Under the pieces are notes generated by a model. That model was not told the origin of the DNA. It searched no databases and worked only from the letters and a program-made list of their open reading frames with translations. Position numbers and translations under genes: made by a program. Shown here piece by piece: positions 1 to 64,000 of a stretch of DNA of 64,000 nucleotides (position 1 is its first letter; every line of letters begins with the position of its first letter). Where the stretch lies: positions 1 through 64,000 of IMG/VR virus record IMGVR_UViG_3300028422_001962. One strand, given 5' to 3'. Source of the DNA: a virus.

Positions 1-405
1 CTCCTGAAAATCAAGCCCTCCGTTTGAAGAGTACATACCCGGCACATTCTCCAGCACCGCGAACTTGGGGTATTCGTTATCTGTGGCGGCGAGCATCTCT
101 TTAATGATTCTGATTACTTGAAAGAACAGCCCTGACCGCTCGCCGTGCAGCCCAGCACGCTTGCCCGCCACCGAGAGGTCTTGGCAGCAAAAACCGCCCG
201 TGATGATGTCCACGGGTGGCACTTTAGAGCCGTCTATTATATTGATGTCGCCATAGTGTTGTACACTCGGCAACCGTTTGGTCGTGACCCTTATCGGGAA
301 CGGCTCAACTTCCGATGCCCAGAGCGGTTCGATGCCGGTTAAAATAGCTCCGAGCGGAAAACCGCCAGAGCCGTCGAATAGGGAGCCGAGAGTCAGTTTG
401 GTCAT
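1..405 (-). CDS. DNA (cytosine-5) methyltransferase, N-terminal part (cut by window edge)
   Basis: Reading the minus strand from the ATG at 405 gives an open frame to base 1 with no stop, so only about the first 135 residues are present. The start MTKLTLGSLFDGSGGFPLGA is motif I of C5 methyltransferases (SAM binding). The segment VDIITGGFCCQDLSVAGKR is motif IV with the catalytic Cys, and VLENVPG is motif VI (ENV). The usual Pro-Cys-Gln of motif IV reads Cys-Cys-Gln, an uncommon change. The start codon overlaps the stop of the upstream methyltransferase gene (ATGA), so the two are translationally coupled. It is probably a phage-borne enzyme protecting phage DNA from host restriction; the target sequence is unknown. 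Confidence 0.9.
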   Translation of the reverse strand, partial: MTKLTLGSLFDGSGGFPLGAILTGIEPLWASEVEPFPIRVTTKRLPSVQHYGDINIIDGSKVPPVDIITGGFCCQDLSVAGKRAGLHGERSGLFFQVIRIIKEMLAATDNEYPKFAVLENVPGMYSSNGGLDFQE

Positions 406-1655
406 ATCAACGCCACCTCCTTCACGAGGTCGGCGTAGGCTATGGTCTTGCCGTCACGTTCGCAGGTGATATCCTCACCACCGTTCTGTTTGAACTCAGC
501 ATAGCGACGGAGTATAACACTCGCATATTTCTCGTCAAGTTCAAGCATGAAGCAGGTTCGGTCAATCTGCTCGCAGGCAATGAGCGTAGAACCGCTCCCG
601 CCGAAAGTGTCCAGTACGATTGCGTTCGCCTGACTGCTATTGGAAATCGGGTAAGCAAGCAAATCAAGCGGCTTGCTCGTGGGGTGGTCGGCGTTTTTTT
701 TCGGTTTGTCGAAGTTCCAGATGGTTGTTTGCTTACGGTCTGAGTACCATTTGTGCTTGGCGGTGTCCTTAAAGGCATACAGCACCGGCTCGTGCATTTG
801 CTGGTAATCGCCGCGCCCAAGCACGAGAGCGTTCTTCACCCAAATGCAAGTGGTGGAATAATGAAACCCCGCATCCACGCAGGCGCGGAAGAAGTTTACC
901 TTTTCCGAATCTGAGTGGAAGCAGTAAAAAGCCCCGCCGTCAGCGAGGTTCTCATAAAAGCATTTGAACGCTGAGAGCAGGAATGTGTAAAACTGCTCGG
1001 CTTTCATGCTGTCGTTCTTAATTTTCAGCCCACTCGCTGACTCGAAGCTGACATTGTAGGGCGGGTCGGTCAGAACGAGGTTTGCCTTGCGTCCGTCCAT
1101 TAACTTCTTGACGGTATCCGCATCGGTCGCATCGCCGCAGATGAGCTTGTGCCGCCCAAGCGTCCACACGTCGCCGGGCAAAACAAAAGCCGCCTGTTCA
1201 AGGGCGGCCGTGAGGTCAAAATCGTCGTCTTGCACATCCCCGCCGGAATCGGCAAACAGCTTCTCAATTTCAGCGATGTCAAAACCCGTAATTTCGAGGT
1301 CGAAGCCGAGTTCCTTCAAATCCGCAAATTCCAGCGCTAAGAGTTCTTCATCCCATCCTGCGTTAAGCGCCAGACGGTTGTCGGCGAGGATGTAGGCTTT
1401 CTTCTGCGCTTCGGTCAAATGTTCCACGAACACGCAGGGAACTTCGCTCAGCCCTTCGGCTTTGGCGGCAAGCACCCGCCCGTGACCCGCGATGATGTTG
1501 TAGTCCTTATCGCAGATAATCGGATTGACAAATCCGAACTCACGAAGAGAAGAGCGAAGCTGTAAAATCTGCTCCTTGCTGTGGGTGCGGGCATTCCTCG
1601 CGTATGGAATCAGGCGGTCGATGTCCACCTTTTCAAATCTTTCTGTGGTCTGCAT
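402..1655 (-). CDS. ParB/Srx-type N-terminal domain fused to beta-class DNA methyltransferase
   Basis: A 417-residue protein. Residues 1-110 look like a ParB N-terminal nuclease-like domain (FEKVDIDRLIPYARNARTHS, then IIAGHGR at 54-60). Residues 160-400 are an amino-methyltransferase: DPPY at 197-200 (catalytic motif IV), TSKPLDLL near 326, and FGGSGS at 351-356 (SAM-binding motif I). Motif IV precedes motif I, the beta-class order, so the product is N6-methyladenine or N4-methylcytosine. This fusion is common in Firmicute prophages, next to terminase genes as here. It follows the terminase small subunit by 3 bp and overlaps the C5 methyltransferase start by 4 bp. Confidence 0.92.
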   Translation of the reverse strand: MQTTERFEKVDIDRLIPYARNARTHSKEQILQLRSSLREFGFVNPIICDKDYNIIAGHGRVLAAKAEGLSEVPCVFVEHLTEAQKKAYILADNRLALNAGWDEELLALEFADLKELGFDLEITGFDIAEIEKLFADSGGDVQDDDFDLTAALEQAAFVLPGDVWTLGRHKLICGDATDADTVKKLMDGRKANLVLTDPPYNVSFESASGLKIKNDSMKAEQFYTFLLSAFKCFYENLADGGAFYCFHSDSEKVNFFRACVDAGFHYSTTCIWVKNALVLGRGDYQQMHEPVLYAFKDTAKHKWYSDRKQTTIWNFDKPKKNADHPTSKPLDLLAYPISNSSQANAIVLDTFGGSGSTLIACEQIDRTCFMLELDEKYASVILRRYAEFKQNGGEDITCERDGKTIAYADLVKEVALI

Positions 1656-1658
1656 TGG

Positions 1659-2156
1659 TTAAAACCCCCTGTTCGTGAGCAGTTCGAGGAAGGCGTTTTT
1701 CTCCTCGCCCTGTGTATTGCTGTGTCGGTTGATAATCTGCATGATGAGATTGAAATCGCCCTGCATCGCCTTGTAGTAACCCGCGCCCGCCGTCACGTAG
1801 GGCGAGAGCTTCAGGTCTTTGGTCATGCGTCCGATTTTGCGGTTCATGCACTCGCAGGCAAGGAAGCCCTGCCGGTTCAGCACGTAGTCCGTAATTGTCT
1901 GCGGAGCGACGAAGCCCTCACAGCCGCGAGCGGCGATATATTCTTCAATTTCGGCTCGCAGCACATCCGCAGACGGCACTTCTTTTTCACATTCCTTCAT
2001 CGCCATGGAGAAGTAGTCCGCCATGACGTTTTTGGAATAAACCTTTTTAGGTGCCGGGATAGGAGTCGCATTCGACTTCGCTTTGCCTTCCAGTTTCTTG
2101 TCGTTTATATTTTTCCGAGGGCGTCCTGCCCCCGGACGATAGCCGCCGCTGGGCAT
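1659..2156 (-). CDS. P27-family phage terminase small subunit
   Basis: A 165-residue protein if it starts at the ATG at 2156, which has GAGGTGAT at SD distance; an upstream ATG at 2213 lacks a good site. The N-terminus (MPSGGYRPGAGRPRKN) is the basic Gly/Pro-rich start typical of P27-like small terminases, and the rest is helical with the family's C-terminal 'ELLTNRGF'-type end. The protein recognises the pac/cos site and recruits the large terminase to package DNA. It marks the beginning of the late gene block, whose remainder lies beyond the left edge. Family call is by sequence resemblance. Confidence 0.85.
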   Translation of the reverse strand: MPSGGYRPGAGRPRKNINDKKLEGKAKSNATPIPAPKKVYSKNVMADYFSMAMKECEKEVPSADVLRAEIEEYIAARGCEGFVAPQTITDYVLNRQGFLACECMNRKIGRMTKDLKLSPYVTAGAGYYKAMQGDFNLIMQIINRHSNTQGEEKNAFLELLTNRGF

Positions 2157-2284
2157 TGTCATCACCTCGTTTTGATATTTGATTTTTTGATTTTTGATTT
2201 TTGAAAAATTCACACGGCAGGCCGAGCGCGCTGCCCTGCCTGAAAGTGGCAGAGATTCATACCGCCCCTCGGTTTTTCAAAATA

Positions 2285-2635
2285 TCAAAAGTAGTCGCCT
2301 TGCTGACCGTGCAGTCTGCTGTGGCACTCGGAGCAGAGAGCTTGCAGGTTCGACCAGTCGTTCGTGCCGCCGTCCGTCAGCTTGCGCTTGTGGTGGACGA
2401 GTTCGGCGGGCGTCAGCTTCCCGTCGGCTTTGCATATCTCGCAGAGAGGGTTCGCCGACAGGAACGCCGCGCGTATCCTGTTCCACGACCGACCGTAGCG
2501 CTTGTTGGCTTCGGGGTCGCGGTCGAAATGGTTGTAGCGTTTGGCTTCCACCTTTTGGTGTTCCTCACAGTACCTACCCGTTGTCAGCTTGGCGCAGCCG
2601 GGGTAGGCGCAGGGCTTCTTTGCTTTGTATGGCAT
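2285..2635 (-). CDS. HNH endonuclease (phage packaging-type)
   Basis: A 116-residue protein starting at the ATG at 2635, preceded by an ideal AGGAGGTGCAAC; the longer frame back to 2716 has no ribosome site. CEIC (65-68), HH (81-82), N96 and CSECH (101-105) form the HNH beta-beta-alpha-metal fold with its structural Cys4 zinc site. An N-terminal pair of Cys plus EEH (residues 9-26) may be a second zinc knuckle. Small HNH proteins next to terminase genes are often needed for DNA packaging in cos phages. This one lies directly upstream of the P27 small subunit. Confidence 0.9.
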   Translation of the reverse strand: MPYKAKKPCAYPGCAKLTTGRYCEEHQKVEAKRYNHFDRDPEANKRYGRSWNRIRAAFLSANPLCEICKADGKLTPAELVHHKRKLTDGGTNDWSNLQALCSECHSRLHGQQGDYF

Positions 2636-2664
2636 GTTGCACCTCCTGTTCTGCGCATAAGAAA

Positions 2665-2692
2665 AGCCCCGTGGGATTTCTCCCGCGAGGCT
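2665..2692 (-). terminator. Intrinsic terminator in the leader of the HNH/terminase operon
   Basis: On the minus strand a 12-bp stem (AGCCTCGCGGGA paired with TCCCACGGGGCT, one mismatch and one wobble) with a GAAA loop is followed by TTTTCTTAT. It lies between the candidate late promoter (-10 at 2715-2720) and the HNH start, so late transcripts would have to read through it. Confidence 0.6.
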
Positions 2693-2714
2693 CGCGTGTG
2701 CATTCAATTCTGCC

Positions 2715-2766
2715 ATTATAGTTATAACACAGAAGCCTCGTGGCTTTCTATGACATTTAGTGACAT
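2715..2766 (-). promoter_or_regulatory. Candidate activator-dependent phage late promoter
   Basis: On the minus strand a perfect TATAAT (plus 2715-2720) has no recognisable -35 box at 17 bp. Upstream, the plus-strand hexamer TGACAT occurs at 2751-2756 and again at 2761-2766, exactly one helical turn apart and about 43-58 bp before the expected start site. That is the layout of an activator-dependent promoter. The ArpU/DUF1492-like gene immediately upstream (2769-3200) is the natural candidate activator, by inference. Confidence 0.4.
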
Positions 2767-2768
2767 CC

Positions 2769-3200
2769 TCATTGGTGGCGCCGGATTAAATCCACTTCCT
2801 CTAAAGCCCTGCCGTGCAGGCGGTGGATATGGCGTAAGTCATAATGGAGAGCCACGGCGATTTCTTCCCACGTCTCAAAGCAGAGGTAGCGCATCTCCAG
2901 AATGGTTTGGAGTTCGGTGCGCTCCACGCACTTGATAATGGTGACCACTTCACGTTTCAGGTCAATGAGTGTTTTAAGATCGGCGTTAATTTCCGATTCC
3001 AAGTCCAAAGCCTTAGCGATGAAGTCCTCCATGCGGTGGAAGTTAGGGCTTTGGCTTCTCGGCATATCAGACAGCGTGGCGGATGCTTTCGTCGCCAGTT
3101 CACGCAAAGATTTCACCTGCTCCAGTTTAGAATTTATTCGTTGGTCTATTCGGTAAGCTTGGGAGAGATACTCCTTCGCCGTCAGTTTTTCTGTATCCAT
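2769..3200 (-). CDS. DUF1492/ArpU-like phage late transcription regulator
   Basis: A 143-residue protein, start at 3200 with GGAGGTAGCCA upstream. The first 90 residues are helical, probably coiled-coil. Residues 95-143 contain a sigma-region-4-like helix-turn-helix (LQTILEMRYLCFETWEEIAV followed by HIHRLHGRALEEV). Proteins of this type are encoded just before terminase genes in many Firmicute phages and are thought to switch on late transcription. The position directly before the late block fits that role. DNA target and mechanism are not known from the sequence. Confidence 0.75.
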   Translation of the reverse strand: MDTEKLTAKEYLSQAYRIDQRINSKLEQVKSLRELATKASATLSDMPRSQSPNFHRMEDFIAKALDLESEINADLKTLIDLKREVVTIIKCVERTELQTILEMRYLCFETWEEIAVALHYDLRHIHRLHGRALEEVDLIRRHQ

Positions 3201-3263
3201 TGGCTACCTCCGATTTTGGTGAAGAATTTCCCTCGGATTGGCAGCTTTTGACTCCGTTGATTG

Positions 3264-4622
3264 TCACAGATTTGCTTTTACCGCGTCGATTAAGGCGGTC
3301 TGCGTCCTGTCCTTTTCGGATAGGGCTTTTATAACACGCTCGTCGATGGTATCTTTGGCGGTGATATGATGGATGACTACCGTTTCGGACTGCTGACCCT
3401 GCCGCCATAAGCGGGCATTGGTCTGTTGGTAGAGTTCTAAACTCCACGTCAACCCGAACCATATAATTGTATTGCCTCCACTTTGAAGGTTTAGCCCGTG
3501 ACCAGCAGAAGCAGGGTGGATGAGGGCGACTGCCAACTCGCCACGATTCCATCGGGCAATTGATTCCGATGTATCCATCTTGGAAAATGGGATGTGGCGG
3601 GATTTCAGCCTTAAAGAAATCCGCTCTAAATCGTGCTTAAACCAGTAGGCTACCATGACAGGTTTGCCGTTGGCGGCTTCGATTAAGTCCTCCAAAGCAT
3701 CCAGCTTGCGGTCATGGATGTGGTGGACATCACCGCCGTCGCCATAGACCGCACCGTTCGCCATTTGGCACAGCTTGTTGGAGAGAGCGGCAGCGTTAGC
3801 TGCAGTAATTTCGCCATCTGCAAGCTGAAGCACCAATTCCCGCTTCATCTCGTCATACCGTTCCCGCTCATCGTCCGACATCCGTACGGGGTACTCGGCG
3901 GTGACCAATTCCGGCATTTTCAAGTGATCGGTTGATTTCATACTGATGGTGATGTCGGCAATTTTGTCGTATATTCGCTTCTCGGCGGAAGGCTGTGGCT
4001 TATAGCTGAAAATGACCTGACCGTTACGCTTATCGGGTACAAAGTAGTCCGTGCGGTACTGTCCAATAAACTTTCCGAGCCGCTGACCCATATCAAGAAG
4101 CCGAAACTCAGCCCATAAATCCATCAAGCCGTTGCTGCTGGGCGTTCCCGTCAGCCCAATGATGCGTTTTACCTTGGGGCGGGCTTTCATCAGCGACCGG
4201 AATCGCTTTGACTGGTGGGACTTGAAACTGGACAACTCATCGACCACCACGGTGTCGAATTCGAAGGGCATATCGCTTTCCTCAATCAGCCATTGCACAT
4301 TCTCGCGGTTTATAATGTAAATATCGGCTTGTTTCCAAAGCGCCGCTTTGCGCTCCGCTTCCGTACCGACCGCAACGGAGAATTGCAGGTTGGAGAGGTG
4401 TTCCCATTTCCGCAGTTCCTCCGGCCAAGTATCTCGGGCGACGCGGAGCGGTGCGATGACAAGAATGCGGTGTGCTTCAAAGCTGTCAAACAATAAGTTA
4501 AATAAAGCAGTCAAAGTAATCGCCGTCTTGCCAAGTCCCATGTCGAGTAGGAGGCAGGAGATGGGGTTCGATTCAATAAAATCCGTGGCATATTCCTGAT
4601 AATTATGTGGCTGATATTTCAC
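3264..4622 (-). CDS. Phage SNF2-family DEAD/DEAH-like helicase
   Basis: A 452-residue SF2 helicase. It starts with GTG at 4622 (GGAGGTGTGATTC upstream), inside the end of the VRR-NUC gene. Motif I is DMGLGKTAIT near residue 28, motif II is VVDELSSFK (a DELS variant of DEAH), motif III is GLTGTPSSN, and the C-terminal lobe has HGLNLQSGGN and QQTNARLWRQGQ (motifs V/VI). The short length and lack of accessory domains match the helicase that pairs with VRR-NUC in Firmicute prophage replication modules. It probably remodels replication or recombination intermediates. Confidence 0.9.
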   Translation of the reverse strand: MKYQPHNYQEYATDFIESNPISCLLLDMGLGKTAITLTALFNLLFDSFEAHRILVIAPLRVARDTWPEELRKWEHLSNLQFSVAVGTEAERKAALWKQADIYIINRENVQWLIEESDMPFEFDTVVVDELSSFKSHQSKRFRSLMKARPKVKRIIGLTGTPSSNGLMDLWAEFRLLDMGQRLGKFIGQYRTDYFVPDKRNGQVIFSYKPQPSAEKRIYDKIADITISMKSTDHLKMPELVTAEYPVRMSDDERERYDEMKRELVLQLADGEITAANAAALSNKLCQMANGAVYGDGGDVHHIHDRKLDALEDLIEAANGKPVMVAYWFKHDLERISLRLKSRHIPFSKMDTSESIARWNRGELAVALIHPASAGHGLNLQSGGNTIIWFGLTWSLELYQQTNARLWRQGQQSETVVIHHITAKDTIDERVIKALSEKDRTQTALIDAVKANL

Positions 4623-4884
4623 GAATCACACCTCCAATCTGCTCTGCATCGTCCAGTACAAAAACCTTGTAGCCCATCTGCCGTAACATCCCGTGTCTTG
4701 CTTCCTGTAATGGGCGGGGCTTTTCGCCTTGCCGCTTCACTTCCACAAAACCGCACTTCCCATCGGGGAGGAGCACAAGGCGGTCGGGCATTCCATCGAA
4801 GCCGGGGCTTATAAACTTGGGTGAGATACCCCCCATTGCCTTGACTGCCTCCGTGAGTTTGCGTTCCAATGTTTTCTCTCGCAT
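4603..4884 (-). CDS. VRR-NUC domain nuclease
   Basis: A 93-residue protein consisting of a single VRR-NUC (PD-(D/E)XK superfamily) domain. E6, D30 and the GMPDRLVLLPDG segment, then the FVEVKRQGE motif (E-x-K), and finally the Q/H-rich RPLQEARHGMLRQMGY helix are all in the family order. Stand-alone phage VRR-NUC enzymes act as Holliday-junction-type resolvases. The gene overlaps the SNF2 helicase start by about 20 bp, supporting joint function. Confidence 0.88.
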   Translation of the reverse strand: MREKTLERKLTEAVKAMGGISPKFISPGFDGMPDRLVLLPDGKCGFVEVKRQGEKPRPLQEARHGMLRQMGYKVFVLDDAEQIGGVIREISAT

Positions 4885-5115
4885 ATAGACCTCCGTTTTT
4901 CTTATTGCCCATCTTGCCGATTCTGCCTATAATTCCTACGCGGGCATATTGCGTATGCTCATTGCTCTTATTACTTATAAAATAAGATTTAATAGGGATA
5001 ACATCGGCAATATGGGCAATGGCTGTGGTGAAACCGTTGTATATTCGGCGCTTGCGACATTGCCGATTAAGGTTGCCCAAGCCCCGACAAGCAATCATGG
5101 GCAAAGATTCTGTCT
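4885..5115. repeat. Noncoding gap with inverted iteron-like repeats (candidate phage origin)
   Basis: No convincing gene. ATTGCCCATCTTGCCGAT at 4904-4921 recurs in inverted orientation at 5003-5020 with one mismatch, and a third partial copy (ATTGCCGAT then TTGCCC) is at 5059-5078. The gap sits between the VapE primase/helicase and the nuclease/helicase pair. Repeats next to the replication initiator suggest an origin or a regulator-binding region; this is inference. Confidence 0.4.
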
Positions 5116-7443
5116 TCATTTATCCCTCACAAACACACGCTGGACGCCGTACATTGGGACAGCTTTTTTGCCTGTCTTGTTGCCTTCGTACTTCGCCCAA
5201 CCGCCTATTTGGCCCAAGATGCCCTCGATCTCGTAGGAGTCTGCTTTCTTTATGGATTCACGGGACTTCCCGAAGCACTCGCACCAAATCTCCATCACGC
5301 AGACTTGACTCCGGCGCACAGCGCCTTTTGCCCTCGTGGGGTCGTCGGGCGAGCGGAGGTATTCGAGCCTGCGGTAAATGTCCATTGTGTCCCAGTTGTC
5401 CGGGAGCAAGGCTTCAAGGTATTCCGATACCAAGCCCTCGCGGTCGTCGTTCTCCATAGCGTCACGCTGCTCGGCGAATGCCGCTAACGCGATGTCGCCT
5501 TTTAGGAACAATTCCTCGCCCTCGGAGTACCTGACAAGGGCTTCCGCCCAAATCTGGCCAGTATCCGTAAGTTCCCAAGCATGGTACTTGCCGCCGCCCG
5601 AAACCCGTACAGGCCAGAAGCGGCGATTGCCCGTGATGTCTCTTAAGAAACCGCCGTCCGAGTTGGTTGTTCCCACGATGATGCATTGACGAGGGTGGCT
5701 TTCCACGGCTCTGCCGTATGAAGGGCGGTATTTGTCGTCGGTGCGGGTGATGAACGACTTCACCGTTTCCACGTCCATTTTCTTAATGCCCGCAAGTTCT
5801 CCCAGTTCGAGTAGCCAGTAACCTTGCAGCTTCTCAGGTGCGGTCTTGTCTTTCATATCCGAAATGGAGAGACTGTCGGAGTACCATTTGCCACCGAGTC
5901 GTGAGAAGAGCGTTGACTTTCCGATACCCTGTTTGCCGTTCAGAACGAGAATGGAGTCATGTTTCGCGCCGGGGTTTAAGATTCGGGCTACCGCCGCCAC
6001 AAGCGTTTTGCGAGTGACGGCTCTGGTGTAAGGCGTGTCCTCCGCGCCGAGATAGTCGATGAGCAGCGTATCCAATCGGGGAATCCTGTCCCATGGCGGC
6101 AGGCTGTTCAGGTACTCCCGAATCGGGTGGTAAGCCCTGTCGTCGGCAACCTTGGTAAGAGCCAGTTCGTAATTGCGAGCCGAGAAAGTGCCGTAGCGTT
6201 TATCCACATACGCCACAAGCTGGGCGGTGTCGGCGTCGCGCCAAGGCGGATGCGGCCGCTCCCACGGGAGGTTCTCGCCGTATATCTGGTTCGCCAGTTT
6301 ATTGTGGCGGATGCCGCTGATGGCATCGTCGTTATTGAGGATAAGGAGCAGATTGCCCAGCGTGTTGCAGAGGACGCCGCTTTTTTCCCTCTGGAGCCGT
6401 GACATCCAGTCTTTACCCTCGGCAAACTCCGTCTCGGCGGCGGCGATGCGCTCCTCGGCAATCAGGGTGTTGACCTTTTCATCTTTTAGAGCAAATTCGC
6501 TCATTGCCTTGAAGCTCGCCTTATCGTCAAGGTCGGTGAACTTGTGGATTCGGACAAGATCAAAGGCGTTTAACAGCTTGCCGCAGGCGGGGTCGGTCGC
6601 GTGGTGCGAGTAAGCCCATTTGCCTTCATACAGCACGACGCCCGCGCTTGAGTCGGCGAGGATATAATCGTAACGCCCCGTCATCGCAGAAGGCTCGTAA
6701 ATGTCGGGCAGGAATGCCGCGATCGCATCCTCTATCGAGTAGGAGCGGCAGAACGCACCGACCACGCCTTCTTTTCCGAGCGGGTCTTGCTGCTGGCGGA
6801 TGCTGCGCTGTATCACCTCGGACTGGCGGCTCGATGTCGGCCAGAGCGAGCAGTCCCGCCAATCGGATAGCTTGACGAGGTATTCATTGGGATCGAGTTC
6901 ATCGCCGTCGATTACTTTAAACACATATTCCCCGTCAGACGGCGTGGACGGCCAGTACATCAGGCGCTCCGGTTCATAGGTGGAGTCGTCGAAGAAGTCC
7001 ATGCCGATTTCATCCGCAACAAGCCTTGATAGCGCGGCGTACTCATCCGGCGTAACATCGCGGGAGAGTGGGATAACCACTCGAAGCCTCGGATTTTCCG
7101 GCGTGTGGCTGTGGGTGGAGTAGATGGCGCATTTGTGTGAGAAGAGCATCTCCACGCTGTCGATAAATCCGCTGTCGGCGTGATCGGCGTCAAGGGTAAT
7201 CCCTGAACGGCTCTCGACCGTGTCCTTTTTACGCCGCCCTGACTTCAGATGACCGAGGACATATCCGCCCACATCCTTTGCGGCGTCGCGGCGGTCTTTT
7301 GTGAACTTTTGATATTCGGCGACCGTTTCCGTTGTGCGACGGGTGAGCTTGAACCGGTCGCACAACTCCTCAAAGGTGGTTCTCTTATTAACCCACCTTT
7401 TTGACAGGCGGCTGTCGCCGTAAGATATTTTTAGGTCTCGCAT
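5116..7443 (-). CDS. VapE-family phage primase/helicase
   Basis: 775 residues from the ATG at 7443, which has GAGGAGGTCACGGAAGA upstream; an earlier in-frame ATG at 7464 is less well placed. The N-terminal half contains a primase-polymerase-like segment (GITLDADHADSGFID, then PRLRVVIPLSRD). The C-terminal part is the VapE P-loop helicase: LNGKQGIGKSTLFSR near residue 500, LLELGELAGIKK as Walker B, and IVGTTNSDGGFLRD with the arginine-finger region GNRRFWPV. It probably primes and unwinds phage DNA at the origin. Its start overlaps the end of the upstream gene by 13 bp. Confidence 0.9.
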   Translation of the reverse strand: MRDLKISYGDSRLSKRWVNKRTTFEELCDRFKLTRRTTETVAEYQKFTKDRRDAAKDVGGYVLGHLKSGRRKKDTVESRSGITLDADHADSGFIDSVEMLFSHKCAIYSTHSHTPENPRLRVVIPLSRDVTPDEYAALSRLVADEIGMDFFDDSTYEPERLMYWPSTPSDGEYVFKVIDGDELDPNEYLVKLSDWRDCSLWPTSSRQSEVIQRSIRQQQDPLGKEGVVGAFCRSYSIEDAIAAFLPDIYEPSAMTGRYDYILADSSAGVVLYEGKWAYSHHATDPACGKLLNAFDLVRIHKFTDLDDKASFKAMSEFALKDEKVNTLIAEERIAAAETEFAEGKDWMSRLQREKSGVLCNTLGNLLLILNNDDAISGIRHNKLANQIYGENLPWERPHPPWRDADTAQLVAYVDKRYGTFSARNYELALTKVADDRAYHPIREYLNSLPPWDRIPRLDTLLIDYLGAEDTPYTRAVTRKTLVAAVARILNPGAKHDSILVLNGKQGIGKSTLFSRLGGKWYSDSLSISDMKDKTAPEKLQGYWLLELGELAGIKKMDVETVKSFITRTDDKYRPSYGRAVESHPRQCIIVGTTNSDGGFLRDITGNRRFWPVRVSGGGKYHAWELTDTGQIWAEALVRYSEGEELFLKGDIALAAFAEQRDAMENDDREGLVSEYLEALLPDNWDTMDIYRRLEYLRSPDDPTRAKGAVRRSQVCVMEIWCECFGKSRESIKKADSYEIEGILGQIGGWAKYEGNKTGKKAVPMYGVQRVFVRDK

Positions 7444-7859
7444 TCTTCCGTGACCTCCTCGCATTTACCGTTGAAAAAACGGATAGGAATATTGCGTTTG
7501 CGAGCCTTGGCTATTTCCCGGCTCATCCCCTCTGTGGGAGGGCCGAAAGCCCATAACTCGTCGCATTTGCCGAGCAGGACGAGGGCAAACTTAAGCCCCA
7601 GTTCCCTTTGGATATTGTCGTCATCATCCATAAACTGCGGATAATGCAGGTGCGGAGCAAGAGGAATATACCCCTTGCTGACCGCTAACTTGCAATAGCC
7701 CCGTGCCCGGTTGATATTTCGTTCCGTATCGCCTGCGAACGGCGACGCGATATAGACAAGCGGGAGATACGGTTTTCTTTCCTTTTCGTCCCGTTCCACA
7801 ATTGAAAGTGCTTCATACGCGGTGGGGTCGGGATAGCCCTCATGGTTGTATCTGTCCAT
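7431..7859 (-). CDS. DUF4406/DUF7768-like nucleoside-binding-fold phage protein
   Basis: 142 residues from the ATG at 7859 (GGAGGAGGACGGCG upstream). PLVYIASPFAGDTERNINRA near residue 30, then GYIPLAPHLHYPQF, and LLGKCDELWAFGPPTEGMSREI are the signature of small phage proteins with a nucleoside deoxyribosyltransferase/TIR-like Rossmann fold (DUF4406 group). The first 25 residues are an extra acidic segment. Its role is unproven, with nucleotide metabolism or counter-defence possible. It overlaps its neighbours on both sides, as is usual in this operon. Confidence 0.7.
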   Translation of the reverse strand: MDRYNHEGYPDPTAYEALSIVERDEKERKPYLPLVYIASPFAGDTERNINRARGYCKLAVSKGYIPLAPHLHYPQFMDDDDNIQRELGLKFALVLLGKCDELWAFGPPTEGMSREIAKARKRNIPIRFFNGKCEEVTEECET

Positions 7860-8133
7860 CGCCGTCCTCCTCCAAAAGCCCTTGTTCGACGAGCATGCGA
7901 AGCCATTCGATCTCTTCGCCCAGACGTATGTTTTCTGATTCATACCGCACATTTTCGGCTTCGAGAGCCGCAAGCTGTTTAGATCGCTCTGAGCTTTCAT
8001 CCACGCTAATAAACAGAAGCGCGAACCAGCAAGTTAGCCCAATCCACATGCATACCCACGGAAGCGCCGACCATACCGCCTTGCCAACCTTCTTCAGAGC
8101 CGCTTTTATGGCTTGCTTCTTTTCATTCGTCAT
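7840..8133 (-). CDS. Small membrane-anchored coiled-coil phage protein
   Basis: 97 residues. A basic amphipathic start (MTNEKKQAIKAALKKVGKAV) is followed by one transmembrane segment (ALPWVCMWIGLTCWFALLF, about 19-40). A heptad-like coiled coil follows (SKQLAALEAENVRYESENIR) with an acidic tail. No family recognised. The gene overlaps the antirepressor stop and the next gene's start, so it is part of the same operon. Real coding is supported by its codon pattern and the tight overlaps. Confidence 0.65.
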   Translation of the reverse strand: MTNEKKQAIKAALKKVGKAVWSALPWVCMWIGLTCWFALLFISVDESSERSKQLAALEAENVRYESENIRLGEEIEWLRMLVEQGLLEEDGDGQIQP

Positions 8134-8905
8134 TGTCGTTTACCCCTTTCCCAAGAAACAGATTGATAAAATACTGCTGTCCTTTGCCTGTGACCTTTGT
8201 GGTTTTGCTGATGGTGACGTGACCGTCCGAGTGCGTGATGGCGGTCTCTTTGACGCGAAACAGCCCCAGCTCCATGGCGCGCTGCGTCGGGGCGTTGTAG
8301 TCCGTGCCCTGACGTTTGATGAGGTAGCCGTCCTGCCGCAGTTTCTCAAACAGGCGGTTCTGTCCGATTTCGATGCCGTTGCCCTTGAGGATTTTCGCCA
8401 GTTCGCCGATGAGGATTGTACCGTCAGAAACCGATACCGCGTCAGCAAAAATGACCTTCGGCTCATTCTTGGCGGCTTCCAGTTGGAGGTGTTCCTTGGC
8501 GGCTCGCTCTTCTTTAAGGGCTGTCAGCACCTTAATCCAAGCGTCGGGATCGTTCATCATCTCTTCCAGCTTGCTGGGAGTGACATACGCACCATGCCTG
8601 CGGATGGTTGGCAGCACCTCGTGAGTTACCCAGCGTTTGAACTTTTTGGCATCAGGTTTGTCGGAGCGGAGGATGACGCTGTAGAGACCGCTCTCGGTCA
8701 CGGCGTACATTTCACGGGTCTGACCACCTGACACGAATTTGATTCGTGTCAGCTCATCACCGTCCAAACGATCCGCCACCTTGTTCGTGTCTGACAGCCC
8801 AAGCACATCACACACATCCTTGAGCACCCAGAGCGTTTCATCGCCGTGGCGTACTGTCCTTACTTCGTTCCCCTCGTAGGAGAACACGCGCAATTGATTG
8901 TCCAT
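8123..8905 (-). CDS. Phage antirepressor (BRO-N plus KilA-C/ANT domains)
   Basis: 260 residues from the ATG at 8905, preceded by TCAGGAGGCAAATCT. Residues 1-105 are a BRO-N domain (LRVFSYEGNEVRTVRHGDETLWVLKDVCDVLG..., ending HEVLPTIRRHGAYV). Residues 135-255 are the antirepressor C-terminal domain (GTILIGELAKILKGNGIEIG, then LFEKLRQDGYLI). Such proteins antagonise phage repressors or change developmental timing. A conserved leader-RNA structure lies immediately upstream and can sequester its Shine-Dalgarno sequence. Confidence 0.93.
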   Translation of the reverse strand: MDNQLRVFSYEGNEVRTVRHGDETLWVLKDVCDVLGLSDTNKVADRLDGDELTRIKFVSGGQTREMYAVTESGLYSVILRSDKPDAKKFKRWVTHEVLPTIRRHGAYVTPSKLEEMMNDPDAWIKVLTALKEERAAKEHLQLEAAKNEPKVIFADAVSVSDGTILIGELAKILKGNGIEIGQNRLFEKLRQDGYLIKRQGTDYNAPTQRAMELGLFRVKETAITHSDGHVTISKTTKVTGKGQQYFINLFLGKGVNDNDE

Positions 8906-8990
8906 AGATTTGCCTCCTGAAAAATGATTTTTTCGAGAGGCTGTAAACCTCTCACCATCCACAGGACAGCGAGAGGTTACTTGGCAACCG
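8906..8990 (-). promoter_or_regulatory. Leader-RNA element B with SD-sequestering hairpin
   Basis: On the minus strand: CGGTTGCCAA (plus 8981-8990), then a hairpin with CCTCTC/GAGAGG arms (8948-8976) enclosing GCTGTCCTGTGGATGGTGA. A second hairpin (8912-8941) then pairs GCCTC with GAGGC of the antirepressor ribosome site. The 19-nt core and the 10-nt box are identical in element A at 13297-13371, while the arm bases differ compensatorily. Confidence 0.65.
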
Positions 8991-8995
8991 AGCGT

Positions 8996-10990
8996 TTAAT
9001 CTTTTTTATAAAATGGGCAATCATAACCATCGGCACGGAGTAAAAGCCCTTCAGCCCAAGGCGGTGTGCGGCTCATTTGTTCGCAGAGAACTTTGGTTGA
9101 CATTCGGGAGTCGGCTTCAATGACCATTTCATCATGGACGTGCATTACGATGTCGCAGCATCTTTGCGCCTGCATTGCGTAACAGAGGATGTCACGGCTT
9201 GTGGCCTGCACGATGTTTTCCACGAATTTGGGTCCGTAACTTTCGAGCCGTTCCCATTTCTTTGTGCCGCCAATACCTTCATAGGTCACGCAGTCCGAAC
9301 CAAACTGGTTAGAGCCGATGTGCGGCTTCACATAGGACAGCCGTCTGCCCGAAGGCAAGGTTATAAAGAGCATTCCGCTCTGCATGCCGAAGCGGATGCC
9401 ATGGGTTTCTGTGACTGTTCTGTCCCTGACTGCTTTCAAGGCCGCTTTGTCTATGTCCCACCAGAGCCGGACGATATTCGGGTTTGATGCCCGCCACGCC
9501 GTAACGAGCGGCTGCAACTCATCTTCTGAAAGCCCCATCTCCAAAGCGCCCATCGCCTTGAGCGCGCCAACCGAGCCGCCGTAGCCGAGAGCAAGTTCCG
9601 CGATTTTGCCTTTTTGCCGGAGTGGACTGCCTTTGGTGACTTCATCAATAGGGACGTGAAACATCTGACTTGCCGACGCCTCATAAATCTTGCCGTGGGT
9701 GGCAAAAACCTCGTTGCGCCAACGCTCCCCAGCAAGCCAAGCGATGACGCGGGCTTCAATAGCTGAAAAATCAGCAACCACTAATTTCGTGCCGGGCTTC
9801 GGGATGAACGACGTGCGGATTAACTCCGACAACACTTCCGGCACGGAATCGTATAACATTTCCAAAGCGGTAAAATCGCCGCTACGCACCAAAGACCGTG
9901 CCTGCTCAAGGTCGGGCAGATGGTTCTGCGGGAGGTTTTGCATTTGTATAAGCCGCCCAGCCCATCTGCCGGTGCGGTTGGCTCCGTAAAACTGGAACAT
10001 TCCACGGGCGCGCCCATCGGCGCAGACGGCATTCTCCATTGCCTGATACTTCTTGACCGAGGATTTCGCTAACTGCTGCCTAAGTGACAATGCCTTGCCG
10101 AGCGGTTCCGGGGCTGTTTTTAATAATTCCGCAACCATCTTCTTGCCGAGGGTGTCTGTTTCAAGCCCGTTGTCGGAGAGCCATTGCTTCATCTGAACCA
10201 CAGAGTTCGGATTTTCGAGTTCAGTGATTTCCTTCATGAGCCGTGTGAGTTCTGCCTTGGAGCGGGAATCGGCGGCGATAGCGTTTCTGACGAGTGTCAT
10301 ATCAACCAAAACGCCACGGTCGTTTATTTCCTGGTCGAGGGCATACTCATCCCAAAGGTTATCCGGCACGGGGAAATTAGCGAGCCGCTCCTGTATGGAC
10401 ATTTCGGCTTCCACGTCACGGCGGTTATATGCAATAAACGACGCCCATTTTTCGGGAGCGTGTTCGGGGAGATTCCGTGTCCGCTGGCTGTTGGTGGCTG
10501 TGGCGGTACACGGCTTGCAGAAGTAGCGGATGAGTTCCTTGCCTTCAGTCAGCTTCTGCTTCTCCAAACCCAAGACCGCTCCCGCGCCTTCAAGGGAAAG
10601 GGGTAAGCCCATATACGCCGACCAGACCATGCTGCACCGCCACGATTCGGGATTCAGATATTTCGCCTTGCCGAGATGCTGGGACGAGAAGTGGTTGTCG
10701 GCAAAGGGGTGAAGCCTTATGCCCATACCTGATAAGAAGCGTGATAAGCAGACCCGCTCGAAGTTGGCGTTGAAAGCCCATTTCTGCACGGTGTCATCGG
10801 ACAGGGCATCGAGGATATTTGCCGGAATACTCTCCCCATCGGCGAGAGAAATAACCTGAACCTTACCGCCGTCCACGGAGTAACCAAACAGCAGAATCTC
10901 AAAGTCCAGCGACTCGGCGTATTTATATACGCCGCATTTACTGAGGTCGGTGCTGCTGTAGGTTTCAATATCAATGCTAAGTGTCTTCAT
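8996..10990 (-). CDS. Phage family A DNA polymerase
   Basis: 664 residues from the ATG at 10990 (GGAGGGCTT just upstream). The N-terminal 3'-5' exonuclease has ExoI LSIDIETYSSTDL (D6, E8), ExoII NANFERVCL and ExoIII YNRRDVEAEM. The polymerase part has motif A VADFSAIEARVIAW, the O-helix-like RQKGKIAELALGYGG, and motif C MHVHDEMVIE. It replicates phage DNA; the exonuclease implies proofreading. A 5'-nuclease domain is absent, as in other phage enzymes of this type. It follows the DUF2815 gene by 65 bp. Confidence 0.96.
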   Translation of the reverse strand: MKTLSIDIETYSSTDLSKCGVYKYAESLDFEILLFGYSVDGGKVQVISLADGESIPANILDALSDDTVQKWAFNANFERVCLSRFLSGMGIRLHPFADNHFSSQHLGKAKYLNPESWRCSMVWSAYMGLPLSLEGAGAVLGLEKQKLTEGKELIRYFCKPCTATATNSQRTRNLPEHAPEKWASFIAYNRRDVEAEMSIQERLANFPVPDNLWDEYALDQEINDRGVLVDMTLVRNAIAADSRSKAELTRLMKEITELENPNSVVQMKQWLSDNGLETDTLGKKMVAELLKTAPEPLGKALSLRQQLAKSSVKKYQAMENAVCADGRARGMFQFYGANRTGRWAGRLIQMQNLPQNHLPDLEQARSLVRSGDFTALEMLYDSVPEVLSELIRTSFIPKPGTKLVVADFSAIEARVIAWLAGERWRNEVFATHGKIYEASASQMFHVPIDEVTKGSPLRQKGKIAELALGYGGSVGALKAMGALEMGLSEDELQPLVTAWRASNPNIVRLWWDIDKAALKAVRDRTVTETHGIRFGMQSGMLFITLPSGRRLSYVKPHIGSNQFGSDCVTYEGIGGTKKWERLESYGPKFVENIVQATSRDILCYAMQAQRCCDIVMHVHDEMVIEADSRMSTKVLCEQMSRTPPWAEGLLLRADGYDCPFYKKD

Positions 10991-11055
10991 AAGCCCTCCA
11001 TAATACGGAAGGACGGCAAGTTTCCTCACCGCCCTCCGCAGTCTGTGTAATCAGG

Positions 11056-11652
11056 TTAGCTGAGGAAGTCTTCATCGTCGTCGGTGGCGAAGTCGTCCTC
11101 GGCTCTGGGCTTCCCGCCGAGCGGATCGCCGTCGCGCAGCTTTTGAATGTTGTTCAGCCCGCAAGCGATACCCTTATTGCCGTTTGAGTTAAAAGCGTAA
11201 AAATTTACGCTGGCGCGGGCATAAACACCGCTATAAATCTCGGAGCGAACTGTGATGGGCTGCGGCTCCTGCTGGTTATCCACGATGCCCGGTGCTGTGC
11301 CGGAGTTGGCGTTCACGAAGTAGCTGTTCGCGTAGGCTTCGTCGTCAGGGCGTTCTGTGTCCCCGTCGCGCAGCGGGGTCTTGAGGACTGCGAGCGCAGG
11401 CACAGTCTTGCCGTTGCCTTTCAGTTTGGTCTCGCCCTCGCGGTATGCCGCCTCAATAGCAGCCTTAATCTTGGCGATGGTACGGGTGTCACTTTTCGGG
11501 ATAATGAGGCTGACTGAGTATTTCGGCGTGCCGCCGTTGATGGACTTCGGTTCCCACAGATTGGCGTAGGAGAGTCTTACTTCGCCCGTGATAACCTTTG
11601 TGGGGTTAGGGGCGGGATTCAGGTCTTTGCGGTTCATTGTCTGATTAGCCAT
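11056..11652 (-). CDS. DUF2815 phage protein, probable single-strand DNA binding
   Basis: 198 residues, start at 11652 after GGAGGTAAAAGACA. It matches the DUF2815 pattern: TGEVRLSYANLWEPKS near the start, YSVSLIIPKSDTRT, YANSYFVNANSG and YSGVYARASVNFYAFN, ending in an acidic tail (DDFATDDDEDFLS). Acidic C-termini are typical of SSB proteins, and DUF2815 genes sit between DUF2800 and DNA polymerase in many phages exactly as here. The SSB role is inferred from context and tail chemistry. Confidence 0.85.
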   Translation of the reverse strand: MANQTMNRKDLNPAPNPTKVITGEVRLSYANLWEPKSINGGTPKYSVSLIIPKSDTRTIAKIKAAIEAAYREGETKLKGNGKTVPALAVLKTPLRDGDTERPDDEAYANSYFVNANSGTAPGIVDNQQEPQPITVRSEIYSGVYARASVNFYAFNSNGNKGIACGLNNIQKLRDGDPLGGKPRAEDDFATDDDEDFLS

Positions 11653-12778
11653 TGTCTTTTACCTCCATAAAATCGTCTTTAGCAGTATTGATTGCCGGAC
11701 GTTTGTCGCCCTCCGGCACGAGCGTTGGCTTGCCTTGCGGCTTCTCGACCAGTCCGCCGAGTAATTCGGAGAATCGGGCTTTGCCGAGTGCCTTTTCCAT
11801 TGCGGTGATGCCCATCACCTTGTGTTCGTAAGGGTCGTAACCCGCTGACTGTACCGTCTTTGCGACGGCGTCCTCGTTGGCATACCTGCGGTTGCTCTTG
11901 CCCTCGACAACCTTCCAACCGAACCACCGCTTACCGCCAAGAGCGGCTTGCAGGGCATAGTCCTTGATGTCGGAAGCCCAAGAGATAAGGGCGTCGATTT
12001 TGCCGAGGATGGATTCAATTTCATCGTCCTCCAACAGGGGCGGGCGGTTGAATTCCAGTTTTGCGAGTTCCATATTCCGTTCGGCGCGTTTTCTGCATTC
12101 GTACTTCGCCTTGCAGAACTGGCACCAGTCGCCGCAGTTGTACTCGCCGCCGCCTGAGTAGGCGATTTCGGCGGTGGGTTTTAAGACTTCCTCCGCCCAC
12201 TGGTACAGACTTTCTTTGAAAACCGTGTGAGTGCTGACGTTGTCACGACGGGGCTGATAGATGGTCATTGAGACCACATCGATGTCATAGATGCCGTCGA
12301 ATAACTCCAGCGCGCCCAAGGCATACAGCTTCATTTGTGGGTTGTCGACTGCGTCGACGAGTACCCCTTGCCCGTGCTTGTAGTCAACTATGTGGAGCGT
12401 GCCGTCCGCAATAATCACGCAGTCGCCGGTACCGAAGCCGCCCTCCACATATTTGGAGAAGTCGAGCCGCTGCTCTATAAGAACCACGGGATCGGCGCAG
12501 GTCTGCTTTGCCGTCTCCACCAGTTCAAGGATATAGGCGGCATAACCTGTGGCACATTCGTCCATCTCCTCTGAGTAGCGGGTCAGGATTGAGGACGGGT
12601 CTTTCGCCTTAATGCCGAGCGCTGTTTTCAGCTTATACTCGCCAAGGGTATGGGCTTCTGTGCCTTCAACGGCATAGTCGCTGCCTTTATCCTCGTACTG
12701 CTCGCAGAGCCTTGCCGATGGAGGGCAATTTAACCACCTATGGCTTGAGGAAGCTGAGAGGAGAGCGTGTTTACCCAT
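11645..12778 (-). CDS. DUF2800 family, RecB/Cas4-like nuclease
   Basis: 377 residues from the ATG at 12778, with GGAGGGCGAAG upstream. MGKHALLSASSSHRWLNCPPS is the characteristic start of DUF2800. GTGDCVIIADGTLHIVDYKHGQG carries the D...DxK core of a PD-(D/E)XK fold. A cysteine group (CGDWCQFCKAKYECRKRA) resembles the C-terminal Fe-S cysteines of Cas4/AddB-type nucleases, to which an earlier Cys could contribute. It is probably a recombination exonuclease acting with the DUF2815 protein. It overlaps both neighbours by 8 bp. Confidence 0.85.
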   Translation of the reverse strand: MGKHALLSASSSHRWLNCPPSARLCEQYEDKGSDYAVEGTEAHTLGEYKLKTALGIKAKDPSSILTRYSEEMDECATGYAAYILELVETAKQTCADPVVLIEQRLDFSKYVEGGFGTGDCVIIADGTLHIVDYKHGQGVLVDAVDNPQMKLYALGALELFDGIYDIDVVSMTIYQPRRDNVSTHTVFKESLYQWAEEVLKPTAEIAYSGGGEYNCGDWCQFCKAKYECRKRAERNMELAKLEFNRPPLLEDDEIESILGKIDALISWASDIKDYALQAALGGKRWFGWKVVEGKSNRRYANEDAVAKTVQSAGYDPYEHKVMGITAMEKALGKARFSELLGGLVEKPQGKPTLVPEGDKRPAINTAKDDFMEVKDNG

Positions 12779-13130
12779 CTTCGCCCTCCCCAAGCCCGAT
12801 GGTGGCGGCTTCCCCAAGCAGGGTCTCAAACTCCGCAGGGTTAATCTCCGAAAGCTTTGTCGCACCGTGCTTTAGGAGCAGTTCCCGCACATCGGCGGTG
12901 TGGCCGCTTCGGGATTTTTCTGCGAGAACTGCCCGCACCTGCTCCAGCGTGACAGGCTTTGTCTTTGCCTTGGCCTCGGATTTTGCAGATGGCGTCGACA
13001 CTTTTGCCTCAGTGTCCGCATTACCGTTTCCGCTGAATAATGCCGTCAAGCTGTCAGCCACCGCAGTCAGCGACTGTGCGGCATTTCGCAACTCACCGAT
13101 GCAGAGGTCGAGTTCACTCATCTTGCTCAT
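12771..13130 (-). CDS. Small conserved phage protein ('rrp5-like' annotation class)
   Basis: 119 residues, start at 13130 after GGAGGAAACCAAG. The N-terminal helix (IGELRNAAQSLTAVADSLTA) is followed by a low-complexity linker rich in Ala, Lys and Thr. A C-terminal helical part (TLEQVRAVLAEKSRSGHTAD, then VRELLLKHGATKLSEI) has a SAP/HeH-like look. Similar phage proteins are often labelled 'rRNA biogenesis protein rrp5' by automatic pipelines without evidence. A DNA-binding helper of the recombination genes downstream is plausible but unproven. Confidence 0.65.
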   Translation of the reverse strand: MSKMSELDLCIGELRNAAQSLTAVADSLTALFSGNGNADTEAKVSTPSAKSEAKAKTKPVTLEQVRAVLAEKSRSGHTADVRELLLKHGATKLSEINPAEFETLLGEAATIGLGEGEDG

Positions 13131-13296
13131 CTTGGTTTCCTCCTTCCCCGGTTGTCTCGTCCCGCTTTTGAAGCGCGAGCAGCTTCTTGGCGAGGCGCTT
13201 GGACACGATGCTTATCGCCGTCAGGATACCTGCGAGTTCTTCGTTAAGGTCGTCGTCGCGCAAGTCTGTGTCCGTGTTTTTTGCCTTTGTTTCCAT
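13114..13296 (-). CDS. Small acidic phage protein
   Basis: 60 residues, start at 13296 with CGGAGGTAGACCA. Its middle is one amphipathic helix (ELAGILTAISIVSKRLAKKL) between charged tails. No family recognised. The stop overlaps the next start by 17 bp, and the ribosome site is sequestered by leader element A, so its translation may be controlled. It is the first gene of the early replication operon after the sigma-like gene. Confidence 0.55.
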   Translation of the reverse strand: METKAKNTDTDLRDDDLNEELAGILTAISIVSKRLAKKLLALQKRDETTGEGGNQDEQDE

Positions 13297-13371
13297 TGGT
13301 CTACCTCCGTTTCTGAGGGAGGTTTGCTCCCCTCACCATCCACAGGACAGCAAGGGGAGGTTTGGCAACCG
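13297..13371 (-). promoter_or_regulatory. Leader-RNA element A with SD-sequestering hairpin
   Basis: On the minus strand: CGGTTGCCAA (plus 13362-13371), then a hairpin with CTCCCC/GGGGAG arms (13327-13359) enclosing the core GCTGTCCTGTGGATGGTGA. A second helix pairs ACCTCC (13318-13323) with GGAGGT (13303-13308), the ribosome site of the 13296 gene. The core can fold further as GUCC-UGU-GGAU. The same order and core occur in element B. Confidence 0.65.
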
Positions 13372-13387
13372 GGGATTGGGCGTTTTT

Positions 13388-13849
13388 TTATTTCACACCC
13401 ATAATGCTGCGCAGTTTTTCAATGACCTTCTGTTTGCGTTTGCCTACCGCTTGATGCGAGATGCCGACTTCGGAGGCGTAGTCCCGTTCGGTGCGGTCGT
13501 TATAAAAGAGCGCACTGATGAGCGATCTTTCGTCCGGGTCTAAATCATCAAGGGCATCCACAAGCTGTTCGAGAAGCAGCTTGTCCGCCACCAGTTCTGC
13601 CAAATCCACTGAATCGGCGACTTCGTAGCCTTCATCATTGAACTTGTCGAGGGAGAGGATGCTGCCCTCACGGGACTTTTCGCAGGTGCGGCAGTCCTTG
13701 GTGCAGCGGAAGCCGTTCTCATCACGGCATCTTTTAGCGCGTTCCTTGCGCTTGTGTTCCGCCCAGAGTGGGCGTTTGTAGGCTCTGTAAACTTCTTCCG
13801 TGACGGGGATTTGCTCGCTGTCAATTTCGATAAAGCATTGATTTTCCAT
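13388..13849 (-). CDS. Phage sigma-70-like transcription factor
   Basis: 153 residues, start at 13849 after AAGGAGTCGAAC. The N-terminus contains a cysteine cluster (RCTKDCRTCEKSREGS) after a basic stretch. The C-terminus is a region-4 HTH (LDDLDPDERSLISALFYNDR, then DYASEVGISHQAVGKRKQKV). This architecture recurs in the 173-residue protein at 40709-41230, which has the same layout (CDMDCCTCRFRKGG then LDKLDPDGRRICELLL). It probably directs early phage transcription. It is preceded by a strong terminator and a 7-bp-arm hairpin in its leader (13877-13897). Confidence 0.8.
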   Translation of the reverse strand: MENQCFIEIDSEQIPVTEEVYRAYKRPLWAEHKRKERAKRCRDENGFRCTKDCRTCEKSREGSILSLDKFNDEGYEVADSVDLAELVADKLLLEQLVDALDDLDPDERSLISALFYNDRTERDYASEVGISHQAVGKRKQKVIEKLRSIMGVK

Positions 13850-13977
13850 GTTCGACTCCTTAGAAATTTAGATTTTTGTTGCTCTCATGAGCAGTGAGAG
13901 CGGGTTAGTACGACCACCAAAAAGGCGGCCGGGCGAGAGTGTACATTGGCACGGCGTGCCTCCTTGGGGTGGGGGAA

Positions 13978-14028
13978 ACAAAAAAACGACCGCGAGAACA
14001 GCCCCTTTGGGACTGTCCGCACGGTCGT
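13978..14028 (-). terminator. Strong rho-independent terminator
   Basis: On the minus strand a long stem (ACGACCG... with ...CGGTCGT outer arms, CGGACAGTCCC with GGGCTGTTC inner, AAAG loop; plus 13986-14028) is followed by seven T's. It separates the small genes at 14060-14516 from the sigma-like gene, so the sigma operon needs its own promoter or antitermination. Confidence 0.85.
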
Positions 14029-14059
14029 CTAAGCAATCTGGCGGTGAACTTTTTGATTT

Positions 14060-14257
14060 TTAGCTCAGCAGGCTATCCTGTGATGGAATCACGATGGCTT
14101 CAGGCGGGCTATCTCCCGCTTTATACCTCAATGTACATCCTTCTTTTGGGAGAGGGGTCTGCCGGATGTTTTTGCCGTCAATTGTAGTAATTGTGTAGGT
14201 ACAGACATCCAATGTGCCGTACAGTTTGCCTTTCGGCGTTCGGATTTCTTTCGTCAT
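14060..14257 (-). CDS. Small hypothetical phage protein
   Basis: 65 residues from the ATG at 14257, which has AAAGGAAGTTGTTT upstream; the longer frame to 14314 is unsupported. Sequence: TKEIRTPKGKLYGTLDVCTY, then a beta-rich ITTIDGKNIRQTPLP and GCTLRYKAGDSPPEAI. No family recognised. It lies between the Com-like gene and the terminator, so it belongs to the first transcript from the operator-controlled early promoter. Confidence 0.55.
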   Translation of the reverse strand: MTKEIRTPKGKLYGTLDVCTYTITTIDGKNIRQTPLPKEGCTLRYKAGDSPPEAIVIPSQDSLLS

Positions 14258-14360
14258 AAACAACTTCCTTTCTATAAAAACAGCCGGATGCATCACGATT
14301 AACTCGTAACACATCCGGCCATTTGGTCACTCACATTCGGTGCCGTTGCTCGGTATGGTT

Positions 14361-14516
14361 TTAAACTGCGTTCTTTTTGGGTGAAGAGTTCGAATTTCGC
14401 TCTATAGATACGATGTTGCGGCAGTGAATACATTTGATTTTTATAGTCGTGCGCCCCTGCCATTCGAGGTCAAAAATTCGTTTTTTGCAGTTAGGACATT
14501 TGACCGTCTCTTGCAT
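14361..14516 (-). CDS. Com-like zinc-finger protein (51 aa)
   Basis: Too short for usual ORF thresholds. ATG at 14516 with a perfect AGGAGGTAAAT site, stop TAA at 14361-14363. Two CxxC pairs (KCPNCKKRI and KCIHCRNIV, Cys7/10 and Cys29/32) spaced 18 residues apart form a zinc ribbon as in phage Mu Com. Mu Com binds a hairpin in mom mRNA and frees its ribosome site. Here it is the first gene after the early operator, upstream of leader-RNA elements A and B that sequester ribosome sites, and the same phage block encodes methyltransferases. The functional link to those elements is inference. Confidence 0.75.
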   Translation of the reverse strand: MQETVKCPNCKKRIFDLEWQGRTTIKIKCIHCRNIVSIERNSNSSPKKNAV

Positions 14517-14545
14517 ATTTACCTCCTTTCACGCAAAATAGCAAA

Positions 14546-14573
14546 TTAGCTAATATGCGAAGTTATTAGCTAA
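14546..14573 (-). promoter_or_regulatory. Operator 2: palindrome controlling the phage early genes
   Basis: Perfect 10-bp inverted repeat TTAGCTAATA / TATTAGCTAA with an 8-bp spacer, 30 bp upstream of the Com-like start. Its left part shares GCAAATT(A/C)GCT(A/G)ATATGC with operator 1 (16 of 18 positions), pointing to the same XRE repressor. No strong consensus promoter is seen, as expected for a repressed or activated early promoter. Confidence 0.65.
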
Positions 14574-14595
14574 AAAAATACAGTCTCCTTTGTTG

Positions 14596-15306
14596 TTATT
14601 CGCGCAAATAATAGCCTCGCTCGCCGAGACGAATTTCTACGGACTGCTTAGAGACCTGAAAGAAGTTCGCTAAGCTGTTAACGACTGCACGATGCAGATA
14701 CCACCCCCCGCAAGTGCCAGCTTTATGCGAATGCTCCTCAATATATCGAGTTGTCATTTCATCAAACTGTTCAGGCGGCATAAGGATGCGCGGAGCGATG
14801 CCTCTTGCCTGCCACTCCATCCAGTCCTCGTCAGACCAGTTCGCCTTGTTGGATTCATTATATGCCGCAAAATCACTTCGAATTTTTACCGTCGTTTTAG
14901 GGTCGACTACAGAAATTGCAATATGATAGTCGCGATGTTTATGCCAATGAAAAGCTTCGTGAGCGATTGTGTTGTTCTTACACCCCTCGTTGCGATTGGC
15001 GATGGTATCAGGGTCGATAATCATCGTTCCATACCGTGCTTTTACCATTTTGTACGAACCATCGTCTTTGTCATAAATCTCGGTCAGACCGCTTGTAAAA
15101 CACATTTGACCGAGAACACTAAAATCCTCGGTTAGCCGTTTCTCGACAACGCGCAATCCCATGCGATGGCGGGCAACATACAGGATTGGCACCGCCATTG
15201 GGCGTATCAAAGCTTCCGGATAATACTTTTTCAGAAACTCCAAAGCTTCTTTATCAAATTCATCCCGACAGATGTGCGGAGCATTTGACGCAAGTAGCAC
15301 AGACAT
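14596..15306 (-). CDS. ImmA/IrrE-like metallopeptidase (phage anti-repressor protease)
   Basis: 236 residues from the ATG at 15306 (GGGAGGGATTAT upstream). The zinc-protease motif HEAFH is at 116-120 (H116, E117, H120), preceded by GTMIIDPDTIANRNEG, the usual beta strand before the catalytic helix. The C-terminal third ends in a winged-helix-like part (VNSLANFFQVSKQSVEIRLG). In ICEBs1 and phi105 this family cleaves the XRE immunity repressor after DNA damage. The repressor gene lies 16 bp upstream, so the pair is very probably the lysogeny switch. Confidence 0.88.
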   Translation of the reverse strand: MSVLLASNAPHICRDEFDKEALEFLKKYYPEALIRPMAVPILYVARHRMGLRVVEKRLTEDFSVLGQMCFTSGLTEIYDKDDGSYKMVKARYGTMIIDPDTIANRNEGCKNNTIAHEAFHWHKHRDYHIAISVVDPKTTVKIRSDFAAYNESNKANWSDEDWMEWQARGIAPRILMPPEQFDEMTTRYIEEHSHKAGTCGGWYLHRAVVNSLANFFQVSKQSVEIRLGERGYYLRE

Positions 15307-15322
15307 ATAATCCCTCCCAAAC

Positions 15323-15715
15323 CTATGGTTGTTTATCTTCCTTACTGATGTCGTCAAGTACCTTTTTCCAAAAGTCGTCGCCAAGATTTTTCTCATTTGC
15401 ACGGCGCAGAGCCTTTCGGACGTGGGGTAATTGTGTGGACATCAAATATTCGGGCAAATCAGGAGCCGCGGTATCCCTTTCTCGCCCCGCAAGGTCGAGC
15501 ATCTCTTCTTTTTCATCGGGCGTAAGTTGTAAAACAACTGCAATTTTTTCGAGAATCTGCATTTCTGGCGGGTTTCGCCTGCCTTTGACGATATCCGATA
15601 GGTACGACGCCGTCATGCCCATTGCATCGGCAATGTCCTTTAGTTTGATATCTTCGCCACCGATGCCACGACCTTTTCTCTTGTTGTCGATATATGCGCC
15701 AAATTCTCCTGCCAT
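15323..15715 (-). CDS. XRE-family phage repressor
   Basis: 130 residues. An N-terminal Cro/CI HTH (residues 20-65: IKLKDIADAMGMTASYLSDI, VKGRRNPPEMQILEKIA) is followed by a short helical C-terminal domain (LPHVRKALRRANEKNLGDDF). The start at 15715 has AAGGAGAAAGGCT. It has its own consensus promoter and a perfect operator palindrome just downstream of the -10, so it is probably autoregulated. It pairs with the ImmA-like gene. A similar pair (about the same lengths and ending) occurs at 62986-63981. Confidence 0.9.
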   Translation of the reverse strand: MAGEFGAYIDNKRKGRGIGGEDIKLKDIADAMGMTASYLSDIVKGRRNPPEMQILEKIAVVLQLTPDEKEEMLDLAGRERDTAAPDLPEYLMSTQLPHVRKALRRANEKNLGDDFWKKVLDDISKEDKQP

Positions 15716-15754
15716 AGCCTTTCTCCTTTCCGCTTACGGCATCGTTGCCGTACA

Positions 15755-15811
15755 GCATATCAGCAAATTCGCTGATATGCGTATTATATCATGTGCTGAA
15801 AAAGATGTCAA
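15755..15811 (-). promoter_or_regulatory. Repressor promoter with operator 1
   Basis: Minus strand: TTGACA (plus 15806-15811), a 17-bp spacer, TATAAT (15783-15788), then the perfect inverted repeat GCATATCAGC / GCTGATATGC (15755-15780, 6-bp centre). The palindrome covers the expected transcription start, suited to autorepression. The IS30 element lies just upstream of the -35 and has not destroyed the promoter. Confidence 0.9.
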
Positions 15812-15813
15812 GT

Positions 15814-15829
15814 CATATTTTGATTGTAC
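15814..15829 (+). repeat. Left 16-bp direct repeat (IS target duplication)
   Basis: CATATTTTGATTGTAC, identical to 17744-17759. The two copies sit exactly outside the inverted ends of the IS30 element, so they are read as the target-site duplication. Confidence 0.75.
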
Positions 15830-15938
15830 TCAATTGTAAAGTAAAAATCTATACCCACTAAAAATACAACAGTAAAAACACCTTTAAAAACAAACTTTCA
15901 GATATATCGCATTTCACTTTACAAAAATATATTTATTC

Positions 15939-15971
15939 ATGGGAAGAAAGACAATTTGGCTTTCTTCCCAT
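15939..15971 (+). repeat. 12-bp perfect hairpin in the IS left end
   Basis: ATGGGAAGAAAG and CTTTCTTCCCAT flank a 9-bp loop. No U-tract follows on either strand, so it is not a normal terminator; it may block incoming transcription or be a protein site. Confidence 0.6.
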
Positions 15972-15982
15972 ATTAACAACAA

Positions 15983-16055
15983 AGCAGAAAACAGATGGCA
16001 TGTCAAGGGCGACGAAGTCGTATATTTACCCTTGATATGTCATTTGTTTTCTGCT
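15983..16055 (+). repeat. Long 27-bp stem hairpin in the IS left end
   Basis: AGCAGAAAACA pairs perfectly with TGTTTTCTGCT. The stem continues through GATGGCATGTCAAGGG against CCCTTGATATGTCATT using mostly G-U wobbles, and the loop contains a CGAC-gaa-GTCG mini-hairpin. Wobble-only deviations suggest it acts as RNA on this strand. Its 3' arm reaches the -35 zone of the transposase promoter. Confidence 0.65.
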
Positions 16056-16073
16056 ACAAGACTTTCGAAAATT

Positions 16074-16128
16074 TGGTATAATAGTTTTTGAAGCAGTAAG
16101 CACTGCTTCACCACAAGCGGTGCTTACT
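16074..16128 (+). promoter_or_regulatory. Transposase promoter and mutually exclusive leader hairpins
   Basis: Extended -10 TGGTATAAT (TATAAT at 16077-16082) without a good -35. Downstream, GAAGCAG/CTGCTTC (16090-16109) competes with the 13-bp stem GTAAGCACTGCTT/AAGCGGTGCTTAC (16096-16127), which is followed by TTTTG. The arrangement resembles an attenuator limiting transposase expression. Confidence 0.5.
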
Positions 16129-16167
16129 TTTGTGCTACAAGGTATTCCGTAAGAAAGGAATAATACC

Positions 16168-17457
16168 ATGTCTAATTATACCACATTTGATGAAAGAATG
16201 GAAATTGAAAATATGTTAGCCAAGAATTTTTCGTTTGGAGAAATGGCACGCTGGCTTAACAAAGACCGTTCTACAATTTCCAGAGAGGTCAAAAATCACT
16301 CTCTTACAGAGAAAACAGGTTATTCATCAATATCATTTAATTGTTGTAAAAATCGTTTAGATTGCGTAAAAATGCACGTCTGTAATATATGCAGCAGACA
16401 ATCTGCTAAGAATTGCCGTACTTGTAGCAAGTGCAATGATAACTGCTCAGATTTTGAGGAAGAAGTTTGTATTACAAGATTAAAACCGCCCTATGTTTGT
16501 AATGGTTGCGATGAAAAAAGCCGCTGTACTCTTGTTAAAACTATGTATCGAGCCACTGATGCTCACAAATTGGCAAAGAGTAAAATATCACAGTCCAGGC
16601 GTGGAATATTGACCACAGAACAAGAACTTAACCGACTAAATGAGCTTGTAACACCATTAATCTTGCAAGGTAACTCGCTGCATCAAATCTATGTAAACAA
16701 TATCGATAGCTTAATGTGTAGTGAGAAAACCTTGTACAATTACATAGATAACTGTTTCTTTGACGCTCGCAATATTGATTTACCTCGTAAAGTGCGTTAT
16801 CGTCCACGCAAAAAGAAACAAGAATTTAAGGTGGATAGAGGCTGTTATGTTAATCGCACATACGAATTGTATCAAAAGTATTTAGAAAATCACCCAAGCC
16901 AAAATCCAGTGCAAATGGATACTGTAATAGGCTCTATTGGTGGCAAAACCTTGCTAACTATACATTTCCCTAACACCAACTTTATGCTTGCGTTCTTGCG
17001 TAATAACAATACTTCACAGTCGGTAATCGATGTTTTTGATTATTTGTACTCTAAACTTGGCAGAAAGCTGTTTGAAAAGGCATTTCCTGTTATTTTAACC
17101 GATAGAGGCTCTGAATTTTCAAATCCATCAGCAATAGAAAGAGATACCAGTGGTATTCACAGAACGAATGTATATTTCTGCGACCCTAATGCACCGTTTC
17201 AAAAAGGTGCAATTGAGGTTAATCACGAGCTAATTCGTAGAATACTGCCAAAAGGCACTTCTTTTGACAACTTAACGCAATCACAGATTGATTTAATGAT
17301 GTGCCATATCAATTCTTACAGAAGAAAAAAGCTTGGTAACAAATCTCCATTTGAAGCTTTTGAGTTCTACTACGGCACTGAACTTTTCGATAAATTAGGC
17401 TACAACCCTATACCTGCCAACAGCGTTATGTTGACGCCAAAACTATTTAAAAGATAA
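16168..17457 (+). CDS. IS30-family transposase
   Basis: 429 residues. The N-terminal HTH (FDERMEIENMLAKNFSFGEM, then ARWLNKDRSTISREV) is the IS30 signature. A cysteine-rich zone (about 60-135, CNICSRQSAKNCRTCSKC and CNGCDEKSRC) is probably zinc binding. The catalytic DDE triad is D251 (MDTVIGSIGG), D312 (LTDRGSEF) and E350 (KGAIEVNHELIRRILPKG). The ribosome site AAGAAAGGAAT lies inside a small hairpin (GGTATTCC with GGAATAATACC), so translation may be limited too. Intact. Confidence 0.95.
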   Translation: MSNYTTFDERMEIENMLAKNFSFGEMARWLNKDRSTISREVKNHSLTEKTGYSSISFNCCKNRLDCVKMHVCNICSRQSAKNCRTCSKCNDNCSDFEEEVCITRLKPPYVCNGCDEKSRCTLVKTMYRATDAHKLAKSKISQSRRGILTTEQELNRLNELVTPLILQGNSLHQIYVNNIDSLMCSEKTLYNYIDNCFFDARNIDLPRKVRYRPRKKKQEFKVDRGCYVNRTYELYQKYLENHPSQNPVQMDTVIGSIGGKTLLTIHFPNTNFMLAFLRNNNTSQSVIDVFDYLYSKLGRKLFEKAFPVILTDRGSEFSNPSAIERDTSGIHRTNVYFCDPNAPFQKGAIEVNHELIRRILPKGTSFDNLTQSQIDLMMCHINSYRRKKLGNKSPFEAFEFYYGTELFDKLGYNPIPANSVMLTPKLFKR

Positions 17458-17600
17458 CTAAAAACAACGACGTGGGATACCTAATATTGTGGTGATTTAG
17501 GGGTAGATGTTTGGATTACAAAAAACTTTGCAATTTAGTCTATCTCTGTTTCAGTGCGTTGTTTTTTAATTTCCATAGGACAAAAAAGAAGTGCAAGTGT

Positions 17601-17740
17601 TGCGTTTTACTTGCTAATCGTGCGTTTCGTTTACAAAACTTGCATTTCACTTACAAATCGTGCATTTGAGATTACAAACTTGCATCTCATTTACAAATGT
17701 TGCGTTTCACTTTTCAAATGCGACATTTCGTTTTACAATT
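17601..17740 (+). repeat. Array of seven 20-bp units at the IS right end
   Basis: Seven contiguous units in exact 20-bp register (17601, 17621, ... 17721) with consensus TGCATTTCACTTACAAATNN. A single copy (CGCATTTCACTTTACAAA) is near the left end at 15908-15925, and both termini are degenerate copies. The array is probably the set of transposase-binding sites. The track has no coding potential. Confidence 0.75.
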
Positions 17741-17743
17741 CAG

Positions 17744-17759
17744 CATATTTTGATTGTAC
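17744..17759 (+). repeat. Right 16-bp direct repeat (IS target duplication)
   Basis: CATATTTTGATTGTAC, identical to 15814-15829, directly after the last IS base. Together they give the pre-insertion junction. Confidence 0.75.
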
Positions 17760-17826
17760 AACGTAGTAATTCAAAATATAATTCAATAGATAGCAACTAA
17801 AATTCATGACTTCTCAGCATTTACTC

Positions 17827-17855
17827 TTGCAATAATTTGTCGAAAGGGTTATAAT
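17827..17855 (+). promoter_or_regulatory. Sigma-A-type promoter of the SNF2-Mod-Res operon
   Basis: TTGCAA (17827-17832), 17-bp spacer, TATAAT (17850-17855), 48 bp before the HTH gene. It is the only strong promoter seen before the 16-kb operon. Confidence 0.75.
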
Positions 17856-17903
17856 AAACAATAGACTTTTACACACTATGAAACCTGAAGGCGAGGTAAT
17901 CAA

Positions 17904-18110
17904 ATGGCTATAAGTTATAAAAGGCTATGGAAACTCCTAATTGATCGTGACCTAAAAAAGAAAGACCTGCCATCTTTGGCAGGTATCAGTTCTGCATCGG
18001 TCACAAAATTAGGAAAAAATGAAAATGTAAATACAGAAATTCTTGAAAAAATATGCCGAGCGTTAGATTGTGACATCTCCGATATTATGGAGATGACTGA
18101 AGACCAATAA
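17904..18110 (+). CDS. Small XRE-family (Cro/CI) regulator
   Basis: 68 residues, almost entirely a five-helix Cro/CI HTH: YKRLWKLLIDRDLKKKDLPS, LAGISSASVTKLGKNENV and LEKICRALDCDISDIMEM. GGCGAGGTAATCAA precedes the start. It is followed after 14 bp by the helicase gene. Its closest relative in the window is the 70-residue regulator at 34777, which also heads a defence-like operon. It probably represses its own operon; the operator was not located. Confidence 0.85.
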   Translation: MAISYKRLWKLLIDRDLKKKDLPSLAGISSASVTKLGKNENVNTEILEKICRALDCDISDIMEMTEDQ

Positions 18111-18124
18111 AGGAGCTACTTGCT

Positions 18125-20998
18125 ATGCCATATACAGCACATCAAATAAAGTTCTTTGCCGAACAGCTTATGCTGAAACGTCCTCAGCACTCAATTGACG
18201 GGCTTGCTTCTGCTATGTCAGGAGTGAAAGTGGATTTGAACCCGCACCAAGTAGACGCCGCTTTATTTGCTCTGCAGTCGCCACTGTCAAACGGAGTGTT
18301 ACTTGCGGACGAAGTTGGGCTTGGGAAAACCATAGAAGCCGGTCTTGTTCTTGCTCAATGCTGGTCGGAGCGCAAGCGGAAAATCCTCTTGATTGTCACT
18401 GCCTCGCTCCGCACACAATGGAGAGCTGAGCTGGAGGAGAAATTTTTTATTCGTTCTGAAATACTGGAATCAAAGAATTATAACAAGGCGAAGAAAGAGA
18501 ACCCGTCTTGCAACCCGTTTTTAGCGCAGGACGCAGTGGTGATTTGTTCATATAACTTTGCATCGACAAAGATGCAGGATGTTCGGTCGGTAGATTGGGA
18601 CTTAGTTATTATGGATGAGGCGCATAAGCTTCGCAACGTCTATAAGCGAAACAACGTGATGGGCAACAATCTGAAAATTGCTCTCCGTGGGCGGAAAAAA
18701 CTGCTCCTCACGGCGACACCATTACAAAACAATTTGATGGAACTGTACGGCCTTGTCAGCATTATTGACGAGCAAGTTTTTGGCGACCCTGATATTTTTC
18801 GTGAAGTATATGTCAACGTGAGTAATATAGAGAGCCGCAACAGGAACCTAAAAGTACGCTTACAGAATTTTTGTAAAAGAACCCTACGCCGACAAGTGGC
18901 AGAATATGTGCCATATACCAATCGAACGGCTATTTTACAGGAATATACACCAAGCCACGATGAGGAGCAACTGTACTCAGACGTATCTGATTATTTACAA
19001 CGGGAACGACTTCACGCTTTTCCGCAAGGACAACGTCAACTCCTGATGTTAGTGGCGCGAAAATTGCTTGCATCATCTTCAATGGCAATTCACGGCACTC
19101 TGTCCACCATTATTGACCGCCTGAACCTAAAACTAAGTGATTATCAAGCCCAGTTGAAACTGACAGACCTTGATGATTACGATGGCATTGAGGAGTTAAT
19201 TGACGAGGAATCGAACGGTGCCGATAACGGTGCTGTGGATGAAATGGCGGCAGATTACGAAGGTATAAGGGCGGAAATTGAGGAACTGAAACAATACGCC
19301 GCTCTTGCCGAAAGAATTACAACCAACGCCAAGGGAGACAATCTTCTGACCGCTCTTAATCGCGGATTTGAAATGAATGAACGCCTTGGTGGTGCAAGAA
19401 AAGCAGTAATATTTACTGAATCAAAGCGGACGCAGCAGTACCTTATGAATCTGCTTTCCCAAAATGGTTATGATGGACAGATTGTTTTTCTGGACGGATC
19501 AAATAACGACCCAGTATCTACTCGCGTTTATAAGGAATGGCGCGAGCGGCACGAAGACGACGGCAAAATTTCAGGCTCAACAGCAGCGGATAAAAAGTCG
19601 GCGATTGTTGAGGAATTCCGCGACCGCGCTTCAATTCTCATCGGAACAGAAGCTGCTGCCGAGGGAATCAACCTGCAATTTTGCAATATTGTTGTCAACT
19701 ATGACTTACCGTGGAATCCTCAGCGCATAGAGCAGCGTATTGGCCGTTGCCACCGTTATGGGCAAAAGAATGATGTTATTGTCATCAACTTTTTAAATCG
19801 CGCCAACGCCGCCGATGAGAGGGTTTTTGAATTACTATCTCAGAAGTTTAGGCTGTTTGATGGTGTGTTCGGTTCGTCGGATGAAGTGCTTGGAGCCATT
19901 GAGGATGGCGTGGATTTTGAAAAGCGTATCCTTGATATTTACCAGTCTTGTCGTGAATCGGATGCAATCAGGGCGGCGTTTGATGCTCTGCAGGAGGAGC
20001 TATCCGAACAGATAAGTGAAAACATTACTAAGGCGCGGCAGTCTATATTGGAAAATTTCGATGAGGATGTTTTCAAACATCTGAAAGACTGTCACGAGGG
20101 GACAAAAGCAGAACTCGACAAGTTTTCCCGGTGGCTTTGTAACTTCTTTACTATGTGGGGAGCGGAACGGGTTGAGCCTCTCGACCAATGGCGCTTTGCT
20201 TACATAGAAAATGGCGAGCGTAAGACTTATAACCTCCGTTGGAAAGACGCAGAAGCACTACATGATGAGTTTTTGCGCCGGGATGGTGAACTTTGCACCA
20301 AGTGGATTGCTGAAGCAATGAATACAAATGCGCCTCCCGTTGCCATACGGTTTAATCATTCAGACTTGCCACAGAAAGACCATATCAGCTTTTTGGACAG
20401 CCATCCTACTCTGAATAACGGCATCATCTCAATCGACAAGCTGACGCATAGGGGTATTGACAATGAGGAGCATCTGATTGTATCTGTTGTCACCAACGAT
20501 GGTACACTCATTGATGGCGATGATGCAGGCAATATAATTGACCGTATTATGGAGCTACCGGCCGATATCGTCGGCGAGTGTTCGCCCGAATCGGAAACTC
20601 TTATCAGGCGGCGGCAGGAAGGTATTCAACGGCAAAAGGATGATATCGCCGAACGCAACAAGATGTATTTCTTGGAGCAGGTCGAAAAACTGGACGCTTT
20701 CAGTGAAGATTTAAAAGAAGGATTACAAAAGCAACTGAAAGCCCTGAAAAAGGAAATAGCAGAAAAACGTAAGGATTTTCGAACTTCAAAGGATATCTGC
20801 TCTCTTGATGAAATGTTGGAGAAACGATCGGCGATTACCGCCTTAGAAGATAAGCGCAAAAAAATGGAGCGGGAAATAAGCCTCGAAGAAGATAGGATTA
20901 CCCTTGAGAATGAGGCTTTACAGGAAGATATCCGCACCCGTTTAAACGGCGAAATCGAAACCGAAACGATAATGACTTTCTCGTTCGAGATAGTATAG
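18125..20998 (+). CDS. SNF2/RapA-like helicase with C-terminal coiled coil
   Basis: 957 residues. Q-motif-like LNPHQVDAALFAL, motif I DEVGLGKT (62-69), DEAH (164-167), LTATPLQNNLMELYG (motif III), ITTNAKGDNLL linker, and motif VI QRIEQRIGRCHRYGQ near 532. This is the RapA/HepA type of SNF2 translocase. From about residue 830 a long charged coiled coil follows (EKLDAFSEDLKEGLQKQLKA and on). An insertion of about 110 residues separates the helicase lobes. It sits 14 bp before the methyltransferase gene. SNF2 proteins paired with a methyltransferase and Res-type partner are known in defence islands; here it probably translocates on DNA to locate or process unmodified DNA. Confidence 0.9.
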   Translation: MPYTAHQIKFFAEQLMLKRPQHSIDGLASAMSGVKVDLNPHQVDAALFALQSPLSNGVLLADEVGLGKTIEAGLVLAQCWSERKRKILLIVTASLRTQWRAELEEKFFIRSEILESKNYNKAKKENPSCNPFLAQDAVVICSYNFASTKMQDVRSVDWDLVIMDEAHKLRNVYKRNNVMGNNLKIALRGRKKLLLTATPLQNNLMELYGLVSIIDEQVFGDPDIFREVYVNVSNIESRNRNLKVRLQNFCKRTLRRQVAEYVPYTNRTAILQEYTPSHDEEQLYSDVSDYLQRERLHAFPQGQRQLLMLVARKLLASSSMAIHGTLSTIIDRLNLKLSDYQAQLKLTDLDDYDGIEELIDEESNGADNGAVDEMAADYEGIRAEIEELKQYAALAERITTNAKGDNLLTALNRGFEMNERLGGARKAVIFTESKRTQQYLMNLLSQNGYDGQIVFLDGSNNDPVSTRVYKEWRERHEDDGKISGSTAADKKSAIVEEFRDRASILIGTEAAAEGINLQFCNIVVNYDLPWNPQRIEQRIGRCHRYGQKNDVIVINFLNRANAADERVFELLSQKFRLFDGVFGSSDEVLGAIEDGVDFEKRILDIYQSCRESDAIRAAFDALQEELSEQISENITKARQSILENFDEDVFKHLKDCHEGTKAELDKFSRWLCNFFTMWGAERVEPLDQWRFAYIENGERKTYNLRWKDAEALHDEFLRRDGELCTKWIAEAMNTNAPPVAIRFNHSDLPQKDHISFLDSHPTLNNGIISIDKLTHRGIDNEEHLIVSVVTNDGTLIDGDDAGNIIDRIMELPADIVGECSPESETLIRRRQEGIQRQKDDIAERNKMYFLEQVEKLDAFSEDLKEGLQKQLKALKKEIAEKRKDFRTSKDICSLDEMLEKRSAITALEDKRKKMEREISLEEDRITLENEALQEDIRTRLNGEIETETIMTFSFEIV

Positions 20999-21011
20999 GA
21001 GGATTTTATAT

Positions 21012-22592
21012 ATGCAGAAACTTGAGCTCACGTGGATTGGTAAGGGCGATGAGCCCGCTGTCGAACCACGTATACTGCTTCACGATGCTTCAAAGGATTA
21101 CGGCGACCCCGCCGCTGATAATATGCTGATCCACGGTGATAACCTGCTCGCGCTGAAAGCCTTGGAGCAGGAATTCGCCGGGCAGGTGAAGTGCATCTAT
21201 ATTGATCCTCCATATAACACGGGCAGCGCTTTTGAACATTACAACGACAACTTAGAACACTCCACCTGGCTATCGCTAATGGTTCCGCGCCTGCGTATCC
21301 TGCGTAATTTGTTGAGTGATGACGGTAGTATTTGGATTAGCATTGATGACGAAGAACGCGATTATCTCAAAGTGGTCTGCGATGAAATATTTGGCCGCAA
21401 TTGCTTCGTGAGTGCAGTGTGTTGGCGCAATTCTGATAATAGTAACAATAATGCTTTAACATTTTCGATTGACCACAATTATATTTTAGTTTATGGTCGG
21501 AATCCCGGATGGAGGCCGAAGTTTCTTAATGATCCGAGTAAACGAACGCACTTTAAGAATCCCAACAATGACCCGCGGGGCCCATGGTTTGACGGAAATC
21601 CTGTTAATAATCCGGGATTGAGAGTAAATCTCCAGTACAACATCACCACTCCAAACGGGAAAATTATTAAGCACCCACCGAATGGCTGGCGTTGGTCATG
21701 GGAAACCATCCAAGAAAAGATGAAAACAGGTGAAATCCGATTTTCGGAGGATGAAACGCGACTAATAAGGCGAACTTATCTTAATGATATGGAAGGATTG
21801 CCACCGTCAACATTATGGACGGATTTGGATACGACAGGGCATACTCGTAAAGCAAAATATGAATTAAAAAACTTATTCCCTGAGGTTCCGGTAACCAGCC
21901 TGTTCAGTACCCCGAAGCCAGAACTGTTAATCAATTATGTTCTACAACTGGCAACTAATTCCGGCGACCTCGTTCTTGACTCGTTCCTCGGCTCAGGCAC
22001 AACCGCCGCAGTTGCTCACAAGATGGGACGGCGATATATCGGTATCGAACTAGGCGAGCATTGTTATACTCACTGCCTGCCCCGCTTGCAAAAAGTAGTG
22101 GACGGCGAACAAGGCGGCATTTCTAAAGCCGTAGACTGGCAAGGCGGTGGCGGTTTCAAGTTATACGAACTTGCATCCACGCTGATTGTGACGGACAAGC
22201 ACGGCCAATCTGTCATTAACGACAAGTATAATGCGCAAATGCTCGTCGCCGCAATCGCCAAACTCAATGGCTACGATTATGCGCCTGATACCGATGTGTT
22301 CTGGAAACAGGGAAAAAGTCAGGCGGGCAGCTTCATCTTCGTCACAACCGAATACCTTACGGCGGCACAGCTTGACGATATCTCCCGCGACCTGCCGGAG
22401 TATGAACGTCTGCTTATTTGCGCCCCGGCATTTGATATTGGTCTTGGCAAACGCTACGAGAACATAAATGTCCGTAAAATTCCGCAGTCGGTTCTCGATA
22501 AGTGTGAGTATGGTGCGGACAACTACAACCTGAATATTGTAAATCCCCCCGAACTGGACGAAGACGAATGGGAGGACGGAGAAGATGCTTAG
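21012..22592 (+). CDS. mod: Type III-like DNA methyltransferase (Mod)
   Basis: 526 residues with AGGAGGATTTTATAT before the start. HGDNLLALKALEQEFAGQVK leads to IDPPYNTG (D65-Y68, catalytic motif IV), and LDSFLGSGTT at 322-331 is SAM motif I: the beta-class order of type III Mod proteins, which make N6-methyladenine. The region 140-300 is the target-recognition part. The C-terminal third (from about 375) may contact the partner subunits. Its stop overlaps the res start by 8 bp, so Mod and Res are probably made in balance. Confidence 0.92.
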   Translation: MQKLELTWIGKGDEPAVEPRILLHDASKDYGDPAADNMLIHGDNLLALKALEQEFAGQVKCIYIDPPYNTGSAFEHYNDNLEHSTWLSLMVPRLRILRNLLSDDGSIWISIDDEERDYLKVVCDEIFGRNCFVSAVCWRNSDNSNNNALTFSIDHNYILVYGRNPGWRPKFLNDPSKRTHFKNPNNDPRGPWFDGNPVNNPGLRVNLQYNITTPNGKIIKHPPNGWRWSWETIQEKMKTGEIRFSEDETRLIRRTYLNDMEGLPPSTLWTDLDTTGHTRKAKYELKNLFPEVPVTSLFSTPKPELLINYVLQLATNSGDLVLDSFLGSGTTAAVAHKMGRRYIGIELGEHCYTHCLPRLQKVVDGEQGGISKAVDWQGGGGFKLYELASTLIVTDKHGQSVINDKYNAQMLVAAIAKLNGYDYAPDTDVFWKQGKSQAGSFIFVTTEYLTAAQLDDISRDLPEYERLLICAPAFDIGLGKRYENINVRKIPQSVLDKCEYGADNYNLNIVNPPELDEDEWEDGEDA

Positions 22593-25332
22593 AGAACCTT
22601 ATTCGGCGAAATCATACTCCTATAACTCAAAATACATTGACAATCGCCTTGCCCTCCGTCCCCCTCAGAAGGAGAGCTTGGAGCGGTTCGCGCGGATTGT
22701 GGATATACTCTCCCTCTCAAAAACACCGAACTTGGATGAGGAACTCATAAAAATCCGTGAACTGTTCCCAACACTCACCAGTTTTGAGCGGGACTTTCCG
22801 TCGGTATGCTTCGCCCTTGCCACGGGCATAGGCAAAACTCGATTGATGGGCGCAATGATTGCCTATCTGCACTACGAGAAAGGTGTCAATAATTATTTTG
22901 TGATGGCCCCCAACCTCACGATTTATAAGAAGCTGAAAAACGACCTCGGTAACCCGAACAATGAAAAGTACGTGTTTCGAGGTTTAGATAAGTTCGTCAA
23001 CGCGCCACGCATTATCGATGGCGACAATTACGAAGAATTCCGTCAGATGTCGCTGTTTGAAGGCGGCGTTACCATCAACGTCTTTAACATCAGCAAACTG
23101 AACTCAGAGAGCGGACGGATGCGCCGCTTGCAGGAGGTTCTTGGGCAGTCTTATTTTTCGTATTTACAATCCTTGCCCGACCTCTGCATCTTTATGGACG
23201 AAAGCCACCACTACCACGCCGACAGAGGGTTTGACACCATAAACGAGCTTCACCCAGTCCTTGGTGTGGAACTTACCGCAACACCACAAATTCAAAAAGG
23301 CGCACGGAAGATCGATTTCAATAACGTGGTGTATGAATACTCTCTTGCTCATGCGCTGAACGACGGGCTTTACGTCAAAGTCCCCGCCGTATTCACTCGC
23401 CGGGATTTTCGCCATGAAGAATATACCCCGCAACAACTTGACCGCGAAAAACTCAACGACGGCATCCGTCTGCACGAAGAAACAAAAAGCAGACTGGATG
23501 TGTACGCTCGTACCCACGGCAAGTCCATTGTTAAGCCGTTTGTGCTTGTTGTTGCCAAAGATACAACCCACTCTCGGGAAATACGCGAGTATCTCACTTC
23601 GGATGCTTTCTTTCATGGATATTACAAAGATAAGGTATTGGAAATCAACTCGGCACAGCGCGGCTCGGAAAAGGACGAGAACATAGAGCTGCTACTCTCG
23701 CTTGAGTTGACCACCAATGTAATCGAAATCGTCATTCACGTCAATATGCTCAAGGAGGGCTGGGACGTGACGAACCTCTATACCATTATCCCTCTCCGCG
23801 CTTCGGCATCCGAAACACTCACGGAACAGACCATTGGGAGAGGTTTGCGTTTGCCTTATGGTCAGAGAGCAGGAGTGGATGAGGTTGACAGACTCTCTAT
23901 CGTCAGTCACGACCGTTATCAGGCGATTGTAGACCTTGCTAAAGACCCGAACTCACTTGTCCGTAAGATTTACTACATTGAGGAACAAGAACTTCCCGAA
24001 AGCGAAGACGGGCGCGAAACCGTACCTCTTCCGACAGTTTATGACGCGTTGACCTCCGGCGAGAGCTTCACACAACAGTTGGCGTTTACCCTGCGTGAAA
24101 CGGCGACGGACGAATACAAAGCTGAAAAAACGCCCGACCAGACGATGCTTATCGCAAGCATTGTCCAAAGTATAACCGCTAAAACGGTGGTCGAGGTTAA
24201 CAGGCAGGTTCGGAATATTAATGCCATTAATGATGAACAAACGCGCAAATGGGTGCATGGCAGTATTGTTACGCAAGCCATACAGCAACTTCCCGAATTT
24301 GGGCTAAAAGAAGAGGACTTAACAGCAGTTGTCACGAAAGCAATCGAAACTTGTGCCCAAGCCCTCACAGAAAACGTCATTCCGATACCGCAGTCAGTCG
24401 TTCAGCCCCATACCGAAGTTAAGCGTGGATTTTATGACTTCACGCTTGATACGAGCCGTATGCGTTGGCATCCGTCCGACGACACACTCCTCGGCACGGA
24501 ACTCATGGAGGGCGGCGAAACCTTTACGCTGGAAACAGGAACAGTTGCATTTGCAAAGATTGATACAGTGGAAAATGAGATTGTCCGACATATTATCGTC
24601 CATGATAACGTGGACTACGCAACTTGTTCAGACCTCATCTATTCACTTATCACAGATGCCAAGCGGCACTTTTTGTCGTACTTGAATGATGAGGAAACGG
24701 AAAAAGTCATGCGCGATCGGCAGCGCACCATCGCTGAAATCATCTACGCGCAGATGAACGAGCATTTTTATAAAGAGGAAGTCAGCTATAGGGCAGCCAA
24801 TATGCGCCCATTCACAAGGATTGAACCGAGTTTCGGCGGCAAGTTTAAATCGGATGAGATATATGACTTGCGGACGCCTATGGCGGCATCTGATGTGAAG
24901 TCCAAGATATTCAGCGGATTTAAAAAAGCAGGTCATACGCTGTACAAATTCGACAGTGACACGGAGCGAACTTTTGCAGTCGTGCTGGAGAACGATAATG
25001 CCGTTCTTCGTTGGTTGCGTCCCGCGCCGCGTCAGTTTAACATCTACTGGGGACAAGGCGGCGCGAGCCGTTATGAGCCAGATTTCATTGTTGAGACCGC
25101 CGAAACAATTTATATGTGCGAACCGAAAGCGAGCAACAAGATGCGAGATGCGGACGTGCTTGAAAAGCAGGAAGCCGCAGAAGAATACTGCCGCGCCGCC
25201 AGTGAATTCAACACCGAAAACGGCGGTAAACCGTGGAAGTATGTTCTTATTTCTCACGATGAAATCCGACCGCAGTCGAGTTTTACTTATCTCGCAAAAC
25301 AAGCTTCGCACGAGCAGTTATCGATAGAGTAG
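22585..25332 (+). CDS. res: Type III-like restriction subunit (Res), SF2 helicase-nuclease
   Basis: 915 residues. ATGIGKTRLM (79-88) is motif I, MDESHHYHAD near 204 is motif II (DESH), VELTATP motif III, and TEQTIGRGLRLPYGQRAG motif VI. The C-terminal end carries a PD-(D/E)XK-like nuclease: YEPDFIVETAETIYMCEPKA (about 829-850), with D and E-x-K in family spacing, the Lys preceded by Pro. This matches type III Res. With Mod it should cut DNA lacking the Mod methyl mark. Overlaps mod by 8 bp; 25 bp to sbcD. Confidence 0.92.
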   Translation: MLREPYSAKSYSYNSKYIDNRLALRPPQKESLERFARIVDILSLSKTPNLDEELIKIRELFPTLTSFERDFPSVCFALATGIGKTRLMGAMIAYLHYEKGVNNYFVMAPNLTIYKKLKNDLGNPNNEKYVFRGLDKFVNAPRIIDGDNYEEFRQMSLFEGGVTINVFNISKLNSESGRMRRLQEVLGQSYFSYLQSLPDLCIFMDESHHYHADRGFDTINELHPVLGVELTATPQIQKGARKIDFNNVVYEYSLAHALNDGLYVKVPAVFTRRDFRHEEYTPQQLDREKLNDGIRLHEETKSRLDVYARTHGKSIVKPFVLVVAKDTTHSREIREYLTSDAFFHGYYKDKVLEINSAQRGSEKDENIELLLSLELTTNVIEIVIHVNMLKEGWDVTNLYTIIPLRASASETLTEQTIGRGLRLPYGQRAGVDEVDRLSIVSHDRYQAIVDLAKDPNSLVRKIYYIEEQELPESEDGRETVPLPTVYDALTSGESFTQQLAFTLRETATDEYKAEKTPDQTMLIASIVQSITAKTVVEVNRQVRNINAINDEQTRKWVHGSIVTQAIQQLPEFGLKEEDLTAVVTKAIETCAQALTENVIPIPQSVVQPHTEVKRGFYDFTLDTSRMRWHPSDDTLLGTELMEGGETFTLETGTVAFAKIDTVENEIVRHIIVHDNVDYATCSDLIYSLITDAKRHFLSYLNDEETEKVMRDRQRTIAEIIYAQMNEHFYKEEVSYRAANMRPFTRIEPSFGGKFKSDEIYDLRTPMAASDVKSKIFSGFKKAGHTLYKFDSDTERTFAVVLENDNAVLRWLRPAPRQFNIYWGQGGASRYEPDFIVETAETIYMCEPKASNKMRDADVLEKQEAAEEYCRAASEFNTENGGKPWKYVLISHDEIRPQSSFTYLAKQASHEQLSIE

Positions 25333-25357
25333 ACACTTCTAAGGAGGGAGTTGCCAC

Positions 25358-26500
25358 ATGAAATTTTTTCACTTATCCGACCTGCATCTCGGTAAGCGTG
25401 TCAACGAGTTTTCCATGCTGGAAGACCAGTGGGACATCCTGCAAAAAATTGTTGTGCTTGCCAAAGAGAATAAACCGCATGCCATCCTCATCGCAGGTGA
25501 TGTCTACGATAAAGCTATGCCCATTGTAGAGGCCGTCCAACTATTGGATAGATTTCTTGTTTGGCTCAACGAACTGGGAATTGCGGTGTTTATAGTTTCC
25601 GGCAACCACGACAATGCTGAGCGTGTGGCGTTCGGCGCGGAATTGTTGAAAAACAGTAACGTGCATATTGTGCAGTCGTATAATGGCAAAATGAATCCTA
25701 TAACTCTCTCCGACAGATATGGCGATATCAATATCTGGATGCTACCGTATCTCAAGCCGTCCCTGGTCCGCAAGCACTTTCCTGACAGGGATATAACTAC
25801 ATACTCGAACGCCGTATCCGCAGCTTTGAGCAATGCGAATCTTGACACTTCAGTAAGAAATGTGCTGATTGCCCACCAGTTTGTTACCGGGGCAGTTACA
25901 AGCGAATCTGAAGAAATCTCTGTCGGTGGTTCGGAGAATGTGGATGGCTCGGTTTTTGATGGGTTTGATTACGTTGCATTAGGGCATATTCACCGTCCAC
26001 AGCAGATCGGTCGAGAAACCCTTCGATACAGCGGAACCCCGCTCAAATATTCGTTTTCGGAAGCAAGCCATACAAAATCTGTGACAGTCGTTGATATGGA
26101 TGTCAAGGGCAAGATAAAAATCACTGAATTGCCGCTTGTACCGCTCCGTGATATGCGTGAAGTTCGCGGCACATACAACGAGATTATGAACCGTAACAGC
26201 TACCGGGGTACGAACACGGAGGACTATATCCATATTGTGTTGACAGATGAGCACGATGAGCCGGATGCGATGTCAAAACTGCGAAACGTCTACCCTAACC
26301 TGATGCGCTTGGAGTACGATAACAGACGAACACAGGCAGCGAGTTCTCTCGAAACGGTAGCGTCCACGGAAAAGAAAACGCCATCTCAGTTATTCGGGGA
26401 ACTGTTCGAAATGCAAAACGGACAGCCGATGAGTGAAGAGCAATCAAAATATGTAACAAGCCTATTCAACGAAATCTGGGAGGAGGTGTCGAACTCATGA
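25358..26500 (+). CDS. sbcD: SbcD nuclease subunit (Mre11 family)
   Basis: 380 residues. Metallophosphoesterase motifs in order: HLSDLHLGK (D8, H10), IAGDVYD (D48), SGNHDNAERV (N83, H84), LIAHQFVTG, and YVALGHIHRPQ. Full-length for SbcD, with the C-terminal capping domain. It forms the SbcCD complex that opens hairpins and trims blocked DNA ends. The ribosome site is AAGGAGGGAGTTGCCAC. The operon position (25 bp after res, overlapping sbcC by 4 bp) is unusual: sbcDC normally stand alone in the chromosome. Confidence 0.95.
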   Translation: MKFFHLSDLHLGKRVNEFSMLEDQWDILQKIVVLAKENKPHAILIAGDVYDKAMPIVEAVQLLDRFLVWLNELGIAVFIVSGNHDNAERVAFGAELLKNSNVHIVQSYNGKMNPITLSDRYGDINIWMLPYLKPSLVRKHFPDRDITTYSNAVSAALSNANLDTSVRNVLIAHQFVTGAVTSESEEISVGGSENVDGSVFDGFDYVALGHIHRPQQIGRETLRYSGTPLKYSFSEASHTKSVTVVDMDVKGKIKITELPLVPLRDMREVRGTYNEIMNRNSYRGTNTEDYIHIVLTDEHDEPDAMSKLRNVYPNLMRLEYDNRRTQAASSLETVASTEKKTPSQLFGELFEMQNGQPMSEEQSKYVTSLFNEIWEEVSNS

Positions 26501-29265
26501 GACCTCTCAAACTGACCATGTCTGCCTTTGGCTGTTATGCAGACAAACAGACCGTTGATTTTCAAACGCTTGGCAATGAAGGGCTATACCTCATTACTGG
26601 TGATACTGGAGCGGGAAAAACAACCATATTCGATGCCATTACCTTCGCACTCTACGGGGAAACAAGCGGTGACAACAGGAAAGCAGAAATGCTGCGTAGC
26701 AAGTACGCACAAGAGAATGCAGAAACCTATGTTGAGCTTTCATTCCAATACCATGATAAGGTCTACCTTATCAAACGTAATCCGGCTTATGTGCGGGCAA
26801 AGCAACGTGGTGAAGGCACAACAGAGGAAAAGGCTGATGCCGAACTGCACCTACCAGACGACCGCATTGTGACGAAACTTAGAGAGGTCAACACCAAGGT
26901 CGAGGAAATACTCGGTATCAACCGTGAGCAGTTTGTCCAGATTGCGATGATAGCACAGGGTGAATTTCTGAAAGTCCTTCACGCCAGTACCGAAGACCGA
27001 ATCGAGATATTCCGTAAGATTTTTTATACGGACGCCTACAAAACATTTCAAGACAGAGTTAAGAAGGACGCGAACGGACTCGTTGCAGAAATCAAAGAGC
27101 AACGGCGCGGTTACGACTTTAGCCTCGGTAATGTTCAAGTAGATGCGAACGACGAAGAAAACACGCAAAAACTCTCCGATGCCAAGTCTGGGCTCTTATT
27201 GGCGGGTGATGTCATCGAATGGCTTACACTAATTATTTCTGCCGACGATGAAGCATTCTCCGCAAATGAGAAATTGTTGGAGAAAGTGGGCGTCAAACTG
27301 GCTGAAATAAACCAGAGGGTCGGGCAAGCCGAGCAGGATAAGAAAGCGCGTGACGCTTTAAAAGCTGCGGAAGACCGTCTCCCTTCTGAAATGGCGGCTC
27401 AGAATGAAGCTGAATCCGTTTTAAACGCGGAAAAAGCTAAACAGCCTGAATACGAGTCCGTAAAAACTCAAATTTCTGAAATAGAGCGGTCGTTGACTAA
27501 ATATCAGGAACTGCAAAATCTTATCGATTCGATAAAGTTAAACGAGGAAAAGTTATCTGTCGAAAAGCAAAATGCCGATAACTTACAAAAGAAACAAACC
27601 TCCGATACATCTGCGCTTAAGACCGCAAAAGAGGAACTCAAGTCTTTAGTGGATGCCGAAGTCATAGCCGAAACATTGCGTAGCCAACAAGGAAAGCTGA
27701 CCACAAAGCAGAGCAGTATTGGTTCGTTAACCGCTTTGCTCGAAGGTTATAGCAGACTGCTTTCTGAACTCAAAGCGGCACAAGACGATTACACCGAAAA
27801 GTCTACAATTGCAAAGACTAAGCGGGATGGATATGAAACTCTTAACAAGGCGTATCTCGATGAGCAAGCGGGGATATTGGCAGTAGAACTGAAAGATGGA
27901 CAACCCTGCCCAGTCTGCGGTTCTACCGAGCATCCTGATCCTGCGGTTTTATCTGTTAAGGCTCCTACAAAGGCGGAACTTGATAAGGCAAAGAAGGCCG
28001 CTGAGGCTGCAGAATCAGAAATGACTACTGCCAGTGGCTTGGCAAGCAACTTGAACGGGCAAAGCGGTACTAAGCGAGACGAAATCATAACCGCTGCAAC
28101 GACGTTATTGGGAGAAATCTTGTTCGATAATATCCCGTCGGTTTTGGAGAGTGCGTTAACTGAGGTCAAAACAGGACTTGCGGAAGTCAATGAGAAACTC
28201 GCCGAGCAAGAGAAAAGAATAGCTCGAAAAAAGGAACTTGAAGAAGCGATACCTACTTCCGAGAGTAACCTTATTAAAGTCGGCGAGGCTCTTGGTAAGT
28301 CCAAAGAACAAGTCGCTGCACTGACCACGCAGATTGACGCCGACAGCAAAACAAGGGACAAGCAGGCAGCGGAACTCAAATTTAAGAATGAGGCAGATGC
28401 CAAAGCGGAAATCACCGCTCTCAGCACCAAAAAGAAAGGCTACGAAGATGCCCTCCAAACCGTCCAGACCGCATATGATACAGCAAAAACGAAAGTGAAC
28501 GGCACAGCAACGGAGATACAAACATTGCAAGCACAGCTTGGTGATTCACAACCTTTGGATTTGGATGCACTAAAACAAGAAAAAGGCACTATTGAAAGCA
28601 CACAGCGTGGATTGGGCGAAATCAACCGTGTTGTCGGCACACGAAAGTCTGTCAACCAAACTGCGTTGAACGACATTAACAAAACGGCTAAAGCCATCAT
28701 GGAGCTCGAAGTTCGTTACAAGTGGTTGAAAGAAATTTCCGACACAGCAAACGGAGATATTAGCGGCAAAGAAAAAATCAAACTGGAAACCTATATCCAA
28801 GCAGCGTACTTCGACAGGATAATTGCGCGGGCAAATATTCGCCTTCTTCAGATGTCAAATAGCCAGTTCGAGTTAAAGCGGCGAGATGTAAGCGGCAAGC
28901 AGGGACAAAGCGGCTTAGACTTGAATGTCATTGACCACTACAATGGTACAGAACGCGATGCAAAAACGCTCTCAGGTGGTGAGTCGTTCATCGCCTCTCT
29001 GTCGCTTGCACTTGGTCTTTCGGATGAAATACAGAACAATGCTGGAGGCATACGTCTTGATTCGATGTTTGTTGATGAGGGCTTCGATTCATTAGATGAT
29101 ACGAAACTGTCACAATCAATACAGGCGTTGATGAGTATATCGCAGACCAATCGCCTTGTTGGGATAATATCACATGTTACTGGGCTTGATGAAAAAATAG
29201 GTCGCAAAATCGTCGTGATCAAAGACCGTACGGGTGGTAGCAGAGCCGAAATACTGGTGGGATAA
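26497..29265 (+). CDS. sbcC: SbcC ATPase subunit (Rad50 family)
   Basis: 922 residues. Walker A GDTGAGKTTIFDA (35-47), long coiled-coil arms, the zinc hook CPVC at 471-474, ABC signature TLSGGESFIASLSLALGLSD, and Walker B LDSMFVDEGFDSLDD. All parts expected for SbcC are present. The start overlaps the sbcD stop (ATGA). As part of this operon it may supply end processing for DNA cut by Res, or recognise phage replication intermediates as SMC-like subunits do in other defence systems; that is inference. Confidence 0.95.
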   Translation: MRPLKLTMSAFGCYADKQTVDFQTLGNEGLYLITGDTGAGKTTIFDAITFALYGETSGDNRKAEMLRSKYAQENAETYVELSFQYHDKVYLIKRNPAYVRAKQRGEGTTEEKADAELHLPDDRIVTKLREVNTKVEEILGINREQFVQIAMIAQGEFLKVLHASTEDRIEIFRKIFYTDAYKTFQDRVKKDANGLVAEIKEQRRGYDFSLGNVQVDANDEENTQKLSDAKSGLLLAGDVIEWLTLIISADDEAFSANEKLLEKVGVKLAEINQRVGQAEQDKKARDALKAAEDRLPSEMAAQNEAESVLNAEKAKQPEYESVKTQISEIERSLTKYQELQNLIDSIKLNEEKLSVEKQNADNLQKKQTSDTSALKTAKEELKSLVDAEVIAETLRSQQGKLTTKQSSIGSLTALLEGYSRLLSELKAAQDDYTEKSTIAKTKRDGYETLNKAYLDEQAGILAVELKDGQPCPVCGSTEHPDPAVLSVKAPTKAELDKAKKAAEAAESEMTTASGLASNLNGQSGTKRDEIITAATTLLGEILFDNIPSVLESALTEVKTGLAEVNEKLAEQEKRIARKKELEEAIPTSESNLIKVGEALGKSKEQVAALTTQIDADSKTRDKQAAELKFKNEADAKAEITALSTKKKGYEDALQTVQTAYDTAKTKVNGTATEIQTLQAQLGDSQPLDLDALKQEKGTIESTQRGLGEINRVVGTRKSVNQTALNDINKTAKAIMELEVRYKWLKEISDTANGDISGKEKIKLETYIQAAYFDRIIARANIRLLQMSNSQFELKRRDVSGKQGQSGLDLNVIDHYNGTERDAKTLSGGESFIASLSLALGLSDEIQNNAGGIRLDSMFVDEGFDSLDDTKLSQSIQALMSISQTNRLVGIISHVTGLDEKIGRKIVVIKDRTGGSRAEILVG

Positions 29266-29275
29266 GGAGATTTCT

Positions 29276-30601
29276 ATGTTTTACTGGAAAGGCAAGACTG
29301 AAAACAATCTGACATTGACTGAAGAACTGCTTTCATGTGGCTCAATTAAATCAATTCAAATAGCCACAGCTTTTATCTCCGCCGAAGGTGTTGCAATTGT
29401 GCGTCAACTCCTGGAGAAGTATCAGCTTTCAAAGGAACGCATCTTGCTCTATTTATCCGAGCAATTCTCGTCCGACAAACCGGGGGATTTGCTTGAACAG
29501 TTATTTGAAATTAGCACTGTAAAGGTTTTGTTTGACCAGAGCTTTCACGCCAAGGTGTTCTTGCTTTCCGGAGTAGAAACCAAACTTATTTATGGCTCGT
29601 CGAATTTAACGGCGGGCGGTTTTACCCGAAACATGGAATTTGATTATATTGGAATACCCTCCAAAGAAGAATTAGAGAAAGTCCTTGAATTTTTCAGATA
29701 TTGCGACAGGCTTTCAACTGCGGTCAGCAGTGAAGTGATAACTTACTATAAGGAACTGCAACCTGCACTTGATGAGTTAAATCAAACACAGTGGTTTCTA
29801 AAAAAACGTCTTACTGGTTTTTCTAAAAAAGAAGATCCATTTCGTGAAGATGATTATGATTTGTCAGACAGCTACTTTTCTTTTGAGGACTACGAGACAT
29901 TTTTTTCACGCAACGCTCAAAGTAACGATGCCCAAATCCGCCACCGTAGATTAAGCGTTCAACAAAAAATGCTTGCTGTCCACCAAATGATATACCCTAA
30001 AATTAGAAGTCTTGGTATTGCACATCATAAACGAGAGAAAAATATCACTTCAACCGTCGAACCAAACATATATAACCACCATTCCGTGGGCTGGATTGGC
30101 GTTCGGTACGGGAAATTACCGCATGAGATTGACTGGCTTAACGCTGGACGCGAAAGTGATGACGATGCTTATGGCTTCCAAAAGCATGGTTGCTTACAAT
30201 TCAGCATCAACAGTGGTGGGTTTGATATAAATCTGTTTTTAGCAGTTCGAAATGATGCGATAGACCGCATGAAACTCAGTGAGCATCAATTTAAAATGCT
30301 GTTTGAACAGCGCCCGCAGATTGAAACTGAAATGAGAAACCTTGTGGGACACGGCTTTGAATGGCGAATAGAAAATGGGGCAGAACCCTTTCGAGTTGAT
30401 AACGACCCAGTCGAAAATTTCTGTGACTGGTTTAAGGTCAATGACTCGGATGGATACGAATCATATTTGATAAAATATTACGAGCCAGGCGATCCGATAT
30501 TAAAAAGCAAAGAGAGCATTTCCGCTGAGGTTATTCGTGTCATGACGATGCTCCAACCACTATATGACACTATGGTATGGCGGCCGCTGAAAAAGTCGTA
30601 G
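29276..30601 (+). CDS. Phospholipase D-like (HKD) nuclease family protein
   Basis: 442 residues from the ATG at 29276, with AAGGAGATTTCT; an earlier in-frame ATG at 29234 overlaps sbcC and has no site. One HKD-like motif: FHAKVFLLSG (H91, K93) then YGSSNLTAGGFTRNMEFD (N110). The PLDc_2 fold with a single motif works as a dimer, as in the restriction enzyme BfiI. The C-terminal 250 residues are not recognised. It is 10 bp after sbcC. Probably a nuclease of the system; PLD/helicase combinations are common in defence operons. Confidence 0.8.
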   Translation: MFYWKGKTENNLTLTEELLSCGSIKSIQIATAFISAEGVAIVRQLLEKYQLSKERILLYLSEQFSSDKPGDLLEQLFEISTVKVLFDQSFHAKVFLLSGVETKLIYGSSNLTAGGFTRNMEFDYIGIPSKEELEKVLEFFRYCDRLSTAVSSEVITYYKELQPALDELNQTQWFLKKRLTGFSKKEDPFREDDYDLSDSYFSFEDYETFFSRNAQSNDAQIRHRRLSVQQKMLAVHQMIYPKIRSLGIAHHKREKNITSTVEPNIYNHHSVGWIGVRYGKLPHEIDWLNAGRESDDDAYGFQKHGCLQFSINSGGFDINLFLAVRNDAIDRMKLSEHQFKMLFEQRPQIETEMRNLVGHGFEWRIENGAEPFRVDNDPVENFCDWFKVNDSDGYESYLIKYYEPGDPILKSKESISAEVIRVMTMLQPLYDTMVWRPLKKS

Positions 30602-30914
30602 GAGAAAGAATCAAATACCAACATGCGGTAAAAGTATCAACCTATTTTTGTTGGATGGAAAACCGATGGGGTGCATTGCATGCACTCTTGTCATCTGGAC
30701 TGGTGTAGTGTATTGAATTGCATAGGAAACTGACGGACACTGCAGGTTCGGTGTTTGAAGATAAGGAGCAAGGTCTCACTCGAAGTGCAAGACGAAACCA
30801 ATGACGGTTTCTCGCAGTAGGCTGTGCGGTCGGCGCCTGAAAACTGCCGGACGCTGCGGGTGCGTCAGAGCGGATTTGAGAAATTAAGCAATTGCAGTAC
30901 AGGAGGAAAGTTCA
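30602..30914 (+). other. 313-bp intergenic region with direct repeat and hairpins (possible ncRNA or leader)
   Basis: No gene. An imperfect repeat (ACTGACGGACACTGCAGGTT at 30729-30748 and ACTGCCGGACGCTGCGGGTG at 30842-30861, 16 of 20 identical) lies about 113 bp apart. Hairpins include GTGCAT-tgc-ATGCAC near 30671-30685 and GAAACC-aatgac-GGTTTC near 30794-30811. No U-tract terminator and no clear promoter. The gap interrupts an otherwise tightly packed operon. Confidence 0.4.
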
Positions 30915-33890
30915 ATGGAATTCAAAAAGGAAGCCATAGGCAATAACTACTTAGCTTATTTTCCCGTAGTTGATGAGTTTCCAAGTGCAGACGAAGTAGT
31001 CTGCACTTGGAAACAAAACGTCTTTGATTATGTTGTCGAAACAGAATCGACTAAAGGTTTTCGCGCCGCGCAGTTAGGCGCAATTTTTGCGGTAAAATCC
31101 CATTGGACTATTTCCGAAGCCCCTGTAACTGTTGTTATGCCGACCGGTACAGGAAAAACAGAAACTATGTTTGCAACAATTGTGTCTGAATGCCGTAAAC
31201 GCACACTTATCGTTGTTCCCAGTAATTTACTTCGCCAACAGACTGTAGAGAGATGCTTAAAGTTAGAAAGGCTGCGTGAGTTCAACGCAATAAGTGATAA
31301 ATGCCTTAACCCAGTTATCGCTTGTCTCAATTCATCTCCGACGAATAAGAATGAACTAAAAAACATTATCGAGAGAAGTAATGTTATTATTTCGACAGCT
31401 TCGCTTCTAAGCGGTTTTACTGACGAATATTTTAATGTCTTGTCTGAACTCTGCGATACATTGATTGTTGACGAAGCGCATCATACTCCTGCAAAATCGT
31501 GGCATAGAACAAAGCTGAAGTTTGCTGGTAGGCTTTGCATCCAGTTTACAGCTACACCATTTCGAGATGATGGGCAAAAAATTGACGGCAAGATAATATA
31601 TAACTTCCCATTGTCACTTGCCCAAAAACAAGGCTATTTCAAGCCAATTAACTTTTATCCGATTCTTGAGTTTGACTACGATAAAAAAGATTTAGCCATT
31701 GCTAATAAAGCTGTAGAAATTCTTGAAACTGATTTATCAAATGAATATCCCCATTTGCTCTTAGTTCGCGCGTCAACCAAAAAGCGAGCTGAAGAACTAT
31801 ATAATCTTTACTGTCAACATTTTGATAAGCACAGTCCAGTTCTTATCGTCAGTGGTCAAAAAGGAAATAAGCAGTCGATTGCCGATGCAAAAAGCGGAAA
31901 AGCAAAAATCATTGTTTGCGTAGATATGTTTGGAGAGGGCATAGACATTCCTCAATTGAAGATTTGCGCCATTCATGACAAGTATAAATCAATTCCAATA
32001 ACTATCCAGTTTATCGGGCGTTTTGCACGCTCGCAAGGCAATCTTGGTAATGCTTCGGTCGTAGCTAATATTGCAGATGATGATATCGAAGATGCCTTGC
32101 AGGAATTGTATTCACAAGACGCGGATTGGAGCGAACTCCTAAAGAAAATTTCTGAAGATAAAATAAGCAAAGAGGAGCGGTTGCAAGAGTTAGTCAGAGA
32201 CTTTACGGGAAAAGAAGAAATTCCTATTTCACAAATTCGACCCAAAGTCAGTATGTTTATGTATCATACTGACGACAAAAATTGGAATTGGGGGAACTGG
32301 GATTCAGTTTTCAATCCCGAACACAGTCATTGCTGTGTTAACCAAAAGGCTAAGATATTAATTATCACGGAACGCGATATAAGTTCTGTTGACTGGACAA
32401 CCAGTAAAGACATAGTTGACCTTACTTGGCAATTACACATTCTATACTGGAATGAAAAGAAGAAAGTCTTTTTCATCAACACTACCGACAAAGGATTAGC
32501 TGACCGTTTTGCCTCAGCAATATTTACTTCCAAGAAACGAAAAGCAGATGAAGATTTATTCAGATGCTTATCAGGTGTCAACCGACTAAAACTTGCAACC
32601 GTAGGTCTGAAGCCTAAGAACGGAGGGCATATCAGGTATCAAATGTATGCCGGTATCGATGTAGAAGCTGGACTCACTGAAGCACAAAAAGTGAATGTGA
32701 GAAAGTCAAATCTATTCGGTGTAGGGTATGAAGACGGCAAAGATATTAGTATTGGGTGTTCTTATAAAGGTACTGTTTGGGCAAAGTGGGTAGAGACATT
32801 GGATTACTGGATTGAATGGTGTAATAAGGTGGCCGACAAAATTCTGGACAGCAGTATTAGCGTAGAGGAAATCTTAAAAGGCGCACTAATCCAAACCGTT
32901 GTCACGAGTCGACCTGACGCAGTACCATATGGAATTGACTTCCCTATCGAATTATATTTGAGCAGCTCATATTACTTAAAAGCTGGGGTCATGGATGACT
33001 ATCTGATAAACTTCGATATTGCATTAACAGTAGAAGATAACTCGTCACCACTAACCTTTTCGGTGTCAAATGGTCAAATGAGCGAGGAATTTACTCTTGA
33101 AGTGTCAGATAAATATAGTGACGGTTTTATGGTGTCGCACAAAAGCGGGGATTTAATATTGGTAAGCGACAGGAAGAAGGAACGGTATTTATCGGAATAT
33201 TTCTGCGAAAACCCGCCTGAAATACGGTTTTGCGACCAGTCATCGCTTGATGGAAATCTATTAACGCGAGCAAAAATTCATGATACAAAATTTAGCAATG
33301 GCAACATCACTGTGCTTAACTGGGATGGGGTTGACATAAAGAAGGAATCACAATGGCAGACTGGCATAGGTGTAAAAGCAAATGATAGTATCCAATATAA
33401 AGTGATTTCTATGCTGAAATCAACGAATAAATATGCCGTTATATTTGATGATGATGACAAGGGCGAAATCGCCGATGTTGTTGCAATAATTGAAGAGCCA
33501 ACAGCAATCAGGTTTGAATTGTACCATTGCAAGTTTTCTGGCGGAGGTGAAGCAGGCTTCCGAGTTAAGGATTTGTATGAGGTTTGCGGACAAGCGGAGA
33601 AGTGTGTGAACTGGTATCCTCGCATAGACAAACTTATAGACAGGTTGATTGAGAGAGAAAGCAAACGACTGTCAAAGCCGCAAGGTACTCGCTTCGAAGT
33701 AGGTGATGGCAAGACACTTCAATCGCTCAAAAAGAAACTTAAATTTTTTAGACCTGAATTTAGTGTATACATTGTACAGCCGGGTGTTGACAGCAAAAGA
33801 ATAACACAACCTATGCACGATGTACTATGTAGTGCTTCATCTTATCTTAAAGAAACATATGCCATACAGTTGCAGCTGATTTGTTCTTGA
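30915..33890 (+). CDS. Large DEAH-box SF2 helicase, defence-associated
   Basis: 991 residues, start after ACAGGAGGAAAGTTCA. Motif I PTGTGKTETM (76-85), DEAHH (186-190), FTATPFRDDG (motif III), VDMFGEGIDIPQLK (V) and IQFIGRFARSQ (VI, an unusual ARS instead of R-x-x-R-x-G). The last 500 residues do not match a family I can name. ResIII-type helicases with long unknown C-termini accompany PLD nucleases in defence loci, and here the PLD gene is the previous one. It may be co-transcribed through the structured gap or expressed separately. Confidence 0.88.
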   Translation: MEFKKEAIGNNYLAYFPVVDEFPSADEVVCTWKQNVFDYVVETESTKGFRAAQLGAIFAVKSHWTISEAPVTVVMPTGTGKTETMFATIVSECRKRTLIVVPSNLLRQQTVERCLKLERLREFNAISDKCLNPVIACLNSSPTNKNELKNIIERSNVIISTASLLSGFTDEYFNVLSELCDTLIVDEAHHTPAKSWHRTKLKFAGRLCIQFTATPFRDDGQKIDGKIIYNFPLSLAQKQGYFKPINFYPILEFDYDKKDLAIANKAVEILETDLSNEYPHLLLVRASTKKRAEELYNLYCQHFDKHSPVLIVSGQKGNKQSIADAKSGKAKIIVCVDMFGEGIDIPQLKICAIHDKYKSIPITIQFIGRFARSQGNLGNASVVANIADDDIEDALQELYSQDADWSELLKKISEDKISKEERLQELVRDFTGKEEIPISQIRPKVSMFMYHTDDKNWNWGNWDSVFNPEHSHCCVNQKAKILIITERDISSVDWTTSKDIVDLTWQLHILYWNEKKKVFFINTTDKGLADRFASAIFTSKKRKADEDLFRCLSGVNRLKLATVGLKPKNGGHIRYQMYAGIDVEAGLTEAQKVNVRKSNLFGVGYEDGKDISIGCSYKGTVWAKWVETLDYWIEWCNKVADKILDSSISVEEILKGALIQTVVTSRPDAVPYGIDFPIELYLSSSYYLKAGVMDDYLINFDIALTVEDNSSPLTFSVSNGQMSEEFTLEVSDKYSDGFMVSHKSGDLILVSDRKKERYLSEYFCENPPEIRFCDQSSLDGNLLTRAKIHDTKFSNGNITVLNWDGVDIKKESQWQTGIGVKANDSIQYKVISMLKSTNKYAVIFDDDDKGEIADVVAIIEEPTAIRFELYHCKFSGGGEAGFRVKDLYEVCGQAEKCVNWYPRIDKLIDRLIERESKRLSKPQGTRFEVGDGKTLQSLKKKLKFFRPEFSVYIVQPGVDSKRITQPMHDVLCSASSYLKETYAIQLQLICS

Positions 33891-34029
33891 TCGCTAAAAT
33901 CAAAAGAACATCAGAATTTAGAAAATTCGCTGCGAAGGACAATCAGCGATAAGGGTGTCCAACTTTTAACGATTTGCATTCGGGTGGTGGATTTTATCAA
34001 TATGGTAGGACATGAACCTGTACGATATA

Positions 34030-34260
34030 ATTGACTTGTTTCCCAGAACGGATAAAAGCATAAAAGTTCAGTGGACATGTTTCCACGCACGGATAATGCC
34101 CATAAAAACCACTATCGACATATTCCCACGAACAGAAAATCAGCAAAACACATACCAGACATCAATCTGATGCTATCGTTCCACGTTGAGACGGTCGTAT
34201 TGATAACAAGGGTTAACAAGCAAGTGTAGTAAGAAGCCTGTAAACAAAGGCTTTCAAAGG
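34030..34260 (+). repeat. Long imperfect direct repeat, copy 1 (boundary of the 34-61.7 kb block)
   Basis: About 230 bp matching 61494-61723, best over CACATACCAGACATCAAT, TGATGCTATCGTTCCA and GTATTGATAACAAG. Inside are three degenerate tandem sub-units of about 43 bp built around GACATGTTTCCACGAACGGA (starting near 34031, 34072 and 34116). The tail has an AAGCCT...AAGGCTT hairpin. The 33891-34352 interval has no gene; TCGCTG/CAGCGA at 33929-33951 is the only other palindrome seen. Confidence 0.75.
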
Positions 34261-34352
34261 TTTGAGAGTGAAAAATCGAAGTGATAAAAACGTGAAAATA
34301 TCTGTTCGCGGGAACAAGTCCAAAGTCATGATTTTGAACGTGACAGAGCGAT

Positions 34353-34466
34353 TTAGATGTCGGTGCTTAGTGAGTGGTTGGGAATGGTGTGCAGCGCTAC
34401 GCTGATGTCCTCGGCAAGCTGCTTTCTCTGCTTGCCTGTGATGTTGTAGGGTATTGTCATTTTCAT
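34353..34466 (-). pseudogene. Fragment of an ICE/phage 'virulence' family protein
   Basis: ATG at 34466 with ACGGAGGATTTTTAC upstream, then 37 residues beginning MKMTIPYNITGKQRKQLAED. This is the typical beginning of a Lachnospiraceae 'virulence'-annotated ICE protein that starts M-x-I-x-Y-N-V-T-G-x-x-R-K-x-L and is normally far longer. After about 25 residues the match ends. It is a remnant of a mobile element between the two defence operons. Recognition rests on memory of the family, so moderate confidence. Confidence 0.45.
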
Positions 34467-34708
34467 GTAAAAATCCTCCGTTCTTTTAATCTTCTTAAAA
34501 GGCTGTCGCGTTTTGCGACTCCCTTTGCTCGATGGGCTGTACCAATGGACGCTGAACACTTCGTTCACCGTTCCGGTCAGCCCGGTTCCTTCTTTTCGGT
34601 ATGTGTATATTCGCTCTGAATGCACAGAATAGCAAGTCATTTTCGAGAGATGTATCAGAAAATTAAAAGTTTTCCGCAGGACATTTTCTTATAATGTGCG
34701 AAACAGTA

Positions 34709-34737
34709 TTGTATTTTGAGATATTTTGTGCTATTAT
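34709..34737 (+). promoter_or_regulatory. Promoter of the SPFH-AbiH operon
   Basis: TTGTAT (34709-34714), 17-bp spacer, TATTAT (34732-34737), 39 bp before the HTH gene. The 34467-34708 stretch upstream has no supported gene. Confidence 0.55.
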
Positions 34738-34776
34738 ATAGTTTAGATTATTGTGTATTAAGGCTGGAGGCGTAAT

Positions 34777-34989
34777 ATGGCTACCTCATATAACAAGCTA
34801 TGGAAACTGCTCGTAGACAAGAAAATGAGCAAGGCCGACTTGCGAAAAGCCTCCGGTGTGTCTCCTAACACGATGACAAAACTGCGCCGGGACGAGCCGG
34901 TCATGCTGAGTGTGCTGGACAAGATATGTAAAACGTTGGATGCCAATTATGGGGACATCGTTGACTATGTGCCGGATGATACTTTTTAA
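34777..34989 (+). CDS. Small XRE-family regulator
   Basis: 70 residues forming one Cro/CI HTH (YNKLWKLLVDKKMSKADLRK, ASGVSPNTMTKLRRDEPV, LDKICKTLDANYGDIVDY). GGCTGGAGGCGTAAT precedes the start. It is clearly paralogous to the 68-residue regulator at 17904, and both stand first in a defence-like operon. The next gene begins 83 bp downstream. Probable autoregulator. Confidence 0.85.
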   Translation: MATSYNKLWKLLVDKKMSKADLRKASGVSPNTMTKLRRDEPVMLSVLDKICKTLDANYGDIVDYVPDDTF

Positions 34990-35072
34990 TGTTACTATGA
35001 GGAATGAAAATAAAACTTCTTACGTATCAAGCTTGTTCAAATATAAGAATTAATTGATGGGAGTGATAATTT

Positions 35073-36245
35073 ATGGCGCAACTTGCCGAAATCATCAAGT
35101 ATGAAGGAGATAATTCTACCTTCATATGGAAGCATCCTTGTGAGGACTTCAACACAACTACACAGTTGATTGTTCATGAGTCGCAGGAAGCGATATTCTT
35201 TATGAACGGTCAGGCGTTAGATTTGTTTGGAGCGGGTCGGTACACGCTCGAAACCGAAAATATCCCGCTCATCAAGAAGTTTCTCAACAAACCGACAGGC
35301 GACAAAACGCCGTTTCATTGCGAAGTCTATTTCATCAATAAGACCGAGCAGATGGCGATTCGCTGGGGAACCGACAGCAAGGTGCAGTATGTAGAACCTA
35401 CATATAAATTCCCGCTTTCCATTGGTGCAAGCGGTGAAATGGCTCTTTCTGTTGACGATTCGCGAAAACTACTCGTCAGACTCGTTGGCACGGAGCGTGT
35501 TTTGGAACAACCAAAGCTGGTGGCTTTCTTCCGGGCTTTCCTGATGACGAAGGTAAAAACCTACATTGCACAAACAATGAAAGCCAGTGCTATCAATATA
35601 TTTGAGATTGACGAGCATCTAGAGAGCTTCTCCACGGAAATCAGGGAACGCCTGATTAAAGACTTCTCGGATTACGGTGTTGCACTGAAACGCTTCTTCG
35701 TCACCACGATTGTGAAGCCGGACGGTGACCCTACATATGAGAAGTTCAAGGATTTGCATTACAGGCAATACGCCGATGTTGCTGAAGCCCAACTTCAACA
35801 GAGAGTAGGCATCATCGAACAGCAAACCGAAGCCCAGCGTATGGTGATTGAGGCTCAGGGAATCGCACAAAAGCGAACTACCGAAGGTTACTCCTACCAG
35901 CAAGAGCGTGGATTCGATGTTGCTGAAAAGGTTGCCGCAAACGAAGGTGCTGGGAACTTCAGCAGTGCAGGAATCGGATTAGGCATGATGGCTGGAATCG
36001 GTGGTGCGGTCGGCGGCGCAGTAAGTGGCACCTTCAATGAAGCATTCGCTTCGATTGGAACGCCGAACGCTTCCGCTCCTAATCGGTTCTGTGACGCTTG
36101 TGGTGAGGAAATCACCCCCGGCGCGGCATTCTGCGATAATTGCGGAACTCAGCTAAGTTTACCTGATGTGTGCAATAAATGCGGGTTCAAGTTCATCAAG
36201 CCCGGCAAATTCTGCCCTAAATGCGGCACAAAGAGGGAGGGATAA
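35073..36245 (+). CDS. SPFH-domain protein with C-terminal double zinc ribbons (YdjI/'virion core' type)
   Basis: 390 residues. Residues 1-250 are the SPFH/band-7-like domain of the group annotated 'virion core protein' (IIKYEGDNSTFIWKHPCEDF, VHESQEAIFFMNGQALDLFG, GRYTLETENIPLIKKF), followed by an Ala/Gln-rich helix. A Gly-rich hydrophobic stretch (GIGLGMMAGIGGAVGGAVSG, about 305-325) may touch the membrane. Two zinc ribbons end the protein (CDACGEE...FCDNCG and CNKCGFK...FCPKCG). SPFH proteins assemble ring or cage scaffolds on membranes. It starts after GGGAGTGATAATTT and is 3 bp from the next gene. Confidence 0.85.
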   Translation: MAQLAEIIKYEGDNSTFIWKHPCEDFNTTTQLIVHESQEAIFFMNGQALDLFGAGRYTLETENIPLIKKFLNKPTGDKTPFHCEVYFINKTEQMAIRWGTDSKVQYVEPTYKFPLSIGASGEMALSVDDSRKLLVRLVGTERVLEQPKLVAFFRAFLMTKVKTYIAQTMKASAINIFEIDEHLESFSTEIRERLIKDFSDYGVALKRFFVTTIVKPDGDPTYEKFKDLHYRQYADVAEAQLQQRVGIIEQQTEAQRMVIEAQGIAQKRTTEGYSYQQERGFDVAEKVAANEGAGNFSSAGIGLGMMAGIGGAVGGAVSGTFNEAFASIGTPNASAPNRFCDACGEEITPGAAFCDNCGTQLSLPDVCNKCGFKFIKPGKFCPKCGTKREG

Positions 36246-36248
36246 AGA

Positions 36249-36923
36249 ATGTCGAAGAATAAAAAGTTAGGGTACATAGTATTAGCCATATCGTTTGTCC
36301 TTTTCAATGTTATCGCGTTCGCAGTTCCGACAGACAAGACTTCCGCATTTTGGATCGCGTATGCCTTTACAGTAATCGCTTTTTCGGCACAGATATTTAT
36401 ATGGAATCTGGCATTCAGCAAGGCTGGAACACTCAAAAGTAAATTCTTAGGGTTACCAATAATCCATGTTGGTATTGTTTATCTGATAATCCAGCTAGTC
36501 GCATTCGGTGTATTCTTAGCTCTTCCGTGGATTGCAAACTGGATTTCGATAATCAGTTGTGCCGTTATTCTCGGAGGTTCTGGAATTTGCTTGATAACTT
36601 CAGAGGTTGGGAGAGAAGAAATTGCACGGGTAGAAGAAAAGGTTCAGCGCAAGATTTCAGCAATCAAGGGCTTGCAAGCTGATGTTGAATTGATTGCCGA
36701 GACGCAATCAGATGCCGCCGCAAAAGAGGCTCTCGAAGCCCTCGCGGATAAACTTAAATACAGTGATCCGATGAGCGACGATTCACTGGTTCCTATTGAA
36801 GATAATATTAGCGCAAAAATAACCTCTCTGAAAACTCAGCCAACAGCCGACATTTTGAACTCGGTTAAGCAAATAGAAATGTTGCTGTTGGAACGAAATA
36901 ATAAATCAAAGCTATTGAAATAG
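36249..36923 (+). CDS. Four-TM membrane protein with cytoplasmic helical tail
   Basis: 224 residues. Four hydrophobic segments (about 9-27, 34-54, 70-92, 96-117) are followed by a charged helical domain (REEIARVEEKVQRKISAIKG and on). No family recognised. The start codon lies 3 bp after the SPFH stop, with GGGAGGGATAAAGA as ribosome site. Location between an SPFH scaffold and a zinc-ribbon/coiled-coil protein suggests a membrane complex. The tail may contact the SPFH partner; inference. Confidence 0.7.
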   Translation: MSKNKKLGYIVLAISFVLFNVIAFAVPTDKTSAFWIAYAFTVIAFSAQIFIWNLAFSKAGTLKSKFLGLPIIHVGIVYLIIQLVAFGVFLALPWIANWISIISCAVILGGSGICLITSEVGREEIARVEEKVQRKISAIKGLQADVELIAETQSDAAAKEALEALADKLKYSDPMSDDSLVPIEDNISAKITSLKTQPTADILNSVKQIEMLLLERNNKSKLLK

Positions 36924-36935
36924 GAGGGAATAACT

Positions 36936-38228
36936 ATGGCGGCACTTGTTTGCGATATTTGTGGAGGCAAATTGACAATGGGTTCCGGCGGCATCGCGGT
37001 TTGCGATAGCTGTGGGATGGAGCACACTAAAGAACGTATGCAGGAGAAAGTTCAAGAGATAAAAGGTACTGTCCGTATAGATAACTCTCATATGACTGAC
37101 AGCTGGATGAAAATGGGTCATGCTGCGGCATCTGCGGGCAACCATAAAGAAGCATATGAATATTTCACTAAGGTAATAGAAGTTGATTCGGAAAATTGGC
37201 GTGCTATATATGAGAAAGGTAAAGCGGGTGCTTGGCAGTCTACGCTCGGCAACTTGCGAACCTCTGAAATTTACCAAGGCATTACATTGGCTCTTGAAAT
37301 TATAAATCGCTCCAATTTGACAGAAGCCGAAGTTGTTGACTTAAAGAATGAGTTTGCCGTTGCTCTATTTAATATTAACAACGCCATTACAGATTTAATG
37401 GAACAAAATCTATCCGAGTTAAATGATAAATATTTTGATTCGCATTGGGATCAAATGTGGAATACAAGACAGCGTTACCTCACAAATGTAGAGCAGTTGG
37501 AAGATGCATTAAGTTTGATTAGTGACTTAGAAGATGATTTGTCAAAAGGGAATGTTATCGAATTTAAGAAGAGAATGTGTGCAGACTTAAAAAACGCCTG
37601 CGAATCAATTCAATATTGGACGGATTACTCAGAATCGTCGTTAGGCTACTTGGGCTTCTCAGCATCCGAAAAACAAATATATTTGGATAAATTTTGGAGT
37701 CTGGCAGATGATATTCGGTTAGTTGAGCCAGATTATGCCACAACGAAATACAGTCAACCGGATCCGTTTAATGCGGGATATGAATCTAACCGTGCGGATA
37801 GAATTATGCAATATTGGCAGAAGCAAGATGATGAAAGGCGATTGAAGAAAAAGAGAGAAGCACAAGAAAAACGATTCACAGAATACTGGAATGCACACCC
37901 AGAAGAAAAGGCAATGCTTGAAGCTGAAGCTCAAAGCCTTACCCAACAGATAGTCGTACTTAACACGGAAATCAACAACGTTCCCGGGAAAGCGGAAATT
38001 ACGAATATACAGGGCAGAATAAGCAAACTAAAGACCGACAAGGACGCTCTGAGTATCTTCAAAGGCAAAGAGAAGAAAGCTATTCAGGAGCAAATCGATG
38101 CTGCTACTTCGGAACTTAATGGTGTGCAGTCACGCCGCAATGCCGCTATCGAGGATATAAATCGGAAAATTGCTCCTTTGGAAAAGCGCAAAGTGGCAAT
38201 TGCGGAAGAGTTTACCAAAGATAGATGA
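36936..38228 (+). CDS. Zinc-ribbon/TPR-like/coiled-coil protein
   Basis: 430 residues. An N-terminal zinc ribbon (CDICGGKLTMGSGGIAVCDS, Cys6/9/23/26) leads to TPR-like helices (WMKMGHAAASAGNHKEAYEY, FTKVIEVDSENWRAIYEKG). A central helical domain follows, then a long charged coiled coil from about residue 285 (RRLKKKREAQEKRFTEYW to the end). Proteins of this build often sit next to SPFH/zinc-ribbon genes in Firmicutes and share the ribbon type. Function unknown; probably an adaptor or sensor. Ribosome site AGGAGGGAATAACT. Confidence 0.7.
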   Translation: MAALVCDICGGKLTMGSGGIAVCDSCGMEHTKERMQEKVQEIKGTVRIDNSHMTDSWMKMGHAAASAGNHKEAYEYFTKVIEVDSENWRAIYEKGKAGAWQSTLGNLRTSEIYQGITLALEIINRSNLTEAEVVDLKNEFAVALFNINNAITDLMEQNLSELNDKYFDSHWDQMWNTRQRYLTNVEQLEDALSLISDLEDDLSKGNVIEFKKRMCADLKNACESIQYWTDYSESSLGYLGFSASEKQIYLDKFWSLADDIRLVEPDYATTKYSQPDPFNAGYESNRADRIMQYWQKQDDERRLKKKREAQEKRFTEYWNAHPEEKAMLEAEAQSLTQQIVVLNTEINNVPGKAEITNIQGRISKLKTDKDALSIFKGKEKKAIQEQIDAATSELNGVQSRRNAAIEDINRKIAPLEKRKVAIAEEFTKDR

Positions 38229-38304
38229 ATATGAGACAGCGTGTATAGATTTATATAAAAACGTACTCCGCGCTGTACTGATTTTTTTGAAAGGAGAGGT
38301 GTTT

Positions 38305-39816
38305 ATGCAAAGGTCTCTGCTTGTCGGCAACGGACTCGACATTCAGCTTGGCGGGAATGATTTCTTGAACAAGTGGATTCTTGTTCGTCTATTAGCTGAC
38401 GTAAAATCAGGAAAATACGATGAACTGTTCAGAGACAAAGAAAGCACATCTCCTTCGATATCTGGCGACGAACTTGTGGCTCTTTTCATGGAAATGCCAT
38501 CACTAGCAAATAAAGCCCGTAGGTGTGGCTTTGATTCTTTAATAGATGCTGCCAAAGAGTCAGAAATTGTGGCTGCTTTAGTAGATTTTAAAGCAAAGTA
38601 CACATGGGATGTAACAAGTCCGGAACAAATCGGCTTAGAAGATTGGCTGCTTTTGTTGCGCCTATTCTTGCAGGAACAAGCTGATTTGTTACCGCTATTT
38701 GGCTCTATGAAACAAGGGTTTGAACGAGTTATCCTTGATAGTATCTACTGTAATGGTATGATTCAGCAAATTCATAAAAATGCCTGTAAAAAAGCAAAAG
38801 AATTTTTTTGTGGATTCGATTCACTGTTTACACTGAACTATGATAACAATCTCGAAAAACTCTCTGGGAAGCCAGTTTATCATTTGCATGGTGATTTTGA
38901 AACGGTGGCTTTGAGCGAGAACCCTAATACTGCATATGGCTTTTTAAGAAAACAGAGGGGCGAAACCGTCTACTTCCCGCCAAATTTCCAGCATTGTAAT
39001 TGTAATACGATACTCGATTACAGCGGAGATAATAAGTATAAACTTGCTGCGGCTCTTTCTTCTGCGATACCAGAATTCGAAAAGCTGAAGTCGCTATATG
39101 ATAACGACGGGGGCGAATTTAATAATTCCCTGTCAGAGTTTCCTCCTGAACAGCAGGAAATCATTATGGTTGGTATGGAGCAAAATTTACCGCTTGGCTA
39201 CAACTATCATTTCAATGATTTGGAGATGCTTGCGGGTGAACTGACAATTATCGGCATAGCTCCCCAGAACGATCGACATCTGTTCGAGTTGATAAATAGA
39301 AGCAATCTCAATAAGGTTTTGTTTTATCATTTATTCCCCCCGGATGACGAACCTGCTCCGGTATTGCCAATTTGCAAACCTTACGAAGTCAAGAATGTCA
39401 GTAATCTTTGGGCGGATATCAAATTGCAGAAACCGATGTATCTGAGTGCAACTGGTAAAGATTTCTACTTTAAATCAATAAATAATAGAGCGGAGACGCA
39501 AAAGTTCGTGGATGTTTTTAATGCGTTTGAGACGGCTGCAAACGCAATAAGCATTGCGGATCTCTTAGAACAGCTTAAATCCATACCTAAGGAAACAGAA
39601 AAATCGATTATTAACATGATGAAAGCTGAAATTCAAAAGGGTAAATACCACACATCACCAGAAACAGCAGAGGCACAATATAAACAGTTTCGAGGATTTG
39701 GAAGGACGCTTGTTACCTCTTCGTTAAGCCCGCAAACCCTGTATTTCTTATATATCTCTAATATTCGGAATAACAAGGCAAAAGCAACTATAAAGCGCAA
39801 AAAGAAAAAGAAATAA
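38305..39816 (+). CDS. AbiH-family abortive infection protein
   Basis: 503 residues from the ATG at 38305, preceded by AAAGGAGAGGTGTTT; the open frame extends to 38170 without a site. The start MQRSLLVGNGLDIQLGGNDF is the AbiH hallmark. FNGLFTLNYD-type segment is present as FDSLFTLNYDNNLEKL, then VYHLHGDFE, and ELTIIGIAPQNDRHLFELIN. The last 90 residues look like an extra helical part ending in a very basic tail (KATIKRKKKKK). AbiH was described in Lactococcus as a phage-exclusion factor with unknown mechanism. Here it ends an operon with an SPFH scaffold and a membrane protein, so it may be the effector. Confidence 0.82.
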   Translation: MQRSLLVGNGLDIQLGGNDFLNKWILVRLLADVKSGKYDELFRDKESTSPSISGDELVALFMEMPSLANKARRCGFDSLIDAAKESEIVAALVDFKAKYTWDVTSPEQIGLEDWLLLLRLFLQEQADLLPLFGSMKQGFERVILDSIYCNGMIQQIHKNACKKAKEFFCGFDSLFTLNYDNNLEKLSGKPVYHLHGDFETVALSENPNTAYGFLRKQRGETVYFPPNFQHCNCNTILDYSGDNKYKLAAALSSAIPEFEKLKSLYDNDGGEFNNSLSEFPPEQQEIIMVGMEQNLPLGYNYHFNDLEMLAGELTIIGIAPQNDRHLFELINRSNLNKVLFYHLFPPDDEPAPVLPICKPYEVKNVSNLWADIKLQKPMYLSATGKDFYFKSINNRAETQKFVDVFNAFETAANAISIADLLEQLKSIPKETEKSIINMMKAEIQKGKYHTSPETAEAQYKQFRGFGRTLVTSSLSPQTLYFLYISNIRNNKAKATIKRKKKKK

Positions 39817-40041
39817 TATTTTAGCTATTTGGGGCGGTTTTTGTACTTCCTCCGGCGAAGAGCCTGTACTGAACCATTTAAAGCAGAGTGTGGTTGTAGA
39901 AGGTATAGCAACCATAAAAAATATCCGGTAACAAAGTGAATCCTGCCAACAGCATTGCCAGAGTATTCTTGTAAATCTTTGTAGCGTGTAGTCGCATGAC
40001 ATCACATAAATTTAAACACCAACTAAACACCAAAGGCTTCG

Positions 40042-40494
40042 TTACAGTGCCGAAAAGTCCCGTAGTATGGGGATTTCTGCTGTATCGAAGTCTTTTTTCT
40101 CGTAGAAAACGGGTATGCTCTTTTCCTTAAGCTGCCGGATGTATTTCAGGCAATCCAGGGTATTGCGGGCAAACCTGCTGATGGATTTTGTAATGACCAT
40201 GTCGATGCTGCCCGCCATGCACTCATCGATCATTCGGTTGAATTCTTCACGCTTCTTTGTATTTGTACCTGAGATGCCGTCATCTGCATAAATTCCTGCC
40301 AGTGTCCAATCCGGATGGCCGTTGATGTAAGCTGTGTAATGCTCAATCTGCGCATCGTAGCTGGTAGCTTGTTCATCACTGTCGGTTGAAACCCTACAGT
40401 AGGCAGCAACACGGAGTTTTGGCTTTTCTTCATCACTATCTTTTCGGATATGCTTCCTTGCTGGAAGCACCGTAACAGTTCTATTTGTTGCCAA
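40042..40494 (-). pseudogene. Truncated large serine recombinase (catalytic domain only)
   Basis: 150 residues, TTG start at 40494 after [35 protein letters not shown] carries the catalytic Ser, then [20 protein letters not shown] and [20 protein letters not shown], as in Tn4451/phiC31-type integrases. After [15 protein letters not shown] the frame runs into unrelated sequence and stops; the recombinase and zinc domains (about 350 residues) are missing. It cannot integrate DNA by itself and marks a decayed mobile element. Confidence 0.85.
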
Positions 40495-40498
40495 TTGT

Positions 40499-40567
40499 TT
40501 ACACCTCGCTTTCTATTAGGCTATCATCTGCTGCGCAGCTCCGTGGACTTGTCTGTGCCTTATACAT
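40499..40567 (-). CDS. 22-residue leader ORF upstream of the recombinase fragment
   Basis: ATG at 40567 with AAGGAGGTGAAACGA, an almost perfect ribosome site, stop TAA at 40499-40501, 4 bp before the recombinase TTG. The peptide is [20 protein letters not shown] plus two residues. The strong site suggests real translation and coupling to the weak TTG start, but no function is known. Confidence 0.45.
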
Positions 40568-40708
40568 TCGTTTCACCTCCTTGGAAGGAGCGCTTGTCGT
40601 TTTGCTCTTTCCACTACCCAATGGAGGTGAAAATGCTGTTTGAACGAAAATCGAGAAAAGTTTTTCTCCGGCCCCCTAAAAAGGCAGCCGGAGAATGATG
40701 GTGCGGTA

Positions 40709-41230
40709 TCAGATGTAGTCGTGCAGGAGCTCTCGCAAAGTGTCAAATGCTTTTTTCTTTTTGTAGTTGATAGTGGATTGCTGAGAAATGCCCATGATGG
40801 CAGCTATCTCTCGTTCCGTCTTATCCTGAAGCAAAAGTTCACAGATGCGGCGACCATCAGGGTCGAGCTTGTCCAGCTTGCATAGAAGGGCGTCCAGTAG
40901 TTCGCGCTCTTCCAAAACTGACTGAGCGCTGGGAGAATCGTCTGGTAAGTCATCGAGCCAGCTTTTTTCGTTACCATCCTCGTCCGAAACGGTGTAGTCA
41001 AGGGAAAGCTCATCCCCACCTTTGCGAAAACGGCAGGTGCAGCAGTCCATGTCGCAGAGATAGCGCTTGCTTGCAGGGCAGACACAGCGGCCATGTTCTT
41101 GTTGCCTACGACGATAGGCATTGATGTCACGGTAATAGTTGTCATAGTCGATTTTGCTGATAGACACCCATTGGTGCAGGTCTTTGAGGTAGATTGCGCG
41201 TTCGGTGGGTTGATTGTCTTGGGTTTTCAT
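40709..41230 (-). CDS. Sigma-70-like factor of a mobile element
   Basis: 173 residues. A cysteine cluster (CDMDCCTCRFRKGGDELSLD) follows a basic N-terminus. Region-4 HTH: LDKLDPDGRRICELLLQDKT, EREIAAIMGISQQSTINYKK. The same layout is seen in the prophage sigma at 13388. Such genes occur in ICEs and prophages just ahead of recombinases. Here the truncated recombinase lies downstream, so this is part of the same remnant. Its ribosome site can be locked in an 8-bp helix. Confidence 0.75.
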   Translation of the reverse strand: MKTQDNQPTERAIYLKDLHQWVSISKIDYDNYYRDINAYRRRQQEHGRCVCPASKRYLCDMDCCTCRFRKGGDELSLDYTVSDEDGNEKSWLDDLPDDSPSAQSVLEERELLDALLCKLDKLDPDGRRICELLLQDKTEREIAAIMGISQQSTINYKKKKAFDTLRELLHDYI

Positions 41231-41235
41231 TTAGA

Positions 41236-41280
41236 TTTCCTCCTGTGATTTGAATTGCGTGAGCAATCGCAGGGAGGAAA
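41236..41280 (-). promoter_or_regulatory. SD-sequestering hairpin before the sigma-like gene
   Basis: Minus strand: TTTCCTCC (plus 41273-41280) pairs perfectly with GGAGGAAA (41236-41243), the ribosome site. The loop holds a second hairpin ATTGC-TCAC-GCAAT (41254-41267). Translation may be regulated. The rest of 41281-41534 shows no gene. Confidence 0.55.
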
Positions 41281-41534
41281 CATGTTGAAAAATGTAAAAT
41301 TTACCATTATGTCATTGAATTTCGGTTTACTACGTGATATAATGGTTTAGTTGGGTTTGGTGGGAGTTACGAAAGTAAGTAACCTGCACCGGCTTTGCTG
41401 TATCCAGAAGCAATAAAAAATGCCCCTGCGATTTCTCACAAGGACATGAAATTGTTCGCCGAGTTCGCCAGCCATACTTCGTTTGGTTGCTTGGAGTTCG
41501 CCGAGTTAGTTTTTTTGAAATATGGTGAAAATCT

Positions 41535-42467
41535 ATGACAAACACTTTAAAACAGCGCCTTTGCGGCGGTACTTTTTTCACATTATTTTTACGCGCCAGA
41601 AAGCCCTTGCGTGGAGCAAATGAATATTATGCAGGGACTCCAGAGCCATATTCCGAACCCATAGCTCTGTTTGCCTTATCTAAGGTGATAGTTCCTGATT
41701 GGAAGAGCATATTTGTATACGCCGATAGCACAGTTAGTGGTAATACTTCGGAATATAAGACCTGTAACAATGAAGGCGGCTCAATATACCCTTTTGGTGA
41801 TGGTGCAGCGCTGACTGCATTCAATGCACGAATCAAAGAAAACTATCCTTCTGTATTAGCCGAAATGTGCAAGGTTATAGGCTTGCTCGTTGACACCGGC
41901 AGCATGAGAAAAGATGAGCGCTTTGTTAAAGAGCTTTTAGCCTTGATTGCAGTCGATGATTCCATCGGGGATAGTCAACCTTTCTTTGCTCTGGAAAGCG
42001 GCGATACTATAACAAAATCCGATCTCCTCAAAGCAACAGGTGTTTGCTTACAATCATTTTTATTAGGTGTTTGGCATTTCGCAGTAACCCGTTCGGAAAA
42101 GAACACTTTTGGTAAGGAAACAATCGATCTATGGTGTCCTTCAACCGGGGGTGGAAAGCGCGAATACAAAGGTAACCTTGCAAACCTCATAACAAGGAAT
42201 ATCACGCTAACCTATCGTGAACCATTTGAGGAAAGTGCAGATTCCGAAATTGTTGATGAGCCCTTGGTGGATGAGCCTATGACAAGTGATGAACCTCATA
42301 GCGAGGAACAATCGACAGAAAAAGAACCTGCCGCATCCAATTTGACGCAGCAGGTTATAAACAACAATCCGACATTCTTCAATTTCAACATATCAGGCAA
42401 TAACAACAGCTTCTATAACAGGGTAGATACAGTAAATATTAAGAACGGAGGGCAAAAAGATGAGTGA
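41535..42467 (+). CDS. Unrecognised protein, possible effector of a two-gene module
   Basis: 310 residues. I recognise no family. The N-terminus (LKQRLCGGTFFTLFLRARKP) and a helical middle (RFVKELLALIAVDDSIGDSQ, LLKATGVCLQSFLLGVWHFA) look like a compact globular domain. A 50-residue acidic linker then leads to an Asn-rich end (NNNPTFFNFNISGNNNSFYN). It overlaps the next gene by 8 bp. A weak ribosome site (GGTGAAAATCT) precedes the ATG. The context (RM systems downstream, mobile remnants upstream) suggests a defence or conflict role; alternative starts are possible. Confidence 0.6.
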   Translation: MTNTLKQRLCGGTFFTLFLRARKPLRGANEYYAGTPEPYSEPIALFALSKVIVPDWKSIFVYADSTVSGNTSEYKTCNNEGGSIYPFGDGAALTAFNARIKENYPSVLAEMCKVIGLLVDTGSMRKDERFVKELLALIAVDDSIGDSQPFFALESGDTITKSDLLKATGVCLQSFLLGVWHFAVTRSEKNTFGKETIDLWCPSTGGGKREYKGNLANLITRNITLTYREPFEESADSEIVDEPLVDEPMTSDEPHSEEQSTEKEPAASNLTQQVINNNPTFFNFNISGNNNSFYNRVDTVNIKNGGQKDE

Positions 42468-43086
42468 GAAACTTCAGCCGATCTCATCGGCCTTCCTTCC
42501 GTCGAACGGCGCATCGGCTAATATAACTCTACCCGGCGACGGGAACACATTGATTGCCCAGGCCAATGTGGTAAACATGAAAAGCGTGTACATTCCTGTT
42601 GTTCAGGCAAACGGTGTAACACTTCCGACAAGACGGACTGTGAATGAGGATTATTATAATCTTTTCGTTATTGGCGATGAAACATTTACTGGAGGATATT
42701 TTATCGTACCGAAGAAGTGTGCATTAACTGAAAGCATAGCGCCAGAATTGAAAGCCTTGTATGCTAAGCTCGATATGAATGCCATTGCAGCAATCAAAAC
42801 TTTCCCAGCCATATTCGCAAGCAAAAATCATCAGTATTGTTGTGCGGGAGTGAATCAAGAGGCATACCTCGGATTTGTAAATGATATAAGCATTCAGGAC
42901 AACGGTATTAAGGTTTCTTTTCATCTACTGTATGCAATTCCCCAGAGAAGATTGAATGAACTTGCTTGTGAGATTTCTATTGACTGTGCTTCAGCGTTCA
43001 ACGAATTCGACAATACGCATTGGACAATTAAGCGGATAAACATTATAGAAAAACTGCGTAAAGCAGGCATAGACACACTCCTTTAA
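42460..43086 (+). CDS. Unrecognised protein, partner of the 41535 gene
   Basis: 208 residues, GGAGGGCAAAAAG ribosome site within the previous gene. Its start has a beta-type, Asn/Gly-rich segment (ANITLPGDGNTLIAQANVVN) that echoes the C-terminal tail of the 41535 product, so the two may interact through these parts. A domain from about 60 follows (YYNLFVIGDETFTGGYFIVP and on). No enzyme motif seen. Real gene judging by overlap, codon use and length; function unknown. Confidence 0.6.
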   Translation: MSEKLQPISSAFLPSNGASANITLPGDGNTLIAQANVVNMKSVYIPVVQANGVTLPTRRTVNEDYYNLFVIGDETFTGGYFIVPKKCALTESIAPELKALYAKLDMNAIAAIKTFPAIFASKNHQYCCAGVNQEAYLGFVNDISIQDNGIKVSFHLLYAIPQRRLNELACEISIDCASAFNEFDNTHWTIKRINIIEKLRKAGIDTLL

Positions 43087-43134
43087 GATAAATAGCCGCA
43101 CAGAAACTCGATATACACATTATGGAGGTTCAAT

Positions 43135-43335
43135 ATGAGTAACGAGAAAGAAAACAGTGTTCCTGAAAAATGGGTAAACCTTGAGGATGTTGCAGAACAT
43201 CTCAGCGTTAGCAAGGACACCGTCCGCACATGGATGCGGGAAGGTAAACTCCCCATTAACAAAGCTGGGAAGAGATACAAGTTCAAAATTTCCGAAGTTG
43301 ATGAATGGGTACGAAAAGGAAAAATCAAAGATTAA
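43135..43335 (+). CDS. HTH_17 (excisionase/MerR-like) DNA-binding protein
   Basis: 66 residues. WVNLEDVAEHLSVSKDTVRT, WMREGKLPINKAGKRYKFKI and SEVDEWVRKGKI form a complete winged helix of the helix_turn_helix_17 type. Ribosome site TGGAGGTTCAAT. Proteins of this kind precede type I RM and other defence genes and probably regulate them, although the fold is shared with excisionases. It is 57 bp before the AAA ATPase gene. Confidence 0.8.
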   Translation: MSNEKENSVPEKWVNLEDVAEHLSVSKDTVRTWMREGKLPINKAGKRYKFKISEVDEWVRKGKIKD

Positions 43336-43392
43336 TAGGCAATAAATGATATTTCGTAAATACCGACCAATCTCGGTGGAAGGAGAAAAATT

Positions 43393-45669
43393 ATGACGCC
43401 AAAAATGTCATCCGCAATCAAAAAAATAACGCTCAATACCCCCACCTTCAACGGAGACGTGGTTGAGCCGACATTTATTAATTTCTTTTACGGCAGAAAC
43501 GGCGCTGGCAAATCCACGATAGCACAGGCTATCGGCGCAAATACCGGCCTACTTTGGCAGGACGGCAAGTCAGCGGCGGATTATGATATTTTGGTTTATG
43601 ACCAAGACTTCATCAACAACAACCTGCAGAATTACGGGAACCTCGCAGGCGTGTTTACTGTATGTGATACAAATATCGAAATTCAAAAACAGGTGGAACA
43701 GAAAACGGCTGAAAGAGCCTCATTTGATGAGCAGTACCGTACTCTTACCACTGCAGCGGGAAGCAAACAGGATGCTATGACCGCCTCTTTGAGCACTTTT
43801 CAGAATGCTTGTTGGGAAAAGTCGAAGTCGATTCGGGACGCATTCGATGAGGCGATGAAGGGCAAAAAGCGAATTAACTTGTTCGCAGAATCTGTTTTAT
43901 CCGTTCCGACACCCGCTGAGCATGACTTAGCCGCGCTGAAAAAAATGTACGATATTGCATTCGATACTTCAGCAACAGTATATAAGCTCTTTTCCAGAGC
44001 TGGCAGCTCCACCACATATGGAAAGTTACCCGGAAAAGACCTCATGGATAAAGCCATTGTAGGTAGTAGTGAGTCAACATTCACGGCATTTATGAAGGCC
44101 CTTCATGCAACCGACTGGGTACGGCAAGGACACGATCACTATGTGGCTGGAGCCGACGGAAAATGTCCGTTCTGCCAGCAGAAACTACCGGCGGGTTTTG
44201 ATGATGAAATTGCGGCTTGTTTTGATGCACAGTACCAGCAAGACATTGACGATATTACGGAATTTCAAGCTACATATTCACGTGAGACGGGTGCCATTTT
44301 AGACACGCTCCAAACAAACCTGCAGGATGTGCTTGCTACCGTAGATTTGGTGGAATACAAGGATAAAATTGCACTATTAAAAAGCAGTATCGAAATCAAC
44401 AAGCAGCGCATCTCCGGTAAAGTTAAGGAACCCACCTCTATCGTGGCGCTTGAGGATACGGATTCACTGCTCATAGAAATAGGCACTCTCATTGATGATA
44501 TCAACCGCCAGATCAAGGCCAACAACGATGTCGTAAATGACAAGAAGGCGAAAAAGGCAGCTTGTGTCAATCAGGTGTGGGAGCATCTTGCTTTCATGTT
44601 GAGCCGTGATGTCGCTACTTATAAGGCTGAACAGGCAAAGCTAAAAAAAGAAGCTGATGACCTGACAGCCAAAGCGACTGCTGCACGTCGCGCTTTTAAT
44701 GCCGCAACGGGCGATATTGCCGAACTTAACAAACAGGTAGTCAATACCCAAGCAGCTATTGCCAGCATAAACGCTTTACTAAAAGACTCCGGATTTCAAG
44801 GCTTCAGCCTCCGTGAGAAGACGGGAGTTCCGAATGTGTATGAGGTTGTACGTGAAGACGGAAGCATTGCGGTAAAGTTGAGTGAAGGTGAGCGTAATTT
44901 TATTGCATTTTTGTACTTCTACAACCTTGTTCGTGGCAGCCATAGCAGCGAAGAAGTAAAGGACAAAATCGTGGTTATCGACGACCCGGTTTCCAGTATG
45001 GACAGCAACACACTGTTTATTGTTAGTGCTATCATTCGAGAAATGGTCGAAGTTTGCTATAACAACACCGACTATCGCGACAACACGGTTCAGGGCGACT
45101 ACATCAAACAGATATTCATTCTGACGCACAATGTGTATTTTCATAGGGAGATTACCTATCGGCAGGTCAGTCGCTACAAGAGCGTGTCATTTTACATGAT
45201 ACATAAAACAGACAACGTGTCGACAGTCAAGCTCTGTGACAAAGAGAGTGAAGGATGTCCGACTGAAAAAGAAAATTACAACCCGGTTCAAAACTCATAT
45301 GCGGCTCTGTGGGATGAATTCAGAGTATTGAAGTCCACAATACCGCTGCTCAATGTAATACGGCGTATTTTGGAGTATTATTTTCTGCAGCTTTGCGGAT
45401 ACGAGGGAACGGACATCCGTAAGGTTGTTTTGGAAAAGAACAAAGATAAATTTGTCACCCCGGTGGAAGGCGGTCAGCCGGATTATGAGAAATACCAGCT
45501 GGCTTCGTCGATGCTGACATATATCAATAACCCGCAGGGTATCAGCGATGGTTTGAACTATGTCGAAGATTGCGTCGATGCCGGGCAATACAAAACAGTT
45601 TTCAAGCTTATCTTTGATTCGCTTGGACAGATACAGCATTACAATATGATGATGGGGCAAGAGGCATAA
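43393..45669 (+). CDS. AAA_13 ATPase, RloC/PrrC-like
   Basis: 758 residues. ABC/SMC-like ATPase: Walker A GRNGAGKS (34-41), an internal coiled coil with a zinc-hook-like CPFC (258-261), the signature region SEGERNFIAFLYFYNL, and VIDDPVSSMDSNT as Walker B. These features match RloC/PrrC-type anticodon-nuclease ATPases, which accompany type I RM systems and act when restriction fails. R657 and E661 (RRILE) resemble part of the PrrC R-x3-E...H triad, but no His lies within about 40 residues after it (next at 749). tRNA cleavage is therefore not assured. It is 68 bp upstream of hsdM. Confidence 0.8.
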   Translation: MTPKMSSAIKKITLNTPTFNGDVVEPTFINFFYGRNGAGKSTIAQAIGANTGLLWQDGKSAADYDILVYDQDFINNNLQNYGNLAGVFTVCDTNIEIQKQVEQKTAERASFDEQYRTLTTAAGSKQDAMTASLSTFQNACWEKSKSIRDAFDEAMKGKKRINLFAESVLSVPTPAEHDLAALKKMYDIAFDTSATVYKLFSRAGSSTTYGKLPGKDLMDKAIVGSSESTFTAFMKALHATDWVRQGHDHYVAGADGKCPFCQQKLPAGFDDEIAACFDAQYQQDIDDITEFQATYSRETGAILDTLQTNLQDVLATVDLVEYKDKIALLKSSIEINKQRISGKVKEPTSIVALEDTDSLLIEIGTLIDDINRQIKANNDVVNDKKAKKAACVNQVWEHLAFMLSRDVATYKAEQAKLKKEADDLTAKATAARRAFNAATGDIAELNKQVVNTQAAIASINALLKDSGFQGFSLREKTGVPNVYEVVREDGSIAVKLSEGERNFIAFLYFYNLVRGSHSSEEVKDKIVVIDDPVSSMDSNTLFIVSAIIREMVEVCYNNTDYRDNTVQGDYIKQIFILTHNVYFHREITYRQVSRYKSVSFYMIHKTDNVSTVKLCDKESEGCPTEKENYNPVQNSYAALWDEFRVLKSTIPLLNVIRRILEYYFLQLCGYEGTDIRKVVLEKNKDKFVTPVEGGQPDYEKYQLASSMLTYINNPQGISDGLNYVEDCVDAGQYKTVFKLIFDSLGQIQHYNMMMGQEA

Positions 45670-45737
45670 GCCCCTCTCATGGGACAGCCAATGGCGTAGA
45701 ATGATAACGGGCAAAAAGCCTGAGTGGAGGAAATTTT

Positions 45738-47843
45738 ATGGTTGATAAGCAAATAATAGATGCAATGTGGGATGATTCCCCCATTGATGTGTCTACAGAG
45801 GTAAACTTTATCTGGTCGATCGCAAACAAGCTGCGCGGTCCGTACCAGAGCGATAAATATAAGGATGTCATCATACCGATGACCGTCATCCGCCGTTTTG
45901 AGTGCGCTCTTGCACCTACCAAAAAGGCGGTCGTTGATCAGTTTAATGCCAATCCGAGCTATCCGCCGAAAGCGATGTATCGCATCTCCGGCTTTCAGTT
46001 CTACAATACCAGCGGTTATGATCTCGCTGAGCTGGTGAACGATGCCGACCACATTGCCGCCAATTTCAAAAGCTATATTCAGGGCTTTTCACCTAATGTG
46101 CAGGAAATTCTGCTGTCAGCCGAAAAGGGTCTGGATTTCTATAAGCAAATCGACAAGATGGATAAAAACAATCGCTTGCTCAGTGTTGTCAAGGCGTTTT
46201 CAGAACTCGACTTGAACCCTCGTACCATCGACAACGTGAAAATGGGATACATATTCGAGGAGCTCATACGTAAATTCTCTGAAAATGCCGAGGCTGGCGA
46301 CCACTACACGGGCAGAGATATCATTAAGACGATGGTCAATATTCTGCTGGCAGAGGGCTGCGACGACATTTTTGATGATGGCAAGGTTATCACGATACTC
46401 GACCAAGCCTGCGGCACAGGCGGTATGCTTTCTACTGGCTATAACTTCATTAAACGTTATAACCCCTCTGCCGACGTCCGGCTTTTTGGGCAGGAAATCA
46501 ACCCGGAATCTTATGCGATGTGCCTTTCCGAAATGCTCATTAAAGGTCAGAACTCCGAGAACATCTGTTATCAAGACACCATGAAAGCCGACTGCTTCAA
46601 GGGAACAGCGATGCGTTTCGTGCTCGAAAATCCGCCGTTCGGTACTGCGTGGGGTGGCAAGGACGCTGCCGAGGGCGTTGAAACTGCAGTAAATGATGAA
46701 TTCAAGAAGGGCTATGACGGACGCTGGGGTGCGGGGCTTCCCGGTTCCGGTGATATGCAGATGCTGTTTTTACAGTCTGCAATTGACAAAATGGACAAGC
46801 ATAACGGACGCGCTGCCATCATTCAAAACGGCAGTCCTCTGTTTTCCGGTGGCACTGCTTCTGGCGAGAGCCAGATCCGCCGCTGGCTACTGCAAAGCGA
46901 CCTGATTGAAGCAATAATTGCGCTGCCGACAGATCTTTTTTACAATACCGGCATCGCTACATATATTTGGGTGTTATCGAAAAATAAGCGCGCCGAGCGC
47001 AAGGGTAAAATTCAGCTCATTGACGCTTCCAGCATTTTTCATAAGCTCCGTAAAGCTCTGGGGAACAAGAAAAACGAGATTGCCCCGGAAGACCGCTCCG
47101 ACATTACACGGTTGTATGCGGACTTCAAAGAAAACGAGCTATGCAAAATCTATAACAACGAAGAATTCATTTATCGAGAGTATACCGTGATGCAACCGCT
47201 CCAACGTAGCTATGCCATCACTGAAGAACGCATCCAGCAGATGCTTTCAAAAGGCGCACTCAGTTCTTTATATGACGAGGGCAAAGTCAGCGAACTGGAA
47301 AATTCCGAAGAAGAGCTGTCCGGCAAGGACGTAAAGAAGTTGGAGAACTATCAGAACAACAAGCCTGTGTTTGATAGCATAGTTGCCGCACTGGAAGCCG
47401 CCGTTTCTGAGGAAGTCTACCTTTCCCCGGCTGCGTTTCTGCCTGAGGTAACAAAGGTACTGTCTTCCGCAACTGCAGACAAGAAGCTAATTGAGAAAAT
47501 TGCGGACGGTCTTTCCGTCATGGATAAGAACGCTGAAATTCAGCGTGACAGGAAGGGCGAAATCATCTATGACAAGGAATCGAAGGATACCGAAATTGTA
47601 AAATATGAGGAGGACATTGACACCTATATGGCGCGTGAAGTCCTGCCGCACATCCCCGATGCGAAAGCATTCTTCGAGGAAGATTTGAGCAAGAAAAAGC
47701 CGGTCATCAAGACCGGTGCGGAGATTCCATTTACCCGCTATTTTTACAAATATCAGCAGCCTACCCCCAGTGAAGAGCTGGAGGAACGCTTTACTACGCT
47801 TGAGCAATCAATCAATGAGCGCGTAGCAAAGCTGTTCGATTAA
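45738..47843 (+). CDS. hsdM: Type I RM methyltransferase subunit
   Basis: 701 residues. An N-terminal helical HsdM_N domain (IIDAMWDDSPIDVSTEVNFI and on) is followed by the gamma-class N6-adenine methyltransferase: LDQACGTGGML near 221 (SAM motif I) and ENPPFGTAWGG with NPPF near 298-301 (catalytic). A long C-terminal extension (residues 480-700) is helical. It methylates adenine in the site chosen by HsdS. Ribosome site TGGAGGAAATTTT; hsdS follows after 12 bp. Confidence 0.96.
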   Translation: MVDKQIIDAMWDDSPIDVSTEVNFIWSIANKLRGPYQSDKYKDVIIPMTVIRRFECALAPTKKAVVDQFNANPSYPPKAMYRISGFQFYNTSGYDLAELVNDADHIAANFKSYIQGFSPNVQEILLSAEKGLDFYKQIDKMDKNNRLLSVVKAFSELDLNPRTIDNVKMGYIFEELIRKFSENAEAGDHYTGRDIIKTMVNILLAEGCDDIFDDGKVITILDQACGTGGMLSTGYNFIKRYNPSADVRLFGQEINPESYAMCLSEMLIKGQNSENICYQDTMKADCFKGTAMRFVLENPPFGTAWGGKDAAEGVETAVNDEFKKGYDGRWGAGLPGSGDMQMLFLQSAIDKMDKHNGRAAIIQNGSPLFSGGTASGESQIRRWLLQSDLIEAIIALPTDLFYNTGIATYIWVLSKNKRAERKGKIQLIDASSIFHKLRKALGNKKNEIAPEDRSDITRLYADFKENELCKIYNNEEFIYREYTVMQPLQRSYAITEERIQQMLSKGALSSLYDEGKVSELENSEEELSGKDVKKLENYQNNKPVFDSIVAALEAAVSEEVYLSPAAFLPEVTKVLSSATADKKLIEKIADGLSVMDKNAEIQRDRKGEIIYDKESKDTEIVKYEEDIDTYMAREVLPHIPDAKAFFEEDLSKKKPVIKTGAEIPFTRYFYKYQQPTPSEELEERFTTLEQSINERVAKLFD

Positions 47844-47855
47844 GGCGGTGATTTT

Positions 47856-49154
47856 ATGAGAGAGATGAAAGACAGCGGCATACAATGGCTCAAAGAAATA
47901 CCATCAAGCTGGAAACTTAAAAAAATTAAATACACATTGAAAGAGCGTATAGAAAAAAATAATCCTATAAGAACATCTGATATTTTGTCTCTTACTGCGA
48001 AGCAGGGTGTCATTCCTTATGACGAAAAAGAAGGTGGCGGTAATAAGCCAAAAGAGGATGTGAGCGCATATAGATTGGCATATCCTGGTGATATAGTGAT
48101 GAACAGCATGAACATTCTTTCTGGTTCGGTGGGATTGTCGCGTTATTTCGGATGTGTAAGTCCGGTATACTATATGCTCAGACCGTATAGCAATGAAGAC
48201 GACGTACGCTATTTTAACTATATTTTTCAGACTACCGTTTTTCAAAAAAGTTTATTTGGTCTCGGCAACGGTATTCTCATAAAAGAGTCTGGCAACGGTA
48301 AGTTAAACACGATTCGTATGCGAATACCGATGGACAAGTTCGGCAATTTAGTTATTCCAATAGCAACAGCACAAGAACAACGAATTATTGCCGACATCCT
48401 CGATAACAAATGCTCCGAAATAGACAGCCTTGTCGCGGATATCCAATCACAGATTGACACCTTGGAACAATATAAGCGGTCGGTCATCACTGAGGCGGTC
48501 ACAAAAGGCTTGAACCCGGATGCCGAGATGAAAGACAGTGGGATTGAATATGTAGGAACGATACCCGCACATTGGGATAAACATCCGCTATATTGCTATT
48601 TTGTAGAGAGGAAAAACAAAAACAGTCTTGGCAAAGAAGAAAACCTGCTATCTTTGAGCTATGGTCGCGTTATACAAAAAGATATCAACTCAAATGGCGG
48701 TTTACTTCCGGAAAGTTTTAATACCTATAACATTGTTGAAACCAACGATATCATTATCCGCCCAACTGACCTGCAAAATGATAAACGCAGTCTGCGTACC
48801 GGACTGGTAAAGGAACACGGTATTATTACATCTGCATATATAGCTTTAAAAGCAAAGGCAAACCTGATTTCCGGGTATTACCACTACCTGCTTCATGCGT
48901 TCGATGTTATGAAAGTGTTTTATAACATGGGTAACGGTGTGCGTCAGGGATTGAATTTCTCTGAATTTTCTCGTTTGATGGTTTTTTACCCTCCGTATGA
49001 GGAGCAAAAAGCAATCACTTCATATCTTGACAAAAAGTGCTCTGATATAGATTCTGTGATTGCCGATAAGCAGTCACAACTTGCATCCATTGATGAATAC
49101 AAAAAATCTCTCATCTACGAGTATGTCACAGGTAAAAAGGAGGTCACCGCATGA
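47856..49154 (+). CDS. hsdS: Type I RM specificity subunit
   Basis: 432 residues, two target-recognition domains and two conserved coiled-coil spacers. The half-repeats are plain: MKDSGIQWLKEIPSSWKLKK at the start and MKDSGIEYVGTIPAHWDKHP near 223, then EQRIIADILDNKCSEIDSLV and EQKAITSYLDKKCSDIDSVI. The repeats are visible in DNA too (47865 and 48528). Recognition sequence cannot be read off. The stop overlaps the next gene (ATGA). Confidence 0.96.
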   Translation: MREMKDSGIQWLKEIPSSWKLKKIKYTLKERIEKNNPIRTSDILSLTAKQGVIPYDEKEGGGNKPKEDVSAYRLAYPGDIVMNSMNILSGSVGLSRYFGCVSPVYYMLRPYSNEDDVRYFNYIFQTTVFQKSLFGLGNGILIKESGNGKLNTIRMRIPMDKFGNLVIPIATAQEQRIIADILDNKCSEIDSLVADIQSQIDTLEQYKRSVITEAVTKGLNPDAEMKDSGIEYVGTIPAHWDKHPLYCYFVERKNKNSLGKEENLLSLSYGRVIQKDINSNGGLLPESFNTYNIVETNDIIIRPTDLQNDKRSLRTGLVKEHGIITSAYIALKAKANLISGYYHYLLHAFDVMKVFYNMGNGVRQGLNFSEFSRLMVFYPPYEEQKAITSYLDKKCSDIDSVIADKQSQLASIDEYKKSLIYEYVTGKKEVTA

Positions 49155-49552
49155 AAGTTGAATTTGCTGATTGTGAATTAGGGATTGGTGTTGCGTTATA
49201 TGTCTCTGGTACCGAATTTTTGAAAGCCGATAAGTCAAAAGATGAATTTTGTAGTCTTGCTGCAGCAACAGATGCTTTTTATAATCAACAAGGACTTGAC
49301 TACCATATTGGCTCAACAGACTATGATACGGTAAAACAATGGGTCAAAGCATCCGGCGCAGTAATATTCGCTATTGAATCAGACCGTTATGGACACAGAA
49401 AGTGGTATGAAATTTATGTGTCTACAGATAATCGCTACACCAGAATTATCTGGTCTGATGATGGCAGAGAGTATTATTCAAAAGATAGCTCAGATTTGAA
49501 AAAGACTCCGACTAATACTACAACAAGGCAGAAAGGAGGTCGTGACGTATGA
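49151..49552 (+). CDS. Unrecognised protein inserted between hsdS and hsdR
   Basis: 133 residues. Starts in the hsdS stop (ATGA) and ends in the hsdR start (ATGA), so it is translationally coupled on both sides. Beta-rich N-terminus (VEFADCELGIGVALYVSGTE), a middle helix, then SGAVIFAIESDRYGHRKWYE and a polar tail. No family recognised. An accessory of the type I complex, an anti-restriction brake or a sensor are all conceivable; nothing in the sequence decides. Confidence 0.7.
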   Translation: MKVEFADCELGIGVALYVSGTEFLKADKSKDEFCSLAAATDAFYNQQGLDYHIGSTDYDTVKQWVKASGAVIFAIESDRYGHRKWYEIYVSTDNRYTRIIWSDDGREYYSKDSSDLKKTPTNTTTRQKGGRDV

Positions 49553-52518
49553 ATAATATTCTTTCAGAAAAAGAATATCAGAAGTTTATAATGGAGCGTT
49601 TGGAACAAGACAACGGATATGTCATCCGTAAGGCTACCAGTTACGACCGCTTGTTTTCCATCGACCGTGAGCTGCTGTTTAAATTTCTGAACGATACGCA
49701 GGGCGCAACAATGGCGGCACTGCGAAAAATTTATAAAGACGATTTGGAAGAAACCATTGTCAGCTTCATTAACGCCGAGACAACAAAAACTCGCGGCAGT
49801 CTCTTGGACATACTGAAACATGGGATTGAAATCTCAAGCATGAAGCTGGAGCTGATGTATACCAAACCGGCTACCACCTTCAACAAGGAGCTTCTTGCAA
49901 ACTATGAAAAAAACATCTTCTCAGTCATGGAGGAGGTCTGGGCAAGCGACAATGAACGGGTCGATTTGGTCATCTTCCTGAACGGTCTAACCATCATGTC
50001 CTTTGAGCTGAAGTGCAATGTTGCCGGGCAGTCCTATCAGGATGCGATTTATCAGTACCGCTGTGAGCGCAATCCGAAGACGCGTCTGTTCCTGTTTAAG
50101 GCAGGATGCCTGGTCAACTTTGCGATGGATCTTGAAGAGGTCTATATGACCACGAAGCTGTCCGGTGACTCTACTTTCTTTCTGCCGTTCAATATTGGCA
50201 ACGGAGAAGGCGTCAACGCTGGAGCGGGCAATCCCACCTTTAAGGACAAGTACAGCGTGTCCTATATGTGGGAGGACATTCTCACAAAGGATACCGTGCT
50301 GGGCCTCATCAGCAAGTTCATTTTTGTTGAGACAAAGGAAATAGAGGACGAGTTTACAGGTAAGATCAAAAAGACCGAAAGCATAATTTTCCCACGTTAC
50401 CACCAGTTGGACGTTATCCGCAAGTTATTGGGCGACGTCCGCGAAAATAGAACTGCTCAGAATTATCTGATTCAGCACAGCGCAGGTTCCGGTAAAACGA
50501 ATTCTATCGCTTGGCTGGCCCACCGGCTCACGTCACTACATGACGAAGACGATAAAATCATCTTTGATAATGTGGTCATCATCACCGACCGCGTGGTTGT
50601 CGACCGTCAACTTCAGAAGGCCATCATGGGTATGGAGCACAAGACAGGACTTATCCGAGTGATGGACGACAAGTGCAACTCCGCCGACCTTGCAATCGCC
50701 CTCAAAGGCAACACAAAGATCATTGCAACCACGATTCAGAAATTTCCGTATATCGTGGACAGCGTCGTGGGTTTGAAAACGAAACGCTTCGCGGTCATTA
50801 TCGATGAGGCGCATTCATCTACTGCCGGGAAGGACATGGCGGCGGTCACACAGTCTTTGGGTACCGGTGAGCAGGATTACACGGATGTGCAGGACATCAT
50901 TGCCGACGAGATTGCCCGCAATGGCAAGCAGGTTAATGTGTCGATGTTTGCGTTTACTGCAACACCGAAGCCGACCACCCTTCAGCTTTTCGGGATGTTG
51001 AATACCAAGGGACAGCGCGAGGCGTTCCACGTTTACTCTATGAAGCAAGCCATTGAAGAGGGCTTCATTCTTGATGTGCTGCAAAACTACACAACTTACG
51101 ATACCTTCTATCAGATAAATAAAGAAATCGAGGACGACCCCCGCTGTAAGACTTCGGACGCCAAGCGGCAGATTGCCCGCTTCGTGGAACTGCACGAAAC
51201 GAACATCTCGCAGCGTATTGAAGTCATCGTGGAGCATTTCCGAACTTCCGTTATGGCGGAGCTTGGCGGTATGGCAAAAGCAATGGTGATTACAGCTTCC
51301 CGGCAGGGTGCTGTAAAATACCGTCAGGCTTTCGAGGACTTTATTACGAAAAAGGGCTACAAGGATATTCGCGCTTTGGTGGCCTTCTCTGGCAAGGTGA
51401 AACTGCCGGATAACGACACAGCCGAATATACCGAAGCCTCCATGAATGGTTTCTCTGAAGAGCAGCTCACGAAGGAATTTGAAAAGGACGATTATCAAGT
51501 CCTGCTTGTGGCAAATAAATATCAGACGGGATTCGACCAGCCGAAGTTGTGCGCTATGTATGTTATGAAAAAGCTGAAAGGTGTTACAGCCGTGCAGACG
51601 CTGTCCCGTTTGAACCGGATATTCCCGCCGTTTGAAAAGCACACATTCGTGTTGGACTTTGTGAACGACTATGCGGATATTACTGCTGCCTTTGCGCCGT
51701 ATTACACGACAACATTACTGTCGAATTCAGTTACACCCACGGCAATTTATGATCTTGAAGCTAATATCGACTCCTATACCGTTCTTGATCCGGATGATAT
51801 TGAGAAGGCGAACGACCTGCTCTACAGCGACAACATTACGTCGAAGGACAAGCAGAAACTGACCTTCTATTTCAAAAAGGCGAAAAATCTGATTGAAAAT
51901 TACGATGTGACCAAGCAGCAGGAAATCGTAGCTCTCATGCGCCACTTCGTTCGTTTTTATGAGTTTCTGCTCCAAGTTTCCTGTTTTGAGGATGTAGACC
52001 TACACAAGAAGTACAATTTCATTACTTACTTGCTTTCTTACATCAACATCAAGCATCCAGGCGGCGGCTATAACCTTGACGGAAAAATCAAGGCAACCAA
52101 TTTCGTCCAGAAAAAGGACGAGGAGCATAATAAATCTGATCTTGTCGCTCAACCGGTTATGAAACTGCCGACGGCCGAGAGCTTTGGCTTGACCGAAGCC
52201 AAGGAAGAAAAGCTTTCCCAAATTATCGCGGAAATCAATAGTCGCACAGGGAAAGCCTATGATAATGATGTTGCGGTAAAAGCAATGCTGCAAATCCGGG
52301 ACCTATTGCTAAAATCGGACAAGCTGAAAACCAGCGCCCGGAACAACACCGTCAAAGATTTTGAGTTTTCCTATTTTGACGATATTGACGATGCCCTGAT
52401 TGAGGGACTTTCGCAGAATCAGGACTTTTTCTCGATGCTTTTGAGCAACGAGGAAATAAAGCGGCAGGTGCTTGGCATATTCACCGACGAAATATACGCA
52501 AGCCTGCGTAAAGCATAA
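49549..52518 (+). CDS. hsdR: Type I RM restriction/translocation subunit
   Basis: 989 residues. N-terminal PD-(D/E)XK nuclease (RVDLVIFLNGLTIMSFELKC, ending in E-x-K near 153-155, then QYRCERNPKT). SF2 motor: HSAGSGKTNS near 310, VIIDEAHSST near 416, FTATPKPTT, and TLSRLNRIFPP. The C-terminal helical domain binds the M2S core. It pulls DNA past the bound complex and cuts at a distance. Complete. Confidence 0.96.
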   Translation: MNNILSEKEYQKFIMERLEQDNGYVIRKATSYDRLFSIDRELLFKFLNDTQGATMAALRKIYKDDLEETIVSFINAETTKTRGSLLDILKHGIEISSMKLELMYTKPATTFNKELLANYEKNIFSVMEEVWASDNERVDLVIFLNGLTIMSFELKCNVAGQSYQDAIYQYRCERNPKTRLFLFKAGCLVNFAMDLEEVYMTTKLSGDSTFFLPFNIGNGEGVNAGAGNPTFKDKYSVSYMWEDILTKDTVLGLISKFIFVETKEIEDEFTGKIKKTESIIFPRYHQLDVIRKLLGDVRENRTAQNYLIQHSAGSGKTNSIAWLAHRLTSLHDEDDKIIFDNVVIITDRVVVDRQLQKAIMGMEHKTGLIRVMDDKCNSADLAIALKGNTKIIATTIQKFPYIVDSVVGLKTKRFAVIIDEAHSSTAGKDMAAVTQSLGTGEQDYTDVQDIIADEIARNGKQVNVSMFAFTATPKPTTLQLFGMLNTKGQREAFHVYSMKQAIEEGFILDVLQNYTTYDTFYQINKEIEDDPRCKTSDAKRQIARFVELHETNISQRIEVIVEHFRTSVMAELGGMAKAMVITASRQGAVKYRQAFEDFITKKGYKDIRALVAFSGKVKLPDNDTAEYTEASMNGFSEEQLTKEFEKDDYQVLLVANKYQTGFDQPKLCAMYVMKKLKGVTAVQTLSRLNRIFPPFEKHTFVLDFVNDYADITAAFAPYYTTTLLSNSVTPTAIYDLEANIDSYTVLDPDDIEKANDLLYSDNITSKDKQKLTFYFKKAKNLIENYDVTKQQEIVALMRHFVRFYEFLLQVSCFEDVDLHKKYNFITYLLSYINIKHPGGGYNLDGKIKATNFVQKKDEEHNKSDLVAQPVMKLPTAESFGLTEAKEEKLSQIIAEINSRTGKAYDNDVAVKAMLQIRDLLLKSDKLKTSARNNTVKDFEFSYFDDIDDALIEGLSQNQDFFSMLLSNEEIKRQVLGIFTDEIYASLRKA

Positions 52519-52529
52519 GGAGGGGTATC

Positions 52530-55361
52530 ATGTTTGAAAAATTTCGTTTGCAGGACGCGCTTGTAAAATACAAGCAGAATTTCGTTTCTACCCAATGGGG
52601 AAACGAGAAATACAAGTGGGAAGCAGTTAAGTTCTTTCAGGACAATTGGGATGTCAATGCAGCGAATTTTGCCTCAATGCTGACTCTCTCCCTCTCGAAA
52701 ACATATAATCTGCTCGCGTCTATGAACAACTTTCCAGCGCGAATGATTGAGAAATTTGCGGAAACGGCTCCCGAAGAAGTGCGGGCGATGTTCATTGCCC
52801 TGTTCGATGAAAGCAAGGATGTCGTTACCAGAATTACAGATTTTAAAGACCAGTCATCCATTCTCCTCGAAAAGTATGGCAACGGAGCGGGACAGCATTA
52901 TCAGTACGAAAATGCCGTCAGCACCTACTTATGGCTGCGTTATCCCGACAAATATTACATTTATAAATACGGCGAGATAAAAACCGCCGCAGATGAACTC
53001 GGCAGTGATTATCGATTCAAGAAAGGCGCATATGCGGACAATCTGCGCAATTTCTATAGCTTTTATGATGAGCTGTGTGCGGAAATCAAGAAGGATGAAG
53101 AACTCGTAAGTCTGCTCAAATCCCAGCTTACGGACGATTGCTATCCAGACCCGGAATACAGAACGCTTACAATCGATGTCGGCTTTTACATCAGCCGCTA
53201 CTTTTCGCAGAAGGAATCCGTAGCCACTGACGACTGGTTTCCGACAGATTACACGCCTAACATTTCTGTCGATGAGTGGGTAGAACTTCTTAATGATCCC
53301 GATGTATTTACGACTGGAAGCCTTGAAATCATGAAGCGCATGAAGGACTACGGCGGGCAGGCTACTTGTACTCAGCTCTCCATCAAATACGGTGAAACGA
53401 AGAATTTCTACAATAGTGGTTCTTCTGCTTTGGCGCGTCGTATTGCTGAAAAAACCGGCTGCCCTGTAATGGATAGAGATGAAGAAAACTCCCGCTGGTG
53501 GCCGATTCTGTATTTTGGACGCAATGCGGGTAAAGATGACTCTGGCAGCTATACATGGAAACTACGAGATGAGTTATCGGCCGCAATTGATAAAGTCGAT
53601 ATGTCTGAGGTTTCGCTTTATGCTGATGCGACTCCTTCAATTTGGAAAATAAGCCATGGAACCGAAAGCACCGGCATTTCAGATGAAAACAAGCAGATAT
53701 TTATGGATCGCGGCGTTATTGTGGTACATAGTACAACCAAGGCAAAAGCCACGTCAAAAGTGTCCCAGGGTGAGTCATTTACCTATTCCATGAAAATGGG
53801 CGATTATTTTTACTTGTGCTATGGCAGCAGAATTCAACTTTTAGGGCAAATCACAAGCAACGATGCTGTGGAAAATCCAGAAATGAAGGATGGCTGGTAT
53901 GAACGTCCATACCGAGTTGTCGCCATGCCGAAAATCAATGATTCCTATGATGGTGTAAAAAAGTGGTGGACGCCTAATGATAACTCCACTTGCATAAAGG
54001 TTGATGACAAGCCATTGTTTGAGGAATTAATTCTCAAACCGTATTTTGGCTTGACGGTTGTACAGCTTCTTGGCGATACCAATGAGCAGCACGGCTATTG
54101 GTGGTTAAATGCAAATCCGAAAATTTGGAGTTTTTCGGACATTGCTGTCGGAGAAGTTCAGTCATATACACTTTATAATGATAATGGCAACAAACGCCGC
54201 ATTTTTCAAAATTTCTTAGATGCAAAAGCCGGTGATATGATAATCGGCTATGAATCGAACCCTGTTAAACAGATTGTTGCGATTGGCAAGGTCAGTGCGG
54301 AACAAGATGGTGAAAAAATTTATTTTGAAAAAATCGAGGGGCTTTCCTCGCCGATTGATTATCAAACGCTGAAAAGCTGTTCCGAGCTGGAAAGAATGGA
54401 ATATTTCAGCAATCCGCAAGGCAGCTTATTTAAGCTGACAAAGGGCGAGTACGATTTTATCGTCGATATGATTCGAGATGAAAACCCACTTGCTCAAGAA
54501 GAAAAAGCAGAAGAGTACGACAAGGCGGACTTTCTTAATGAGGTTTACATGACAGAGAGCCGCTACGATATGCTTCTTTCTGTCCTGAAAAACAAAAAGA
54601 ACATCATTCTGCAGGGCGCACCCGGTGTCGGGAAAACTTTTGCAGCAAAGCGCCTTGCATACTCGATGATCGGAGAAATGGACGAAAACCGAATTGAATT
54701 CGTTCAGTTCCACCAGAATTACTCTTACGAAGATTTCATGATGGGCTATAAACCTGTGAATGATGGTTTTGAGTTGAAATACGGTATCTTTTATCGTTTT
54801 TGCCAAAAAGCTGCAAACCAGCCGGACAAAGATTTCTTCTTTATCATTGATGAAATCAATCGGGGTAATATGAGTAAAATCTTCGGTGAGCTACTCATGT
54901 TGATTGAGCGCGATTACCGTGGTACGAAGACAACACTCGCCTATAACGGCTTGGCATTCACGGTACCCAAGAACATATATATCATCGGTATGATGAATAC
55001 CGCCGACCGCAGTCTTGCCATGATTGATTATGCGCTTCGCCGCCGCTTCAGCTTCTTTGAGATCGAACCGGGCTTTGATTCCGATGGCTTTGTAAAATAT
55101 CAAAACGCCTTGAACAATGAAACATTTAATGAGCTTATTAATAAGGTACAAGAACTTAACAAGGAAATCTCACTTGATAAATCTTTAGGAAAAGGGTTCT
55201 GTATTGGACACAGTTATTTCTGCGGACAAGTTACCTGCTCGGACGAATGGATGCATTCCATTGTTGACTATGATATTCTGCCGATGCTGAGTGAGTATTG
55301 GTTTGACGATAGCGGAAAGCTACAGCGTTGGGAGAACATTTTGCGTGGTGTATTCCAATGA
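52530..55361 (+). CDS. mcrB: McrB-like AAA+ GTPase with EVE-type domain
   Basis: 943 residues, AGGAGGGGTATC ribosome site. Residues 1-500 are an unusually long N-terminal part. About 525-650 is an EVE/PUA-like domain (WWLNANPKIWSFSDIAVGEV, DAKAGDMIIGYES), which reads modified bases. The McrB motor follows: QGAPGVGKTFAAKRLA near 695, FIIDEINRGNMSKIFGELL, and the MNTADRSLAMIDYALRRRF sensor. With McrC it restricts DNA carrying modified cytosine. The stop overlaps mcrC by 4 bp. Confidence 0.92.
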   Translation: MFEKFRLQDALVKYKQNFVSTQWGNEKYKWEAVKFFQDNWDVNAANFASMLTLSLSKTYNLLASMNNFPARMIEKFAETAPEEVRAMFIALFDESKDVVTRITDFKDQSSILLEKYGNGAGQHYQYENAVSTYLWLRYPDKYYIYKYGEIKTAADELGSDYRFKKGAYADNLRNFYSFYDELCAEIKKDEELVSLLKSQLTDDCYPDPEYRTLTIDVGFYISRYFSQKESVATDDWFPTDYTPNISVDEWVELLNDPDVFTTGSLEIMKRMKDYGGQATCTQLSIKYGETKNFYNSGSSALARRIAEKTGCPVMDRDEENSRWWPILYFGRNAGKDDSGSYTWKLRDELSAAIDKVDMSEVSLYADATPSIWKISHGTESTGISDENKQIFMDRGVIVVHSTTKAKATSKVSQGESFTYSMKMGDYFYLCYGSRIQLLGQITSNDAVENPEMKDGWYERPYRVVAMPKINDSYDGVKKWWTPNDNSTCIKVDDKPLFEELILKPYFGLTVVQLLGDTNEQHGYWWLNANPKIWSFSDIAVGEVQSYTLYNDNGNKRRIFQNFLDAKAGDMIIGYESNPVKQIVAIGKVSAEQDGEKIYFEKIEGLSSPIDYQTLKSCSELERMEYFSNPQGSLFKLTKGEYDFIVDMIRDENPLAQEEKAEEYDKADFLNEVYMTESRYDMLLSVLKNKKNIILQGAPGVGKTFAAKRLAYSMIGEMDENRIEFVQFHQNYSYEDFMMGYKPVNDGFELKYGIFYRFCQKAANQPDKDFFFIIDEINRGNMSKIFGELLMLIERDYRGTKTTLAYNGLAFTVPKNIYIIGMMNTADRSLAMIDYALRRRFSFFEIEPGFDSDGFVKYQNALNNETFNELINKVQELNKEISLDKSLGKGFCIGHSYFCGQVTCSDEWMHSIVDYDILPMLSEYWFDDSGKLQRWENILRGVFQ

Positions 55362-56422
55362 TTAAGAACAAGAGCATTTTCATAAAAAACATATATTATA
55401 TGCTTTCCTATGCCTTTACGACATTGAATCAATCTAATTTTGAAGATGTGGCGACTGAGGAATTTGAGAATATGCATAACCTCTTTGCCGCAATTCTCGC
55501 AAAAGGCATCGGCCAACAGTTGAAGCAGGGTTTGTATCGCGAGTATTTGAACAAAAGAGAAAATATGGCGGTCATGCGTGGAAAAATCGATATGTCTGGA
55601 ACTATCAAAAACAAGATTGCACGGCAGCAAATTCTTTCTTGCGATTATGATGATCTGTCGGAAAACAATCTCCTAAATCAAATCCTGAAGACCACAGTTA
55701 TGATTTTGCTCCGTCTGTCAAAAGTCAATACCGAGTATAAAGACGCGCTCAAAAAAGAAATGCTATTTTTCTCAAATGTTGATACCATCGAACCGGCATC
55801 AATCCGATGGTCGTCAATTCGTTTCCAGCGAAATAATCAGACTTATCGTATGCTCGTCAGTATCTGCCAGCTTATTCTGGAAGGAATGCTTTTGACAACG
55901 GAACAAGGCGAATACAAGCTGGCTTCTTTTGTTGACGAGCAGAGAATGTGCCGTTTATATGAGAAGTTTATATTGGAATACTACAGCAAGAAGTTTCCTG
56001 CATTGAGTGTGAGTGCATCGCAGATTCCGTGGGCCTTGGATGACGGCATTGGAACGATGCTCCCCACAATGCAGAGTGATATTACACTTTCTCACGGAAA
56101 CGAAGTGCTTATTATTGATGCAAAGTATTATTCTCATACCACGCAGGCGCAATATGATGTACATACGCTTCATTCCGGCAACCTGTATCAGATATTTACC
56201 TATGTAAAGAACAGAGACTCCGAATTTGGAGAGAAACCACATAAGGTATCAGGAATGCTTCTGTATGCCAAAACCGATGAAACAATACAGCCAGACAATG
56301 AATATCGGATGAGTGGTAACAAAATCAGCGTAAGGACACTCGACTTGAATTGCGAGTTTCCTGTAATCGCTGCACAGCTAAATAGCATCGCTAAGAGTCA
56401 TTTTGGTGAGATCATTGCGTAA
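55358..56422 (+). CDS. mcrC: McrC-family nuclease subunit
   Basis: 354 residues from the ATG at 55358 within the mcrB stop; the frame is open to 55328 but that start has no support. KNIYYMLSYAFTTLNQSNFE and YREYLNKRENMAVMRGKIDM are typical McrC sequence. The C-terminal half has the nuclease core LPTMQSDITLSHG then VLIIDAKYY (D, D-x-K). Partner of the preceding McrB motor. Confidence 0.93.
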   Translation: MIKNKSIFIKNIYYMLSYAFTTLNQSNFEDVATEEFENMHNLFAAILAKGIGQQLKQGLYREYLNKRENMAVMRGKIDMSGTIKNKIARQQILSCDYDDLSENNLLNQILKTTVMILLRLSKVNTEYKDALKKEMLFFSNVDTIEPASIRWSSIRFQRNNQTYRMLVSICQLILEGMLLTTEQGEYKLASFVDEQRMCRLYEKFILEYYSKKFPALSVSASQIPWALDDGIGTMLPTMQSDITLSHGNEVLIIDAKYYSHTTQAQYDVHTLHSGNLYQIFTYVKNRDSEFGEKPHKVSGMLLYAKTDETIQPDNEYRMSGNKISVRTLDLNCEFPVIAAQLNSIAKSHFGEIIA

Positions 56423-56447
56423 TCTTTAACCCGGGAGGAGGTGCATT

Positions 56448-57482
56448 ATGCCCTTTACTATCGTCCGGCAGGACATCACAAAAATGAAAGTTGACGCCAT
56501 TGTCAATGCCGCCAACACCGATCTGCAAATGGGCGGTGGGGTTTGCGGAGCTATATTCAAAGCTGCGGGAGTACTTGAACTCCAAGCCGCCTGTGATAAA
56601 CTCGCTCCGATAAAGACGGGCGAGGCAATTATTACTCCAGGCTTCAATCTCTCAGCTAAGTTTGTTATCCATGCGGTGGGTCCGGTTTATCGGCATTGGA
56701 GCAAAGAGCAGAACGAGCAGCACCTTCACGCTGCCTATACGAACTCGCTGAAAAGAGCTGTTGAAAACAAGTGTGAAAGCATAGCATTTCCTTTGATTTC
56801 AAGTGGTATCTATGGCTATCCAAAAGACGAGGCACTTAAAGTGGCTACCTCAGCGATTCAAGATTTCCTCAAAGATTACGATCTTGAGGTGACCATTGTG
56901 GTGTTTGACAAGTCAGCATTCACCATCAGCCGCGAACTACTCGGAGAAGTCGAAAGCTACATTGATGAGCATTATATCGAAACACACCAAATAAAGCGGC
57001 GACAACTGCTTGATATAGAGCGGGAAGCCTTTTACGAAGCTGACAAAGATGTTAGTAAATATAACAAGCCTCTTTTTGAAGAAATGCTCGCTCCGTCTGT
57101 TGGTGCGCCCGCTCCACTTGATGATTTGGTCGGCAATCTGGACGAGCCGTTCTCCGCGACACTCCTGCGGCTGATTGACGCCAAGGAAAAGACGGATGTG
57201 GAAGTTTACAAACGTGCAAATCTTGACCGAAAGCTGTTCTCCAAGATACGGAGCAACAAAGGCTATACGCCGAGTAAGCGCACTGCCCTTGCTCTTGCCG
57301 TGGCGCTGGAATTGTCACTCAGCGAAACTGATGACCTCTTGGAGCGGGCAGGATATGCACTTTCCCATGCAGCCAAGTTCGATGTAATCGTGGAATATTT
57401 CATCACTAACGGTAAATATGACGTTTTCGAGATAAATGAAGTGCTGTTTGAGTACGACCAGCCGCTGTTGGGAGGGTGTTGA
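56448..57482 (+). CDS. Macro-domain protein with C-terminal XRE-like helical domain
   Basis: 344 residues. Residues 1-165 are a macro domain: DAIVNAANTDLQMGGGVCGA (19-37 region, ADP-ribose loop 1) and FPLISSGIYGYPKDEAL (loop 2), as in YmdB-type ADP-ribose deacetylases. The C-terminal 180 residues contain FSATLLRLIDAKEKTDVEVY, a XRE-like helix set (LDRKLFSKIRSNKGYTPSKR). It could remove ADP-ribose marks or bind NAD-derived signals. Located 25 bp after mcrC with GGGAGGAGGTGCATT, and almost fused to the next gene, which links the RM block to the last module. Confidence 0.88.
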   Translation: MPFTIVRQDITKMKVDAIVNAANTDLQMGGGVCGAIFKAAGVLELQAACDKLAPIKTGEAIITPGFNLSAKFVIHAVGPVYRHWSKEQNEQHLHAAYTNSLKRAVENKCESIAFPLISSGIYGYPKDEALKVATSAIQDFLKDYDLEVTIVVFDKSAFTISRELLGEVESYIDEHYIETHQIKRRQLLDIEREAFYEADKDVSKYNKPLFEEMLAPSVGAPAPLDDLVGNLDEPFSATLLRLIDAKEKTDVEVYKRANLDRKLFSKIRSNKGYTPSKRTALALAVALELSLSETDDLLERAGYALSHAAKFDVIVEYFITNGKYDVFEINEVLFEYDQPLLGGC

Positions 57483-57484
57483 TT

Positions 57485-58792
57485 GTGGATTATTTTCTGA
57501 TTATAGCATTGCCAATAATAGCACTCGCTCAAATTGCCGGAGGGGTAGTTTTTTTGTGTAAAAAAACAAATTCCAACGATAACAACGCCATAAGCACAGA
57601 ACAGTCCGATTCAACTAACTCGGAGGTACTTATGCCAGTAGGATGTGTTAAGGGCTACGAAATAACTATACCAATTGAACTTCTGCCTGCGACAACCCAG
57701 ATTGAGGATAAGAGCCTGTTTGAAATTACTGACCACACGGTCATTTCTCGAATTTCTGGACTAATACCTTTTACATTGCAAAATGGGACAAGGATAATGG
57801 CAAACAATGCTCTCAACCCACTAAAAGGTACAGAGTTAGTAAAAATGGATATTCCATTTTCACAACTCACGAAGTCGAAAGACATGGCAGGTGCTGCAAG
57901 AGGTTATGTTCACGGAGGTAAGGGCGTAGCGGCACAAGCAAATTTAACTAAAGTTGACATGACCAAAGTCACAAAAGCGACTGCTGTCGCTAACGGAGTG
58001 GCGAATGTGATGAATGTTGGCTCTTTAGTCGTCGGACAGTATTATATGTCCGAGATAAGTTCCAAGTTAGAAACTATGACAAAGAGCATAGATAAAATCA
58101 GCGATTTTCAAGACAGGGAGTTTAAGAGTCGGATATTATCGGTGATTACTCTTGTTGGAGAAATTTCTCAATTCAGCTCTGAAATAATGGAAGACGATGA
58201 GCAGCGAACACTTAAACTTTCAGCTTTAGAAAACTTAAAAGCTACTGCTACCGAACTGCTGGGGCAAGTAAACATTACAATATCTGGAATCACTCAGAAA
58301 AGCCCTAATCCTAATTATGAAGATTATCAGTACAAAGTTGGAGATCTCAAAGTTTTAGTTGAGTATCAAAACATATTAGTTGCTGTTCTCGCGGAAATTA
58401 GCAAGTTGACGTATTTGTTAGGTAAAGGGGCAATTTCGACTGAACGCAGCTATGCCATATACAGTAAGTATTTGGAACAAGCCAAACAAACTCGAACCCT
58501 TCTTGGACAATGGCACGATAAGCAAGTTACGGCACTGCATATTGATTTAAACAAAGAGCGCATTTCCAAAGCGGGGTTTGAAGCTATTATTTCGGCTCCA
58601 CTGGGCTTGATAGATGATAAATTTAAGTTTAAGGCCTTAAAACAAAGCCTTGTTTACGAGATAAGCACCCAAGCTAACCAAAGTCTCGAAAGTCCAGATG
58701 AACCAAAACGTATCTACGATGAAGATGTAGAAATCATCATAAAGGACGGCAAATATTATTATCTACACGAATCACTGGAAACGGATGAATAA
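57485..58792 (+). CDS. Membrane-anchored helical protein of unknown function
   Basis: 435 residues from the GTG at 57485, 9 bp after GGAGG and 2 bp after the macro stop. One N-terminal transmembrane helix (DYFLIIALPIIALAQIAGGV), a polar linker, a soluble domain (60-130), then a glycine/alanine-rich segment (AGAARGYVHGGKGVAAQANL, about 140-160) and a long helical domain (SSKLETMTKSIDKISDFQDR and on). No family recognised. The association with macro and VWA genes suggests a membrane-bound module. Confidence 0.65.
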   Translation: MDYFLIIALPIIALAQIAGGVVFLCKKTNSNDNNAISTEQSDSTNSEVLMPVGCVKGYEITIPIELLPATTQIEDKSLFEITDHTVISRISGLIPFTLQNGTRIMANNALNPLKGTELVKMDIPFSQLTKSKDMAGAARGYVHGGKGVAAQANLTKVDMTKVTKATAVANGVANVMNVGSLVVGQYYMSEISSKLETMTKSIDKISDFQDREFKSRILSVITLVGEISQFSSEIMEDDEQRTLKLSALENLKATATELLGQVNITISGITQKSPNPNYEDYQYKVGDLKVLVEYQNILVAVLAEISKLTYLLGKGAISTERSYAIYSKYLEQAKQTRTLLGQWHDKQVTALHIDLNKERISKAGFEAIISAPLGLIDDKFKFKALKQSLVYEISTQANQSLESPDEPKRIYDEDVEIIIKDGKYYYLHESLETDE

Positions 58793-58890
58793 CAATTTCG
58801 TAAGCTGTTAATGTCGTTTCGGAAGCGACCTCTCGCCCCTCGCCAAGTAGTATTCTAAGGTTACAATAAAAATCTTAGGAGGCTACGGAA

Positions 58891-59544
58891 ATGAAAAAAG
58901 GATTAACGGAATTAGTATTTATACTCGACAAAAGCGGATCGATGGGTGGATTAGAAACCGATACTATAGGTGGCTACAATACTATGCTTAAGAAGCAGCA
59001 GACGGTCGATGGCGAATGCCATATCACAACGGTGCTTTTTGATAACAACTACGAGCTACTCCACGACCGTATAGATATCAAGGCGGTCAGCCCAATCACC
59101 GAAAAGGAGTACCAAGTCGGCGGATCAACTGCGCTTCTTGACGCAATTGGGAGGACGATACACAAAATCGGCAATGCCCAGCAGCACACCGCCGACGATT
59201 ACCGTGCAGAAAAGGTCATGTTCGTCATCATCACCGACGGCGAGGAGAACAGCAGCCGCGAGTACAGCTCGGACAAAGTCAAGGCGCAGATTGAGCGGCA
59301 GAAGGCAAAATACGGTTGGGAGTTTATCTTCCTTGGCGCGAATATTGACGCTGTGCAGACAGCTTCGCGCTTCGGCATAGCACCCGACCGCGCTCAGAAT
59401 TATCACGCTGACAGCGAGGGCGTGGAACTCAACTTCCGTGTAATGAGCGAGGCTGTCGCCACCTTCCGAGAATGCGCCGCCATGCCGGAGGGTTGGAATG
59501 ACGAGATACAGAAGGACTATAAACGACGCGGCAGCAAGCGTTAA
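58891..59544 (+). CDS. VWA (von Willebrand A) domain protein
   Basis: 217 residues, essentially a single VWA domain. The MIDAS site is complete: FILDKSGSMGG (D13, S15, S17), GGSTALLDAIG (Thr) and VIITDGEENSSREY (Asp). The end DEIQKDYKRRGSKR is basic. VWA proteins of this type bind metal and partner proteins, and recur in tellurite-resistance-like and ternary conflict systems. GGAGGCTACGGAA precedes the start. It is 98 bp after the membrane protein gene. Confidence 0.9.
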   Translation: MKKGLTELVFILDKSGSMGGLETDTIGGYNTMLKKQQTVDGECHITTVLFDNNYELLHDRIDIKAVSPITEKEYQVGGSTALLDAIGRTIHKIGNAQQHTADDYRAEKVMFVIITDGEENSSREYSSDKVKAQIERQKAKYGWEFIFLGANIDAVQTASRFGIAPDRAQNYHADSEGVELNFRVMSEAVATFRECAAMPEGWNDEIQKDYKRRGSKR

Positions 59545-59581
59545 TAAGAGATGATCGTAGCCTACTGCGTAAGGAGAAAAT

Positions 59582-61342
59582 ATGAGTATTATAAAACATA
59601 ATTTATTGCCCAAGCAAAAGTCGCGTAAAAACCATCTTGAAGTTGAGGTAGATTTATATCCTTACGCATCAGAGCTATATGACGAATTGAATTCTTTGGG
59701 AATAATTCAAAGAATGAAAGAAATACCCCAGTTGGGAGTTATCAAGGTTCCGAAAAAGCTTGAAAAAAGCAGATACGATTATGTAATGCTGCAATTGTAC
59801 TTGCATCAGCTTATTAAAAATAAATTACAGAGTCAGTTAAGACTGACATATAACAATCCGGTAAAATCTTATGAATTCAGGCCTGATTACCATTACAATA
59901 CAAAAGAAGACAAGCCAACTATCGGTGATGTCCTTCAGCTACTTACAATCGTGTATAACATCGGCCATTTTTATAATACATTTACATCCTCACGAGCAGT
60001 CACAATGATGGCCACCGAAGATGATACATTTAAGAAAATGATTGTATCTGCTTCGACTGACAATAAATATGCACCTGTTGTAAATAAGCTACTTACAGAC
60101 AATGATTATCAACACTTTCACCTGATAAATTCTATTTTGATTTTGGAGCATTGCGACCAAGCTAAACAATCAGTAATACTGGCAAAGGAAATATTATATG
60201 CATACATAAACGAGAAGAGTTTACCCACTGAGAGTAAACTCGCATATGCATTTTCAGTTTTTAGAAATGTCCGCACCGTATCCTATATGGCGTATGATTT
60301 ACAAATTGCCAACACACCGCTTACTATAGATTTGTGTAATCAAGACGCCGTTCTGGTTTTGCTCAGGGAATTATTGTCAGAATATAACAATAGCAGGTCT
60401 TCATCCAGACTTATCGAATCAGTTAGCAAATTGCTGGATGATACGGTGTATAACGAAAACTCAAATGCTATCTGCTATTATAAAATATCAAGGAAAATCG
60501 TTTCATTCCTTCAAAGGAAAGAGTACTTCGAGGAAAGAAAATATTTCGATGATTTTTTTCTCAATAGAACGAGTTTATTAAATTGTTCCTATTCACACAA
60601 TAGAGATTACGTACAAGAGGCAATATTAAAGATTACTTTTCAACGAAGTGAAAGACATATATCTGAGGATACTTTTTTCACACTTGAACGCATTAATAAT
60701 ACTCGTGTTGGGTATTATGATCGACATACTGGTGAGCAAACGATACTGGTTTCTCTTAAAAAACATTGCGCTTCAAAGACTGCTGCTGCTCTTCATGTAT
60801 TAAGAACCGTAGTAGGTGCTCTGAGAAAAATTGAAGGTATCGCGCCAAATGATATCCGTTTTTTGCTATGCGTTAAATTCTTCTTGTTCTATTTATTTAA
60901 CGAAAATCCTGTTTTGATTAAGCCAACAATCGATGAACACACCTGCGTTATATGTACAAGAGGAAAAAACAGTCGAATAACTGAAGTCAAAAAACTTCTC
61001 AATGATGGGTGTGGAAATCCAGATCAAAATCATGAAGCGGCATTTATGGTTAATTGCTTAGAAGAAGATAAGCTGAATGATACTACAATATGTGTCCCCG
61101 CAAGTATAGTAGTTTATCAAAAAGATGCCGTTGGCCGAAAACTCTGTGAATTTGATGGAATCGTTATACGTCCTATGCGAAAGCAGAAACAAGTATTATT
61201 TCTTGAAGCTAAAAACACTACAGATAAGCCTTCACTTGCAAAAAATTGCTTAATCGAAAAATTAGATAAATTGTCATTTTCATATTCAGCAACTGATATC
61301 CAGACAGTTAATTATGATGCAGAATTAGAAGTTACAATCTAA
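59582..61342 (+). CDS. Unknown protein with C-terminal PD-(D/E)XK nuclease motif
   Basis: 586 residues, AT-rich gene. The first 480 residues are helical with no family match. The C-terminus ends CEFDGIVIRPMRKQKQVLFL then EAKNTT: D525 ... E542-A-K544, the core of a PD-(D/E)XK nuclease, preceded by a beta strand (ICVPASIVVYQKD). Small-nuclease domains at the C-end of a large helical sensor are common in defence effectors. It is 37 bp after the VWA gene (GTAAGGAGAAAAT) and ends the block before the second long direct repeat. Confidence 0.7.
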   Translation: MSIIKHNLLPKQKSRKNHLEVEVDLYPYASELYDELNSLGIIQRMKEIPQLGVIKVPKKLEKSRYDYVMLQLYLHQLIKNKLQSQLRLTYNNPVKSYEFRPDYHYNTKEDKPTIGDVLQLLTIVYNIGHFYNTFTSSRAVTMMATEDDTFKKMIVSASTDNKYAPVVNKLLTDNDYQHFHLINSILILEHCDQAKQSVILAKEILYAYINEKSLPTESKLAYAFSVFRNVRTVSYMAYDLQIANTPLTIDLCNQDAVLVLLRELLSEYNNSRSSSRLIESVSKLLDDTVYNENSNAICYYKISRKIVSFLQRKEYFEERKYFDDFFLNRTSLLNCSYSHNRDYVQEAILKITFQRSERHISEDTFFTLERINNTRVGYYDRHTGEQTILVSLKKHCASKTAAALHVLRTVVGALRKIEGIAPNDIRFLLCVKFFLFYLFNENPVLIKPTIDEHTCVICTRGKNSRITEVKKLLNDGCGNPDQNHEAAFMVNCLEEDKLNDTTICVPASIVVYQKDAVGRKLCEFDGIVIRPMRKQKQVLFLEAKNTTDKPSLAKNCLIEKLDKLSFSYSATDIQTVNYDAELEVTI

Positions 61343-61370
61343 AAATATGCTTTATTATATTGAGAACCCT

Positions 61371-61424
61371 CGCTAACGATTTATACTTGCGCTAACGAAA
61401 CCTAAACCTGCGCTAACGATTTAT
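61371..61424 (+). repeat. Three short direct repeats CGCTAACGA
   Basis: CGCTAACGA at 61371-61379, 61390-61398 and 61411-61419 (19- and 21-bp spacing), the outer two followed by TTTAT. Roughly two-turn spacing suits an operator array, perhaps for the WYL regulator downstream. It lies right after the nuclease-like gene and 70 bp before the second long direct repeat. Confidence 0.5.
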
Positions 61425-61493
61425 CCGGCAAATGAACACTGTATCAAAATTATCAGCCTTTGCCAACGGAGGCGGCGAGACTCTAACCCTATT

Positions 61494-61723
61494 ATTGACT
61501 TGTTTCCGAGAACGGATTAAAACAAAATAAAAGTGTGGATATATTTCCACGAACGGAGATTATCCCAAAAACCATCATCGACCTATTCCCGAGAACGATA
61601 AATCAGCAAACCACATACCAGACATCAATATGATGCTATCGTTCCATGTGGAGAGTGTTGTATTGATAACAAGAAAAGATAGGTAAATGTTTAGAAAGCC
61701 TTGAAATAAAGGGGTTTCGAGGA
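61494..61723 (+). repeat. Long imperfect direct repeat, copy 2 (boundary of the 34-61.7 kb block)
   Basis: Second copy of the repeat at 34030-34260 in the same orientation: the same three 43-bp-type sub-units (GACTTGTTTCCGAGAACGGA near 61497, then 61535 and 61578), the CACATACCAGACATCAAT and TGATGCTATCGTTCCA boxes, GTATTGATAACAAG and a related tail hairpin. The interval 61343-61910 has no gene apart from these repeats and the WYL promoter. Confidence 0.75.
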
Positions 61724-61849
61724 TAGGGTAGAAACTCTGGCTCTCGGATTTTTTTGCTGCCACCTCCTCCATCTCACCAAGCCATAGGAAAGTTAAGTAG
61801 CAAATATAATATATATTTATATAGCAAAGAGAAAAATATATATTATACA

Positions 61850-61878
61850 TTGAAATGTTTATACAAATTTGATATACT
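61850..61878 (+). promoter_or_regulatory. Promoter of the WYL regulator
   Basis: TTGAAA (61850-61855), 17-bp spacer, TATACT (61873-61878), 32 bp before the start codon. Confidence 0.7.
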
Positions 61879-61910
61879 TAATTCAAACCAATAACAGGGG
61901 AGTAAGGACG

Positions 61911-62879
61911 ATGGAAAAGAACAGCAGGCTTTTATGCCTTCTGCAGTTATTGCAAAGAGAAACTGATGAGGAGCATATGCTGACAACTTCGCAGCTCATA
62001 GCAAAACTTGCTGAGCTTGATATTTCATCCCATCGTGAAACAATAGCCTCGGATATTAAGCTGCTCCAAAATGCCGGTTATGATATTATCTGTAATAAAA
62101 GCACACAAAATAAATACTTTCTTGCAAGCCGTGAATTTGAACCAGTGGAACTTAAAATGCTTGCCGATGCGGTTAATGCGGCACAGTTTATTTCAGCAGA
62201 TAAATCTAAACAGCTCATAGATAAGCTTTTTTCATCTGTAAGTAAATATCTAGAGGAACAGCTTAAATGTTCTGTAAATTCTGCGAACCTCAACAAGCAT
62301 AACGGAAATTCATGCATATATTGTGCAGACCTAATAAACACCGCAATTGCTCAGGGTGTTAAGATAAAATTTCAATATTATGAGTATACGGCAAAAAAAG
62401 AAAAAGTGCTGAAGCATAATGGCTTCACATATACAGTTAGTCCATATGCGACAGTATGGAATGATGACCGCTATTATCTTGTCGGATATTGTGAAAAGCA
62501 TAAAGATATTACTGTTTTCAGAATTGACAGAATAACGAATATAGCGCTCACTAAGAATATCTCAAAGCCTTGTCCAGAAGATTTCTGCCTCAAGGCTTTC
62601 CTTTCACAGACATTTAAAATGTTTCATGGTGAGCTTTCTGAAGTGAATCTTAAATGTCATAGTAAGCATATGAAGGCAATTGTAGATAAGTTCGGGGATA
62701 ATGTTAAAACAGAAATAATTGATAAAAACTATTTTTCTGCAAAGGTTAACGTTGAACTCAGTCCAACGTTTTATAGCTGGATTTTTCAGTTCAAGGGAGA
62801 ACTTGGCATACAATCACCACAAAAAGCAATTGACGAATTTGTGCAAATGATAGAAAGCGTTAAACAGGTGTCGGAATAA
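61911..62879 (+). CDS. WYL-domain transcriptional regulator
   Basis: 322 residues from the ATG at 61911 (AGGGGAGTAAGGACG upstream). N-terminal winged HTH (LLCLLQLLQRETDEEHMLTT, SQLIAKLAELDISSHRETIA), a linker domain, then the WYL domain (about 145-215: FQYYEYTAKKEKVLKHNGFT, YATVWNDDRYYLVGYCEKH) with the family's R-x-x-R-x3-I region DRITNIAL, and a C-terminal WCX part. WYL proteins such as BrxR and CapW repress defence operons and respond to nucleic-acid ligands. Its targets here are unknown. A terminator overlaps its stop. Confidence 0.92.
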   Translation: MEKNSRLLCLLQLLQRETDEEHMLTTSQLIAKLAELDISSHRETIASDIKLLQNAGYDIICNKSTQNKYFLASREFEPVELKMLADAVNAAQFISADKSKQLIDKLFSSVSKYLEEQLKCSVNSANLNKHNGNSCIYCADLINTAIAQGVKIKFQYYEYTAKKEKVLKHNGFTYTVSPYATVWNDDRYYLVGYCEKHKDITVFRIDRITNIALTKNISKPCPEDFCLKAFLSQTFKMFHGELSEVNLKCHSKHMKAIVDKFGDNVKTEIIDKNYFSAKVNVELSPTFYSWIFQFKGELGIQSPQKAIDEFVQMIESVKQVSE

Positions 62880-62897
62880 TCCGTCACCTGATTTTTT
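62865..62897 (+). terminator. Rho-independent terminator after the WYL gene
   Basis: CAGGTGTCGGA pairs with TCCGTCACCTG (one T-T mismatch) around ATAA, followed by ATTTTTTG. The WYL stop codon lies in the loop. Confidence 0.85.
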
Positions 62898-62902
62898 GTC
62901 TA

Positions 62903-62945
62903 TTGACGTAGGAACGTTTGTTTGATAATATATAAGCAGACGTTC
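62903..62945 (+). promoter_or_regulatory. Promoter with palindromic operator for the terminal XRE/ImmA pair
   Basis: TTGACG (62903-62908), 17-bp spacer, TAATAT (62926-62931). An inverted repeat GAACGTTTGTT (62912-62922) / AGCAGACGTTC (62935-62945), 9 of 11 matched, brackets the -10: a natural autorepression site for the XRE protein. Confidence 0.65.
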
Positions 62946-62985
62946 ACAGTAATGAGAACATAGCTCAAAGAAAGGGGTTAGCTAA

Positions 62986-63360
62986 ATGACTTTCGGCGAA
63001 TACATAAAAGAAAAACGTCTGGAAAAAGGCATTACACTGCGAGGTTTTGCAGAAATGATCGACATATCTCCAGTGTATATGTGCAACCTTGAAAAAGGCA
63101 GACGTGCGGCACCTAGTGAAGTTGTGCTGGAAAGCATATCATCAAAACTTATGCTCAGCAAAGAAGAAAAAGATATGCTTTATGATCTTGCATCAAAGGA
63201 ACAAACTGCTAAAAATCCTGTTCCGAAAGACCTTAATGGATTTCTTAAGGACAATAGAGTTATCGTTTCAGCACTCAGAACTGCAAAAGATCTTGACGCA
63301 ACAGACGAGGAGTGGCAAGAGTTTATTGACAAACTTAAAAACAGTCGTGAAAATCAATAG
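62986..63360 (+). CDS. XRE-family repressor (terminal pair)
   Basis: 124 residues. Cro/CI HTH at 5-60 (FGEYIKEKRLEKGITLRGFA, EMIDISPVYMCNLEKGRRAA), then LSKEEKDMLYDLASKEQTA and a helical end. Length, the 'S-K-E-E-K-D-M-L-Y-D-L-A' segment and the C-terminal helix parallel the prophage repressor at 15323 (TPDEKEEMLDLAGRERDTAA), so the two are of one subfamily. AAAGGGGTTAGCTAA is the ribosome site. Confidence 0.9.
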   Translation: MTFGEYIKEKRLEKGITLRGFAEMIDISPVYMCNLEKGRRAAPSEVVLESISSKLMLSKEEKDMLYDLASKEQTAKNPVPKDLNGFLKDNRVIVSALRTAKDLDATDEEWQEFIDKLKNSRENQ

Positions 63361-63378
63361 AAAGGACAAGCAAAATAT

Positions 63379-63981
63379 ATGGGAGATATCTGTTATAGAA
63401 AAAGCACATTGGATTTAATAGCAAATAAATTACTAAAGAATTATCAGCATGGTAAATTTCTATATGGTGATCCACAGTCTGTTCCGATAGAACAGATAAT
63501 AGAGCTTGAATACGGACTTAATATTGAATATGTCTGCCTTAGAAAAAATGGAACTGTTCTCGGACAAACTGTGTTTGAAAACTGCTTTGTGCCTTTTTAT
63601 GATAGTGACAATGAGCAGTACAGTATTATGGAAGTTCAGTCAGGAACGATACTCGTTGATATTTCTCTACTTGAGGACGAAAACAGCGGTAGGCTGAGAT
63701 ATACTCTTGCACATGAACTCGCACATTGGCTTATTCATCAGAAAATATATGAAAATTCACAGCAGTCAGCGGCTAAAGTTGATGGAAATATTGACTGTCA
63801 AACCGAATGGCAGGCTGATACTCTCGCTGCTTCAATTCTTATGCCGAGAATGCAGATTAAAAAAGCCTTCTACAAGACTTTAAATTTATCTGCAAAAGGA
63901 AAAATATCATATATGGCAGAGCTTTTCGATGTTTCAAAGCAAGCAATGTCAATTTGCCTTAAAACACACAACATGATATAG
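63379..63981 (+). CDS. ImmA/IrrE-like metallopeptidase (terminal pair)
   Basis: 200 residues, full length with stop at 63981. HELAH at 112-116 (H112, E113, H116), preceded by LRYTLA, and DTLAASILMPRMQIKKA further on, with the third zinc ligand region EWQADTLAA. The C-terminal helix SYMAELFDVSKQAMSICLK matches the family. It follows the XRE gene by 18 bp, so the pair is a repressor-protease switch of another mobile element or a stress-controlled locus reaching beyond the right edge. Confidence 0.9.
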   Translation: MGDICYRKSTLDLIANKLLKNYQHGKFLYGDPQSVPIEQIIELEYGLNIEYVCLRKNGTVLGQTVFENCFVPFYDSDNEQYSIMEVQSGTILVDISLLEDENSGRLRYTLAHELAHWLIHQKIYENSQQSAAKVDGNIDCQTEWQADTLAASILMPRMQIKKAFYKTLNLSAKGKISYMAELFDVSKQAMSICLKTHNMI

Positions 63982-64000
63982 CTGTAAACAAATACTAATT

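What the first reader, a model, noticed from the sequence alone, without database searches (positions are those of the whole stretch)
14361..14516. Overlooked 51-residue Com-like zinc finger may be the regulator of the leader motifs
The first early gene encodes a two-CxxC protein of Mu Com type. Com frees a ribosome site in mom mRNA by binding a hairpin. This phage has hairpin-sequestered ribosome sites in at least two downstream leaders plus methyltransferase genes, so an analogous circuit is plausible.
Basis: inference. Interest (0 to 1): 0.55.

Follow-up and report, generated by a model that had tools for sequence, protein, structure and literature searches.

The report
Phage zinc finger with partner RNA
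A tiny zinc-finger gene at the start of this prophage's early genes is nearly always followed, in related phages, by one particular folded RNA ending in a transcription stop signal, which suggests a small protein-RNA switch rather than the control of later leader sequences first proposed.

Summary
The 51-residue ORF is real. It lies on the minus strand and has two CxxC pairs, a good ribosome site and orthologues in the same place in related Clostridia phages. It resembles Mu Com more than other zinc ribbons do, but misses Pfam's Com family.

The leader elements before the genes at 13296 and 8905 exist, but of 35 phage records (20 kb or longer) that carry them, only one holds a clear com-like gene. 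They look more like promoters for the phage's sigma-like protein.

The better partner is an undescribed RNA just downstream of com, at 14276-14357 (minus): an invariant ACCGAGCARMGG, a covarying hairpin with a bulged A, then an intrinsic terminator. All 46 com loci searched have it. None of 11 records without com does. A DNA-only scan gave 71 copies; 64 have com within 260 nt upstream. Rfam has no match.

Best explanation: the zinc finger binds this RNA and controls read-through of the terminator between the immunity genes and the lytic early genes, probably as an antiterminator. The pairing and the RNA fold rest on computed evidence. Binding and the direction of control are inferred.

The parts
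14361..14516 (-). Com-like two-CxxC zinc-ribbon ORF (51 aa)
   Evidence: C7, C10, C29, C32 invariant in 25 rows; AlphaFold2 mean pLDDT 80, four strands
14522..14527 (-). ribosome-binding site AGGAGG of the com-like gene
   Evidence: sequence
14540..14558 (-). operator-like site O2 upstream of com, GCATATTAGCTAATTTGCT, like the repressor's own O1
   Evidence: 19 of 22 bases shared with the repressor upstream region; best of 20 shuffles 16
15755..15780 (.). O1 palindrome GCATATCAGCGAATTTGCTGATATGC just after the -10 of the repressor promoter
15783..15811 (-). repressor promoter TTGACA-17-TATAAT
   Evidence: 12 of 12 bases
14276..14357 (-). post-com RNA element (PCE) with intrinsic terminator
   Evidence: covariance model R1, 84 bits, E 1.6e-22 (the window is one of the model's own sequences); fold -35.8 kcal/mol, z -4.8
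14343..14354 (-). conserved 5' part of PCE, ACCGAGCAACGG (its last two bases GG pair with CC at 14325-14326)
14325..14344 (-). PCE stem P1: GG-CAC / GTG-(A)-CC with bulged A
   Evidence: 46 of 48 distinct cores pair at all 3 variable positions; helix 99.6% paired
14276..14324 (-). PCE terminator hairpin AAATGGCCGGA...TCCGGC and U-run 14276-14280
   Evidence: present after all 48 distinct cores
14060..14257 (-). 65-aa ORF (p84) starting 18 nt after the U-run
   Evidence: related ORFs 83% (L004) and 88% (L012) identical
13980..14028 (-). second intrinsic terminator, between p84 and the sigma-like gene
13388..13849 (-). sigma-70 region-4 protein ('sig')
   Evidence: PF04545 24.7 bits, gathering 24.1
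15323..15715 (-). XRE-family repressor
   Evidence: PF01381 E 2.8e-8
14596..15306 (-). ImmA/IrrE-type peptidase
   Evidence: PF06114 E 1.5e-7
8906..8992 (-). leader element B: the same motif before the Bro-like gene

Best explanation
The 51-aa protein is a Com-like zinc ribbon that works as a pair with an RNA element (PCE) transcribed just downstream of its own gene. The repressor shuts off the com promoter in the lysogen. After induction com is the first gene made. Its product binds the PCE (the unpaired ACCGAGCARM stretch and the hairpin with the bulged A) on the nascent transcript and lets RNA polymerase pass the adjoining terminator into the lytic early genes. Among the first of these is usually a sigma-like factor, which then acts on the A/B promoter-like elements. 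Computed: the gene, the RNA fold, the com-PCE association, the terminator, the shared operator-like repeat and the sigma-like gene beyond. Inferred: RNA binding, antitermination rather than enhanced termination, and the cascade. I put a functional com-PCE pair at about 0.75 and the antitermination direction at about 0.5.
For: com to PCE: 46 of 46 com loci have a PCE hit at E 8e-9 or better. Whole records without com: 0 of 11; records with com: 9 of 9. PCE to com, found by DNA pattern alone: 71 copies; 64 have com within 260 nt upstream, over com E-values from 1e-28 to 1e-4. Two contigs carry two com genes and two PCEs (L121/L139; L085/L099). RNA fold: P1 forms in 46 of 48 distinct cores with eleven base combinations, shuffle mean 15 and maximum 26 in 5000 shuffles; covariation score 0.457 against 0.176 shuffled. 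A terminator follows all 48. In the window the next start codon is 18 nt after the U-run, so no promoter fits between; median over 48 is 72 nt. Com-type kinship. In Mu the Com site also lies within the 3' half of com and Com is an activator (PMC6483171, passages).
Against: com and PCE are neighbours, so joint gain or loss could be simple linkage. L085 and L127 have a PCE with no com directly upstream, and L080's com lies 1.1 kb upstream with a degenerate first CxC. Phages without com also have terminators between the immunity genes and sig, so a terminator there does not need com. The hexamer CGAGCA shared with the Mu site is weak evidence (0.04 to 0.08 of shuffles reach it). No alternative antiterminator pairing was seen by eye. 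Operator sharing is clear in only some phages.
Confidence: 0.5

Rival explanations
1. The Com-like protein binds the PCE but increases termination, so that it limits its own operon (negative feedback) rather than opening it.
For: Same association and RNA evidence; the site lies at the end of com's own message.
Against: Mu Com is an activator (PMC6483171). In the window p84 can only be reached through the terminator, so a factor that strengthens it would shut the operon from its own promoter.
Confidence: 0.15
2. The PCE is an RNA-only element (like HK022 put) or a plain insulating terminator; com acts elsewhere and is merely inherited with it.
For: Adjacency alone can give co-occurrence; RNA-only antitermination exists (PMC8955417 and PMC11658703, passages). 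Phages without com have unrelated terminators in the same place.
Against: The pairing survives very divergent com proteins, intervening ORFs and distances from -23 to 219 nt, and double com goes with double PCE.
Confidence: 0.25
3. One reading: the Com-like protein frees the ribosome sites of leader elements A and B, as Com does for mom.
For: Both elements contain hairpins over the ribosome site; the protein is Com-like.
Against: A/B occurs in 35 contigs of 20 kb or longer, of which 1 has a clear com. Most com phages lack it. Box spacing is exactly 12 nt in 33 of 34 unforced cases. Of 91 copies only 36 keep 9-10 pairs of the first stem.
Confidence: 0.04
4. For elements A and B: they are promoters (boxes GGTTGCCAA or GGTACTCAA, 12 nt, TGTCCTGTG) for the phage's own sigma-like protein. 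A transcript that starts there can fold so that the ribosome site is free, whereas a read-through transcript hides it, as in the T4 lysozyme gene (recalled).
For: Fixed spacing; 1-4 copies per record, all on one strand in 34 of 35 records; sig in 16 of 35 records with the element.
Against: 19 of 35 records lack a recognisable homologue of the window's sig; stem 1:2 pairs well in 36 of 91 copies, which also fits an RNA hairpin.
Confidence: 0.55
5. The protein is a DNA-binding or RNA-polymerase-binding zinc ribbon (an anti-repressor or polymerase inhibitor) with no RNA target.
For: Weak structural matches are generic zinc ribbons, LysW, ZitP and ribosomal L33, best Z 3.1.
Against: The tight link to a covarying RNA.
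Confidence: 0.12

Closest known systems
Mu Com and the mom translation-inhibition structure
   Same: Small zinc protein with two CxxC pairs; in cis, the Mu target RNA lies at the 3' end of com (L070 1376-1394 inside com 1269-1457); shared hexamer CGAGCA
   Different: No mom gene. The candidate target is next to a transcription terminator, not a hidden start codon. The protein misses PF10122. PCE model finds nothing in the Mu region
conAn of plasmid pLS20 (protein ConAn1 with RNA conAn2)
   Same: Two-part protein plus RNA system at the start of a long operon, for reading through terminators (PMC8955417, passages)
   Different: pLS20 has no PCE and no strong Com-like hit (best E 9e-4). I could not identify the ConAn1 gene in the record
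Lambda N and nut sites
   Same: First early gene before a terminator, acting on nascent RNA (general knowledge)
   Different: No sequence kinship expected or tested; here the RNA element is fused to the terminator itself
HK022 put and Tn916 canT RNA elements
   Same: cis-acting RNA that lets polymerase pass terminators (PMC11658703, passages)
   Different: No protein partner encoded; no similarity tested beyond Rfam, which gave no match for PCE
PHROG 6417 'translational regulator'
   Same: 24 of 25 family members match it at E 0.01 or better; annotated in Heliusvirales phages
   Different: The name is an annotation; no RNA partner is named there

Membership tests
Com (Mu gpCom, PF10122) | short protein with two CxxC pairs about 16-18 residues apart | tested here: met
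Com (Mu gpCom, PF10122) | passes the PF10122 gathering score | tested here: not met
   P0001 shows no PF10122 among the best 25 of 26 hits up to E 1. 12 of 25 relatives match at E 0.1 or better, best 4.9e-4. So it is called Com-like, not a member
Com (Mu gpCom, PF10122) | profile similarity beyond the cysteines | tested here: met
Com (Mu gpCom, PF10122) | mom gene overlapping or following com | tested here: not met
   the following gene is p84 or, in most relatives inspected, a sigma-like gene; the window was not searched with a Mom model
Com (Mu gpCom, PF10122) | binds an RNA hairpin | not testable with these tools
   -
protein-plus-RNA processive antitermination (conAn type) | protein gene and RNA element at the start of the operon | tested here: met
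protein-plus-RNA processive antitermination (conAn type) | read-through of terminators that depends on both parts | not testable with these tools
protein-plus-RNA processive antitermination (conAn type) | sequence kinship with the pLS20 parts | tested here: inconclusive
   no PCE hit; com profile best E 9e-4; ConAn1 itself not identified
known Rfam families | PCE or A/B element matches a family | tested here: not met

The most novel reading that the evidence does not exclude
A previously undescribed two-part antitermination switch of Clostridia (Heliusvirales-like) phages: a repressor-controlled Com-type zinc finger reads a dedicated RNA fused to the terminator that separates the immunity genes from the lytic genes, so that making this one small protein commits the phage to early gene expression.
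Probability: 0.4. Interest if true: 0.75.

Novelty: new variant of a known kind. Interest (0 to 1): 0.6.

Why it matters
Phages with this gene set (DUF2800, DUF2815, polA core) are described as very common in the human gut (PMC9226167, passages), yet nothing found here describes how their early genes are switched on. A zinc finger with a matching RNA would give them a lambda-N-like step, extend Com-type RNA recognition from Mu to phages of Gram-positive bacteria, and offer a small, easily tested protein-RNA pair. It would also explain why this 50-residue protein is kept in the same place in very different phages.

Tried and rejected
Rejected: (1) com as the regulator of A/B. (2) com linked to the methyltransferases: no shared position or motif was seen; not tested further. 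(3) The polA leader hairpin as the com target: it keeps its shape in phages with and without com. (4) An Rfam identity for the leaders or the PCE. (5) A close structural relative: Foldseek gave none at E 0.001 or better; VIA-align best Z was 3.1. (6) An order- and class-level genome survey (257 genomes, the same tally) gave strong PCE hits only in the window's own genome. The weak ones (25-41 bits) lack the core; one, L150, has a divergent two-CxxC ORF just upstream (E 2e-4). (7) pLS20 as a relative. (8) The Mu hexamer as proof: too weak. In one search the L011 row is an indexing artefact and was dropped. In one search my count of second 3' arms used a narrow pattern and is not used. L003, L043 and L044 were dropped from the family as not real com. 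In the 11 com-less records, L012's begins near sig and L016's holds only 2.3 kb upstream, so they say little.

Full report
What is there. The ORF at 14361-14516 lies on the minus strand and encodes 51 residues with CPNC and CIHC pairs. On the same strand and in this order lie an XRE repressor, an ImmA/IrrE peptidase, the com-like gene, a 65-aa ORF, a sigma-70 region-4 protein, a 60-aa ORF, a 119-aa ORF, DUF2800, DUF2815, polA and a Bro-like gene (the last names are partly recalled from the gene order). DUF2800, DUF2815, polA, VRR-NUC and SNF2 are five of the nine core genes of Candidatus Heliusviridae (PMC9226167, passages). Two com-bearing database phages are classed as Ca. Heliusvirales.

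Is it Com? Single-sequence searches give only weak zinc-ribbon hits. PHROG 6417 'translational regulator' matches at 9e-5 and gpCom at 0.008. Over 25 family members PHROG 6417 matches 24, and PF10122 matches 12 at E 0.1 or better. A family profile against Mu Com scores 32.5; 300 shuffles that keep the cysteines reach at most 24.3. YacG and a double zinc ribbon from the window score 7-15. So it is Com-like beyond the cysteine pattern, but below Pfam's threshold. The AlphaFold2 model (mean pLDDT 80) has four strands; matches are weak and generic.

Elements A and B are real: GGTTGCCAA, 12 nt, TGTCCTGTG, then hairpins around the ribosome site, before the genes starting at 13296 and 8905. They recur in relatives as GGTTGCC or GGTACTC subtypes. 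When the spacing was not forced, 33 of 34 first boxes within 60 nt stood exactly 12 nt away (a further 10 of 44 second-box matches had no first box). An exact-pattern scan gave 81 stretches. I took all 35 contigs of 20 kb or longer and searched the whole records: com in 1, plus a weak partial hit in another; the sigma-like protein in 16; 1-4 copies each, all on one strand in 34 of 35. Of 91 distinct copies, 36 keep 9-10 of 10 pairs in the first stem. I read A/B as promoter-like sites, perhaps for the sigma-like protein, with a 5' leader that can hide or free the ribosome site. This is an inference.

The partner that was missed. Reading downstream of com in relatives showed one sequence again and again: ACCGAGCARMGG, three variable bases, a loop, their complement, a bulged A, CC, AAAT, then GCCGGA...TCCGGC and a U-run. 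In 48 distinct cores the three variable pairs all form in 46, with eleven combinations; shuffled partners average 15, maximum 26 in 5000 shuffles. On a 46-sequence alignment the P1 helix is 99.6% paired, and the whole structure has a covariation score of 0.457 against 0.176 shuffled. A terminator hairpin with a U-run follows all 48. The window copy folds at -35.8 kcal/mol, z -4.8. Rfam has no match.

Association. A covariance model (R1) finds the element in 46 of 46 com loci searched (20 of these 46 had supplied sequences to the model). In whole records it finds it in none of 11 without com and in 9 of 9 with com. The reverse test used DNA alone: 69 stretches, 71 copies. Sixty-four have a Com-like ORF ending from 23 nt past the element's start to 219 nt upstream, with profile E-values from 1e-28 to 1e-4. 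Five are too near a contig or locus end. Two, L085 and L127, have no com directly upstream. Further DNA showed that L080, one of the five, has a degenerate com 1.1 kb upstream with a repressor-like ORF between. L085's record has com genes about 2.6 kb upstream and 1 kb downstream, and L127 has one 1.6 kb upstream. Two contigs carry two com genes and two elements.

Position and likely mechanism. Upstream of com lies an operator-like repeat shared with the repressor's own promoter region (19 of 22 bases; similar in L008, L010, L050, L035 and L046, not above shuffles in L002, L006 and L009). So com is probably repressor-controlled. Beyond the terminator the next start codon is 18 nt away in the window, too close for a promoter, and 72 nt away at the median of 48. 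Of eight next-gene proteins chosen by me out of 48, seven match sigma-70 region 4 at E 1.4e-4 or better. A second terminator lies between the 65-aa ORF and sig in the window. The simplest working model is lambda-like. Induction yields com; com acts at the PCE on the nascent RNA; polymerase reads on into the early genes and the sigma-like gene; the latter may use A/B. In Mu the Com site likewise lies in the 3' half of com, and Com activates what follows (PMC6483171, passages). Binding and direction are not shown. Neighbouring genes can be inherited together, so co-occurrence alone does not prove contact. The best counterweights are the com-element doubles, the spread of distances, and the conservation of the RNA beside very divergent proteins.

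What is new. Searches of the held papers for antitermination with zinc and RNA hairpin, for Heliusvirales, for Com with terminator and for DUF2800/DUF2815 RNA motifs listed nothing that describes this pair. The library lacks most subscription papers. The closest described design is the two-part conAn system of pLS20 (PMC8955417, passages), which shares no detected sequence.

Noticed in passing
window 13343-13370 and 8962-8989 (-); 35 phage records: GGTTGCCAA or GGTACTCAA, 12 nt, TGTCCTGTG boxes, up to four per phage, sometimes tandem and sometimes about 30 kb downstream: a likely family of phage promoters not matched by Rfam.
   Followed up: partly
window 10991-11036 (-): The leader before polA holds a GGCGG...CCGCC-type hairpin kept in shape, with changing sequence, in nearly all relatives; in many it is followed by T-runs.
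   Followed up: no
G000 contig C462 (L002, L164): The same genome holds a second, diverged prophage with its own com-like gene and PCE.
   Followed up: partly
window 16168-17457 (+): A 429-aa ORF that looks like an IS30-type transposase lies just upstream of the repressor (name recalled).
   Followed up: no
window 18125-25332 (+): An SNF2-like helicase, a type III-like methyltransferase and a type III-like restriction helicase in a row look like a defence cluster next to the prophage (names recalled).
   Followed up: no
L015 and L019, about 6-9.4 kb: In phages without com the immunity end is replaced by an HsdM-like and other genes on the opposite strand (name recalled).
   Followed up: no
L004 1863-1889; L108; L123: In some phages the com reading frame runs into the PCE, so its C-terminus reads TEQR; an RNA element inside the coding end, as in Mu.
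   Followed up: partly
window 35988-36245 (+): An 85-aa ORF with two zinc-ribbon motifs.
   Followed up: no
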